From a virus, in IMG/VR virus record IMGVR_UViG_3300048672_000594, positions 1 through 43,150 of that record: a stretch of DNA of 43,150 nucleotides. One strand, 5' to 3'. The notes beneath the pieces were generated by a model. It did not search any database, was not told the DNA's origin, and saw only the letters and a program-made list of their open reading frames with translations. Position 1 is the first letter of the stretch; each line of letters opens with the position of its first letter. Of the stretch, positions 1 through 43,150 are shown piece by piece. Position numbers and translations under genes: made by a program.

Positions 1-59
1 AAAGAAAACGTTCAATGAACTTTAAAGGGTCTTACTCCTTTGCCTTATTGATTTTATAG
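1..59 (+). CDS. Micro-ORF, 3' fragment (same as 41879-41956)
   Basis: The window opens inside a small reading frame whose complete copy (25 codons) lies at 41879-41956. The visible part encodes a basic stretch followed by NFKGSYSFALLIL and stops at a TAG at 57-59. The segment is identical in both copies although downstream terL has diverged, which points to constraint or a recent recombination tract. The function is unknown and the frame may be fortuitous. Confidence 0.35.
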   Translation, partial: RKRSMNFKGSYSFALLIL

Positions 60-1253
60 TGTGTTACACGTAAGTGTATATTTTTTGCATACTAATTTTA
101 AATGATTGAAGAAGTATTTAATTATTGGGGTAATCGTTGCGTTAATGACTAACGTATATAACCCCAACTTACTGGCCCTTCATAAAGCATACACAGGGAA
201 GAAATCCGGTATGCTTATGGAGGGTTCGTCACGTAGTGGTAAGACTTATTCATCAATTGATTTCTTGATATGGGTTGCCTCCACGCATTCGAACCTCACT
301 GTTAACATCATTAAGGAGACGTTCAATAGTTTCAAGACCACACTATATAGAGACTTTAATAAGCGTCTTCCACAGTTCGGTTTAAGCTCACCATTCAGCG
401 ACCGATCAAACGTGTCAACGTTTAAGTTGTGGGACAATCAAATCAATCTACTAAGTGCGGATAACGAGAGCGTGTATAGTGGTGTTGGTAGTGACATGTT
501 TTGGATCAATGAAAGCCTTGATGTATCGCAGCAAGTACATGATCAATCGGAGCAGCGTTGCCAAAGATTTTGGTGGCACGACTATAATCCTAAAGTAACT
601 GAACACTGGGTGTATGATCGCCTTGCAAATCGCAGCGACATACTATTTCTCAAGAGCACGTTCTTGGACAACCCGATGATCAGTGAGATGGAGAAGCGTA
701 AGATACTTTCTTATGAGCCCACACATCCTGATGATAGAAGTCTACCACCATCCAAACGCAGAGCACACCCAACAAACGTTAAAGAAGGCACGGCGGATGA
801 TTTCATGTGGAATGTATATGGGCTTGGTTTGCGTTCTGCTCCTGAAGGTTTGGTATTCCAACACGTGAACTTTGTGGAGGAGATGCCAGCGTTCGAAAAC
901 TTTTACTACGGTTTGGATTTTGGTAGTGTTGACCCCACGGTGCTTGTGCGTGGTGCAAAGAAAGATAAAGATGTTTTCTTCGAGAAAGTATTCTACGAAC
1001 CTACTGATAACCCTGATCGCATCATTGAATTACTTGAATCAAACAAGATAACTAAGAGCACTACAATATGGGCGGATAGCGCGGCGGCTGGAAATATTTC
1101 ATATATGAGGCGCAAAGGCTGGAGAGTTATGGCGACGCCTAAGCCAAGTGGTAGTGTAAACTTCGGCATTGGTTTGCTTAAGAACTACAGAATTAATTTG
1201 GTTGATTGTACTGAGTGGAGGAAAGAACAAACGGGATATAAGTATAGAGTGGT
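1..1253 (+). repeat. Left copy of divergent terminal duplication
   Basis: This segment aligns with 41898-43150 at a constant offset of 41897 and without indels. Hand comparison gives about 130 mismatches. The first 116 bases are identical and only 4 mismatches fall in the first 240. From about position 246 the mismatch density rises sharply, mostly at synonymous codon positions of terL. It fits a circular or permuted phage genome whose two ends were assembled from related strains. Confidence 0.9.
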
Positions 1254-1341
1254 GAATGGTATCAAGTTGAATGAGCCGCTTGATATGAATAACCACTTAT
1301 GGGATTCAGCACGCTATATTGCAATGAGTAACTTTATATAA
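145..1341 (+). CDS. terL: Terminase large subunit
   Basis: ATP-driven DNA packaging motor and headful/cohesive-end nuclease acting at the portal. From ATG 145 the protein is 398 aa. Residues 27-34 are a Walker A motif (GSSRSGKT), and a Walker B-like strand ends in FWINE, with Asn where many terminases have Asp. The C-terminal half carries RNase H-type nuclease acidic residues in YGLDFG and IWADSAA. A TTG at 106 would add 13 residues (KKYLIIGVIVAL); two differences from the second copy are silent in this frame, so the longer form is possible. ATG 145 fits the usual short N-terminus before the P-loop. A micro-ORF (102-152) overlaps the start. The gene is followed by membrane microproteins and the structural operon. 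Confidence 0.93.
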   Translation: MTNVYNPNLLALHKAYTGKKSGMLMEGSSRSGKTYSSIDFLIWVASTHSNLTVNIIKETFNSFKTTLYRDFNKRLPQFGLSSPFSDRSNVSTFKLWDNQINLLSADNESVYSGVGSDMFWINESLDVSQQVHDQSEQRCQRFWWHDYNPKVTEHWVYDRLANRSDILFLKSTFLDNPMISEMEKRKILSYEPTHPDDRSLPPSKRRAHPTNVKEGTADDFMWNVYGLGLRSAPEGLVFQHVNFVEEMPAFENFYYGLDFGSVDPTVLVRGAKKDKDVFFEKVFYEPTDNPDRIIELLESNKITKSTTIWADSAAAGNISYMRRKGWRVMATPKPSGSVNFGIGLLKNYRINLVDCTEWRKEQTGYKYRVVNGIKLNEPLDMNNHLWDSARYIAMSNFI

Positions 1342-1342
1342 G

Positions 1343-1450
1343 ATGGTGGTTAATGTTATTTTGATAGGTGTTATAATCTACTTAGCCATGCAAACTAGTA
1401 TTGATCTAATTATTATAGATAATAAGGTAAAAGACTCAAGAGGATGGTAG
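1343..1450 (+). CDS. Single-span membrane microprotein A (35 aa)
   Basis: The ATG lies 1 base after the terL stop. The product has a hydrophobic N-terminal segment, VNVILIGVIIYLAM, then a second hydrophobic patch (DLIIID) and a charged tail ending RGW. It overlaps the next frame by 7 bases. It is the first of four small overlapping frames filling the gap between terL and 1705; such tight packing with coupled starts supports translation. The function is not recognised; holin/antiholin-like or membrane-targeting roles are possible. Confidence 0.55.
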   Translation: MVVNVILIGVIIYLAMQTSIDLIIIDNKVKDSRGW

Positions 1451-1563
1451 TACTTTACATTATTATTGGTACCATATTCTTGATATTAATTAAGGCTATT
1501 GTTAAAGAAGCTAACCGCAAGCGCAGTGATGATCGTGATTTTGATGATGACTTTTTAAAATGA
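1444..1563 (+). CDS. Single-span membrane microprotein B (39 aa)
   Basis: It starts inside the end of microprotein A. Residues 2-20 are strongly hydrophobic (VVLYIIIGTIFLILIKAIV), followed by a highly charged cytoplasmic-type tail (KEANRKRSDDRDFDDDFLK). The N-terminal-span plus charged-tail layout is typical of small phage membrane proteins. Its stop overlaps the next start as ATGA. No family recognised. Confidence 0.6.
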   Translation: MVVLYIIIGTIFLILIKAIVKEANRKRSDDRDFDDDFLK

Positions 1564-1631
1564 GTATACTACTAATGGCATATATTATGGTTTCATTTGC
1601 TTGGTTTAAATTTTGGCTTAGGCACGGATGA
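1560..1631 (+). CDS. Membrane microprotein C (23 aa)
   Basis: It is coupled to the preceding gene by an ATGA overlap and to the following one by another. The peptide is almost wholly hydrophobic and aromatic (MSILLMAYIMVSFAWFKFWL) and ends RHG. It is very short, so reality rests on the coupled position within a chain of similar frames. Confidence 0.45.
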   Translation: MSILLMAYIMVSFAWFKFWLRHG

Positions 1632-1708
1632 AAACTGCGATTGTTATATTAGTGTTATTTGTTTTGTTCGTGTGGGCAGTAGGTTCAATTATGATGACTA
1701 AGAAATGA
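1628..1708 (+). CDS. Single-span membrane microprotein D (26 aa)
   Basis: The ATGA overlap with the upstream frame and the ATGA overlap with the gene at 1705 make a continuous translational relay. The peptide has one span, TAIVILVLFVLFVWAVGSI, flanked by Lys residues. No family recognised. It completes a run of four membrane microproteins between terL and the virion adhesin-like block. Confidence 0.5.
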   Translation: MKTAIVILVLFVLFVWAVGSIMMTKK

Positions 1709-2016
1709 GCGTTATAGGTATTTATAATTTTAAGGATCACATTGTAGGTGATACGTTTAATGGTATTCAATTCAACATTAAGATAAATAATGTAGCAGCT
1801 GATGTCAGCTCGGGCCAAATTGTTTTTAAAAATGATGGTGTGCTCAAAAGCCCATCATTTTCTATTTCATTAACCGTTGTTAGTGGAGGTTTGAAAATGG
1901 AGCCACAAAGTATTGCATGGACTCCCGGTATCTATAGTTATAAAGTATTAGTAACTTTGTCTAATGGGTATATAAAGACGTACGTAAAAGGAAAATTTAG
2001 AATAATAAATGGCTGA
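1705..2016 (+). CDS. Beta-rich virion protein, BppU/Ig-like
   Basis: A 103-aa protein without a signal peptide. The pattern DHIVGDTFNGIQFNIKINN, then a strand-rich core ending in YSYKVLVTLSNGYIKTYVKGKFRI, resembles small Ig-like or BppU N-terminal-type domains that assemble on phage baseplates or heads. It starts with an ATGA overlap to the microprotein chain and overlaps the next gene by 8 bases. Virion attachment or decoration is inferred from context; the exact family is uncertain. Confidence 0.6.
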   Translation: MSVIGIYNFKDHIVGDTFNGIQFNIKINNVAADVSSGQIVFKNDGVLKSPSFSISLTVVSGGLKMEPQSIAWTPGIYSYKVLVTLSNGYIKTYVKGKFRIING

Positions 2017-2404
2017 CCAAGTAACTATAGAGCTTATTAATCAATCAGACGATATTAATGTTATGGTGGATTCTCACGATGAGTTAGTATCTGTGGACAT
2101 CGGTGAAGTAGTAAATGAATCGGTTGATATTTCTATTAGTGAGGTAGGTCAGCAAGGTAACGTAGGACAAGATGGTGGTTCAGGGATAGAGTTTTATGTT
2201 CTAAATGAAGTGCCTAGTGGCTTGATAGATGGAAGTAATGCAACATTCAATACTTTAAATACTTTCGTATCTGTTATAGTTCGTTTAAATGGTTTAGCTC
2301 AATCGTTAGTAAACGATTATGTAACAGTATCTAACAATCAAATAGTTTTCAATGTATCTCCTGAAGTAGGGGATACCATAACAGTAGATTATATAAAACA
2401 ATAA
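2009..2404 (+). CDS. Virion adhesin/fibre-like protein with DGSNATF module
   Basis: A 131-aa protein. The N-terminal part is acidic with alternating strands. Residues 70-131 form a module (GLIDGSNATF ... VRLNGLAQ ... GDTITVDYIKQ) also found at the C-terminus of the next protein (2406-3242). This type of module is common in phage fibre and decoration proteins and usually forms a beta-sandwich. Position inside a four-gene overlapping block suggests a joint structural role; binding target unknown. Confidence 0.6.
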   Translation: MADQVTIELINQSDDINVMVDSHDELVSVDIGEVVNESVDISISEVGQQGNVGQDGGSGIEFYVLNEVPSGLIDGSNATFNTLNTFVSVIVRLNGLAQSLVNDYVTVSNNQIVFNVSPEVGDTITVDYIKQ

Positions 2405-2405
2405 T

Positions 2406-3242
2406 ATGGCAGCATCTACAATAGCAAAACGACAATTAAAAGATGGTATCATTGATGATGCCAAAGTGCAGGCAGGGGCTGCTATCGCATCAAGCAAGTT
2501 AGCGGATGGTGCTAACTTTGTAAAGAAAGATGGTAGTGTCCCGTTCACTGCTAGTTTGGATGCAGGCAACTTTAAAATTATTAACGTAGGTACACCAGCG
2601 GCTAATACAACAGATGCTGCTACTACTGCTTATGTAGATGCAGCTATTGCATCACTCAATTCTTTGTTTGATAGTAAGCCGTCTGTAAGAGTTGCAACAA
2701 CAGCGGCTGGAACATTAGCGACATCTTTTGCAAATGGTCAAACTGTTGATGGGGTTGTTCTTGCAACAGGTAATCGTATCTTGATTAAGAATCAAGCTGC
2801 ACAAGCAGAGAATGGTATCTACACAGTTAACGCATCAGGAGCTCCAACTCGTGCACTGGATATGGATGCTTGGACTGAGGTACCAGGTGCATTGGTGGCA
2901 GTTGAAGTTGGAACAACTAACGCAGACACAATTTGGTTATGTAGTGCTGATCAAGGCGGTACAATAAATACCACCGCTATCGCTTGGCAACAAATACCAA
3001 CAGCAGCGGGATTACTTAATACAAACTTTGTTGATAAAGAAACTCCATCGGGTACTATTGATGGTAGTAACGCAACGTTCACACTCGCTAATACGCCAGT
3101 GGCTGGCAGTGAACATGTTTACTTAAATGGTGTTTTACAAGAAAGCGGTGCAGGAAATGATTATACGATAAGTGGTGGCACTATAACTATGTTAAGCTCT
3201 CCGCTATCAGGTGAGCGTATTAAAGTAACTTACAGAAAATAA
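2406..3242 (+). CDS. Tail-fibre-like structural protein
   Basis: A 278-aa protein. The N-terminal region has IDDAKVQAGAAIASSKLADG and GNFKIINVGTPAANTTDAATTAYVDA, which match the fibre signature linking a shaft to trimerisation elements. A middle domain (about 95-195) is followed by the C-terminal DGSNATF module (about 215-278) shared with the preceding gene. The placement between terL and portal is unusual for a fibre; it may instead decorate the head. The stop overlaps the next ATG by 1 base. Confidence 0.7.
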   Translation: MAASTIAKRQLKDGIIDDAKVQAGAAIASSKLADGANFVKKDGSVPFTASLDAGNFKIINVGTPAANTTDAATTAYVDAAIASLNSLFDSKPSVRVATTAAGTLATSFANGQTVDGVVLATGNRILIKNQAAQAENGIYTVNASGAPTRALDMDAWTEVPGALVAVEVGTTNADTIWLCSADQGGTINTTAIAWQQIPTAAGLLNTNFVDKETPSGTIDGSNATFTLANTPVAGSEHVYLNGVLQESGAGNDYTISGGTITMLSSPLSGERIKVTYRK

Positions 3243-3964
3243 TGCCTAAGACAATTATTTCTTTAAGACAAGTAACAGCATTTACCAAACGCACGTGGTG
3301 GGCGCAACCGTCTACTGGTGCGGCTATACTTACTATTGGATGTGCCGCGTTAACAACTTCCGGCACGTTGGCAACTTCTGCACTTGCTTCTACAAATAGA
3401 TTAACCTCCACAAGACGCACTACTATTTCATCAGGTGCTACAGCTGGAACAGTAGCATCACTAAGACAAGCGCAAACAGACTGCTGGAGAGGTAACAGCG
3501 CTGGGCTAGGTGGGTTTGTTTATACAGTGCGGTTCGGTTTGGATACACTTCAAACTGGTATGCGTGCGTTTATAGGTTTGGCAGATGTTACCACGGTCCC
3601 AACAAATGTTGATCCTACCACTAATACAACACCAGGAAAGATAGGTGTAGCAATCAATGCATCAACAGGTAATTGGCAATTAGTTACCAACGTTACTGCA
3701 TCCGCTCCAACAGTTACGGACCTAGGTGCAAACTTTCCAGTAAACGTAACCGACTTGCTTGAACTAACTTTAAGCTGTAGTGCAAATGATGGTGGTATAT
3801 CATGGGTGGTAACAAACCTTTCAAGCGGTAATGAATCAAGAGGTAGGGTAACAACAAACCTACCAGCTAACACTACTTTCTTGAGTCCTTCGATATGGGT
3901 AACAAACAACGCGACAGCGGCAGCGGCTATATTGGCGATTGCTAAAATTTATATGGAGAACTGA
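3242..3964 (+). CDS. Phage structural protein, jelly-roll-like
   Basis: A 240-aa protein. The motifs GMRAFIGLADVTTVPTNVDP and DLGANFPVN, followed by FLSPSIWVTNNATAAAA near the C-terminus, match a widely distributed phage tail or decoration domain with a concanavalin/jelly-roll-type fold. No signal peptide or membrane span is seen. It closes the block that precedes the portal gene, with its TGA overlapping the portal ATG. Family recognition is from memory of the motif pattern; the virion location is inferred. Confidence 0.65.
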   Translation: MPKTIISLRQVTAFTKRTWWAQPSTGAAILTIGCAALTTSGTLATSALASTNRLTSTRRTTISSGATAGTVASLRQAQTDCWRGNSAGLGGFVYTVRFGLDTLQTGMRAFIGLADVTTVPTNVDPTTNTTPGKIGVAINASTGNWQLVTNVTASAPTVTDLGANFPVNVTDLLELTLSCSANDGGISWVVTNLSSGNESRGRVTTNLPANTTFLSPSIWVTNNATAAAAILAIAKIYMEN

Positions 3965-5238
3965 TGCAAATGGTAAAAAGCAAAGGCGTTATAAAATCTG
4001 TATTCGATGCGGTTGCAAGTTTCTTAATGCCCACGCGCATACAGGGAAACTATTTATACAGTTTGCCATACAACGCGTGGAACAAAGAAGACTACCTCAA
4101 ATCATTTTTAGACATTCCTGAATTGAATGCTGTTATTTGTACCAAAGCACGTATGTTTGGTAACGGTTGTATAAAAGAAGTTGATAGCAATGGTGAAGAG
4201 ATAGAGAACAGCAAACTCGTAAACATATTGAACAACCCTAACTGGTTTCAATCGGGCCAAGAATTTAGACGGCAAACAAAATTGTTCCGCGAAATTTTCG
4301 GCAACGAATATTTGTTTGAGTTGTTTCCTGTAGGTCGTGATTTAGAAAGCGCGAGCAGCAAGGCGTTGTATACACTACCACCTAATTGGATGGAGGTAGA
4401 GTATAATGCACCGCTTCCATTCTTTATGTATACGGAAACACCTGATGGTGTGAAGTACAAGATTAATTATAAGAATAAAGAGTACCCGATACCAACGGAC
4501 ACCATTATACACTTGAATGATGATCGCGTACAGATGTCTGACAAATATGGTAATAGTGGTAATATGCTTAAAGGGGAGTCTAAGTTAAAAGCGTTGACAC
4601 CAGCCACCAACAATTTGAAGATGGCGTATGAAACGCGTGGCACACTTTTAAAGAACCGTGGTGCGTTGGGTATATTATCTAATGCAACTAGTGATAAGGT
4701 TGGTGCTATTCCTTTAGACCCGGAAGAAAAGAAACGTATACAGCAGGAGTACACGGTTGGCTATGGTGGTCTCGAAGGGCAATCACAATTAATTATCAGC
4801 ACAGCAGATTTAAGATGGCAGCAAATGTCAATCAGTCCTGATAAAATGGGACTATATACAGAGACTGCAGCAGACTTTGATAAGATTATTGATTCGTATG
4901 GTATGAAGCGCGAATTGTTTGCAGGTAATAGCGCAACGTACGAGAATCAGAAAGAGGCAAAGAAATCGGTATATATTGATACCATTATACCAGATGCCAA
5001 TGAATGGATCGCAGGGTTCAATAAAAAGTATAGAGCTGGTGCAAAAACAAAGTTGATTATGGATTACTTCCATCTTCCACTGTTTCAAGAAGATTTGGAA
5101 GCGCGTGGTAGATCACTTGATGCAAACATCAACGCGTTAAGCAAAGCGTTACAAGATCAAGCAATTACGATTGATCAATACAAAACTGAGTTGGAAAAAT
5201 TTGGTATTAAATCTAACAGTGAAACAATAACAGATTAG
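3964..5238 (+). CDS. Portal protein
   Basis: A 424-aa protein. It would form the dodecameric ring at the capsid vertex through which DNA enters and leaves. It matches HK97-type portals: an N-terminal wing with AVICTKARMFGNG, a central stem region, and a C-terminal helix-rich part with FDKIIDSYGMKRELFAGNSATYENQKEA, the typical sequence in which portals read GIP..L.G....SN.e.... The length is usual for the family. It is followed by protease and capsid genes in canonical order. Confidence 0.88.
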   Translation: MQMVKSKGVIKSVFDAVASFLMPTRIQGNYLYSLPYNAWNKEDYLKSFLDIPELNAVICTKARMFGNGCIKEVDSNGEEIENSKLVNILNNPNWFQSGQEFRRQTKLFREIFGNEYLFELFPVGRDLESASSKALYTLPPNWMEVEYNAPLPFFMYTETPDGVKYKINYKNKEYPIPTDTIIHLNDDRVQMSDKYGNSGNMLKGESKLKALTPATNNLKMAYETRGTLLKNRGALGILSNATSDKVGAIPLDPEEKKRIQQEYTVGYGGLEGQSQLIISTADLRWQQMSISPDKMGLYTETAADFDKIIDSYGMKRELFAGNSATYENQKEAKKSVYIDTIIPDANEWIAGFNKKYRAGAKTKLIMDYFHLPLFQEDLEARGRSLDANINALSKALQDQAITIDQYKTELEKFGIKSNSETITD

Positions 5239-5241
5239 TAT

Positions 5242-5415
5242 ATGGCAAAGAAAAAGAAAGTTGAAGAAGTGGAGCTATCACGCAACGAGCAACTTGGTGC
5301 AGACATTACCTCACCATCTCCTAAAGTGCCGCAAGTAAAAGCAGGCGTAAGCCCGGCACGTAAGAAACTCAACGCGATCATTGAACGTAAACGCGCAGCA
5401 CGTGGAAACAACTAA
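5242..5415 (+). CDS. Small basic protein (57 aa)
   Basis: It starts 3 bases after the portal stop with MAKKKKVEEVEL. It is rich in Lys, Arg and Pro, ends ARKKLNAIIERKRAARGNN, and is probably unstructured. It sits between portal and protease, where small scaffold or head-assembly helpers often lie. No family recognised. The next small frame begins inside its end. Confidence 0.6.
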   Translation: MAKKKKVEEVELSRNEQLGADITSPSPKVPQVKAGVSPARKKLNAIIERKRAARGNN

Positions 5416-5497
5416 GAAACCAGATGCAACAAAGATTGCTGAGGTTAAAGCAATAAAAGAAAAAATTGTTAAGGAACAGCAAACAGTAAACAAATGA
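5402..5497 (+). CDS. Small charged protein, GTG start (31 aa)
   Basis: The frame opens with GTG 5402, overlaps the previous gene by 14 bases and ends with ATGA coupling to the protease gene. The product, VETTKKPDATKIAEVK followed by AIKEKIVKEQQTVNK, is helix-forming and highly charged. It fills the gap precisely, which supports reality; an alternative is untranslated spacer. Function unknown. Confidence 0.45.
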   Translation: METTKKPDATKIAEVKAIKEKIVKEQQTVNK

Positions 5498-6300
5498 AAC
5501 ACGGGGGCAGAGTTGGTAAAGAGTTGTTTAAGTATTTGGTGGCGAACAAATCGGATTTAATAGCGGCTAAAAAATCTGCTATTAAAATAGCTGATGTTGT
5601 GGTAATGCAACCTACTTGGATAAAAGATGTTAACGTTGAAAAAGGTAAATATGCCTTTGAAAACAACTTGGAGGCTGGAGTCCTTAAACGTACGATTGTT
5701 GCGAACACTTACCATTGGTTAGATACTCATGATGACGTACATTTAGATAATATATTTGCCAACTCAATCGCACAAAAAGTAAACAAACCAGCACCACATT
5801 TGCTGGAGCATAATTATAGCTTAACAGCAAAGATTGGAAAGGCTTTGTCTTACCGTGAGCAGGAGATGAGTTGGAGAGAGTTGGGACAAGGTAAGACGGG
5901 CATGACAATGGTATTACTACTTGAATCAAATATACTCAAGACATATAATGAGCGCATATACAATGAGTACTTGGATGATCAGATAGACCAGCACAGTGTT
6001 AAAATGCGATACATTAAAATGGCCCTTGCCGTTAATGATGCAGAGAGTTACCCCAATGAATACAAAGTATGGGCTGATGAAATTGCAAAGATTGGCAATC
6101 GTAAGAAAGCCGAAGACCAAGGATATTTCTGGGCACAGATAGAGGCGGAGTTGTATGAAACATCTGCCGTACTAGCTGGCTCTAACGAACTTACCCCCAC
6201 GTTGGGAGAAGGAAAGTCGGAACCGTTGGAAGACATTCCGCCAGTCAAGCCGCGTAAAGCACTTGATGTGAATAAAGTGTTAAAGGGTTATTTAAACTAA
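5494..6300 (+). CDS. Prohead maturation protease-like protein
   Basis: A 268-aa protein. The position between portal and major capsid and the pair HLLEHNYSLTAKIGK (candidate His) and DQHSVKMRYIKMALAVNDA (candidate nucleophile Ser in QHS) fit the HK97/S78-type prohead protease fold, in which the protease cleaves scaffold and capsid N-termini during maturation. The C-terminal 60 residues are acidic/proline-rich and may be a targeting tail. The capsid downstream has a long pre-domain that would be a plausible substrate. Assignment rests on context plus short motifs. Confidence 0.72.
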   Translation: MKHGGRVGKELFKYLVANKSDLIAAKKSAIKIADVVVMQPTWIKDVNVEKGKYAFENNLEAGVLKRTIVANTYHWLDTHDDVHLDNIFANSIAQKVNKPAPHLLEHNYSLTAKIGKALSYREQEMSWRELGQGKTGMTMVLLLESNILKTYNERIYNEYLDDQIDQHSVKMRYIKMALAVNDAESYPNEYKVWADEIAKIGNRKKAEDQGYFWAQIEAELYETSAVLAGSNELTPTLGEGKSEPLEDIPPVKPRKALDVNKVLKGYLN

Positions 6301-6304
6301 ACGA

Positions 6305-7981
6305 ATGAAAATGAAACTAAAAATTATGGTGGGCGCGGCATTGCTGGCCATCATGTGTTTCGTTGGCTACACGCACGTTGCTAAGAGTGATGTGAAACAA
6401 AAAGCCAACACGGAGATGGTACGGACTGCAAATGTTACACCAGTATCAATCGAAGCGTATAAGATTCAGGATGAAGAGTACAATGGAGCAGTTGTGTCTA
6501 TGGGTGCAACGGAAGGTGGTGAGCGTATTACCATCCTAAGTATTCTTGGACTTGCGTTACTGTATCTCTTTTCTAAGCTGCGAGTCACACCAAAGAGTGT
6601 AGCGTTTACAATTTTATTTGTAGCTGCTTGGTACATTGAGCCAGTTGCTGGTGCTACGTTAGCCGTTGCAGTTGGTTTTGATGCAGATCAAGAAGCCTCG
6701 TTGGAGAAGTTGTTCATCGTAGCTGGCGAAAAACATAAATCAGTTGTTGAAGCCGAAATTAAAAAAGCACTGGTAGGTGTTGTAAATGAAACCACTTTAA
6801 AACAAGCGTTGAAAGATGCAGGTATTGAAGAAGGTGGCATTGCTAAGATCGTGAAAGGTCTTGAAGACCAAGGCGCTGTTCTTCGTAAGATTCAAATGGA
6901 AGGCCAAGAAACTGGTAAAGGAGATTGGAGAAAAAATATCAGCAAGGCATTCCAGAAAGAAGGATTGATTGGAAAGATCAATGATGTGTTTAAGGCTGGC
7001 GCTGGTAAAATTCAGATCATTGGTGGAACTGAAGAGTTTGCCGAGAAAGCTGTTGGTAATATCACTACTGCGAACGTTACCACAGACAGTGGTGGTAATG
7101 CAATTTTGGATATGATCAATGCTGATGACTTGCAAGGTATGAACCTTCGCGATCCTTGGATTGAACAATTTGCAACCGTTACACGTACTGCAAAGCCCGT
7201 GTATACTTATGCGGACTTCAAGCCCGGAGAAGGTGATGCAGCATTCTTAGCAGAAAGTGCAAGCAAGTCACAAGTTGATTTGGATATTGCCGTTAAGACC
7301 GTTACGCCTAAAAAGGTTGCGGCTTACGAGATCATGTCTGAAGAAGCGTTGACTGATATTCCAAGAATGGACAGCGAAGCAAAGATGCTTATCCTTAAGC
7401 GCGTATTGCTTAAGCGTCAGTCAAAGATTCTGGCAGGTACTGGAGCTGGTGATGATCCAAATGGTGTTATTGGTTTAGCACGTGCATGGAGCAACGCGTC
7501 ATGGACTGGTGATAAAGTTACGGACGTAAACTTGTACGATGTTATCGTGGCGATGGCAAATCAAATCTACACCACATATAACTATACAGACGAAGCTGCT
7601 TATTATCCAAATCTTGCAGTGATGAATCCTGCGGACTTAGCTGCATTGAAATTAAAGAAGAACGAGTTTGGTATGTATCTGTTCCCAGCCTTCCAACTTG
7701 TTGGCTCAAATGGCCAATCAGTGAATGTTGATGGTATTACAGTATTACCAAAACGCGACATCACTGCTGGTTATATTATGATGGGGGATTTTACCAAGTT
7801 GCGTATTATCAACTACATTGATTACTCTTTGCGCATGGGATTTGTGAACGATCAGTTTATCAAGAACTTGTTTACGATGCTTGGTGAATCACGTTTCTAC
7901 ACTGTGATCAAAGACCTTGACCGCAATGCGTTTATCTATGATACTATCGCGAACGTAAAAGCAGGTATTCAAGCCGTATAA
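6305..7981 (+). CDS. Major capsid protein with membrane-like N-terminus and scaffold domain
   Basis: A 558-aa protein. Residues about 260-558 look like an HK97-fold capsid: NLRDPWIEQFATVTRT, an E-loop/P-domain region, LKRQSKILAGTGAGDDPNG and a C-terminal FVNDQFIKNLFTMLGESRF. Residues about 127-215 are helical and charged and fit an internal scaffold domain. Unusually, three hydrophobic segments precede these: 5-21 (signal-like, after MKMKLK), 75-91 and 98-124. They could be removed by the upstream protease, could anchor assembly at the membrane, or could come from a fused microprotein. No alternative ATG gives a clean capsid-only protein. The gene lies 4 bases after the protease gene. Confidence 0.85.
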   Translation: MKMKLKIMVGAALLAIMCFVGYTHVAKSDVKQKANTEMVRTANVTPVSIEAYKIQDEEYNGAVVSMGATEGGERITILSILGLALLYLFSKLRVTPKSVAFTILFVAAWYIEPVAGATLAVAVGFDADQEASLEKLFIVAGEKHKSVVEAEIKKALVGVVNETTLKQALKDAGIEEGGIAKIVKGLEDQGAVLRKIQMEGQETGKGDWRKNISKAFQKEGLIGKINDVFKAGAGKIQIIGGTEEFAEKAVGNITTANVTTDSGGNAILDMINADDLQGMNLRDPWIEQFATVTRTAKPVYTYADFKPGEGDAAFLAESASKSQVDLDIAVKTVTPKKVAAYEIMSEEALTDIPRMDSEAKMLILKRVLLKRQSKILAGTGAGDDPNGVIGLARAWSNASWTGDKVTDVNLYDVIVAMANQIYTTYNYTDEAAYYPNLAVMNPADLAALKLKKNEFGMYLFPAFQLVGSNGQSVNVDGITVLPKRDITAGYIMMGDFTKLRIINYIDYSLRMGFVNDQFIKNLFTMLGESRFYTVIKDLDRNAFIYDTIANVKAGIQAV

Positions 7982-7991
7982 GTTTAAGACT

Positions 7992-8456
7992 ATGAAAAGA
8001 ATTTTAACACTTGTACTCGCACTGGTAGCCTTTGCGAGTTACGGACAGCTTACAAGCACCAACACGCTTACCAGCAATAGCATTCACATGAAGACCACGC
8101 TCACTTCGAACGTAGACTCAGTGACTGTTACAGATACTGGTACTGGTTCGCTTTATGCCAGCTTTACGGTAAAGAGAGCCGCAAGTATTCAAGCACTATT
8201 CACTAAAGTGAGTGGTACAAATGCTGGAACGGTTACTCTTTATGGTAGCAATGATGGTGTGAACTGGGAAGCGTTGACTGATGCAACCTCCACGCCTACC
8301 ATTACTACTTACACCAGAACAGATGCGGGAACTTACGCGGTACCAATTTCAAAAACTTGGTACCTAGGTTTCCACAATGTGAAGTATTATAAACTTTCGC
8401 ATGTAGGTACTGGTACAATGGTGAGCAGGTTCAAAGCAATCGTTTACTTTGAGTAA
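7992..8456 (+). CDS. Exported/decoration-like beta protein with signal peptide
   Basis: A 154-aa protein. Residues 1-18 are a clear Sec signal (MKRILTLVLALVAFASYGQ) with a likely cut before or after GQ, a Bacteroidota-style site. The mature part is beta-rich and Thr/Gly-rich (GTVTLYGSNDGVNWEAL), like carbohydrate-binding or head-decoration sandwiches. It sits directly after the capsid gene, where decoration proteins usually lie; a signal peptide there is unexpected. Function inferred only. Confidence 0.6.
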   Translation: MKRILTLVLALVAFASYGQLTSTNTLTSNSIHMKTTLTSNVDSVTVTDTGTGSLYASFTVKRAASIQALFTKVSGTNAGTVTLYGSNDGVNWEALTDATSTPTITTYTRTDAGTYAVPISKTWYLGFHNVKYYKLSHVGTGTMVSRFKAIVYFE

Positions 8457-8475
8457 ATTATAACCGGATAAAAGT

Positions 8476-9222
8476 ATGTTTGTTGTCCAAGATGATTTCA
8501 ATTTAATCCCTTTCAATCTTATCGGATTGCCAGAAGATGGTACGTTCCAAGATTATATTGATGCACAGGAAGAGGAAAGGTTGAGAAAACTCTTGGGCAA
8601 CATTTTTTACGATGTGTTTGCCGCTGCCGTCACTGCGCTGCCTGATGAATATGATTCAGCAACTGAGTATGTGACGGATGATGAAGTGCGTTCGGGTATT
8701 GTTGTATGGAAGTCGTTAGTAGATGCGAACGTTGGACAAACTTTGGAAGAGGGTGTGTATTGGACTGATGTCACAACAGCAGATCAATTGCGCTGGCTTA
8801 AGTTGATTGAGGGTCAAAACTATGTGTATAGTAATCGCGTGCAGAAATGGTACGGGATGAAAGCAATGGTAAAACCTTTGATCGCTTCTTTGTGGATGGC
8901 AGACAATTCAGCTGGTATGTCTAACACTGGCAAGTCTGTACCAAACATTGAGAATGCTGTTAACATGGATGCGCAGCCCGAAATTTCAAGGGCTTGGAAC
9001 CGCTACCAACTACTGGCTTGTGGTGCACCACTGTTCACGTTTTATCCAAACCGTTACCCTTATTACAATGGTTATCTTTCAAATTATGATTCGCTGTATG
9101 GTTATCTGTACAGCGTATCGGATGACTTTGTAGATGTGGTGGAGGATTATTTCCCTGATTTGATTTCATATATGTCTGAGAACTTTCACAATCCGGGGCG
9201 TATGAACCAGTTTGGTATATGA
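8476..9222 (+). CDS. Head-tail connector-like protein
   Basis: A 248-aa protein without membrane segments. The N-terminal half is helical and acidic (DYIDAQEEERLRKLLGNIFY). A central insertion, about residues 55-97, contains TEYVTDDEVRSGIVVWKSL and resembles a small carbohydrate-binding-like fold (Y.....V...g.vw.al....g..P). The C-terminus is Tyr-rich. Position after the capsid block and ATGA overlap with the next gene point to a gp6-like adaptor or connector; this is inference from synteny. Confidence 0.55.
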   Translation: MFVVQDDFNLIPFNLIGLPEDGTFQDYIDAQEEERLRKLLGNIFYDVFAAAVTALPDEYDSATEYVTDDEVRSGIVVWKSLVDANVGQTLEEGVYWTDVTTADQLRWLKLIEGQNYVYSNRVQKWYGMKAMVKPLIASLWMADNSAGMSNTGKSVPNIENAVNMDAQPEISRAWNRYQLLACGAPLFTFYPNRYPYYNGYLSNYDSLYGYLYSVSDDFVDVVEDYFPDLISYMSENFHNPGRMNQFGI

Positions 9223-9749
9223 GCCATATAGTTGATGATATTGAAGCAGTTGTAAGTGGCATGCGTGGTGGTACGTTTGATAGTTCATTCGACCGCTATT
9301 CACGTGGCGACTTCCCTTACTTTATGTTTGGACATCTTGCTGAGATCAATCAACGACTGGTGTTAAAAGATCGTGGAAAGAATTCTAAGTTTGAAAAGTA
9401 CCCATTGATTGCATTGCGTTCTGACATCATCGAACAGAATAGTGGTGGGCTTTCCAGCTACAATCTAAACGTTGCGATTTTTACCAAAACATCGGACGGG
9501 TTGAACGCTGAGGAAAGATTGGAGCAAGTATTCAAGCCTGTATTAATACCGCTTTATGATTTATTCATTGAGCAGTTACGCAAATCGGGTTTGTTTGTTT
9601 GGGTTGGTCATCCTATACCAGAACACACTTATGTGGAGCGACCTTTTTGGGGAACACAAAACGAGCAGCAAAATTTAAAACGCATACTTAATGATCCGGT
9701 TGATTGCATTGAATTGATTGATTTAAAATTGAAGAAAAGAAATTGTTAA
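9219..9749 (+). CDS. Tail completion/terminator-like protein
   Basis: A 176-aa protein coupled by ATGA to the connector-like gene. It has a mixed alpha/beta pattern: KYPLIALRSDIIEQ, then YNLNVAIFTKTSD, then RLEQVFKPVLIPLYDLFIEQL. This alternation resembles tail-terminator proteins that cap the tail tube. It directly precedes the tail tube gene, consistent with that role. Similarity is too weak for certainty. Confidence 0.55.
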   Translation: MSHIVDDIEAVVSGMRGGTFDSSFDRYSRGDFPYFMFGHLAEINQRLVLKDRGKNSKFEKYPLIALRSDIIEQNSGGLSSYNLNVAIFTKTSDGLNAEERLEQVFKPVLIPLYDLFIEQLRKSGLFVWVGHPIPEHTYVERPFWGTQNEQQNLKRILNDPVDCIELIDLKLKKRNC

Positions 9750-9764
9750 ACGAACATAAAAATT

Positions 9765-10646
9765 ATGGCAGAGACTTGTGGTGATACCGTGCTAAACATT
9801 GGTAAGACCAAGTGCACGAAGGTGCCGCAATTACCAGCCGCTATGATTGAAACGCCAAACGGATTTTATATCACTGAGGCGAATCTTGCAACTGCTGCGC
9901 TGCTTAAGGCGGCATTGCAGACGGCAATCAAAGACGCGGTTGATTTGCGGATTTATAAATGGCCTAAGTTCTCACGGACTGAGGATAAAACGGAAGAGAC
10001 GAAGTATGTGGTGGCACCAAACGGAACACGCAAAGCGCGTGATGGCCGTTACGGTAAGCTCCACTTTATTGACGCAGCTCTTTGCGTTCACAAAGCAATG
10101 TTCTCACATTCGTCTAATGAAGGACGTGTGATCTATGTGGACATTGAAGGCGGGTTCTTATTGACTAAGGACAGTGATGGTAATTACAGAGGGCTTTCCA
10201 AAGATATGCTTAATGTTGAAAAACTTAAGATAAGCAATGGGGATGATCTTACTGAAACACCAGTATATGTTTCTTTGTCAAACAATCGTGAGATTGATGA
10301 GAATGGTTATTTGTTCCGCTATCCTGGAGTATACGAAGAGCTGGAGCCACTGACTGACGTACTCATTACTATCGTTGTTACTTCTGCCACGGTGTTGACT
10401 GTGACAGTAACCAATGCGTGTGATGGAACAGCGGTAAGTGGATTGGTGGTAGGTGACTTTAGTATCAAACAAACTAATGGAACTGTTCAAACACCAACAG
10501 CATTTGCGGAAAATACAGATGGGGTTTATACCATTACCAAGTCCACCAACTTTGTTGACGGCAACTTGGATTTGGTTGAGCCTGCTAGTTTGTCCATTGA
10601 TGCGTATGAAAATCCTGATGGGCCAATTACATTTGACATCCCTTAG
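9765..10646 (+). CDS. Major tail (tube) protein with C-terminal Ig-like domain
   Basis: A 293-aa protein. Residues 1-195 form the putative tube domain, with GGFLLTKDSDGNYRGLSKDML in a strand-loop pattern. Residues about 196-293 look like an added Ig-like domain (LITIVVTSATVLTVTVT ... YTITKSTNFVDGNLDL), as often displayed on siphovirus tail tubes. The gene is followed by a stem-loop and then the pre-tape-measure genes, the expected position for the tube gene. Confidence 0.75.
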   Translation: MAETCGDTVLNIGKTKCTKVPQLPAAMIETPNGFYITEANLATAALLKAALQTAIKDAVDLRIYKWPKFSRTEDKTEETKYVVAPNGTRKARDGRYGKLHFIDAALCVHKAMFSHSSNEGRVIYVDIEGGFLLTKDSDGNYRGLSKDMLNVEKLKISNGDDLTETPVYVSLSNNREIDENGYLFRYPGVYEELEPLTDVLITIVVTSATVLTVTVTNACDGTAVSGLVVGDFSIKQTNGTVQTPTAFAENTDGVYTITKSTNFVDGNLDLVEPASLSIDAYENPDGPITFDIP

Positions 10647-10683
10647 GCGAAGGGTAGTTTTAGGTTAGGACGATGAGTGAGAT

Positions 10684-10710
10684 GGTGGGGGTTTGGGTTT
10701 TTCCTCCACC
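10684..10710 (+). terminator. Stem-loop after tail tube gene
   Basis: GGTGGGGG pairs with CCTCCACC (8 bp with one G-U) around an 11-nt loop, followed by TTCTTTTAAG. It lies in the 76-base gap between the tail tube gene and the next gene. It could be a partial terminator that lowers downstream expression relative to the abundant tube protein. The T-tract is interrupted, so read-through is expected. Confidence 0.45.
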
Positions 10711-10722
10711 TTCTTTTAAGTT

Positions 10723-11148
10723 ATGAGTAAGATAAGAGACATAGCAGCACGATTAAAAATGGAGTCGCAGATTGTCGTGGCTACAAAAGTGTTGGAGATG
10801 GTGGAGGCAGATAAGAGTATGTTGTTGCAATTGAATAAGCAGCAACTATTTGAGAACAAAGACAGCAATAACAAATCACTTGGGTTGTATGCTAGTGTAC
10901 CATATGCCCACAAGAAAGGAAGATTAACAGTAGACTTAAACTTGACAGGAGATTTTTATGCAGGCTTCTTTATTGAGACAAAAGAATTTCCAGTGGTCTT
11001 TGGGTCGCATGACTTCAAATCACCATGGCTCGTTAAACGATATGGGCAAGATATTTTCGGACTTTCGCAAGATAGCCTCAACGTATATATACAGGGTAAT
11101 TTTAAAAGGCGTTTCGCGGCTTACTTCCGTGCGTTACTACACGTATGA
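10723..11148 (+). CDS. Putative tail assembly protein 1
   Basis: A 141-aa protein in the position where G-type tail assembly chaperones lie, between tail tube and tape measure. The N-terminus is helical (ESQIVVATKVLEMVEADKS); the second half is strand-rich with GDFYAGFFIETKEFPVVFGSH. No family recognised from sequence. The last 20 bases overlap the next frame, which is +1 relative to this one, so either translational coupling or a programmed frameshift could link them. Confidence 0.6.
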   Translation: MSKIRDIAARLKMESQIVVATKVLEMVEADKSMLLQLNKQQLFENKDSNNKSLGLYASVPYAHKKGRLTVDLNLTGDFYAGFFIETKEFPVVFGSHDFKSPWLVKRYGQDIFGLSQDSLNVYIQGNFKRRFAAYFRALLHV

Positions 11149-11695
11149 AACAATCACGCTTAAGTTATTCGTACACGTGGTTAATACTGGAGAATTTGAA
11201 AAGGTCGCTAAGTCTAAGGTTTATGATATTGAGAAGTGTTATCAGGTATGGGAGCAAATATTAATTAGTAACTCTAAGATGGAAGGGTCAAACAAACTTG
11301 GTATTACATTTGACTCATTCAAATCTTATCTGCGCTACTCTGCCATATTTATTATGGTTAATTCTATGCTTACCAAGTTGCAGTTTGTAGTGGACAAAGA
11401 TGCTATTAAACAACTGGAGGAACTTGGTTATAAGATCAGCATGGAAAGTTCCATCAAGTATGCCGAGTCCATCAAGCAAGCATTTAACAAACTGCGTAAT
11501 ATTAATAGTAAGATAGCCAGCAAACAAATCGAGCTGGCTAATATGATTAAGACTGGCGAAGAAATTCAACACCAAGGATTAAACTTTGGTGCGATGATAG
11601 CAGAGGTCTCTACTGCATTAGGTTTTAGAGTTGGTGATGATGTGTTGTTGAGCGAGTATAATCAATATGTTAAACTAATTAAATCTAAAAAGTAA
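11129..11695 (+). CDS. Putative tail assembly protein 2 (GTG start or frameshift product)
   Basis: The frame stays open upstream to 10958, but the region before 11129 looks like a shadow of the preceding gene. GTG 11129 gives a 188-aa protein starting MRYYTYETITLKLFV. It is mostly helical (LYKISMESSIKY-type segments and a long ISKQIELANMIKTGEE-like helix) and ends KLIKSKK. Position just before the tape measure suggests a GT-type chaperone. A +1 shift from the upstream gene is an alternative way to express it. Confidence 0.6.
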   Translation: MRYYTYETITLKLFVHVVNTGEFEKVAKSKVYDIEKCYQVWEQILISNSKMEGSNKLGITFDSFKSYLRYSAIFIMVNSMLTKLQFVVDKDAIKQLEELGYKISMESSIKYAESIKQAFNKLRNINSKIASKQIELANMIKTGEEIQHQGLNFGAMIAEVSTALGFRVGDDVLLSEYNQYVKLIKSKK

Positions 11696-11886
11696 TGCTT
11701 GCACAAGTAGTCACAGATGCTTCCACAGCCAATTGGGTAATTGCTGTTACATTAATTATACTAGGTGCGTTACTTACACGCATACTTAATAGGTTAGAAT
11801 CAAAATTGGAGGATCATGATACGCGCATTAGTGAAGCTGAAACGGCTATTGAAATTATAAAGCATAAAGGTTCATGGCAGAAATAA
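11695..11886 (+). CDS. Small membrane protein with coiled coil (63 aa)
   Basis: The ATG shares a base with the previous TAA. Residues 13-30 form one transmembrane span (NWVIAVTLIILGALLTRIL); residues 31-60 are a short coiled coil (NRLESKLEDHDTRISEAETA). The end overlaps the tape measure start by 13 bases. The layout is like small XhlA/holin-type or tail-associated membrane proteins, but no family can be named. Confidence 0.7.
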   Translation: MLAQVVTDASTANWVIAVTLIILGALLTRILNRLESKLEDHDTRISEAETAIEIIKHKGSWQK

Positions 11887-14030
11887 AAAGATCAGACCTT
11901 GTTGAGGATGGTGTCATCATGGCACCACTTGAACTTAGTAAGAATATGCAAACGTTAGTTGCGCAGTTGGATAAATACAACAAGGCGGCTAAGGGTATTA
12001 TTTCTACGTCTGATCAAGAGGCTAAGTCATTGGTGAAACTTGGTGATGAGAGTAAGAAAGTTGCAAAACTGAATCAGGATTTTGCCAAGACACAAGACCA
12101 GTTGGCGAAGCAAGTTCAGGTTAGTAACGAGCAGTTGAAGCAACAACAAATGCAAACTAACGAAGCTGCGAAGAGCACCACCAAGTACACGAACGAGATG
12201 GTGGCGCTTAAAAAAGAACTTAAGGCTGCACAAAGTGAGTTGGTAACACTTGCTAAAACAACGGGCACTAATTCAAAAGAATTTCAAGCAGCTGCCATTA
12301 AAGCTGGTAAACTCAAAGATGAGATTAATGATATTGGAGATGCTGTAAAAAATACTTCCTCCACACCATTTGAAAATATGGCCAAGCAACTTGGCAGTGT
12401 TGGTAGTAAATTAGCAAGTATGGATTTTGAAGGTGCGCTTGATGCTTCACGTCAATTTGCAGCAACCTCCAAACTCATTACATTCAAAGAAGCATTTGGT
12501 GGTATCAAGCAAGTAGGGCAAACTTTACTAAATGTTGGTAAAGCATTACTTACCAACCCATTGTTTTTACTAGGTGCTTTGTTTGCAGGTATAGCAATCG
12601 GAGTATATAAGTTACGAGACTCCATCAAGCCACTTAAGATTGCTTTTGATTTTGTTGGTGAATCACTTGACTATGTTATTCAGAAAGGGAAGGATTTTTT
12701 AGATTGGCTGGGTCTCACCACGTTTGCGCTAGATGAACAAGCCAAGAAAGAAAAGGAAGCAACAGAAGCAAGAATAAAAGGAACATCAGATTTTTATGAT
12801 CAGCAAGTTAAGTTAGCGGAAATTGCTGGTAAAGAAACTGAGAGTATTGAAAAAAAGAAATGGCAGGAAATAAAACGAATTGCTAACGAAGGCTTTAAAG
12901 CCACGGTTGATAGCAATGGTAATATACGTAAAGATGATTTGGAGGATGCAAAAAAATTCCTTATTGAAGAAGGCAAAGCAACGTATGAGCTGGAGTTGAT
13001 TGCAGCAAAGGAAAAAATACTACTCGAACAACGCAGACGGATTGCATTGATAGCTTCGTCTAAGAAACACTTGGAGGATACTAAATTAATACTCAAGTCA
13101 GGTGTTGAGGACGAAGAAGGTATTCATGCACTAAGTTTTCATGCACTTGAAAAGCATTTGGCAAAAATGCTGGAGGCTACTCAAGTAACGTACGCGCAAA
13201 TTCAAAAAGCTCGCTATGATGACTTGGTTTCAATGGAGCAGAATGTTAGCAACGCTCTTGAAATTGAACGCGAGCTGGCTGGTGGTATTGGTAATATAAT
13301 TGATTCAGTAACTCAAAGACGTTTACAGGCTTATGAACTTGAACGTATTGCGCTTGATGCCAGATACAAAGAAGATATTGCGCAAGCTGGGAATAACGCA
13401 GATGCAAAATTTTATGTCGAGAAAAACTACCAAGATAGTTTGGCGGAACTTCGTAAAAAGGAGTTGGTGGAGAAACAACGTATGGCCAGATTTGATAAAG
13501 CTGCTGCGCTTGTTGATGCAGGTATAAAAGAAGCACAATTGATTTTAAGGGCTTTGTTGCTAGCTGGTACACCATTTGGTAGTGTTGCAACGGCTGCTGC
13601 TATTGCTGGGGGTTTGCAAGTAGCCGCCATTGCTGCCAAACCTATTCCTAAATATGAAAAGGGTACCAAGTCTTCCGCTGAAGGTTTAGCAATGATCAAC
13701 GAAAAGGGACGCGAGTTGTTGGTGGGGCCTGATGGTAAGGCAAGAATGTATGATACTGACGGTGCTATGTTAACCACTCTAAAAGCCGGAACAAAAGTAT
13801 ATACGGCAGAGGAGACTGACGCAATACTTAATAGTGGCTTACGCTCTACTTCTAACCATTCAGTTGGTGGTAAGCAAAGATCAAACCCATTGCTTGGTGA
13901 GATACAAGGTTTGCGCCATGACATACGCACCAAGAAATCAGTGGAGATAAATATATCACGTGCTGGAATTGAAATGGCAATACGTAAGGCTGAGTATAAA
14001 ATTAAATTCTTAGACGACTTCTATGCTTAG
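11874..14030 (+). CDS. Tape measure protein
   Basis: A 718-aa protein that sets tail length and is ejected ahead of the DNA. The first 160 residues are coiled coil (KKVAKLNQDFAKTQDQLAKQ). A hydrophobic segment follows at about 226-246 (LTNPLFLLGALFAGIAIGVY), as is common in tape measures that enter the host membrane. Helical arms continue to about 545. The tail end has a Gly/Ala-rich hydrophobic patch and the typical KYEKGTKSSAEGLAMINEKG and ELLVGPDG signature. It is the longest helical protein between tail tube and tip genes. It overlaps the neighbours on both sides by 8-13 bases. Confidence 0.9.
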   Translation: MAEIKRSDLVEDGVIMAPLELSKNMQTLVAQLDKYNKAAKGIISTSDQEAKSLVKLGDESKKVAKLNQDFAKTQDQLAKQVQVSNEQLKQQQMQTNEAAKSTTKYTNEMVALKKELKAAQSELVTLAKTTGTNSKEFQAAAIKAGKLKDEINDIGDAVKNTSSTPFENMAKQLGSVGSKLASMDFEGALDASRQFAATSKLITFKEAFGGIKQVGQTLLNVGKALLTNPLFLLGALFAGIAIGVYKLRDSIKPLKIAFDFVGESLDYVIQKGKDFLDWLGLTTFALDEQAKKEKEATEARIKGTSDFYDQQVKLAEIAGKETESIEKKKWQEIKRIANEGFKATVDSNGNIRKDDLEDAKKFLIEEGKATYELELIAAKEKILLEQRRRIALIASSKKHLEDTKLILKSGVEDEEGIHALSFHALEKHLAKMLEATQVTYAQIQKARYDDLVSMEQNVSNALEIERELAGGIGNIIDSVTQRRLQAYELERIALDARYKEDIAQAGNNADAKFYVEKNYQDSLAELRKKELVEKQRMARFDKAAALVDAGIKEAQLILRALLLAGTPFGSVATAAAIAGGLQVAAIAAKPIPKYEKGTKSSAEGLAMINEKGRELLVGPDGKARMYDTDGAMLTTLKAGTKVYTAEETDAILNSGLRSTSNHSVGGKQRSNPLLGEIQGLRHDIRTKKSVEINISRAGIEMAIRKAEYKIKFLDDFYA

Positions 14031-16143
14031 GATAACATTACAAAATACTAAGTACGGTCAATTCACAATCGAGAAAAATGATCCGGTTGGAATAAATGAG
14101 CTCGTTTTGAATATAAAGCGGAGTAATAAGAATGATGGTGTATTCTTTGAGGTCATTATTAACTTGAAGTTCATCAAGGAAGCAATACCATATATCCGTA
14201 ACTGCTTCAATAATGGTGGGGGTATTGATGCACTTGTACTTGTAACCGTTTATGAATATGACCCTAATAGTAGAATTTGGGAGGTCTACCAGCAAGGTAA
14301 GATCAACTTCAACATGTATAACAGGAATAATGATACTATTGAGGTGGCGATCGAACAAGTTACAGATCAAACTTTGATTCTTAATAATTTTGAAGCAGAC
14401 ATAGATTTGGAGAATACTGTTGCTGATGATGGTACCACCATATCAGCTGTTGGTAGCAAGCTGGTGAACCTCCACTCTAATAAAATACTAGCATTATATC
14501 AGCGTGTTGGAGCAAGCAACGTTGTATATAATACTGGGCCAGCTACAATGTACGTATTGTTTGGTACTGAGGAAGGCGGATTTGTTGGTGGTGATTACAG
14601 TTTGTTTATTGATGAAATCAATGAACGCATTACTGGCTACCCTATGCAAGTCAATACTACTTCACCAGTAACAGAGCGTAAGTATTTGTTCAAGATGAAA
14701 GATGCTGGGTCAAATACGTTGGCTATGCACATGCGTTTTGCCATCATTGATCTTAGCTCCACCAATCGTGATTGGAATATTCAATGGAAGTTGGCGTATG
14801 GTAGTTTGTCTGCTGGTTACACAACTATTGATATTGGTGCTAATTACATTCATGCAGCTGCTCATATTGTAAGCGACATTATTACAGTCAATGAAACATT
14901 TGATACATTGGTAGGCGATGAGGTATACATATATGGGGTCGTAACTATGGCAACTGGTGGAGCTCAAAATATCTCGTTTGCTGTATCAAGCGAAGACCTA
15001 CCAAATGCTTTATACATGATGCGTTTGGATTCACTCACTACATTCCAAGAATCTATTTGTAAAGGCGTGTTATTATTTGAGGCTGTTCAGCAATGCTTGT
15101 GGTATTATACTGGTGGTCGTGCGCAACTTCGCAGTACGTTACTTGGTAGAACGGATTTAGGCTATGACGAAGATGGTGACGCCTCGCTTATACTATGGAC
15201 AAACGGAAATCAGATACGCGGATTAAGTGACAAGAAAATATTTACAAGTCTCGATGCAATCATTAAGTTTTTGAATTCAGTATTCTGCGTCAGCTATGGA
15301 TTTGAAACAGAAGCAAATGTTTTATATCTGCGTGTGGAGCGTAAGGAATATTTTTATGATAACGCAACACAAATATCATTACTAAGTGGTCAGTTTGATT
15401 TTAATGAGAACCTTAAAAAAGACATGTTTTACAAACAAGTCACCTATGGTTATAACGTTAAGATTGATTTGAAGCAGGTAAATGGTAAAGACGCGTTCAA
15501 CACTTTGCGCAAATTAACTTCACCAATCGCTAACACAAAGAATCCTTTGGATATTTCCACAAACATAAATGCGAATGGTATTCAAATAGAGTACATGCGC
15601 AGGCTGGTAGACGCAACACAGGACTCACCACTTAACGACCAGCTATTTGCTATCGTTGTGAAAAGAAGTGGTGGTGATTACGTAAGCAAGCAAGATGACG
15701 GTTATGATTCAATCACTGGAGTATATGACGCAGCAAGTGGTTATAATTATGATATTAGTCCATCAAGAATGATCCGTAACTGGTTTAAGTTCTTAGCATC
15801 TACCACCATATATAGCAAGAGCAAGATATATAAGTTTGCATCTGGCGAAGGTAATTATGAGATGGTGAGCACAAAGACTGGAGAAGAAGCAATTGCAGAA
15901 AATGGTGATATTGATTTGACGGATGAAGTACCAATCTTTGAACCGTTCGAATACATACTAAATGATGTGCCGTTCAACCGCAGTCAAGTAGCGTTAACCA
16001 AAGCAACTCCATTTGGTTACTACTCTTTCCGTGATAAGGAAAATGTTTTACGTCATGGTTTTATTGATGGTACTGGAATAGATCACGATTCAAATAAAGG
16101 AGTTGCTGGAATTAGTTTACTTAAAGCCTATAAAGTAGTATGA
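14023..16143 (+). CDS. Tail tip / distal tail protein
   Basis: A 706-aa protein starting inside the tape measure end. The N-terminus (LRITLQNTKYGQFTIEKNDP, then YEYDPNSRIWEVYQQGKINF) is beta-rich, as in distal tail or baseplate hub proteins. The middle and C-terminal parts are mixed alpha/beta without recognisable catalytic motifs. The placement directly after the tape measure indicates a tail-tip structural component that initiates tube assembly or contacts the cell. Confidence 0.7.
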   Translation: MLRITLQNTKYGQFTIEKNDPVGINELVLNIKRSNKNDGVFFEVIINLKFIKEAIPYIRNCFNNGGGIDALVLVTVYEYDPNSRIWEVYQQGKINFNMYNRNNDTIEVAIEQVTDQTLILNNFEADIDLENTVADDGTTISAVGSKLVNLHSNKILALYQRVGASNVVYNTGPATMYVLFGTEEGGFVGGDYSLFIDEINERITGYPMQVNTTSPVTERKYLFKMKDAGSNTLAMHMRFAIIDLSSTNRDWNIQWKLAYGSLSAGYTTIDIGANYIHAAAHIVSDIITVNETFDTLVGDEVYIYGVVTMATGGAQNISFAVSSEDLPNALYMMRLDSLTTFQESICKGVLLFEAVQQCLWYYTGGRAQLRSTLLGRTDLGYDEDGDASLILWTNGNQIRGLSDKKIFTSLDAIIKFLNSVFCVSYGFETEANVLYLRVERKEYFYDNATQISLLSGQFDFNENLKKDMFYKQVTYGYNVKIDLKQVNGKDAFNTLRKLTSPIANTKNPLDISTNINANGIQIEYMRRLVDATQDSPLNDQLFAIVVKRSGGDYVSKQDDGYDSITGVYDAASGYNYDISPSRMIRNWFKFLASTTIYSKSKIYKFASGEGNYEMVSTKTGEEAIAENGDIDLTDEVPIFEPFEYILNDVPFNRSQVALTKATPFGYYSFRDKENVLRHGFIDGTGIDHDSNKGVAGISLLKAYKVV

Positions 16144-18308
16144 CATTAAATCTAACATACGGTAGCCTTTATTACCTCAAAGTTGTTAACGTTGATTATG
16201 ATGACGTTGCACATACTATTATAAACGGCTCGGTTGGTAGTACCACCATTCCTTCCGGCATTGGTGAAGGCGTGGAGTTTTATAGACAAACTGGAGTTGG
16301 TGAATACTGGGCACTTAAAGCACAAAATGCTTCACCATTTGCTTACGTTGAGCACGTTACTCTTGCCCTTGCGGAAGACCTTAGCATTGATTCAGTAGCT
16401 ATCACCAAGCAAATAGGCGTGACACTTGGTAGTATTATTGTAACAGTAAGCGGCACAGGAACGAAACGCTACACACTTGGAGCAACTGGCCCACAAGCTA
16501 GTAACGTGTTCAGCAATCTTTATGCTGGCACATACCTGCTTACTTTATCACGTACGGAAGATGGCTACACGGTTTCACAAAGTATTGTGGTGGAGCTGGT
16601 GCCTGATCTTGAAATAAGCGCAACCGTAACAGATTGTACCGCAAACGGCATTGACAATGGTACGCTTACGCTAAATGTGTTGAATGGTAGTGGTGACTAT
16701 GACGCAGATTTTGTTACTGAGTCTGTGGTGGTGCCACTTACTGCTGCAGATCCTACAGAAGTAAGAACCGGACTTGCACCAAATGATTACACAGTCACAG
16801 TAACAGATAATATAACAGGGCAAACAAGAACGATTGTACTTACCATTGTTTACCCGGCTGTAGTGGTGCCTGATATTGCCGGAACAGTATTCGAGGTACC
16901 GTTTGTTAATAGTATAACTTTTGTAGTACCTGATAATAATGATCAGCAACTTGATAATGTATTATTTGCTGATCAAGTTCATCCCGGATATGATGAGACT
17001 TGTTACTTCCAACCATTCAATCAGGAAGATACACCACGTGTTCAATTTAGAAGTAACTACCTAACGCACAAAATGCGTTTGTACAAAACGGTGGATGATT
17101 CACTTGTTAAGGAGTTCCCGATAGAGTTGACTGAGGAGAATGTTGGTAGTACCATAGACTTTGCAATCATTATTAAGGACTATGAATTACCAAATCAATC
17201 AAAGGTTTATTTCCAGTCCGGTACCATACCCGTTCCGTTAGCCATTGGTAATACATTTGAAGTAAGTAACAATGCGGACGGGTTCAATGGATTGTATACC
17301 ATTATTGATAAGTTAATCGAGGCTTCTACCGGATTACCAATACTTGTTATCAATCTTGACTACACAGCTGGTGGACCAACGAGTACAGCTACTGGAACGT
17401 TTGATAACCAGCTTGCAGACTACAACGTCTTTGAATCTGTTATCACGCTTGACGATGTGGTAGCTGGTAAGTATTATTTACGAATTGATGCAAGTGACCC
17501 AAGTGATAAGTATGCCGTGAGCGAACCTATTGAAGTAAAGACAAGTCATAGTGGAACGCTAGCAATCATTTATAGTAACACAGATAATGATTTTGGTATG
17601 GTTTTTTCCACTGGCTTCCGTGGCTTTGTTCGCGTGCATGCTTCAATGTTTAAGCGCTTGACTGGTGGTGAACGTACGGTAACACGAAACAGTAACGATT
17701 CGCTTGTAAAGATAAGAGCACGCAAGCGTAGGATAGTGGAATTTGAAACTGACTTAATACCACCATACTTACACGAAAAACTTTCCTGCATTTTTGATAC
17801 CGATTATTTTAGTATCAATGGGCAAGCGTTTCAAGCAAGTGAGGGTTATGACGAGCCTCAATATACAGAGCGTTCGCGCTTATCACTTAGTAAAATAAAG
17901 TTGGAGCAGTTAAATTGGTTCGGAGTATTTAAAAGCAATAAAGATATGCCTACAGAAAGTGAATCATGTGTTTGTGATACGTTAGACTTGGTAAGTGTTA
18001 GCACATCAGCTTCCACCATCAACCTAAACTTGTATAATAAAGTAGCGCGAATATTCAGGCTTAATGGAAACATAGCCGGGCCAAAAACGCTTGCCTTGCT
18101 TAATGACACATTAGGTCTAAGTATTAAACTTATTATTGACATCAGCAACGTGGCTGGAGTACTTACATTTCCATCAACGTTTAAGATGTCTACAAGTGAT
18201 CCGCGTTGGGATGATGGCGCAAAAACATTCACACCTGCAAGCGTTGGGACTTATGAGGGTGAGGCGATATATGATGGTACTTATTGGAGATTGTCACTAA
18301 ACAACTAA
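16140..18308 (+). CDS. Tail protein with SprB-like Ig repeats
   Basis: A 722-aa protein coupled to the preceding gene by ATGA. Residues about 92-153 and 160-238 are two tandem Ig-like repeats. The second reads DNGTLTLNVLNGSGDYD, then GLAPNDYTVTVTDNITGQTR, which follows the SprB-repeat pattern (...YTVTVTD..G...) known from the gliding adhesin of Bacteroidota. A beta-rich C-terminal half follows, containing KIRARKRRIVEFETDLIPPY. It is probably a baseplate or receptor-contact protein in the tail tip. No signal peptide. Confidence 0.7.
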   Translation: MTLNLTYGSLYYLKVVNVDYDDVAHTIINGSVGSTTIPSGIGEGVEFYRQTGVGEYWALKAQNASPFAYVEHVTLALAEDLSIDSVAITKQIGVTLGSIIVTVSGTGTKRYTLGATGPQASNVFSNLYAGTYLLTLSRTEDGYTVSQSIVVELVPDLEISATVTDCTANGIDNGTLTLNVLNGSGDYDADFVTESVVVPLTAADPTEVRTGLAPNDYTVTVTDNITGQTRTIVLTIVYPAVVVPDIAGTVFEVPFVNSITFVVPDNNDQQLDNVLFADQVHPGYDETCYFQPFNQEDTPRVQFRSNYLTHKMRLYKTVDDSLVKEFPIELTEENVGSTIDFAIIIKDYELPNQSKVYFQSGTIPVPLAIGNTFEVSNNADGFNGLYTIIDKLIEASTGLPILVINLDYTAGGPTSTATGTFDNQLADYNVFESVITLDDVVAGKYYLRIDASDPSDKYAVSEPIEVKTSHSGTLAIIYSNTDNDFGMVFSTGFRGFVRVHASMFKRLTGGERTVTRNSNDSLVKIRARKRRIVEFETDLIPPYLHEKLSCIFDTDYFSINGQAFQASEGYDEPQYTERSRLSLSKIKLEQLNWFGVFKSNKDMPTESESCVCDTLDLVSVSTSASTINLNLYNKVARIFRLNGNIAGPKTLALLNDTLGLSIKLIIDISNVAGVLTFPSTFKMSTSDPRWDDGAKTFTPASVGTYEGEAIYDGTYWRLSLNN

Positions 18309-18314
18309 ATTAAT

Positions 18315-18710
18315 ATGAGTCTGACGTTATATTTACAATGCTTTGTAATCGCCCTACTAGGTGGTTTGCTGCAAACATCTTTTAAGATGAGGTCGTTACA
18401 GATTAAAGCTAAGTTGGCAAATCTGGAATTTTCCATCAAGCAGTATTTAAAGGATGATTGGATTGTCATTGGTGGTAACCTTATCACCATATTTTTATGC
18501 TTGTTCTTTGTGGACGAGATACTAAACATAAAACCGGAGGCGATTGATTACTTAAAACTTGGTTTTGCATTTGTTGGTTATACTGGTAGTGATATACTTA
18601 ACCGTGTATTTAGCGTAGCTAACAAAAAGTTAAATTCGGCCATTGACTATAAAACAACCATTGCTGATGAGGCAACTGGTAATACTGATAAACCCACACC
18701 AACAAAATGA
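18315..18710 (+). CDS. Holin-like membrane protein
   Basis: A 131-aa protein with three predicted spans: about 5-22 (LYLQCFVIALLGGLLQTSF), 49-70 (WIVIGGNLITIFLCLFFVDEI) and 80-95 (KLGFAFVGYTGSDIL). A polar tail ends NTDKPTPTK. Size, topology and position upstream of an endolysin gene fit a class I holin, the pore that times lysis. The endolysin is separated by three exported fibre genes, so this remains inference. ATGA links it to the next gene. Confidence 0.6.
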   Translation: MSLTLYLQCFVIALLGGLLQTSFKMRSLQIKAKLANLEFSIKQYLKDDWIVIGGNLITIFLCLFFVDEILNIKPEAIDYLKLGFAFVGYTGSDILNRVFSVANKKLNSAIDYKTTIADEATGNTDKPTPTK

Positions 18711-20338
18711 GAATACTTTTATTTATAACACTATTGCTGCTAGGCTTCAATAGTTTTTCGCAATCAGTAATCACAGAATTATGGAGCAAAGAAGATTCAG
18801 TTGCAAAGCCACGACCAACTATCCCAAGTGGTTACGGTAGTTTATATTACAATAAATATAAAGGAGAATGGTGGAAAGTTGAGAATGGTGTAAGAACCAA
18901 AGCGTTTAATGCGGCTGGTGGGGGCGGTGGTACTGTTACCGGTTCTGGAGCTTCTAATCAACTTACTTATTGGTCCACAGCCTCAGCTGTAGGCGCATTA
19001 AACACATCTACTTATCCTTCCCTCACTGAGATAAGTTATATCAAAGGAGTTACATCCGCCGTACAAACACAGTTAAATACAAAAGTATCTGGTTCATTAA
19101 CTTCTGGATATATACCAAAAGCTACTGGAACAACCACATTAAGTAATGGTGTTTTTTATGATACAGGTACAAAAGTAGGTTTAGGTACTACCACACCAGT
19201 TGGTTATGTTCATATAGTAGCGCCTGTAAATTCTAATACACTAACACTTCAACAAAGCGCTGCTACAGCAGGTTACCAACAAATACTTTTTAGTGTTGCA
19301 GGAAGCACAGACGGTACGTCAGGCAATGGTGCTAGTATCAGAAGTACCACAAATAGAAGTTCAAATGCATTTTCCACTTTAGAATTTTACACGTCTCCGG
19401 ACGCGTCTGTGTCTCCAGTTAAGGCAATACACATTGATGGTTCTCAGAATGTAGGTATCGGTGGCGTCCCAGTTACTAAATTAGATGTTACAGGCGTGGC
19501 AAGGGCAAGTAGTTTAACAGCCTCTAATTTAACATCTGGTAGAGTGCCTTTTGCAAGCACAGCTGGTGCAATAGTTGATAATTCATCATTTTTGTTCGAC
19601 CAGTCAACAGGTAGATTAACCTCTGATCTTTTTACAGCTACCGCATCATTAAATACTCCTTTTGCAGCAATTACAAATATAGACTTAGGCACAACTAGTA
19701 TTTCTGGTAATAGGGCCATTACTGTAAAATCTTCGACAGCTAATGCAAATCTAACACTGACTGGGTCGCAAGGAAGTGGAACATTTGCTCTTAATGGTGC
19801 CAATATTACTATGACATCAACGAATAATATTGCAATGACGGCTACACTTGTAACTGCTCAGAATATGACTATTTCTACAGCATTAAAGAATACTGCTTTA
19901 ACTTCTGGCCGTGTTGCTACTATTGGAACAGGTGGGTTATTTCAGGATGACGCTGACATGCTATTTGATGGTACGTATCTGAAACTTTCAGCAGCAACAC
20001 CTACTTGGATTGGTCTAGGTGTTGTTACTGGTGGAGATGGGTATAGTCAAAGAATAAAAGGAGGTGATGGAGTAGTTGGTACACCTACAGGTAATTATTT
20101 AGAATTGCAAGGCGGGCCAGCTTATCAGGTTAGCGGAAACAACAATGGGGGTAATGTGAATATAAGTGGAGGGGCTAAACACGGGTCAGGGACTGATGGT
20201 GATATTATAATTGGGGCCGATGGGTCAGGTGTAACAACAGTTAGATATATAATTTTAAAAGGAGTGCCAACATCCTCAGCGGGTTTACCTTCAGGGGCTA
20301 TTTGGAGCAATTCAGGAGTTTTAACAATCGTACCATAA
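18707..20338 (+). CDS. Tail fibre with signal peptide, 1
   Basis: A 543-aa protein. The N-terminus MRILLFITLLLLGFNSFSQS is a Sec signal of Bacteroidota type. The mature part contains the phage-fibre signature SLTEISYIKGVTSAVQTQLN and a GLGTTTPVGYVHIVAP-type head-binding/knob linker, then long Ser/Thr/Gly beta-helix-like sequence. The C-terminus is GAIWSNSGVLTIVP. It is probably a receptor-binding fibre or a surface-displayed homologue; how a signal peptide fits virion assembly is unclear. It is coupled to the holin-like gene by ATGA. Confidence 0.72.
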   Translation: MRILLFITLLLLGFNSFSQSVITELWSKEDSVAKPRPTIPSGYGSLYYNKYKGEWWKVENGVRTKAFNAAGGGGGTVTGSGASNQLTYWSTASAVGALNTSTYPSLTEISYIKGVTSAVQTQLNTKVSGSLTSGYIPKATGTTTLSNGVFYDTGTKVGLGTTTPVGYVHIVAPVNSNTLTLQQSAATAGYQQILFSVAGSTDGTSGNGASIRSTTNRSSNAFSTLEFYTSPDASVSPVKAIHIDGSQNVGIGGVPVTKLDVTGVARASSLTASNLTSGRVPFASTAGAIVDNSSFLFDQSTGRLTSDLFTATASLNTPFAAITNIDLGTTSISGNRAITVKSSTANANLTLTGSQGSGTFALNGANITMTSTNNIAMTATLVTAQNMTISTALKNTALTSGRVATIGTGGLFQDDADMLFDGTYLKLSAATPTWIGLGVVTGGDGYSQRIKGGDGVVGTPTGNYLELQGGPAYQVSGNNNGGNVNISGGAKHGSGTDGDIIIGADGSGVTTVRYIILKGVPTSSAGLPSGAIWSNSGVLTIVP

Positions 20339-20350
20339 CCTAAAATAAAA

Positions 20351-22417
20351 ATGAAAAAACTAATCTATTTACTTTTCGGCCTAAACTCCACCATCTCATT
20401 TGCTCAAACGCAGATGACAGATGCGGAGATGACCACGAAGGCTAATCAAATAAAAAATGCAACAGTTGCTGGTGAGAATACCAAGGAACGTTTTGCATAT
20501 TTATTTCAACGGCTGATTGATAGCAAAATTAATCTTAGCCAACTTGCGTATGTTGTAGCTAGTGGAACGGATACATATACGGCCACCATATCACCAGTAC
20601 CACCAACACTAACAGGTCTACGTGCATTTGTTTACTTCACCAATGCAAATACAGGCGCAGCCACCATAAACATAAACGGGTTGGGGGTAAAAGATTTGAT
20701 TAATAACAATGGTAGTGCACTGGCAGCAAATGATATAACAGCTGGCGAAGTAAAAGTAATTTCGTACAACGGCACTTCTTTTCAGTTAGTTGGTGGAGGT
20801 TCTGTTGCAAGTGCATCAAGTTCAACGGCTGGTATAGCAAAACTATACACCACCACAGGTTCGAATGTGGATGGTAGTATGGATCAAAATAGTACTACTT
20901 CTGCGTTGAGTGGAAAGCAAGCTACATTAGTAAGCGGTACTAATATTAAAACTGTTGGTGGTAGTTCATTGCTTGGTAGTGGCGACATTTCTGTTGGTAT
21001 AGGAACAATCACTGCGTTAACAGGTGGAGTAACGGCATCAGGTACGGGTTCGGTATCTGCTACGGTTGTAACAAATGCAAATCTAACCGGCCCAATAACT
21101 TCTGTTGGAAATGCTACCTCTGTAGCTTCACAAACAGGCACGGGTTCAACTTTTGTAATGAGTGCAAGCCCTGCACTTACAGGAAGTCCAACAGCCCCAA
21201 CTCAGACAACTGGAGATAACTCAACAAAGATTGCAACAACTGCTTATGTAGATGCGCTTTCCTTACCTGCCGCTACTGGTTCAGTAAATGGATATTTAAC
21301 ATCTTCTGACTGGACTACTTTTAATAATAAACAAGCGAATCTTACTCAAAACACTGCTAATACAAACAGCATTGGCGGTACGTGGGCAGCCAGCGCAAAT
21401 AATCAGTATCACTTAGATAACGGTGGACAATTTACGGCAAGGGCAACAGCTAGTGACAATTTAATAGGGCACCGTGACAGTTATAATATGATTGCCAGTG
21501 GTTCGTCTCAGACATTAATAGGCAGATCAATCACTCCAACATTTAATCCGAACGCACAAAGCAGTATTGTTTTTAAGGGAATTGATTACAACCCTACATT
21601 ATCAGGCACATACACTCATATCTCAGCTAATTTTCAAACAGGGGTAATGGTTCTTGGAGGGTCGTCAGTTATTGCTGGTAGTACTATACTTCAAGTTAAG
21701 GGTACTGGTACAACTTCCGGCATCCCATTTATCGTGTATAACTCTACACCTACTGCCAGATTTTACGTACAGGATAATGGTATCAGCGCTCATACAGCAG
21801 CTTTCACAACAACTGGCACAGGACAGGCAGCGGTTGGATTTGGTGGCACACTAACTGGCAGAGCTTCTAACCCAGATATTTATTACGGGGTTTATAGTAA
21901 CACAGCCTACGTTCACGGAGCTACTTCTCAAGCATCTTGGGGATATGCTTATGTAGGGTCCTTTAATAAAAATGCTTTCTCATCTACAATTGGCGGTGGT
22001 TTTTTATTCAACCCCACTTTTCCAAGCCAACCTGATTTTGTTTATGGTTTTGTATCAGCTCCAACAGCTTCTCTAAGCGGTTTTGGTACAGCAACTCCTA
22101 CATCTACAGTTCACGCAAGCGGTTCATTTGCCACAGCATATATCGCAAAGACAGCTTTATACACACTTACTTCAACCGATCACACTGTAGAGGTAACTAG
22201 CGGCACCCATACACAAACACTACCCACAGCAGTTGGGATAGCTGGCAGAGTTTATGTAATAACAAATAGTGGAAGTGGTACAGTTACCATAGGCACAACG
22301 TCAAGTCAAACTTTTGTCAATGTTACTGGAACTCCTACAACGTTAAGTGTGTCCCAATTTCACGGGTACCAAGTACAAAGTAACGGAGCTAACTGGATTG
22401 TAATTGCATCATTCTAA
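20351..22417 (+). CDS. Tail fibre with signal peptide, 2
   Basis: A 688-aa protein. A Sec signal (MKKLIYLLFGLNSTISFAQT) is followed by a helix (TDAEMTTKANQIKNATVAGE) and the domain FVYFTNANTGAATININGLG that recurs in phage fibres. A central PTQTTGDNSTKIATTAYVDA motif matches the fibre hinge seen in other tail fibres. The C-terminal domain (about 600-688) is GTVTIGTTSSQTFVNVTG, a sugar-binding-like sandwich. It belongs to the exported fibre trio with its neighbours. Confidence 0.75.
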   Translation: MKKLIYLLFGLNSTISFAQTQMTDAEMTTKANQIKNATVAGENTKERFAYLFQRLIDSKINLSQLAYVVASGTDTYTATISPVPPTLTGLRAFVYFTNANTGAATININGLGVKDLINNNGSALAANDITAGEVKVISYNGTSFQLVGGGSVASASSSTAGIAKLYTTTGSNVDGSMDQNSTTSALSGKQATLVSGTNIKTVGGSSLLGSGDISVGIGTITALTGGVTASGTGSVSATVVTNANLTGPITSVGNATSVASQTGTGSTFVMSASPALTGSPTAPTQTTGDNSTKIATTAYVDALSLPAATGSVNGYLTSSDWTTFNNKQANLTQNTANTNSIGGTWAASANNQYHLDNGGQFTARATASDNLIGHRDSYNMIASGSSQTLIGRSITPTFNPNAQSSIVFKGIDYNPTLSGTYTHISANFQTGVMVLGGSSVIAGSTILQVKGTGTTSGIPFIVYNSTPTARFYVQDNGISAHTAAFTTTGTGQAAVGFGGTLTGRASNPDIYYGVYSNTAYVHGATSQASWGYAYVGSFNKNAFSSTIGGGFLFNPTFPSQPDFVYGFVSAPTASLSGFGTATPTSTVHASGSFATAYIAKTALYTLTSTDHTVEVTSGTHTQTLPTAVGIAGRVYVITNSGSGTVTIGTTSSQTFVNVTGTPTTLSVSQFHGYQVQSNGANWIVIASF

Positions 22418-22419
22418 AT

Positions 22420-23883
22420 ATGAAAAAACTTTTATTACTACTACTATTTGTAGCAACACAAGCGGCTTGCCAGAACAGGGGTATATTTTCTGCTTATGAC
22501 CCTGATGCTATAGATTACTTCAATCGAGTAACAGCAGCTGGTGGAACATTAAGTGCTGCTACTCAATCACATGTAACAAATCTTGTACGTGATTTAAAAA
22601 GGGATGGTAACTGGGCAGGGATGGATATTGCTCCATTTCTTGGTGGGTTTTCCGGATGCTTTGTAAAGCTTAACTACATCAACTCTTCCTACAAAGAGCT
22701 GATTAATACAAGTTTTGTCTCTGGAGACTATGGTGCTACAACCGGACTTACAAATTCAGGTGGTAGTAAAAAGTTTGATTCTCAGATAGTGCCAGATGAT
22801 AACGGACTTAGTTATCAAAACTTAAGTTACTGCGTATTCGTTACTGATCAATTTGGTTCTGGCACAATTGTAGTTGGTGACGCGCCTGCTTCTGGTGGGG
22901 AAACTGTATACATGGGTAAAACATACATTGGTACTAAGGGTGGTACGCTTCAAAGTTCTATTCCTGATTATGGTACTGGGACAGATTACTTCTTACAAAT
23001 GTCACTAGGCTCATCCGAAACAATTTTTAGGAGAGACGCACACGACCTATTACCACCATCTCCTAATGCAACCACACCGCCTTCGCAAGCATTAGCGAAC
23101 TCACTTTGCGGGTCGCTAACAAAATCGTTTGGCTCTAATGTAAATGGCACGGGCAGTTACGCCATGTACATAATAGGCCCTTACAAAACCAGAAATCAAC
23201 TAAGGCTTTTAAATATTGCAGTTAGAAAGTTTTTAGCGGCGGAGGGTAGGATAACCGAAAAACCACAACTAATAACCTTTGGCGATAGCAATACATATGG
23301 TACTGGAGCTTCCATCGCTGCCAATAGATATTCAAAAATTCTCGCCAGTTATTTTGGCATACAGGAGAGAAATTTAGGAATAGGTGGGACACTGCTTACC
23401 ACTAGCGCATCAGCACTTTATTCGGGGTATGATAGGCGCTCTCAGATATTAGACTACAACGTAACTCATCCACTCAGTAAGGTAATCATTCAGTATGGCA
23501 CCAATGACATGCGTGCCGATCCTCTTAAAGGAACAACGGGCACTGCGTCATTAGTAACAACATTCACCGCTAATCTTGTAACTATCATACACGACTTGGT
23601 AGTTGGTGGTGTTGCACCCCAAAACATACAGGTTGGTAGTATTATAATAAATAATGAAGCCAGTGTATCAACAACTTGCGAGAATTTATGGGTTGCCGGA
23701 TGTAGGCAAGCCGTTCTTGATGTTTATAGCACGTACGGAATACGAGTGAAGTACTATGATGCAAACGCAGACTTAACAGCAAATGGAGGTACAGCTAATC
23801 TTGATGTCGACAACTTACATCTGAATGATACTGGACATGCTCGCCTAGCTTATGGACATTACTATTTAGCAGTATATTTATAA
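22420..23883 (+). CDS. Exported fibre/esterase with SGNH hydrolase domain
   Basis: A 487-aa protein. The N-terminus (MKKLLLLLLFVATQAAC) is a signal peptide, possibly a lipoprotein signal with Cys17, although Gln at -3 is atypical. Residues about 22-270 form a recurrent phage structural module (YDPDAIDYFNRVTAAGG, then NLVRDLKRDGNWAGM). Residues about 281-487 are an SGNH/GDSL hydrolase: GDSNT with Ser290, GTND with Asn362, and DNLH with Asp464 and His467. Such enzymes deacetylate polysaccharides. A role in stripping O-acetyl groups from host surface glycans during adsorption, or in blocking reinfection, is inferred. Confidence 0.82.
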   Translation: MKKLLLLLLFVATQAACQNRGIFSAYDPDAIDYFNRVTAAGGTLSAATQSHVTNLVRDLKRDGNWAGMDIAPFLGGFSGCFVKLNYINSSYKELINTSFVSGDYGATTGLTNSGGSKKFDSQIVPDDNGLSYQNLSYCVFVTDQFGSGTIVVGDAPASGGETVYMGKTYIGTKGGTLQSSIPDYGTGTDYFLQMSLGSSETIFRRDAHDLLPPSPNATTPPSQALANSLCGSLTKSFGSNVNGTGSYAMYIIGPYKTRNQLRLLNIAVRKFLAAEGRITEKPQLITFGDSNTYGTGASIAANRYSKILASYFGIQERNLGIGGTLLTTSASALYSGYDRRSQILDYNVTHPLSKVIIQYGTNDMRADPLKGTTGTASLVTTFTANLVTIIHDLVVGGVAPQNIQVGSIIINNEASVSTTCENLWVAGCRQAVLDVYSTYGIRVKYYDANADLTANGGTANLDVDNLHLNDTGHARLAYGHYYLAVYL

Positions 23884-23887
23884 AATT

Positions 23888-24355
23888 ATGATAGACAGGA
23901 AAAAAATAATTGAAACAGCCGCAGCAGAAAACGGCTATAAAGAATCGCCACCATCTTCAAACAATAACAAGTTTGGTGAGTGGTACGGTATGAATCACGT
24001 TGCTTGGTGCGCCATCTTTGTGAGCTGGGTATATGATCAGTGTGGCGTTAAATGGCCTAAAAGGGTTGAGAGCGAGAAGGGTTTTGCATGGTGCCCAGCT
24101 CTGTATTATAGAGCCAAGCAAAATGATCGGATTACGTTAAGCCCCAAAGCTGGAGACATCGTGTTGTTTGATTGGAATGGTGATCAAAAAGCCGATCATA
24201 CAGGATTATTTTCCGAGTGGATTGTGGAGGGTAAGACGTTTCGCAGTTGGGAGGGAAACACATCACCATCAAATAACAGCAATGGTGGTGAGGTGATGTT
24301 ACGCGAACGAAAGGTTAGTCAAGTACAAGCATTTGTAAACGTAATAGATGTATGA
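23888..24355 (+). CDS. CHAP-domain endolysin
   Basis: A 155-aa peptidoglycan hydrolase (amidase/endopeptidase type) that degrades the wall at lysis. Catalytic Cys41 is in HVAWCAIFVSW, His104 in KADHTGLFSEW, and an acidic/Asn pair lies in WEGNTS (about 122-124). This is the CHAP triad. There is no signal peptide, so export would need the holin-like protein. It lies between the SGNH protein and the spanin candidate, coupled to the latter by ATGA. Confidence 0.88.
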   Translation: MIDRKKIIETAAAENGYKESPPSSNNNKFGEWYGMNHVAWCAIFVSWVYDQCGVKWPKRVESEKGFAWCPALYYRAKQNDRITLSPKAGDIVLFDWNGDQKADHTGLFSEWIVEGKTFRSWEGNTSPSNNSNGGEVMLRERKVSQVQAFVNVIDV

Positions 24356-24834
24356 AGTATTTACCATTAATATTTTTATTTTTTGCGTGCCGTTCAGTGG
24401 TACCACCATCTACATCAGTAACGTTTGATAGTACAATGGTGGAAACACGCGCTCGAATCGACACGCTTTATTTGCCGGGCGAAGTGGTGGATCTCCCACC
24501 AATTTACATTGAGTGTGATAGCCTCACCAACAGGCCAAAACCATTCACGCAAACCAAGGACGGCAAACGCGTATATGTTAAAGCTAAATTAAATGGCAAA
24601 GGGTTACTAACCGTGAAGTGTACTTGCGACTCACTTGCAACGGTTGTAACCCTTCAGGATAAAGAAATATTTAGGCTACGGCAGGAAAAGAAGGTGGTGG
24701 TAGTACCTCCAAAGATAACCCACGCACCTTATTGGTTTGATGTGTTGTTTAGATGGTGGGCATTAATTACGATCATCATGGTGTTATGGAGGTATCGTGC
24801 TGGCTGGCTTGGTCTATTAAAGAAACTAATATAA
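24352..24834 (+). CDS. Putative unimolecular spanin (lipoprotein plus C-terminal TM)
   Basis: A 160-aa protein. The N-terminus MKYLPLIFLFFACRS has a lipobox-like FFAC with Cys13. A periplasmic stretch with paired Cys residues (about 55-92) follows, then a membrane span at about 128-147 (WFDVLFRWWALITIIMVLW) and a short basic tail (RYRAGWLGLLKK). An outer-membrane lipid anchor plus an inner-membrane C-terminal span is the u-spanin layout, which fuses the two membranes at the end of lysis. ATGA coupling to the endolysin supports this. Confidence 0.7.
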   Translation: MKYLPLIFLFFACRSVVPPSTSVTFDSTMVETRARIDTLYLPGEVVDLPPIYIECDSLTNRPKPFTQTKDGKRVYVKAKLNGKGLLTVKCTCDSLATVVTLQDKEIFRLRQEKKVVVVPPKITHAPYWFDVLFRWWALITIIMVLWRYRAGWLGLLKKLI

Positions 24835-24946
24835 AGCCGAGCGTGTAAGTCAATAAGTATATTGCACCAGCTAGTAACAAGCCGCCAAGAATAATCTTCA
24901 AGGCGGCTTTTATTTTTCGCAATTTTAATCGTGTTTTTGCTTTCAT
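24776..24946 (-). CDS. Small antisense membrane protein (56 aa)
   Basis: It begins with ATGA coupling to the end of the gene at 24943-25161. The N-terminus is strongly basic (KAKTRLKLRKIKAALK), followed by one span (IILGGLLLAGAIYLLTYTLGFIL), and it ends SQHDTSITP. It runs through the + strand terminator (24879-24909) and ends 59 bases inside the spanin candidate on the opposite strand. Reality rests on coupling and topology; a chance frame cannot be excluded. Confidence 0.5.
   Translation of the reverse strand: MKAKTRLKLRKIKAALKIILGGLLLAGAIYLLTYTLGFILVSLIDQASQHDTSITP
24879..24918 (+). terminator. Rho-independent terminator of late operon
   Basis: AAGCCGCC pairs with GGCGGCTT (8 bp perfect) around a 15-nt loop, followed by TTATTTTTC on the + strand. 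It lies 45 bases after the last late gene and faces the convergent - strand cluster. The same stem is coding (AALKIILGG) for the small antisense frame. Confidence 0.85.
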
Positions 24947-25161
24947 TGTTTCCATTCTTTAGGTATACTAATAGTTCCACCATCCATCGCGTTAGAGTAT
25001 ACGATTATGTCATCATCATAGAAGTTGCGCGGCTTGCCAGATTCATATAATACTACCTTCCATACTGTATTAGTTTGGCTACCATAATCAATCCACGCGA
25101 TACACTTTCCGTAACCTAGTGGAGTGTGTACGTCAATCGGGTTTTGTAACTCGTGTATCAT
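24943..25161 (-). CDS. Small conserved phage protein, SH3-like (72 aa)
   Basis: A soluble 72-aa protein with the pattern NPIDVHTPLGYGKCIAWIDYG, then TVWKVVLYESGKPRNFYDDDI. This layout (two strands, W..VL, then acidic turn) recurs in small phage proteins and looks like an SH3-type barrel. It is ATGA-coupled to the upstream gene and to the small membrane frame downstream. Function unknown. Confidence 0.75.
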   Translation of the reverse strand: MIHELQNPIDVHTPLGYGKCIAWIDYGSQTNTVWKVVLYESGKPRNFYDDDIIVYSNAMDGGTISIPKEWKQ

Positions 25162-25850
25162 TTCTTTCGTCTGGTTAAATGAAATTTTTCTTTTAATAAA
25201 ACCATTAACTCACTATAAGATTTATGCATATTTGCTTCATGCTCGTAAACTAAATCAGAAATCAATTCCTCTTGGCTTTCGCCTTCTGGTTCTTTCTGCT
25301 TAACTAATGGTATTAATCTTCCGCAGTATGAAGATGAGGTCATGGCTACACCAAAACATTTTTGGCAACGTCCGTTTTCAATTCTTCCGTTACAGGTAGT
25401 CAATACCTCACTTCCTTCCGTGAATGAATGGGCGCTGTTTTCTTCTTTCATAGCTTTTGGGGTGATGACGGCTACTTGTTTCCAAATACCATTATCTGCA
25501 CAGTCTCTACACCTATCATCACATTTACCATACATGCTACCAGTGCATTCATTTTTAATCTTCACATCGTAGCCTGAAAGGTCTGCTCTGTAAGGAAAAT
25601 TAGTTACTCTATGAGCAGGATGAATAAAACAATCTTTGTTATCAAATACTAAAGATTCAGCTAACTCTTTATCCTTAATCTCTACTGCGTCTTTGAGGGC
25701 TTGGGCTTTAGCTTCTTCATATCTCTGAACAGCTACGTCATCATAGTAATCAAGCCCAAAACGTTTAGCTTGATCTTTAGGATGTTCTGGCATGTCAATC
25801 AGATAGAACTTACCGTCTTCTCTGAGTTCGATATGTGGGTTAGTGTACAT
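25158..25850 (-). CDS. Cysteine-rich putative zinc-binding protein
   Basis: A 230-aa protein. A first Cys cluster reads CTGSMYGKCDDRCRDC (C-x7-C-x3-C-x2-C), and a second reads CNGRIENGRCQKC (C-x8-C-x2-C). These fit two structural zinc sites. The N-terminal 90 residues are charged and helical; the C-terminus ends in a basic LTRRKK. No enzymatic motif recognised. It overlaps the neighbour at 25840 by 11 bases and the next gene by ATGA. Confidence 0.7.
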   Translation of the reverse strand: MYTNPHIELREDGKFYLIDMPEHPKDQAKRFGLDYYDDVAVQRYEEAKAQALKDAVEIKDKELAESLVFDNKDCFIHPAHRVTNFPYRADLSGYDVKIKNECTGSMYGKCDDRCRDCADNGIWKQVAVITPKAMKEENSAHSFTEGSEVLTTCNGRIENGRCQKCFGVAMTSSSYCGRLIPLVKQKEPEGESQEELISDLVYEHEANMHKSYSELMVLLKEKFHLTRRKK

Positions 25851-26061
25851 CTTTAAAATGTTTAGAGTATGGATTGTCTTTTGGTTCTACCACTTGTACT
25901 TGAAACTGCGGTGGCCCTGCATCAAACGTTGCAATGTCCATTCTATAACCGTTCTCGAACATAATACCAATGCATGGAATCGGGCCGGAACGTGCAACAA
26001 CCTTTTTAATCTTAGCATTTAGCATCTTACTAGGAAGGCTGATTGTTTTTAAATTTCTCAT
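25840..26061 (-). CDS. Hypothetical protein (73 aa)
   Basis: ATG 26061 overlaps the stop of the kinase gene as ATGA and is preferred over an upstream GTG at 26085. The sequence KTISLPSKMLNAKIKKVVAR, then GIMFENGYRMDIATFDAGP, suggests a small mixed alpha/beta fold. Member of the small-gene early cluster; no family recognised. Confidence 0.65.
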   Translation of the reverse strand: MRNLKTISLPSKMLNAKIKKVVARSGPIPCIGIMFENGYRMDIATFDAGPPQFQVQVVEPKDNPYSKHFKDVH

Positions 26062-26501
26062 TGGTGTACATTTATTTTTATCCACTCTGGTCTGCGATCG
26101 CCTACCAGTTCAAAATAATCATCAAGTACTTTGGCGTGTGAGTCAGCAAATCCTTTTAAGTACTTAAGTTTAGTTATATCGCGCTCATTCCTATAAACGT
26201 TGGCTTGCTGCTCTGCCGTTACTTGCATCTCAATAACTAGATCAGGAAAATATACGCCAAGCTCCGCACCTTTGCGCAAAAGTCGATAGCCTTGAATACC
26301 CTCCACTATCGTCTTGTATGGAAATAAACCTTGCAAATCCTTGATGAGCTCGTATAGTGCTTGCTTGTAACCATACCGCATGTAATCGTCTGAGTGGAGC
26401 AGCTTATGGTAGCCATTAACTTCATGCAACTTTTTGGCTAGCGTGGTTTTGCCACTAGCTGGTGGACCGATGATTAAAATGTTTTTATTTTTAATGTTCA
26501 T
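26058..26501 (-). CDS. P-loop kinase-like NTPase
   Basis: A 147-aa protein. Walker A GPPASGKT is at residues 12-19 after a beta strand (NKNILII), followed by HSDDYMRYGYKQA, which could hold a catalytic Asp, and an EGIQGYR segment. The architecture resembles small AAA_33/zeta-toxin/nucleoside-kinase P-loop proteins. The substrate (nucleotide, polynucleotide end or protein) cannot be told. ATGA overlaps on both sides place it in the coupled early operon. Confidence 0.8.
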   Translation of the reverse strand: MNIKNKNILIIGPPASGKTTLAKKLHEVNGYHKLLHSDDYMRYGYKQALYELIKDLQGLFPYKTIVEGIQGYRLLRKGAELGVYFPDLVIEMQVTAEQQANVYRNERDITKLKYLKGFADSHAKVLDDYFELVGDRRPEWIKINVHQ

Positions 26502-26692
26502 AACCCCCTGATTATTTTTTTATACTCTTCCGATTGTAAAAACAATATTGGCAACGTACCAATAAAATCTACCACTTGCTTATGCTCAAAGTCTCTGGCT
26601 TGTTGTGCCTCCATCAACTTAGCGTTAGCGCGTAAGTGCCTGTTCAATTTGGTGCCTAGTATTGAGCGTTGGCGGACTGTAAGTGTATTCAT
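26498..26692 (-). CDS. Hypothetical helical protein (64 aa)
   Basis: A small protein with a helical, basic first half (RQRSILGTKLNRHLRANAKL) and a hydrophobic second half (VVDFIGTLPILFLQS). It is ATGA-coupled to the kinase gene. No family recognised; it may partner with the kinase, but that is only proximity. Confidence 0.6.
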   Translation of the reverse strand: MNTLTVRQRSILGTKLNRHLRANAKLMEAQQARDFEHKQVVDFIGTLPILFLQSEEYKKIIRGL

Positions 26693-26694
26693 AC

Positions 26695-26877
26695 TTAGTT
26701 TTCTTTTATTTCCGTTTCATCAAGCCACTCCATTTTCCATCTAAATCTAACTAATAGATTGTTAGGACAGCAACCGCTATTAAAATGCCAAACTATTTTG
26801 CGACCATCTGTTAAATCTCTGACAAAATAAACACCTTTTACTAAAGGCAGCCGTTCTGATGCTTTTACCCATGTCAT
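26695..26877 (-). CDS. Small DUF551-like protein (60 aa)
   Basis: The sequence MTWVKASERLPLVKGVYFVRD, with later WHFNSGCC and MEWLDETE, matches the small phage family in which W-x-K-x-S-E-R-L-P is followed by a G-x-Y/V strand. The function of this family is not known. It overlaps the upstream gene by ATGA. Confidence 0.65.
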   Translation of the reverse strand: MTWVKASERLPLVKGVYFVRDLTDGRKIVWHFNSGCCPNNLLVRFRWKMEWLDETEIKEN

Positions 26878-27149
26878 AACAATCCATTTATGTCTGACTC
26901 AGTTACTTGAAAATCCGTAACCTCACGCAATTTTCTTGCTTCATTAAATCGCGTGATTAATTCAAGCCTAAAAGGTAGTGGTAGACCTAATGACTCTACC
27001 ACATCCCATACGTCTAACTCGCATTGTGCATATCCAATGGCGCGACTTTCTGATGCAATTTGATCGGATAATGTGTTCGATCTCGCTGGTGTCCTCTGAC
27101 CAATCATAGTAGGTTTCCATACAGTCAAGTATAAACTATCGAGTGTCAT
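26874..27149 (-). CDS. Hypothetical protein (91 aa)
   Basis: ATG 27149 follows the upstream stop after one base and is preferred to an earlier in-frame start inside that gene. The protein is helical (ESRAIGYAQCELDVWDVVES, then PFRLELITRFNEARKLREV). No recognised domain. Part of the coupled small-gene chain. Confidence 0.6.
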   Translation of the reverse strand: MTLDSLYLTVWKPTMIGQRTPARSNTLSDQIASESRAIGYAQCELDVWDVVESLGLPLPFRLELITRFNEARKLREVTDFQVTESDINGLL

Positions 27150-27150
27150 A

Positions 27151-27354
27151 CTAATTAAGATTTTGTGGTTTGGTGCGAAGACGTAGCGCGACATCATCTG
27201 GTGGATTCATACGGAGCATAACATCCGTACCAGTATTAATAATGCTGAACTTACCTTTACCATCCTCAATTATCCACATATCAGTATGGTGGGATGATTT
27301 ACGGATGGGGCGTTTGCGTGAAGTATAGCTGGTGATTTGAGGTTGTTGGATCAT
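27151..27354 (-). CDS. Hypothetical basic protein (67 aa)
   Basis: A basic N-terminal half (SYTSRKRPIRKSSHHTDMW), then IIEDGKGKFSIINTGTDVML. It is ATGA-coupled to the helicase gene upstream and adjacent to the next small gene. No family recognised. Confidence 0.6.
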   Translation of the reverse strand: MIQQPQITSYTSRKRPIRKSSHHTDMWIIEDGKGKFSIINTGTDVMLRMNPPDDVALRLRTKPQNLN

Positions 27355-28664
27355 ACTGTTTGTAGTTTAGTTTTAAAGAACCGTTTAACATCTTTGTTTG
27401 CAAAAAATTGCTTAACAGTCACTTTGCTATTCAATGAAAGTCCTGCCATACTTCTGGCACGGCTCAACGCAACGTATAGCTGACCGGGTGCAAATATCTT
27501 ATTAGCATCAACGTGCACGTAATCAAAACTTTGACCTTGTGACTTGTGTATACTTATTGCCCATGCGAGTGCTAATGGTAGTTGTTCGTATGCAGCCACC
27601 ACCTTTTCTTCCCACTTACCATCGTTCTCCTCTTTGATCTTGCGTTCCCAACGTTGTACATAAATCTTGGCCACGTTGCCATCCCGCAGCTCCACTTTCA
27701 CGTGCTTCTGTTCACCGTCTTTTGCCGGACAAACTTCTTTGATGATGGCAAGTGTACCATTCACTACTTGAGATGGGAACGGGCCTTTAGTATTTGGTGG
27801 TCTATCCGCTTTGTTCATCTTCACCATCACCTGTGCACCAACCTTCAAGCGTAAAACCTTTTCAGCTGGGTAGGCTGGCCAAGTTCCAAACTCAACCGCA
27901 TTCGATACAAACGCTTGCGATTCGATTTTGTCCAGTTCCTTCTGATTCTCAAAGTCTGCCATTGCATTCTTAGGCACCAGTTTTATCCGCAAATCGTCTG
28001 GTTTACAGACTAGCTTATTCAGCATAGCAAGTTGCTTGTCCATCACATCTCCTGTTCGCGCTGAGTGGAGTAGCTTAATAAACGTGGGGTCACCTTTCTG
28101 ACGAAGTACCTCGCTAAGCTCTTCCATCTGGAAAGTTTCGAACGCTTTGCTACTGAATACGAATGGTGAATCATAGCCGGCTTGTTTAAGTTGGATGGTA
28201 TCAGCTGTGTTTGCTACTGGTGGTAGTTGGTAGAAATCTCCTACTATGATTATTTGTGCGCCACCAAACGGCTCATCTTTCTCCTTCGCGTATCTCATCA
28301 AGCGATCAATAAAATCAAACATGTCGGCGCGTACCATACTCACTTCATCAATTATAAGATGATTAACCTTATACTTAATGTAGGCAATTGTGTCACGATC
28401 TGTTGTGAAGTTGTTGAACGTTGGATGAATGATACCATCACTTGCTGGAAGCCTGAAGATACTGTGGAGGGTCTTTCCACCAATGTTAATGGCGGCCAAG
28501 CCAGTTGGTGCAGCTAATACATAGTGCTTTTTACCAAGCTCTGTGAGTGCGTGAATCAATACACTCTTACCCACACCTGGTTTACCCGTTACGAATATGT
28601 TTGCGCTTGAACCTTCAACAAGATCAAAGATTTGCTGTTGGTTTTTGGTTAGTTGGAATTCCAT
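27351..28664 (-). CDS. Pif1/RecD-like SF1B DNA helicase
   Basis: A 437-aa 5'-3' DNA helicase. Walker A GKPGVGKS is at 27-34, Walker B IIDEVSM at 104-110, and motif III GDFYQLPPV at 142-150. Near the C-terminus are AISIHKSQGQSFDYVHV and YVALSRARS (motifs V/VI). These are diagnostic for Pif1/RecD2-type helicases. ATG 28664, 4 bases after the upstream stop, gives MEFQLTKNQQ and avoids an earlier in-frame start that lies inside the upstream gene. It probably serves replication or recombination with the nuclease genes of the same operon. Confidence 0.93.
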   Translation of the reverse strand: MEFQLTKNQQQIFDLVEGSSANIFVTGKPGVGKSVLIHALTELGKKHYVLAAPTGLAAINIGGKTLHSIFRLPASDGIIHPTFNNFTTDRDTIAYIKYKVNHLIIDEVSMVRADMFDFIDRLMRYAKEKDEPFGGAQIIIVGDFYQLPPVANTADTIQLKQAGYDSPFVFSSKAFETFQMEELSEVLRQKGDPTFIKLLHSARTGDVMDKQLAMLNKLVCKPDDLRIKLVPKNAMADFENQKELDKIESQAFVSNAVEFGTWPAYPAEKVLRLKVGAQVMVKMNKADRPPNTKGPFPSQVVNGTLAIIKEVCPAKDGEQKHVKVELRDGNVAKIYVQRWERKIKEENDGKWEEKVVAAYEQLPLALAWAISIHKSQGQSFDYVHVDANKIFAPGQLYVALSRARSMAGLSLNSKVTVKQFFANKDVKRFFKTKLQTV

Positions 28665-28668
28665 ACAC

Positions 28669-29055
28669 TTATGCTGGTAAAGTTGCGAGGTCATTTGCAA
28701 TACGCGTCAACCCTTCACGGTTAAGCTCCACCAACTTCTTGACGCGCCTTTCTTCCGCAATCTCATCAAGCTGCTTGGCATACTTACAGATAGATGGTAG
28801 ACCGTCTTTTGTTGGTCGTGTCCAACGTTGAATAATCCACGCATCTAATCTTCCGTGACTCATGAACATACGGGCACCAATACTTCCAACACGCGCATCG
28901 GGCTTGCTGAACCCTATACCGTTGTTGTTCTTGGTGGTGGTAGCTTGTTGCTCGGCTTGTGTTTGACGTTTGTAGATTGCCATCAAGGCACGTCCAATTA
29001 CTTTGTTAGCGTCTACGCGAACTTGCGTGGCTAACCATTCTTTTGTTACTGTCAT
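28669..29055 (-). CDS. Conserved early protein upstream of helicase (128 aa)
   Basis: The middle holds GIGFSKPDARVGSIGARMFM and WIIQRWTRPTK, motifs seen in uncharacterised phage and conjugative-element proteins. The rest is helical and charged (LDEIAEERRVKKLVELNREG). A DNA-related role beside the helicase is plausible, not shown. Confidence 0.7.
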   Translation of the reverse strand: MTVTKEWLATQVRVDANKVIGRALMAIYKRQTQAEQQATTTKNNNGIGFSKPDARVGSIGARMFMSHGRLDAWIIQRWTRPTKDGLPSICKYAKQLDEIAEERRVKKLVELNREGLTRIANDLATLPA

Positions 29056-29060
29056 TGCGC

Positions 29061-29378
29061 CTACTTTTTAAAGTTGATTAGTTTATTTTCCAAGTTTCTT
29101 ATTGCTGACATATCGCCATACCACTTTAATTGCTCTAAAGCATATTCAATGGTGGAAATCATTTCAGGTATATTTTTTATTTTTTCTGAGCCTATAAGGT
29201 TAACTGCTGCGATGGTAGATGCTGCATCATTCAAACGTTCCTTATCTCGCTTGATACGCTTATAGTCTTTTGCCAAGGCTTGCGTGAGTCTACCATCTGC
29301 TAACGTTTGGAGTTGACGCTCCTTACGCTTGATTTCTTTGTTGATGGCCACAATTTGTTTTGCTAGTGAGTTTTTCAT
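29061..29378 (-). CDS. Coiled-coil hypothetical protein (105 aa)
   Basis: The N-terminal 55 residues are a basic coiled coil (KQIVAINKEIKRKERQLQTL, then DYKRIKRDKERLND). The second half is helical with YALEQLKWYGD. No enzymatic motif. Spaced 5 bases from its neighbour. Confidence 0.65.
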   Translation of the reverse strand: MKNSLAKQIVAINKEIKRKERQLQTLADGRLTQALAKDYKRIKRDKERLNDAASTIAAVNLIGSEKIKNIPEMISTIEYALEQLKWYGDMSAIRNLENKLINFKK

Positions 29379-29390
29379 AAAGATGGTGGG

Positions 29391-29954
29391 TTATATGGTA
29401 ATATGTTCTACTTGCTCCCACTTCCAACCCTTCACGGTCTTACCAGCTTTAAGTGCCTCTTTAATCTTGGCTTCATCTGGTACCAAGTATTCACGTGGCG
29501 TTTGCTCCACATTTACTGGAACGGCTTCCCATACCTTGCGCACGTTACTACCAATTTGAAGTGCAGCTGTTTTACTTACAAGTGTGCTTACTTTCTTGAT
29601 TTCACCACTATCAAACCGCTCCTCCAACTTCTTAACTTCTTTTTTTGTAGACTCAAGATACTTAAGCATTTTGTCTTTGGTATCTTGCTCTACCATCTTC
29701 ACGTTGTCGCGGAACGGTTTAAATAAGGAGCGAATGTCAGTAAGTAATTTGTTTAGTGGTACCGTGAATTGATCCTCACGCTCTTTCGCAATCTTGGCAA
29801 TTTCCTTGATGCCTTTCATAAGCTCACCGGCCTGCTTATATGATTCATGATCATTGACTATCAATGAACTAACCTTTTTGATTGCTGGTGTGGCTTGCTT
29901 TTCAAGCGCCTGCATAACGATGGAGGCATCTACGTTTGGTTGTTGAGTCTTCAT
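29391..29954 (-). CDS. Helical early protein, recombination-associated type
   Basis: A 187-aa protein. A long helical/coiled-coil region (about 20-120) includes DIRSLFKPFRDNVKMVEQDT. The C-terminus TPREYLVPDEAKIKEALKAG is a recurrent ending of phage and conjugative-element proteins encoded near SSB or recombination genes. The biochemical role is unknown. Confidence 0.7.
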   Translation of the reverse strand: MKTQQPNVDASIVMQALEKQATPAIKKVSSLIVNDHESYKQAGELMKGIKEIAKIAKEREDQFTVPLNKLLTDIRSLFKPFRDNVKMVEQDTKDKMLKYLESTKKEVKKLEERFDSGEIKKVSTLVSKTAALQIGSNVRKVWEAVPVNVEQTPREYLVPDEAKIKEALKAGKTVKGWKWEQVEHITI

Positions 29955-29955
29955 A

Positions 29956-30114
29956 TTACTTGTCTTTTATGTACGCCTTCACTAGACGCCTAACTAATTG
30001 TTTGCCTGTAATATCCTCAGCATCCAACACGCGTTTAAGTTTCGTTTCATCTTTCGGGTCTAAACCTAGCCCCATAAATGTGAGGCCTTGTTTCTTGATT
30101 ATTTTTCTTGCCAT
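29956..30114 (-). CDS. Small RHH-like DNA-binding protein (52 aa)
   Basis: ATG 30114 to TAA 29956, immediately before the gene at 29954. The sequence MARKIIKKQGLTFMGLGLDP, then DETKLKRVLDAEDITGKQLV, then RRLVKAYIKDK has the strand-helix-helix pattern of ribbon-helix-helix proteins. A repressor role is inferred from the fold alone. Confidence 0.65.
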   Translation of the reverse strand: MARKIIKKQGLTFMGLGLDPKDETKLKRVLDAEDITGKQLVRRLVKAYIKDK

Positions 30115-30136
30115 ATAAATTAATTGTTTTGTGTTT

Positions 30137-30179
30137 GAACAGTTGGAGGGCTCGAACCTCCACTGGCTCCGTTACTGTT
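30137..30179 (-). ncRNA. tRNA-like minihelix (T-arm plus acceptor arm)
   Basis: On the - strand, GGAGG-TTCGAGC-CCTCC (30161-30145) is a perfect 5-bp T-arm whose 7-nt loop fits TTCRANY. The next 7 bases, AACTGTT, pair over 6 bp with AACAGT at 30179-30174, as an acceptor stem would, with C as the discriminator position. The D and anticodon arms are replaced by about 12 bases. It lies between two coding genes. Alternatives are an attachment-site remnant of a host tRNA 3' end, or a plain hairpin. Confidence 0.4.
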
Positions 30180-30895
30180 TATTTAATTTTGGCTTGCACC
30201 AGCCCACGTGACCACGCACTGAAAGACACGCCTTCCTTCGCCAAGAGGGCATCTACCTTTTTCCACTCGGCCTCTGTGAGATACATGTTGTTACCGCGTG
30301 GCACGGTCTTAACCTTTGCCTCCTTAGCAACTGCTGGTTTAATTGTTTTTACTGGTGCAGCTTTAGTCACCACATTATTTTTTGCTTTGTTTTTTTCTGC
30401 GTTCTTCATACCTGTTTCGATTATTTTGTTTAAAGATTTGTTGGACTCTAATATTTTAGCCACACCAGCGCGAGTCTTTTCCACGTGCTTAGCTTTATCT
30501 TCTGGCGTAAGTACTGCCTTGCCATGCGCCTTTGCGATGGGCTTGTTGGCAAGGTTTTTATCAGCTGGTAAGCTGTCCGTATCAAGCTCCTCCGGTGTCA
30601 GGGTGCCGCGCTTACCGTCAACAAATACGCTGTTGACTGTATCACCACGCTTCAATGTAGAAGAGTAGTCTAACTCACCGTGTTCACTCACGGTTACATA
30701 ATATCGCGCGCCTTTTTTACTTTTTGAAGCCGCCTTGGCTTCATTTTCTGCTGTGATTAAGTCCATACGTTTTGCAAATTTAGTTTGAATGAAATGATTT
30801 GGGTTTTTATATAATACTCTATCGAGTGCGTTTTTATAGTTAGGGGCGCATACTTTCTTTACACGCCCCTTAACAATGAATGGGTAGTCAATCAT
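30179..30895 (-). CDS. Lys/Ala-rich protein with C-terminal RHH-like domain
   Basis: A 238-aa protein. The N-terminal half includes ARYYVTVSEHGELDYSSTLK. Residues about 125-200 are Lys/Ala-rich and histone-H1-like (KNNVVTKAAPVKTIKPAVAK). The C-terminal 35 residues (MYLTEAEWKKVDALLAKEGV, then SFSAWSRGLVQAKIK) fit a ribbon-helix-helix. It may condense DNA or regulate the operon. ATGA-coupled to the upstream gene. Confidence 0.65.
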   Translation of the reverse strand: MIDYPFIVKGRVKKVCAPNYKNALDRVLYKNPNHFIQTKFAKRMDLITAENEAKAASKSKKGARYYVTVSEHGELDYSSTLKRGDTVNSVFVDGKRGTLTPEELDTDSLPADKNLANKPIAKAHGKAVLTPEDKAKHVEKTRAGVAKILESNKSLNKIIETGMKNAEKNKAKNNVVTKAAPVKTIKPAVAKEAKVKTVPRGNNMYLTEAEWKKVDALLAKEGVSFSAWSRGLVQAKIK

Positions 30896-31266
30896 ACAAG
30901 TTGATCAAAAATGTAAAGAGCTATACGTTTACGTTGAGCTAGTGTATCAGTATTATCCTTAACTGCTTTAATCAAAGCCTTAATATGCCCATCAGGTATA
31001 TCCTTGGCTCTGTTAAGCTGCTCCTTATAGCTTATGTCATCCTGTTGCGCTATACTCCATTCAGTTACGCACTCATCAGGAACACGGTTTACTTTTTTGT
31101 AAGGCCCTTTAACACCCTTTTTAGTTAACTCACATTCAATTATATCTCCTATCACATCAAGTAATGTAACCTTTTTATTGAAAAACATTTTAGTATTACC
31201 GTCTAAATATACGTATTGGAGTTTAGTGCCGTTTAATCTACGACCTATATATGTTATTGTTGCCAT
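30892..31266 (-). CDS. Hypothetical protein (124 aa)
   Basis: The first 50 residues alternate strands (ATITYIGRRLNGTKLQYVYL, then KMFFNKKVTLLDVIGD). The C-terminal half is helical (HIKALIKAVKDNTDTLAQRK). No family recognised. Member of the early operon. Confidence 0.65.
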   Translation of the reverse strand: MATITYIGRRLNGTKLQYVYLDGNTKMFFNKKVTLLDVIGDIIECELTKKGVKGPYKKVNRVPDECVTEWSIAQQDDISYKEQLNRAKDIPDGHIKALIKAVKDNTDTLAQRKRIALYIFDQLV

Positions 31267-31278
31267 ATTAATTTATGT

Positions 31279-31533
31279 TTATAACCAATTGATCTTAACA
31301 CCACCTTTGTGAGCTGCTACTTGCTTCTGGCCTATCTTAAGTACTCCGTGTGCTGAATTAACGTACGTACCTTCATTGTTATCTTGTACCGTATATATAA
31401 CGGCTAATGATTTGGTGGAGCGTTCTCTAGCTGCTTCCAACGCTTCATTTAAGTCTGAAAATGTATCTTCATACTTAAAGTTTTTACGAGCTGCAATCAT
31501 TTCTTGATCGCGCTTACTTAAGTTCCATTCCAT
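31279..31533 (-). CDS. Hypothetical protein (84 aa)
   Basis: A charged helical N-terminus (EWNLSKRDQEMIAARKNFKY), then strand-rich AVIYTVQDNNEGTYVNSAHG. It overlaps the upstream gene by 20 bases. No family recognised. Confidence 0.6.
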   Translation of the reverse strand: MEWNLSKRDQEMIAARKNFKYEDTFSDLNEALEAARERSTKSLAVIYTVQDNNEGTYVNSAHGVLKIGQKQVAAHKGGVKINWL

Positions 31534-31690
31534 AGTAGTTTGGTTTTGTGTATAGTTGTTTCTTTATTTTCCCTGCTTGCAAACGCGTCACCAGTTTTGT
31601 TTTACTGGTGCGCGCGTTCTCGTGCTTGATGGCGAGTTTAAGTAGTGAAGTAGTTTGCTCCAGTACTAATAATGTACGTGCTGCGCTCAT
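31514..31690 (-). CDS. Small basic helical protein (58 aa)
   Basis: ATG 31690 is preferred over a GTG at 31762, because the GTG form would overlap the upstream gene with His/Thr-rich, shadow-like sequence. The product SAARTLLVLEQTTSLLKLAI, then KTKLVTRLQAGKIKKQLYT, is helical and basic. Function unknown. Confidence 0.5.
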   Translation of the reverse strand: MSAARTLLVLEQTTSLLKLAIKHENARTSKTKLVTRLQAGKIKKQLYTKPNYYGMELK

Positions 31691-31724
31691 TTGATGGTGA
31701 GGGTTAGTAGTGTGGTGAGTGGTT

Positions 31725-31919
31725 TCATGCAAGTATAGCTTTAATAAGTTTAAGAGTATCACTTGCGTAGCTGAACTTGGTATCGTGTAGCTTTGCGGCC
31801 ACCACTTTAATTTCCCTTAAAGTTAAATCATCCACATCTTTGTCCAAAAGTATGGAGGCTAGTAAGCCGTTCATTTTTTCGATTTCTTCGCTGCTTAAGC
31901 AGTCTGCTAATGTTGTCAT
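31725..31919 (-). CDS. Small helical protein (64 aa)
   Basis: ATG 31919 is preferred to a TTG at 31964 that lies in the previous gene. The sequence TTLADCLSSEEIEKMNGLLA, then LTLREIKVVAAKLHDTKF, is acidic and helical. No family recognised. Confidence 0.55.
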   Translation of the reverse strand: MTTLADCLSSEEIEKMNGLLASILLDKDVDDLTLREIKVVAAKLHDTKFSYASDTLKLIKAILA

Positions 31920-31951
31920 ATGCTTTACCTTTACGGTATGTTTATAAGTTT

Positions 31952-32137
31952 TTAATCTTTCCAATTTTTTGCTCTTGTCATACTTTCTTCTACAGTCTGC
32001 TTAATTTTAGTAATGGTAGGTAATTTACCTGAACCGTTATTAAAGTTCATAACTGTAATTTCTGAGTGGTATACTAAACCAGTTACAAATGCTGATTTAA
32101 CATGCTTCCAAGTTTCTCTACTAATTGCGCCTTTCAT
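31952..32137 (-). CDS. Small early protein behind hammerhead ribozyme (61 aa)
   Basis: This is the first gene downstream of the ribozyme; its ATG is 15 bases after the ribozyme's last paired base. The sequence KGAISRETWKHVKSAFVTGL, then LPTITKIKQTVEESMTRAKN, is mixed and has no recognised domain. Ribozyme cleavage would leave this gene at the 5' end of the processed mRNA with a leader of about 61 nt. Confidence 0.6.
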   Translation of the reverse strand: MKGAISRETWKHVKSAFVTGLVYHSEITVMNFNNGSGKLPTITKIKQTVEESMTRAKNWKD

Positions 32138-32152
32138 AAAAATATGAATGTT

Positions 32153-32204
32153 TTGGTTTCGTCATTCTGTGACTCATCAGACAAGCCAAGTAGCTTGTTA
32201 CCAA
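32153..32204 (-). ncRNA. Hammerhead ribozyme, type III
   Basis: All conserved parts are present on the - strand. Stem III is UUGGU (32204-32200) with ACCAA (32157-32153). The cleavage triplet is GUA, cut after 32199. Stem I is ACAAGC/GCUUGU (32198-32193 with 32186-32181), loop UACUUG. Core CUGAUGA is at 32180-32174. Stem II is GUCA/UGAC (32173-32170 with 32164-32161), loop CAGAA. GAAA is at 32160-32157. Every stem is perfectly paired, and G10.1-C11.1 is kept. The open end is at stem III. It would self-cleave the leader of the early transcript. Confidence 0.93.
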
Positions 32205-32233
32205 GAGGCAAGGTATAAACCATCCTGCCTCTT
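32203..32233 (-). repeat. Perfect hairpin adjoining the ribozyme
   Basis: AAGAGGCA (32203-32210 on +) pairs perfectly with TGCCTCTT (32226-32233). The interior loop can form an additional GGT/ACC pairing. The stem shares two bases with ribozyme stem III, so full pairing of both is mutually exclusive. It could shield or modulate ribozyme folding. Confidence 0.7.
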
Positions 32234-32476
32234 ATATCTGGTGTTAGCGTCCTCGTCATGTACTTTTGCACTCGTGTTGTGGGTGACTCACATCAGCCTT
32301 ACTTACTTATGCTCAACGTTCTATCCGCTAAGCGTGTCCATCCGAATTTTATCAAGCCTTGGGAAGTGCTCGGAGAATTTACTGGCTACCAGTCCTAAAC
32401 CCCTATTCAATACTGACTGTCAAATCATCTACTTGACTCTGTAAAAGTAGTATATAGGATTGAGACTAAGAAACTT
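32205..32476 (-). other. Long early-operon leader, probably structured RNA
   Basis: No convincing gene occupies this 272-base stretch in either strand. Besides the ribozyme-adjacent hairpin, the - strand can form ACTGG-TAG-CCAGT and a longer TCCGA...TCGGA stem. A + strand frame of 98 codons crosses it but has Cys/Ser/Leu-rich, shadow-like composition. A candidate promoter (TTTC-N20-TACTTTTA) lies at its upstream edge. Confidence 0.5.
32442..32473 (-). promoter_or_regulatory. Candidate Bacteroidota-like promoter for ribozyme-led transcript
   Basis: On the - strand, TTTC (32473-32470) and TACTTTTA (32449-32442) are separated by 20 bases, close to the TTTG-N(17-23)-TAnnTTTG consensus of Bacteroidota primary promoters. 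The TACTTTTA element recurs in other control regions of this genome. Transcription would start near 32435, just upstream of the structured leader. Confidence 0.4.
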
Positions 32477-32905
32477 TTAGCGACTTTTTTTGACTTTTTT
32501 TTCTTCCTCTAAAAGTCGCATTTCCACAGCAATCTGACACTTTTTGCGGGTAGGGTGGAAATAAAAGGGTAAATGGTACTTACGTTCAAAGGTTTTGATT
32601 AACTCTTGTAGGCCGTGTGTGCTGAACTTTCGCTCCTTTCCGTATGGGAAACGCTTATTAATAAAGTCATCGAGTGTGCCTTCCACAAACACTTCGATCT
32701 TGATCTGGTAGTACGCGGCCCGCCAAAGTTCATACTTGAACCTACCATTTCCTTGTACTAGCGTTCCATATAAATCTTGTAGGCTCTTACGCTCGATGTG
32801 AAAAATACCCTCCAGTTCTTTTGTTGTATAGTCGCCTACCTCCAACTTTCTTTTAGTTGTTGTCCAGTATGGAAGTTGTTCGCGTGTGTCTGTAATTATT
32901 TTCAT
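32477..32905 (-). CDS. ERCC4-type nuclease
   Basis: A 142-aa structure-specific nuclease of the ERCC4/Mus81 fold. Motifs: DTRE at residues 6-9, VGDY at 23-26, IERKSLQDL from 37. Together these make the GDX(n)ERKX3D signature. ATG 32905 overlaps the upstream stop as ATGA and is preferred to a TTG at 32917. The basic C-terminus (EEEKKVKKSR) may bind DNA. A role in resolving recombination or replication intermediates with the PD-(D/E)XK nuclease is inferred. Confidence 0.85.
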   Translation of the reverse strand: MKIITDTREQLPYWTTTKRKLEVGDYTTKELEGIFHIERKSLQDLYGTLVQGNGRFKYELWRAAYYQIKIEVFVEGTLDDFINKRFPYGKERKFSTHGLQELIKTFERKYHLPFYFHPTRKKCQIAVEMRLLEEEKKVKKSR

Positions 32906-33543
32906 GCATTCATCCAACTAGCAAATGTAAATGATTTATGTATGGAGCCTTTCAGCTTACCTTTAATATAAGTAAGCAAGCACCTAAGCTCGTAATCTGA
33001 CTCCTCCAATCTTTCAGGGTATTGTCTAACGTTGAATATCATAAGCTTGTGTGGAGGTACCTTAGGAATGCCAACATAATAAAAATCTCTTTTCTTGCGC
33101 ACCTTTAAATAAAGAGATGCCTGTAAAAAGTCCATGCTAGCAATAAACCGTTTAAGATTATCATGCGCGCATGTTTTATAATCAGATATATCAAGTACTC
33201 CATCAATATCAATATAACCGAGTACCATTATACCGTACAGTAGTTGTTTAAACTCTTGCTCGAACTTAGCACCACTTTTCAATCGTTGCACCACTTTGTC
33301 TTTCGCAAGAACTAGCAAAATATCCTTAAGCATTTGTTCCTCTTCCTTACTCAGTGTTTTTATTTTCTTCTTTTCAAGATCACGTGAATGTAGTTCTTTA
33401 CCGAACTCAAATGCCGGCGTTGTAAAAAAAGATGGTACTACGCAGTCACGCACATTTTTCATACTTGAATAAGAAACATAGCCGCGTTTGCGAATATACT
33501 CTATCGCTGCTGAGTCGTCTCCTTGAAATTCTATAGTTGGCAT
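32902..33543 (-). CDS. PD-(D/E)XK exonuclease, RecB/Cas4-like
   Basis: A 213-aa protein. FEFGKELHSRDLE carries a candidate His52. LGYIDIDGVLDISDYKTC contains the catalytic Asp pair (Asp112 and Asp121) and Lys123, and QASLYLKV follows as the conserved helix. This is the layout of phage PDDEXK nucleases that process DNA ends. It is ATGA-coupled to the ERCC4-type gene, suggesting a joint recombination unit. Confidence 0.82.
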   Translation of the reverse strand: MPTIEFQGDDSAAIEYIRKRGYVSYSSMKNVRDCVVPSFFTTPAFEFGKELHSRDLEKKKIKTLSKEEEQMLKDILLVLAKDKVVQRLKSGAKFEQEFKQLLYGIMVLGYIDIDGVLDISDYKTCAHDNLKRFIASMDFLQASLYLKVRKKRDFYYVGIPKVPPHKLMIFNVRQYPERLEESDYELRCLLTYIKGKLKGSIHKSFTFASWMNA

Positions 33544-33545
33544 AT

Positions 33546-33707
33546 CTACTTCTTTTTATTAGGTCTATACCACACGCACCCATCTTCACATACATTCACG
33601 CCTTCATGCTCTGTACCCTTGAATTCTTTTGTTTCTTGACATACTCCAAATCGTAAACACTTAGGATGTGTCAGGGTAGTTTCTAATTTCGATTTTATTT
33701 TTGGCAT
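33546..33707 (-). CDS. Small zinc-ribbon-like protein (53 aa)
   Basis: ATG 33707 to TAG 33546, ending 2 bases before the exonuclease start. Four Cys residues are arranged as CLRFGVC and CEDGC, compatible with one zinc site. The basic C-terminus reads YRPNKKK. Function unknown; it heads the - strand operon below the SSB terminator. Confidence 0.6.
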   Translation of the reverse strand: MPKIKSKLETTLTHPKCLRFGVCQETKEFKGTEHEGVNVCEDGCVWYRPNKKK

Positions 33708-33727
33708 ATAACTTTGTGTAAATAAAA

Positions 33728-33751
33728 AGGGCTGGGAACCACCCCAGCCCT
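33728..33751 (-). terminator. Rho-independent terminator after SSB-like gene
   Basis: On the - strand, AGGGCTGGG pairs perfectly with CCCAGCCCT (9 bp) around a 6-nt loop, and TTTTATTT follows. It lies 17 bases beyond the stop of the SSB-like gene and would separate its transcript from the nuclease operon. Confidence 0.88.
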
Positions 33752-33767
33752 AAAACTCAACAACTCA

Positions 33768-34340
33768 CTACTTGAAGTGGTACTCAGTTACCTCTCCATT
33801 GTCTACGTCCCAAGGATCAGCACCATCATATAGTGCATCCAAGTTACAGGGTTTTTCGTTTGCTGCCTGAATCAAATTCTTTGGCAGTGGCTTTTTGTTA
33901 GGCGATGGTTGCACCGCGTACTTGGTCTTCAAACCATCTCCACTCTTTACGATGGTAATATCGTATGCGAATGGAGGGCCCCAGTCTGGGTTGGCGGCAT
34001 ACGATTTAATCGCTTTGATGATGGACTGTTGCGTGAGCTCAAGAATCTTAACCGTTTGATCTTTGTAATCAAGAACAGCGAGTGCCATGAATTTCTTAGG
34101 GCGGTCTTTGTCTTCGCCTGTAGGATTTTCGGGTTCGCCATCTTCGATCAAGGTACGGACGGGCTTACGGTTGCCTTCACCATCGTCCTCCCACACTACG
34201 TAGCCAATGATCGGCTTGGAGAGCGCGCGGAATTTGTTGCTGCCTAGTTCCAACTTCATATAGTTGGCGGCTCCTGATGATACTGCGTCATCCGATACAA
34301 AATCTTCTGACACTTGCTTTGTACTTGCTTTTTTAGCCAT
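33768..34340 (-). CDS. Phage single-stranded DNA-binding protein-like
   Basis: A 190-aa protein. KLELGSNKFRALSKPIIGYV, then VWEDDGEGNRKPVRTL, and KKFMALAVLDYKDQTVKILE resemble phage gp32/OB-fold SSBs with a small zinc-free core. WGPPFAYDITIVKSGDGL and a Pro/Lys-rich C-terminal third follow. The acidic end (GADPWDVDNGEVTEYHFK) lacks a sharp SSB-type tip. It has its own terminator and a repeat-rich leader, consistent with high, autonomously regulated expression during replication. Confidence 0.7.
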   Translation of the reverse strand: MAKKASTKQVSEDFVSDDAVSSGAANYMKLELGSNKFRALSKPIIGYVVWEDDGEGNRKPVRTLIEDGEPENPTGEDKDRPKKFMALAVLDYKDQTVKILELTQQSIIKAIKSYAANPDWGPPFAYDITIVKSGDGLKTKYAVQPSPNKKPLPKNLIQAANEKPCNLDALYDGADPWDVDNGEVTEYHFK

Positions 34341-34535
34341 TGCGGTAATTGTTTAAATTGTTTAAATTGTTTATTTCGTTGCAGCAGTTTGCTACGGTAT
34401 AAAAGTAAGCAATTTTTATCAGCGCGCAACGGTTTAAAGTTTTACAAAGTTTCTTAAACTTTAAATTTTACCAAAAGGTTTACTTTTACGCACCGTAAAG
34501 TTTACTTTTACCCCCACTAAACAAAAAACCCCATT
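34341..34535. promoter_or_regulatory. Divergent control region between SSB and replication genes
   Basis: This 195-base AT-rich gap separates the - strand SSB gene from the + strand replication operon. It holds three tandem 9-mers (34347-34373), an inverted repeat TTTAAAGTTT/AAACTTTAAA (34433-34442 and 34456-34465), and a 12-base direct repeat GTTTACTTTTAC at 34478-34489 and 34500-34511 (22 bases apart). TTTA-N20-TACTTTTA (34479-34510) could serve as the + promoter. No gene seen. Confidence 0.7.
34347..34373 (-). repeat. Three tandem 9-mers in SSB leader
   Basis: Read on the - strand, TAAACAATT is repeated three times without gaps, ending 6 bases before the SSB start codon. It is unstructured and A/U-rich. 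It could enhance initiation in an SD-poor host or serve as a binding site for the protein itself. Confidence 0.85.
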
Positions 34536-35090
34536 ATGAAAAATAATTTTATGGTCGACATTGAAACGCTTGGAACACGCTCCTACTCTATAATATTGTC
34601 TATCGGGGTGGTCGCATTTGATTTAAAAACTGGAAATACTGGAGACGAGTTTTATCGTACCATAGATGTGGCCTCTAGTAAAGAGGTTGGTCTTACCTCT
34701 GACGCCAGCACCGTTGAATGGTGGCGCAAACAAGATAAAAGTGTTCGAGACGCACTGACAAAAAACACAGCACACATCCACCAAGTACTCACCCAACTTT
34801 TAGCGTGGTTTGACATGCAAACTTATGAGCGTTTTATGTGGGGCAATTCTGCACGCTTTGATTTAGGCTTACTTGAAAATGCTTATGAGCGATGTAAACT
34901 TATCCCACCGTGGGCATACTATAATGAAAGGTGTTGTCGCACCATTGTAGCATTGAATCCAGAAATAAAAAACAGTTTGCCAAAACCAACTGGTGCCCAC
35001 CATCCAATTATTGACTGCAAACATCAAATCGACTACATTGTTAAAACAATACAAAGCCATGAAGGAAAAGAAAACAACAATCTCGTTTAA
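34536..35090 (+). CDS. DEDDh 3'-5' exonuclease
   Basis: A 184-aa DnaQ-type exonuclease: Asp8 and Glu10 in MVDIETLG, Asp109 in GNSARFDLGLLE, and His155/Asp160 in the H-x4-D ending. This matches the small phage/Rv2179c-type RNase T family. It may proofread or process DNA or RNA ends beside the DNA polymerase, which carries its own exonuclease domain. First gene of the + strand replication operon. Confidence 0.85.
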   Translation: MKNNFMVDIETLGTRSYSIILSIGVVAFDLKTGNTGDEFYRTIDVASSKEVGLTSDASTVEWWRKQDKSVRDALTKNTAHIHQVLTQLLAWFDMQTYERFMWGNSARFDLGLLENAYERCKLIPPWAYYNERCCRTIVALNPEIKNSLPKPTGAHHPIIDCKHQIDYIVKTIQSHEGKENNNLV

Positions 35091-35181
35091 GGTACACAAA
35101 GCCGATGCAAAGGGTTTAAAAAAACTCATGCGTAAGCTCCTTATTAATAAAGGGTATACACTTTACAAGAAGAAGCTATGA
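35059..35181 (+). CDS. Small basic protein (40 aa)
   Basis: It starts within the exonuclease gene (ATG 35059) and ends with ATGA overlap to the polymerase gene. The product KEKKTTISFKVHKADAKGLK, then KLMRKLLINKGYTLYKKKL, is highly basic. The coupled position supports translation; no function known. Confidence 0.55.
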   Translation: MKEKKTTISFKVHKADAKGLKKLMRKLLINKGYTLYKKKL

Positions 35182-36959
35182 TTAAGTTTGCGGCAGTAGA
35201 CATTGAAACAATCGGATTGCACCCGTATAATGGCACCATTTGGATGGTGGGCTGGTGCGGGGCGGACTGTAAGGTTAAAATTGCGTCAGACCCAAATGGT
35301 TTAAAAGTATGCCCGCCTGAGTTGCGCACTTTACTTCAGGATAAAAGTATTTGCAAAGTAATACATAATGCGCAGTTTGATATACCATACATGGAACTTG
35401 TGTGGGGGGTAAGATGCGTGAATGTGTGGGACACAATGGTATGCGAGAAAGTTATACAAGGGGTAACGGCTGACGATCGCAAGGTTACCGAAGAGTTTAA
35501 AATTGCGCATAGTGCATCGCTTAAGTATACGCTTGCTCGGTATGGTTTTCCAGTACCCAACAAAGACATAACGAAACAGTTTATAAATCGCCCGCTTGGT
35601 TTAAAATTCACGAAAGAGGAAAACGAGTACTTGGTGGATGATGTACAGTATCTTTTACCATTGCGCAAGGCACAGGAGTTTTTACTAACACGTGACAAAC
35701 AACTAGAAGCTGCGTTACTTGACAACAAGGTTATTGAGCGCGTGTGTCGTATGCGTGTGCTTGGGCTGGGGGTGGATAAAAAGAAATGGCTGGAAATCGC
35801 CAATGTAAACTTAAACGCATATAAGCGCGAGCTTGCCACCCTTCCACAAAGTGTAAAAAACTGGAACAGCCCAGCGCAGGTAAAAGAGTACTTTAAGCAA
35901 CGTTATAATATTACTATTGACTCGTTTACAAACCTTAAAAGTATCTTCCTTCAAACGCGCAATCCTTTACTCGCTAAGTTTATTACCATTAGACAAATGT
36001 ACTCGGACGCTTCGGGGTATGGGGCCACATGGCTATACCGCGAAGATGGTAGCTCCACCATTGACCCTGATGGCCGCATACGCGCCTCGTTTGATATAAG
36101 TAAAAATACTGGGAGGTTCGCAACATCCGATCCAAACCTGCTGGGCTTGCCAAAGGAAGGTGACCAACGTAGCGCCATCATACCACGTAAGGGTCACGTG
36201 TTTGTGATAGGCGATTTTGCGGGGCAGGAGATTGGTATCATGGCAGCCGCCAGCAAAGAAGACTTGTGGATCAACGCTCTGCTGCGTGGTGATGATGTTC
36301 ACGGGCTTATGGGCTCCATGCTTTCACTTGAACGCTGGCAAGCTGGGACAATCAAGGGTTGTACGTTCCCGAAAAAATGTAAGTGCCCTGTACATAATTC
36401 TATGCGCAACCCTGCAAAAGAGGCAAACTTTTTACTTGCATACGGTGGTGGTGCCAGTAAATTAATTGAGCGAATCATTAAGAATATGTTTGCAAAGGGT
36501 ATACCAACGGACGAAGTAATTAAAACACTTATGACAGAGCGAGATGCTCGCGTTTTTATAACTAAGCACAAGCGTGCAATTCGTAAACTTGTAGCATACT
36601 TGGAGCGCAATGGGCGTGATGCAATACGTACGGAAATATCCTACTCAGCCGACCCATATAGACGCAGACGCGTGCTTAAGGGTGAGCAAGAGTGGCAAAT
36701 ACGCAATCAAGGAATGAATAACCCGATCCAAGCGGCTGGCGCGAACATGATTAAACTTGCGTTGGTTAGCATGCCAGATGAATTTGACATCGTGCTGCCG
36801 TTCCATGATGAAATTGTGTGCGAGGTGCCAAAGGCAAAAGCAAAGGCATGCGTTAAGGCAATGACTGCTGTAATGGAACAAAGCGCAGATTACATTACTG
36901 GCATACACGGTATCATAAAAGCCGATGTACGTGTCCAGACTGATTACTCTAAACATTAA
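35178..36959 (+). CDS. Family A DNA polymerase with 3'-5' exonuclease domain
   Basis: A 593-aa replicative polymerase. Exonuclease motifs: VDIET (Asp8, Glu10), HNAQFD (Asp68) and YLVDD (Tyr151, Asp155). Polymerase motif A is DFAGQE with Asp346, motif B is KEANFLLAYG (Lys414 to Tyr422), and motif C is FHDE (Asp544). The fingers have a Cys/His insertion GCTFPKKCKCPVH (395-406) not usual in this family. Motif A Phe and Gly in place of the common Tyr-Ser are seen in other phage enzymes. ATGA overlap with the upstream small gene. Confidence 0.93.
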   Translation: MIKFAAVDIETIGLHPYNGTIWMVGWCGADCKVKIASDPNGLKVCPPELRTLLQDKSICKVIHNAQFDIPYMELVWGVRCVNVWDTMVCEKVIQGVTADDRKVTEEFKIAHSASLKYTLARYGFPVPNKDITKQFINRPLGLKFTKEENEYLVDDVQYLLPLRKAQEFLLTRDKQLEAALLDNKVIERVCRMRVLGLGVDKKKWLEIANVNLNAYKRELATLPQSVKNWNSPAQVKEYFKQRYNITIDSFTNLKSIFLQTRNPLLAKFITIRQMYSDASGYGATWLYREDGSSTIDPDGRIRASFDISKNTGRFATSDPNLLGLPKEGDQRSAIIPRKGHVFVIGDFAGQEIGIMAAASKEDLWINALLRGDDVHGLMGSMLSLERWQAGTIKGCTFPKKCKCPVHNSMRNPAKEANFLLAYGGGASKLIERIIKNMFAKGIPTDEVIKTLMTERDARVFITKHKRAIRKLVAYLERNGRDAIRTEISYSADPYRRRRVLKGEQEWQIRNQGMNNPIQAAGANMIKLALVSMPDEFDIVLPFHDEIVCEVPKAKAKACVKAMTAVMEQSADYITGIHGIIKADVRVQTDYSKH

Positions 36960-36974
36960 AACCAAAACTATACT

Positions 36975-37604
36975 ATGAAAACACGAATCCAATGGAAAAC
37001 CTATGTGGTAAATGTCAAAGACATAAAGCCTACGCCAAACAATTACAAAATCAAAACAGCGCTTGGTAAGGAGCGCTTAAAACACACGCTGAAAACTTAC
37101 GGCCTCGCAGGTGCGGTGATTTGTAATTGGGGCGGCAAAGTAGGAGACACGAAAAACATAGTACTTGTGGACGGTAACTCACGCGTGGAGGAGGAGCTTG
37201 CTGCTGGTACGAAAACAATCGAGGCATCGCTTCCGGATAGACCACTTACACCAGCGCAATACAAAGAGTTCAGTGCTATGATTGATTTTGCCAAAGCAGG
37301 CGAGGTTGACATGGATAGAATTGAAAAAGAACTCGGCACCACCAAGGGCTTCTTTGAGTCGTATCGATTGGAGCCACCACCAGATGTACTCGCAAAACTT
37401 GGAGCACAAGCTCCTAAAGGCCCGAAGCCTACGATACAAACAGAAGAGAAGGTTGTGGTAGAAACAGATGAACGGTCTATTACATTGTTTTTTACAACCA
37501 AGCAAGAGGCAGAGTTTAGGAAGATGGAGGAAAGACTTAAGAATAAGTTTAAAACAATCAGCACATCGGACACAGTTCTTAAGGCATTTAAAAAACTTAT
37601 ATGA
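36975..37604 (+). CDS. ParB/Srx-like N-domain protein
   Basis: A 209-aa protein. The pattern VVNVKDIKPTPNNYKIK, then RLKHTLKTYGLAGAVICNWG and LVDGNSRVEEELAAGTKTI, matches the ParB-like domain (cf. ParB nuclease/CTPase N-domain). A long helical segment and an acidic linker (PKPTIQTEEKVVVETDE) lead to a basic C-terminus. Phage members often partner with modification or replication genes; the next gene is a DNA methylase, overlapped by ATGA. Confidence 0.75.
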   Translation: MKTRIQWKTYVVNVKDIKPTPNNYKIKTALGKERLKHTLKTYGLAGAVICNWGGKVGDTKNIVLVDGNSRVEEELAAGTKTIEASLPDRPLTPAQYKEFSAMIDFAKAGEVDMDRIEKELGTTKGFFESYRLEPPPDVLAKLGAQAPKGPKPTIQTEEKVVVETDERSITLFFTTKQEAEFRKMEERLKNKFKTISTSDTVLKAFKKLI

Positions 37605-38305
37605 GATATATGGGAAGCAAAGGTAGAATTGCAAAGCATATTTTGCCGATTATACTAAAAGACCGTAAAGCTGGTCAATGGTACGTGGAGCCTTTTTGTG
37701 GTGGGTGTAACACGCTTGACAAGGTCGAAGGCTTGCGTATTGGTGCGGACATTCACCAAGAGCTTACTGCATACTTTAGTGCGCTAGTAAGCGGGTGGCT
37801 TCCACCTAAATACATTAATGAGGATGAGTATAATCTTGTAAAAAAACACGGCTCGCCTGAATTGCGCGGTTACGTAGGATTTACGTTGTCCTTCGGTGGT
37901 AAGTTTTTTGGTTCACAAGCCCGCTCACTAAAAATTAAAGGCTCGTATGAATCACTTGATACATTAAACAGGCAAGGATACAGTAATGCATTACGACAAC
38001 AAAAAAACTTGAAAGGCGTGGTTTTTAAAAACTGCAATTATTATGATTTACGTATACCCGATAATTCAATTATATATTGCGACCCACCTTATGCTGGTAC
38101 AACAGGCTACTCAAAGGGTAGCTTTAACCACAACCAGTTCTACGATTGGCTGCGCTTGCAACGCGCCAAGGGCCACTCAATTTTTATATCCGAGTATGGT
38201 ATGCCAAAAGACTTTAAGTGTGTTTGGCAAAAAACAATTGCAAACAATTTAAACGCAGTACAAGGAAAGGGTAAGACTGTAATTGAAAAACTTTTTACAT
38301 TGTGA
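37601..38305 (+). CDS. D12-class DNA adenine methyltransferase
   Basis: A 234-aa N6-adenine methylase. RYMGSKGRI lies at the N-terminus, EPFCGGCN at 30-37 (AdoMet-binding, FxGxG type), and catalytic DPPY at 161-164. The length is near the Dam family minimum. The recognition site cannot be read from sequence. It likely protects phage DNA from host restriction or marks origins. GTGA overlap with the next gene. Confidence 0.92.
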   Translation: MRYMGSKGRIAKHILPIILKDRKAGQWYVEPFCGGCNTLDKVEGLRIGADIHQELTAYFSALVSGWLPPKYINEDEYNLVKKHGSPELRGYVGFTLSFGGKFFGSQARSLKIKGSYESLDTLNRQGYSNALRQQKNLKGVVFKNCNYYDLRIPDNSIIYCDPPYAGTTGYSKGSFNHNQFYDWLRLQRAKGHSIFISEYGMPKDFKCVWQKTIANNLNAVQGKGKTVIEKLFTL

Positions 38306-38631
38306 GTTCCTTTAAAAGAGTACGTAGATGGCGTTCAAAAAACAAAATACAAGATTGCTACCAGCGATTGAAATCTCATGCGAAGGAACGAGGTATATTA
38401 TGGCAACTTGATGAGTTGCAGTGGTGGGTCTTTTGTCTTGCAACCATGTACCATGAACGAAAAGGTATAGCATCCAACGATTTATCAATTGATCGTATAG
38501 ATGTACTTGAAGGGTATACTTTTCAAAACATACAGGTGCTTACAATAAGAGAGAATACACTTAAGCAAATGAAAGTTGACGCAAAACGAAAAATGAAGGG
38601 CACGAGCAAACAACACGGAGACCCTTTTTAA
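38302..38631 (+). CDS. HNH/endonuclease VII-like small protein
   Basis: It starts at GTG 38302, overlapping the methylase stop. The N-terminus is very basic (SFKRVRRWRSKNKIQDCYQR). The C-terminal part LSIDRIDVLEGYTFQNIQVL, then TIRENTLKQMKV, follows the recombination-endonuclease/HNH-type pattern S-I-D-R-I-D...GYT..NI.V....N..K. The expected preceding Cys/His metal ligands are not obvious. It may be a nicking enzyme or a degenerate family member. Confidence 0.6.
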   Translation: MSSFKRVRRWRSKNKIQDCYQRLKSHAKERGILWQLDELQWWVFCLATMYHERKGIASNDLSIDRIDVLEGYTFQNIQVLTIRENTLKQMKVDAKRKMKGTSKQHGDPF

Positions 38632-38641
38632 ACAAAAACTT

Positions 38642-41020
38642 ATGACTGATAAAAAAGAAATAGAACTCCTCCACTCTAAAGGGTTTGTTATTCTGCAAGC
38701 GCAGCGTGTGAATAACAGTCCGATAGGATGGAAGCGTAAGACATCCCCAAGCAATAAAAAGGCTTGGGGGTACGCTGAAGAAATGGCCGACCCATTACTA
38801 ACCGTCTACCACTCTACGTTCAATGCTGATATTTTGGCGCGTTCTCATTGCGGCTTCTATCTTGGGCACGGTAACCTATGCTGTATAGACTTAGATACAA
38901 AAAAGACTACCATTGAAACGACTACTAAACTTAAGGATAAGTTGGTAGAGGTACTTGGGACAAAGTGCGTTGTTGAGACAACTAAATCGAATGGCTACCA
39001 CATTTATTTCTTGTATGATAAGCGTCTTGATAACTGTCCTGACTGGATGGGGCTCAAGGAAGCAAATTGGATTGAATTATACTACGCGAAGCGATTCATT
39101 GCTTGTTACCTTAGTAACAGCAAGAAGTACACACTTGTTCATGGTGATCTTACCACCATCAAGCCGTTGAGTTCTAAAGATCATGCGAAGCTGCTGGAGG
39201 TACTTACGCCATATAAAGGCAAAAATGTCTCACAAAAACGCAAAACAAAAAAGTCGTTTGGGCCGGTTGATGCCGAGACATGGGAGCAAGCAGAGGCATA
39301 CGTAAAGCAACTAGAAGAAAAAGGCTTGGATATTACAGGCGCGAATCCTACGTGGGTAAAAATCGGTATGGGATTTGCGAATGCGTTTGGTGAAAAGGGC
39401 TTTGAGATGTTCGACCGCTTAAGTCGCTTCTCACCATTATATAATGCTGATACTATCAAGGATGATTACACAAGATTTGTAAATGGAGAGACAAACAGTA
39501 AATCTAAAGTAGTAACTATTGCCAGTTTCTTTAAGATGTGTGATGATAATGGGCTAGTGGATAATAAGACGCTTCAAACTCTTAAACTCCATCCAGCTAG
39601 TACTAATAAAGAGTTTGAACTTACGCTTAGTAAAAAGGAGCGTATGCCGGAACATGTGCATACACTCGTTACTGCATTCCTCCAACATGTTGAAATTTGT
39701 TGCATCGATCAAGCCTACTTCTATGTGTTTGAGCATACACATTGGGTGAAGAGGAATAGTCGTGAGGTGGTGGATATGATAAACAATTTTGTTGATAGGT
39801 CTGATGTGGAGGATAGATACCGCAAGTTATTACGTACGCTGCCATATTTGGATATGGCAATACGTGAGCTTAAGTTGATTACAATGCGTGAAGCACTTGA
39901 GCCACACACGGGCAATCTTAAAGAGGGTATATTTATTAACATGGAGAATGGGGTGCTTCACGTGGATATGAAGACTGGAAAACGTAAGCTTCTTGATCAT
40001 GATAGCAAATACAACTTTACTACCATTCTGCCATTCTGTTATGAGCCGCTTTTAAAAAGCCCGCGCTTTGATACTTGGATGAACACACAAATACCCGATA
40101 GTACTTTGCACGAGGCTTATTATGCGTTTGTTGCGAGCTGTTTAACGCGTCATAAGGCAGATATAATAATGCTATTAGCTGGAGAGACGTCAACGGGTAA
40201 GAGTAGTTTAATTGATATAACGAGGCGGTTAATTGGTCTTGAGAATAGCGTGGCTGTGAGTGCTGGTATTTTGTTTGGTGGTACAAGCGAGGCTCAGACG
40301 CAAGCGATGCAAATGGAAAATAAGTTATTGGCTTATGATTTTGATTCGCAGCCGTTTAAACATTTGGAAATGTTGCTTAAGGTGGCGGCACAAGAACCTC
40401 TTCCGGGCTGGCAAATGCACGTAGCAAGACGACCAGTAATAAATTATGGGCGCTTGCTTATTGCTATGAATCCATACAATTACTCTGTTTTTAATCCTGC
40501 TGTCGCTAGACGATTCATAACCATTAATATGGATGTACCCGTGATTAAGGATAATAACGTTATGCCTGCGATATATGAGAATGAGTTAGCTGGCATCTTT
40601 AACCATGTGTTAAATGTAGGTGTGAGGCACTTGCTTGAGAATAATGGGCAGATCAAAATCACGGATTCGATGCGTAAAGCAACGCTTGATTTTCATACTA
40701 AACAAAAAGATTCAAGTAGATGGTTTGAGACAAGGTACGTACTATTAAAACCAAGTATGGATAAAAGCAATAGGCTTAGTATAGAAGAAAAACTGCAAAG
40801 AGCAAATCCAGATGCTTCTATTACATTCATAACAATAACTGAGATGTACATGCAGTATCGTGCGTGGCTTGTAGATGAAGAGGGTTGGAATGAGAATAAG
40901 TTGCCTATGCGTAAGCACTTTGCAGCAGATTTAAAGCTCATTGGAGTGGAGGATTATATTGTTCAAGTAGGTAAAAGTGAGCTGAAAAAAGGACTGTTTT
41001 TGGGGGTCAAAAAACATTAA
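38642..41020 (+). CDS. Primase-helicase (PrimPol plus SF3/D5-type helicase)
   Basis: A 792-aa replication protein. The N-terminal AEP/PrimPol domain has IDLD (Asp83, Asp85) and SNGYH (His120). A linker resembling PriCT follows (about 205-300, WVKIGMGFANAFGEKGFEMF). The C-terminal helicase has Walker A GETSTGKS at 514-521, Walker B LLAYDFD at 562-568, sensor LLIAMNPY near 610, and arginine finger region ARRF near 622-625. It likely opens the origin and primes DNA synthesis. Iterons begin at its stop codon. Confidence 0.9.
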   Translation: MTDKKEIELLHSKGFVILQAQRVNNSPIGWKRKTSPSNKKAWGYAEEMADPLLTVYHSTFNADILARSHCGFYLGHGNLCCIDLDTKKTTIETTTKLKDKLVEVLGTKCVVETTKSNGYHIYFLYDKRLDNCPDWMGLKEANWIELYYAKRFIACYLSNSKKYTLVHGDLTTIKPLSSKDHAKLLEVLTPYKGKNVSQKRKTKKSFGPVDAETWEQAEAYVKQLEEKGLDITGANPTWVKIGMGFANAFGEKGFEMFDRLSRFSPLYNADTIKDDYTRFVNGETNSKSKVVTIASFFKMCDDNGLVDNKTLQTLKLHPASTNKEFELTLSKKERMPEHVHTLVTAFLQHVEICCIDQAYFYVFEHTHWVKRNSREVVDMINNFVDRSDVEDRYRKLLRTLPYLDMAIRELKLITMREALEPHTGNLKEGIFINMENGVLHVDMKTGKRKLLDHDSKYNFTTILPFCYEPLLKSPRFDTWMNTQIPDSTLHEAYYAFVASCLTRHKADIIMLLAGETSTGKSSLIDITRRLIGLENSVAVSAGILFGGTSEAQTQAMQMENKLLAYDFDSQPFKHLEMLLKVAAQEPLPGWQMHVARRPVINYGRLLIAMNPYNYSVFNPAVARRFITINMDVPVIKDNNVMPAIYENELAGIFNHVLNVGVRHLLENNGQIKITDSMRKATLDFHTKQKDSSRWFETRYVLLKPSMDKSNRLSIEEKLQRANPDASITFITITEMYMQYRAWLVDEEGWNENKLPMRKHFAADLKLIGVEDYIVQVGKSELKKGLFLGVKKH

Positions 41021-41046
41021 ACGAAGGGCTAAAATTTTGTTAAACG

Positions 41047-41238
41047 ATGAAAAGTGACGATTTTTTGAACGCTGTTTTTGACCCATCCGCCGAAAAAAGT
41101 ATTAAACCATTAAACGACAAGGGGTCTAACTGCTTGATTACTAAGTCGTTTAATGGTTTAATAAAAATTTCTTCTAAGAGGTATAGCCCTAAAAATCCTA
41201 TAGAAAGCCTATATAGAAAAATTTTATTAAACGATTAA
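41047..41238 (+). CDS. Possible small protein inside iteron region (63 aa)
   Basis: A 63-aa frame starting MKSDDFLNAVFDPSAEKS and ending LLND. It contains the large inverted repeat and ends within tandem iterons, so its sequence is partly dictated by repeats. It could be a real small protein coupled to control elements or simply an open frame over a DNA signal. Confidence 0.35.
   Translation: MKSDDFLNAVFDPSAEKSIKPLNDKGSNCLITKSFNGLIKISSKRYSPKNPIESLYRKILLND
41100..41163. repeat. 19-bp perfect inverted repeat with 26-nt loop
   Basis: Left arm 41100-41118 and right arm 41145-41163 are exact reverse complements over 19 bp and contain iteron TTAAACGA plus variant TTAAACCA. The loop is 26 nt. As DNA it could be an origin or operator; as RNA a strong hairpin between primase and terS genes. 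Confidence 0.92.
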
Positions 41239-41275
41239 ACGACGAGAGGATGGAGGGGCCGGGCAGGGGCTTTTA

Positions 41276-41307
41276 TTTGTCAAAAAAAATGGCTACTTTT
41301 ATACTTG
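41276..41307 (+). promoter_or_regulatory. Bacteroidota-type promoter of terS/late operon
   Basis: TTTG (41276-41279) and TATACTTG (41300-41307) are separated by 20 bases, matching TTTG-N(17-23)-TAnnTTTG with one mismatch. Transcription would begin near 41314, giving a leader of about 93 nt before terS that contains the switch-like hairpins. TACTTTTA, shared with other control regions, overlaps it at 41294-41301. Confidence 0.65.
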
Positions 41308-41330
41308 CAACAGTATAACAAGAGTTAAAA

Positions 41331-41399
41331 GCGAATGAAGCATCACGCAGAAAACGGATTCAATTCATAATGAGTATGTAGTGATGCATACTCATTCGC
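41331..41399 (+). promoter_or_regulatory. Switch-like terS leader with alternative hairpins
   Basis: Structure 1: GCGAATGA (41331-41338) and GCATCAC (41340-41346) pair with GTGATGC (41381-41387) and TCATTCGC (41392-41399). Structure 2: AATGAGTATG (41369-41378) pairs perfectly with CATACTCATT (41387-41396), loop of 8. The two compete for the same 3' segment, which ends 7 bases before the terS ATG. It could act as a riboswitch, protein-binding leader or packaging site. Confidence 0.7.
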
Positions 41400-41406
41400 A
41401 TTTAAT

Positions 41407-41769
41407 ATGGCAGCAAGAAAACCGAAGAGCAAAGAAGAAATAAAAAAAATCATTGAGCGTACTAAGCCGTACAGGTGGAAGAAAGGGCAAACAGGAAATC
41501 CAAATGGTCAACCACGTAAGCTACCGCGACTCGATGTTATACTTGAACATGTACTTGGGTACAATGCAAATGAACCAGAAGCAAGTAGCCCAATAAATGA
41601 TATACTAACAGCTATGTTGAAGCAAGCGAAGAAAGGAAACACAACGGCAGCCAATTTATTGCTTGATCGTTTTGCTGGTAAAGTGGCGCAACGTGTACAG
41701 ATGCAAGTAGGTATCAGTAAGGAAGATGTTAGTAATTTGTTTCCGTTTCAAAAATCAGAAGATAAATGA
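41407..41769 (+). CDS. terS: Terminase small subunit-like (DUF5681-type)
   Basis: A 120-aa DNA-recognition protein for packaging. The N-terminus is basic (KPKSKEEIKKIIERTKPYRW), then KKGQTGNPNGQPRK, the DUF5681 signature. A helical C-terminal part (NDILTAMLKQAKKGNTTAAN) suits oligomerisation. It precedes terL with two micro-ORFs between. Assignment as terS is by signature plus position. Confidence 0.75.
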   Translation: MAARKPKSKEEIKKIIERTKPYRWKKGQTGNPNGQPRKLPRLDVILEHVLGYNANEPEASSPINDILTAMLKQAKKGNTTAANLLLDRFAGKVAQRVQMQVGISKEDVSNLFPFQKSEDK

Positions 41770-41861
41770 TTGGTAGCGTAATTATATTGTGTGTTCTCTT
41801 CATTGTGGCTTGCGCTTGCGTTGCGGCATTGGTGATGGTGGTGCACGAAAACGAATTGTAA
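41766..41861 (+). CDS. Single-span membrane microprotein (31 aa)
   Basis: ATGA-coupled to terS. The sequence MIGSVIILCVLFIVACACVA, then ALVMVVHENEL, is one long hydrophobic span with an acidic tail. It resembles the microproteins found after terL in type, not in sequence. Function unknown. Confidence 0.55.
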   Translation: MIGSVIILCVLFIVACACVAALVMVVHENEL

Positions 41862-41878
41862 ACTTGAGTAAAGATTTA

Positions 41879-41956
41879 ATGGCAAAGGGTAGATCGGAAA
41901 GAAAACGTTCAATGAACTTTAAAGGGTCTTACTCCTTTGCCTTATTGATTTTATAG
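41879..41956 (+). CDS. Basic micro-ORF before terL (25 aa)
   Basis: The frame MAKGRSERKRSMNFKGSYSF continues ALLIL and stops at TAG. The overlapped part (41898 onward) is identical to the window start. No SD; Bacteroidota often lack one. The conserved non-coding stretch after it (41957-42041) has no other gene apart from a 16-codon frame (41999-42049) overlapping the terL start. Confidence 0.4.
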   Translation: MAKGRSERKRSMNFKGSYSFALLIL

Positions 41957-43150
41957 TGTGTTACACGTAAGTGTATATTTTTTGCATACTAATTTTAAAT
42001 GATTGAAGAAGTACTTAATTATTGGGGTAATAGTTGCGTTAATGACTAACGTATATAACCCCAACTTACTGGCCCTTCATAAAGCATATACAGGAAAGAA
42101 ATCCGGTATGCTTATGGAGGGTTCGTCACGTAGTGGTAAGACATACAGTAGTATTGATTTCTTGATATGGGTAGCCTCCACACATTCCAATCTTACGGTT
42201 AACATCATTAAGGAAACATTCAACAGTTTCAAGACCACACTATACAGAGACTTTAATAAGCGCCTTCCTCAATTTGGCTTAAGCTCACCATTCAGTGACC
42301 GATCAAATGTGTCAACGTTTAAGTTGTGGGACAATCAAATCAATCTACTAAGTGCGGACAATGAGAGTGTTTATAGTGGCGTTGGTAGTGATATGTTTTG
42401 GATAAATGAATCGCTTGATGTATCGCAGCAGGTGCATGATCAGTCCGAACAAAGATGCCAAAGATTCTGGTGGCACGATTATAATCCTAAAGTAACAGAG
42501 CATTGGGTGTATGACCGTCTTGCAAATCGCAGCGACATATTATTCCTTAAGAGCACGTTCTTAGATAACCCGATGATCAGCGAGATGGAGAAACGTAAGA
42601 TTTTATCATACGAACCCACGCATCCTGATGATAGATCGTTACCACCATCCAAACGCAGAGCACATCCCACAAACATTAAAGAAGGTACGGCAGATGATTT
42701 CATGTGGAACGTGTACGGACTTGGTTTGCGTTCTGCGCCTGAAGGTTTAGTTTTTCAGCACGTGAATTTTGTGGAGGAGATGCCAGCGTTCGAAAACTTT
42801 TACTATGGTTTAGATTTTGGTAGCGTTGATCCCACGGTGTTAGTGCGTGGTGCAAAGAAAGATAAGGATGTATATTTTGAAAAGGTATTCTACGAACCTA
42901 CTGATAATCCTGATCGCATCATCGAATTACTAGAAGCAAACAAGATTACTAAGAGCACAACAATATGGGCGGATAGTGCAGCAGCTGGAAACATCTCGTA
43001 TATGAGGCGTAAAGGCTGGAGGGTTATGGCCACGTTAAAGCCAAGTGGTAGTGTAAACTTTGGCATAGGCTTACTTAAAAACTTCCGCATTAATCTTGTG
43101 GACTGTACTGAGTGGAGAAAAGAACAAACAGGATATAAGTATAGAGTGGT
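41898..43150 (+). repeat. Right copy of divergent terminal duplication
   Basis: Second copy of 1-1253, cut by the window end. The first 116 bases are identical. Later changes are mostly synonymous, with a few conservative protein differences such as Val to Ile, Phe to Tyr, Ser to Ala, Pro to Leu and Tyr to Phe. Confidence 0.9.
42042..43150 (+). CDS. terL: Terminase large subunit, second copy, 3' truncated by window
   Basis: It encodes the same P-loop (GSSRSGKT), FWINE and YGLDFG motifs as 145-1341 and is open to the end of the window at about residue 369. Serine codons switch between TCA and AGT types relative to the first copy without changing the protein, showing genuine purifying divergence rather than sequencing noise. 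It is probably the same locus in a second strain variant rather than a paralogue. Confidence 0.9.
   Translation, partial: MTNVYNPNLLALHKAYTGKKSGMLMEGSSRSGKTYSSIDFLIWVASTHSNLTVNIIKETFNSFKTTLYRDFNKRLPQFGLSSPFSDRSNVSTFKLWDNQINLLSADNESVYSGVGSDMFWINESLDVSQQVHDQSEQRCQRFWWHDYNPKVTEHWVYDRLANRSDILFLKSTFLDNPMISEMEKRKILSYEPTHPDDRSLPPSKRRAHPTNIKEGTADDFMWNVYGLGLRSAPEGLVFQHVNFVEEMPAFENFYYGLDFGSVDPTVLVRGAKKDKDVYFEKVFYEPTDNPDRIIELLEANKITKSTTIWADSAAAGNISYMRRKGWRVMATLKPSGSVNFGIGLLKNFRINLVDCTEWRKEQTGYKYRV

Follow-up and report, generated by a model that had tools for sequence, protein, structure and literature searches.

Self-cleavage within a 5' UTR alters the 5' end of an mRNA in the case of the glmS ribozyme, and in retrozymes and viroid-like RNAs circles are produced by hammerhead ribozymes (HHRs). 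A 2011 study described hammerheads in phages, one of them located 13 nt upstream of the start codon of an early gene; it put forward the idea that hammerheads cut long phage transcripts, and proposed transcript splitting for those flanking genes (PMC3088659). According to a 2017 review, the role of hammerheads in prokaryotes and phages is open, and they are linked to phages and to small genes of unknown function (PMC6155905).

The hammerhead analyzed here lies in an IMG/VR virus record of 43,150 nt, the whole of which is referred to as the window. As in glmS-type elements, self-cleavage in the 5' UTR would change the mRNA 5' end, but the fold is different and the window offers no ligand evidence. 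With Rfam family RF00008 (Hammerhead_3) it shares the core CUGAUGA...GAAA, the A15.1-U16.1 pair, the NUH triplet and the open stem III, while the subfamily to which we assign it differs from RF00008 by the loop II sequence CAGAA and by other stem I loops. HHphage of the haloviruses HF1/HF2 is likewise a DNA-virus hammerhead, found 13 nt before the start codon of an early gene (PMC3088659); HHphage has an atypical core insertion and precedes the helicase gene of an archaeal virus, whereas the window element has a canonical core, promoters that look Bacteroidota-like and an upstream leader. That hammerheads are already known in phages, as noted in a previous sequence-only reading of this DNA, is thus established (PMC3088659). 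A literature search outside of which most subscription papers lay gave no report describing a fixed geometry, linked leader RNAs or hammerheads in Flavobacterium phages (see below); the first two of these features look new.

The hammerhead in the window and its genomic surroundings

The window belongs to a tailed phage, with terminase, portal, major head protein, tape measure and tail genes on the plus strand and replication genes around 33-41 kb. A gene for a D12-class N6-adenine DNA methyltransferase (Pfam PF02086) is found at 37601-38305. On the minus strand, a 339-nt gap (32138-32476) separates an ERCC4-type nuclease gene (32477-32902, minus strand) from a co-directional run of small genes with a Dda-like helicase. 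This is the longest non-coding gap of the minus-strand gene run, in agreement with the sequence-only reading. The first gene downstream, a 61-aa ORF (31952-32137, minus strand), encodes a protein without relatives in IMG/VR, and neither a near-exact search of IMG/VR with a 31-mer of the hammerhead nor a blastn search of the hammerhead region against cultured phages gave a match.

The hammerhead occupies positions 32153-32204 of the minus strand and reads, 5' to 3', UUGGUA^ACAAGCUACUUGGCUUGU CUGAUGA GUCACAGAAUGAC GAAACCAA, where ^ marks the predicted cut. The 5' arm of stem III, UUGGU (32204-32200), pairs with ACCAA (32157-32153) and is followed by A17 (32199). Stem I (32198-32181) is formed by ACAAGCU (32198-32192) and GGCUUGU (32187-32181) around the loop ACUU. 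Then come the core segment CUGAUGA (32180-32174), stem II with its loop, GUCA CAGAA UGAC (32173-32161), and GAA (32160-32158), which together with A15.1 at 32157 makes up the core segment GAAA (32160-32157). Stem III has 5 bp including A15.1-U16.1 (32157-32200), stem I 5-7 bp, the last being U.G, and stem II 4 bp. The invariant core CUGANGA plus GAAA, the NUH triplet GUA and three stems, of which III is open and I and II are closed, are those of a type III hammerhead. No extended pairing between the stem I loop and the CAGAA loop is obvious from the sequence. Hammerhead numbering places the cleavage site between A17 (32199) and A1.1 (32198), matching the 5' end at 32198 predicted earlier, and the 3' end of the element lies 15 nt upstream of the ATG at 32137, the spacing that had also been reported before.

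A descriptor for type I, II and III hammerheads recognizes a single one in the window, and 1,334 first-order Markov windows (57 Mb) matching its dinucleotide composition contain none; for the core alone (CTGATGA-N4..24-CGAAA), the expectation is 0.09 occurrences per window. With core, stems and GUA triplet directly readable, the earlier description of a complete type III hammerhead therefore holds. The Rfam type III model, which had been proposed as a check, does register the element, at 16.7 bits, but this is below the gathering score of 48.5, and an Rfam scan of the window at the gathering threshold gave no match. The low score could be taken to indicate a chance resemblance or a dead relic. 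However, among the subfamily loci searched with RF00008 only L227 yielded a hammerhead match at the gathering threshold, so the low score is a limit of the model, and the threshold is not a feature of the fold. A subfamily covariance model (R1) built without the window gives 58.2 bits and an E-value of 1.7e-15 as its sole match in the window, this E-value being optimistic and not fully independent because the window had contributed to the scan pattern. Given the empty Markov windows, the intact core and the family-wide covariation described below, a relic is very improbable, and a chance motif was rejected. Judged from its sequence, the element qualifies as a genuine type III hammerhead.

A phage hammerhead subfamily with near-constant spacing to the start codon

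Viral contigs commonly contain hammerheads. A first hammerhead pattern matched at least 120 stretches, and among the matches listed the descriptor recognized 128 type I, 34 type III and one type II motif at 124 loci; 26 of 33 type III motifs, again among the matches listed, end no more than 40 nt from an ATG-started ORF. In three phage contigs (L111:1336-6896, L112:1258-2955 and L047:544-2939), type I hammerheads form arrays of five to eight copies over a few kb.

A second scan of viral contigs for the loop II CAGAA variant returned 62 loci. Once the window is added, type III accounts for 59 of the 63 sites, leaving 58 further type III members besides the window. The scan pattern fixes the core, the closing pairs and loop II, whose invariance arises by construction, while it imposes neither the spacing to the start codon nor covariation at the remaining stem pairs. 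Across 30 distinct members without the window, pairing holds in 99.1% of the cells of stems I, II and III. Double changes were counted in 153 cells, compared with 36 in shuffled data and no more than 18 with a slid partner. Members of the subfamily are partly interrelated, and these counts do not represent independent events. A scan of bacterial and archaeal genomes revealed one real hammerhead, in an uncultured Firmicutes bin (L264); seven further matches are not hammerheads by the descriptor, and no host assignment was obtained from the matches.

The geometry relative to the start codon was determined for 52 non-redundant members with a recognizable start. The 5' UTR that would be left after cleavage measures about 58-63 nt in 44 of them, with a mode of 61 nt (20 cases), and the gap between GAAA and ATG is 15-20 nt in 46. 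In the window this 5' UTR (32138-32198, minus strand) is exactly 61 nt, so that both subfamily traits, the CAGAA loop and the after-cut 5' UTR of about 61 nt, are present. The first genes after the hammerhead fall into 41 clusters without detectable similarity to each other; hence the spacing is conserved although the gene is not. A near-constant distance in front of unrelated genes suggests that these hammerheads trim the front end of phage mRNAs, and since the constrained quantity is the distance from cut to start codon, the downstream mRNA would appear to be the point of the cleavage.

The key observations, namely the motif, its non-randomness, the covariation of its stems and the near-fixed start-codon distance in many phages, make it on balance probable that this type III hammerhead acts in cis, cleaving the transcript during its synthesis and so providing a long early-type operon with its mature 5' end. 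RNA polymerase would most likely start at a promoter-like site just past the nuclease gene and transcribe a leader of about 237 nt followed by the hammerhead, which, as its complete core implies, would cut between 32199 and 32198. The downstream mRNA would then carry a 5'-OH followed by the hairpins of stems I and II within its 61-nt 5' UTR, and the leader would be released with a 2',3'-cyclic phosphate end. Once stem III (5 bp) has lost the strand contributed by the leader, the stretch running from GAAACCAA to the AUG, the presumed landing site of the ribosome, would be freed. We infer cleavage activity and the transcription start as well as any effect on translation or stability; for mRNA stability the 5'-OH end could be neutral.

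Hammerhead-made circles, as in retrozymes and viroid-like RNAs, would offer a different explanation, in which paired hammerheads release RNA circles. The search for tandem or paired copies found a single hammerhead in the window and one per record in the eight members searched whole, and a circular element would not account for the near-fixed relation to the start codon. We consider a retrozyme-like or circular-RNA element exceedingly improbable, and it was discarded on the single copy.

The upstream leader and the fate of the 5' product

The sequence-only reading had suggested that the ribozyme splits an operon, i.e., that a read-through transcript is cut where the nuclease gene gives way to the small genes, giving the two halves separate fates. 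The two blocks are indeed co-directional, most type III hammerheads of other phages lie between close genes, 20-50 nt past the upstream ORF (among the matches listed), and splitting is the role proposed for gene-flanking hammerheads (Perreault 2011; PMC3088659). However, a Bacteroidota-like promoter element, TTTC-N20-TACTTTTA (32442-32473, minus strand), begins 3 nt past the stop codon of the nuclease gene. As it is located between the nuclease gene and the hammerhead, the 5' product is more likely a leader of about 237 nt (32199-32435, minus strand, its start deduced from this element) than the nuclease mRNA. The window contains 12 copies of the 8-mer TACTTTTA where 4.1 would be expected, a count reached in none of 100 shuffles; the SSB gene and the divergent gene at 34536 both have it upstream as well. 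Tandem TTTACTTTTAC repeats (34481-34510, plus strand), located in the divergent gap before the latter gene, are probably promoter or operator sites.

The closest relatives of the ribozyme also argue against splitting, as most subfamily members carry the hammerhead at the end of a long noncoding leader and not behind an upstream gene. The median upstream distance to the next ORF of at least 60 aa is 705 nt, with less than 100 nt in 8 of 46 members; in the window, the upstream side of the gap measures 272 nt. A TAnnTTTG element is found 80-330 nt upstream in 23 of 45 members (mean 6.4 and maximum 14 in 300 shuffles), and the promoter-like element of the window is two positions off TTTG/TAnnTTTG. 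Operon splitting is accordingly weakly supported and rather unlikely, and removal of a leader the more likely outcome.

Function might instead reside in the leader itself, as a noncoding phage RNA that owes its 3' end to the hammerhead. Subfamily leaders are long, noncoding and mosaic, sharing modules in varying combinations. One of these modules, a 26-mer, was found in five viral contigs, always together with a subfamily hammerhead (5/5), and another contains covarying helices (28 double-changed cells versus 7.0 in shuffles) that possibly include a pseudoknot. The leader of the window contains no same-strand ORF of at least 50 aa and no Rfam match at the gathering threshold, is a sequence singleton without a blastn match to other leaders, and does not match R2, the covariance model of the second of these modules, which is absent from many other members too. 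Leader plus hammerhead are not unusually stable (folding z -1.06). Moreover, leader families vary widely while the distance from hammerhead to ATG is nearly fixed, which points to constraint on the downstream side. A leader serving as the product is thus unlikely.

A structured module is located upstream of the hammerhead in the leaders of L214, L220, L243, L251, L254, L256, L257, L272 and others. It consists of a GGGUA[loop]UACUC hairpin, the loop of which can pair with a downstream AGAC-like stretch, followed by a covarying stem that surrounds a CCU-AAAUA-GGG-type hairpin. The members searched gave no match in Rfam.

Adjoining the ribozyme, a hairpin AAGAGGC..GCCUCUU (32203-32233, minus strand) is predicted, which the sequence-only reading had regarded as a competitor. 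The hairpin is present, but it shares only two nucleotides (32203-32204) with stem III, and the hammerhead fold with a shortened hairpin lies 1.3 kcal/mol above the minimum in secondary-structure prediction without tertiary contacts, so that competition would be weak and the two structures are predicted to coexist mostly. Alternatively, this hairpin or another state of the leader could switch cleavage on and off. In the same kind of prediction, stem III loses to the flanking fold, its pair probability falling from 0.9 alone to 0.04 with 60 nt of upstream sequence. The small energy gap, calculated without tertiary contacts, and the wide spread of this effect over other members, among which the window ranks 12 of 47, make a regulated ribozyme quite improbable.

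More tentatively, and as a possibility that we rate rather low, Bacteroidota phages may use an exchangeable cassette of promoter, structured leader RNA and hammerhead, in which the leader acts early, e.g., on the polymerase like put/nut RNAs or in trans, and is then detached to leave a standard 5' UTR of about 61 nt before whichever gene comes next.

Relatives with and without the hammerhead

Four relatives of the phage (L002, L003, L004 and L127) are colinear with the window and encode DNA polymerases of 41-68% identity. They contain no hammerhead at the corresponding place, and a search of the whole records with the subfamily model found none elsewhere. As these four relatives do without it, the hammerhead is not essential to this genome type and, judging from the comparison, would be an exchangeable part of it. 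Homologous phages with disrupted, uncompensated stems had been named as grounds for refuting the ribozyme; this test does not apply in that form, as the colinear relatives lack the whole element and other phages keep covarying stems.

The corresponding gap holds nothing comparable in L002 and a noncoding stretch of about 450 nt in L127 (6555-7022), for which there was no Rfam match up to E 3. In L003 and L004 it is a noncoding stretch of about 200 nt with a strong fold (z -3.06 for L003). Within it, GAGUACAG..CUGUACUC encloses two hairpins in a compact fold resembling a three-way junction (approximately L003:6852-6905 and L004:6937-6990), which ends about 20 nt upstream of an ATG and is a candidate for another structured, possibly self-cleaving element.

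The subfamily is also represented among cultured phages. In the elemovirus group of Flavobacterium phages (host Flavobacterium sp. BAL314) there is an unannotated subfamily hammerhead, which in phage elemoA 7-9A (MT497017.1) is located at 19085-19137, scores 65.7 bits with the subfamily model and lies 15 nt upstream of the first gene in a run of small genes. Like the window, elemoA 7-9A thus has the hammerhead at the head of a small-gene run, with an after-cut 5' UTR of about 62 nt. Unlike in the window, the core is CUGAAGA and the leader comes from another module family, and no colinearity between the two phages was seen. A subfamily with a near-constant distance, linked leaders and a cultured member makes the role of these hammerheads testable, in particular whether the cut sets the 5' end and the translation of the early operon and what job the released leader has. 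In the leader region of elemoA 7-9A (MT497017.1 19215-20068, corresponding to L272:3068-3921), four small minus-strand CDS are annotated opposite to the strand of the hammerhead, and these may be spurious gene calls in noncoding DNA.
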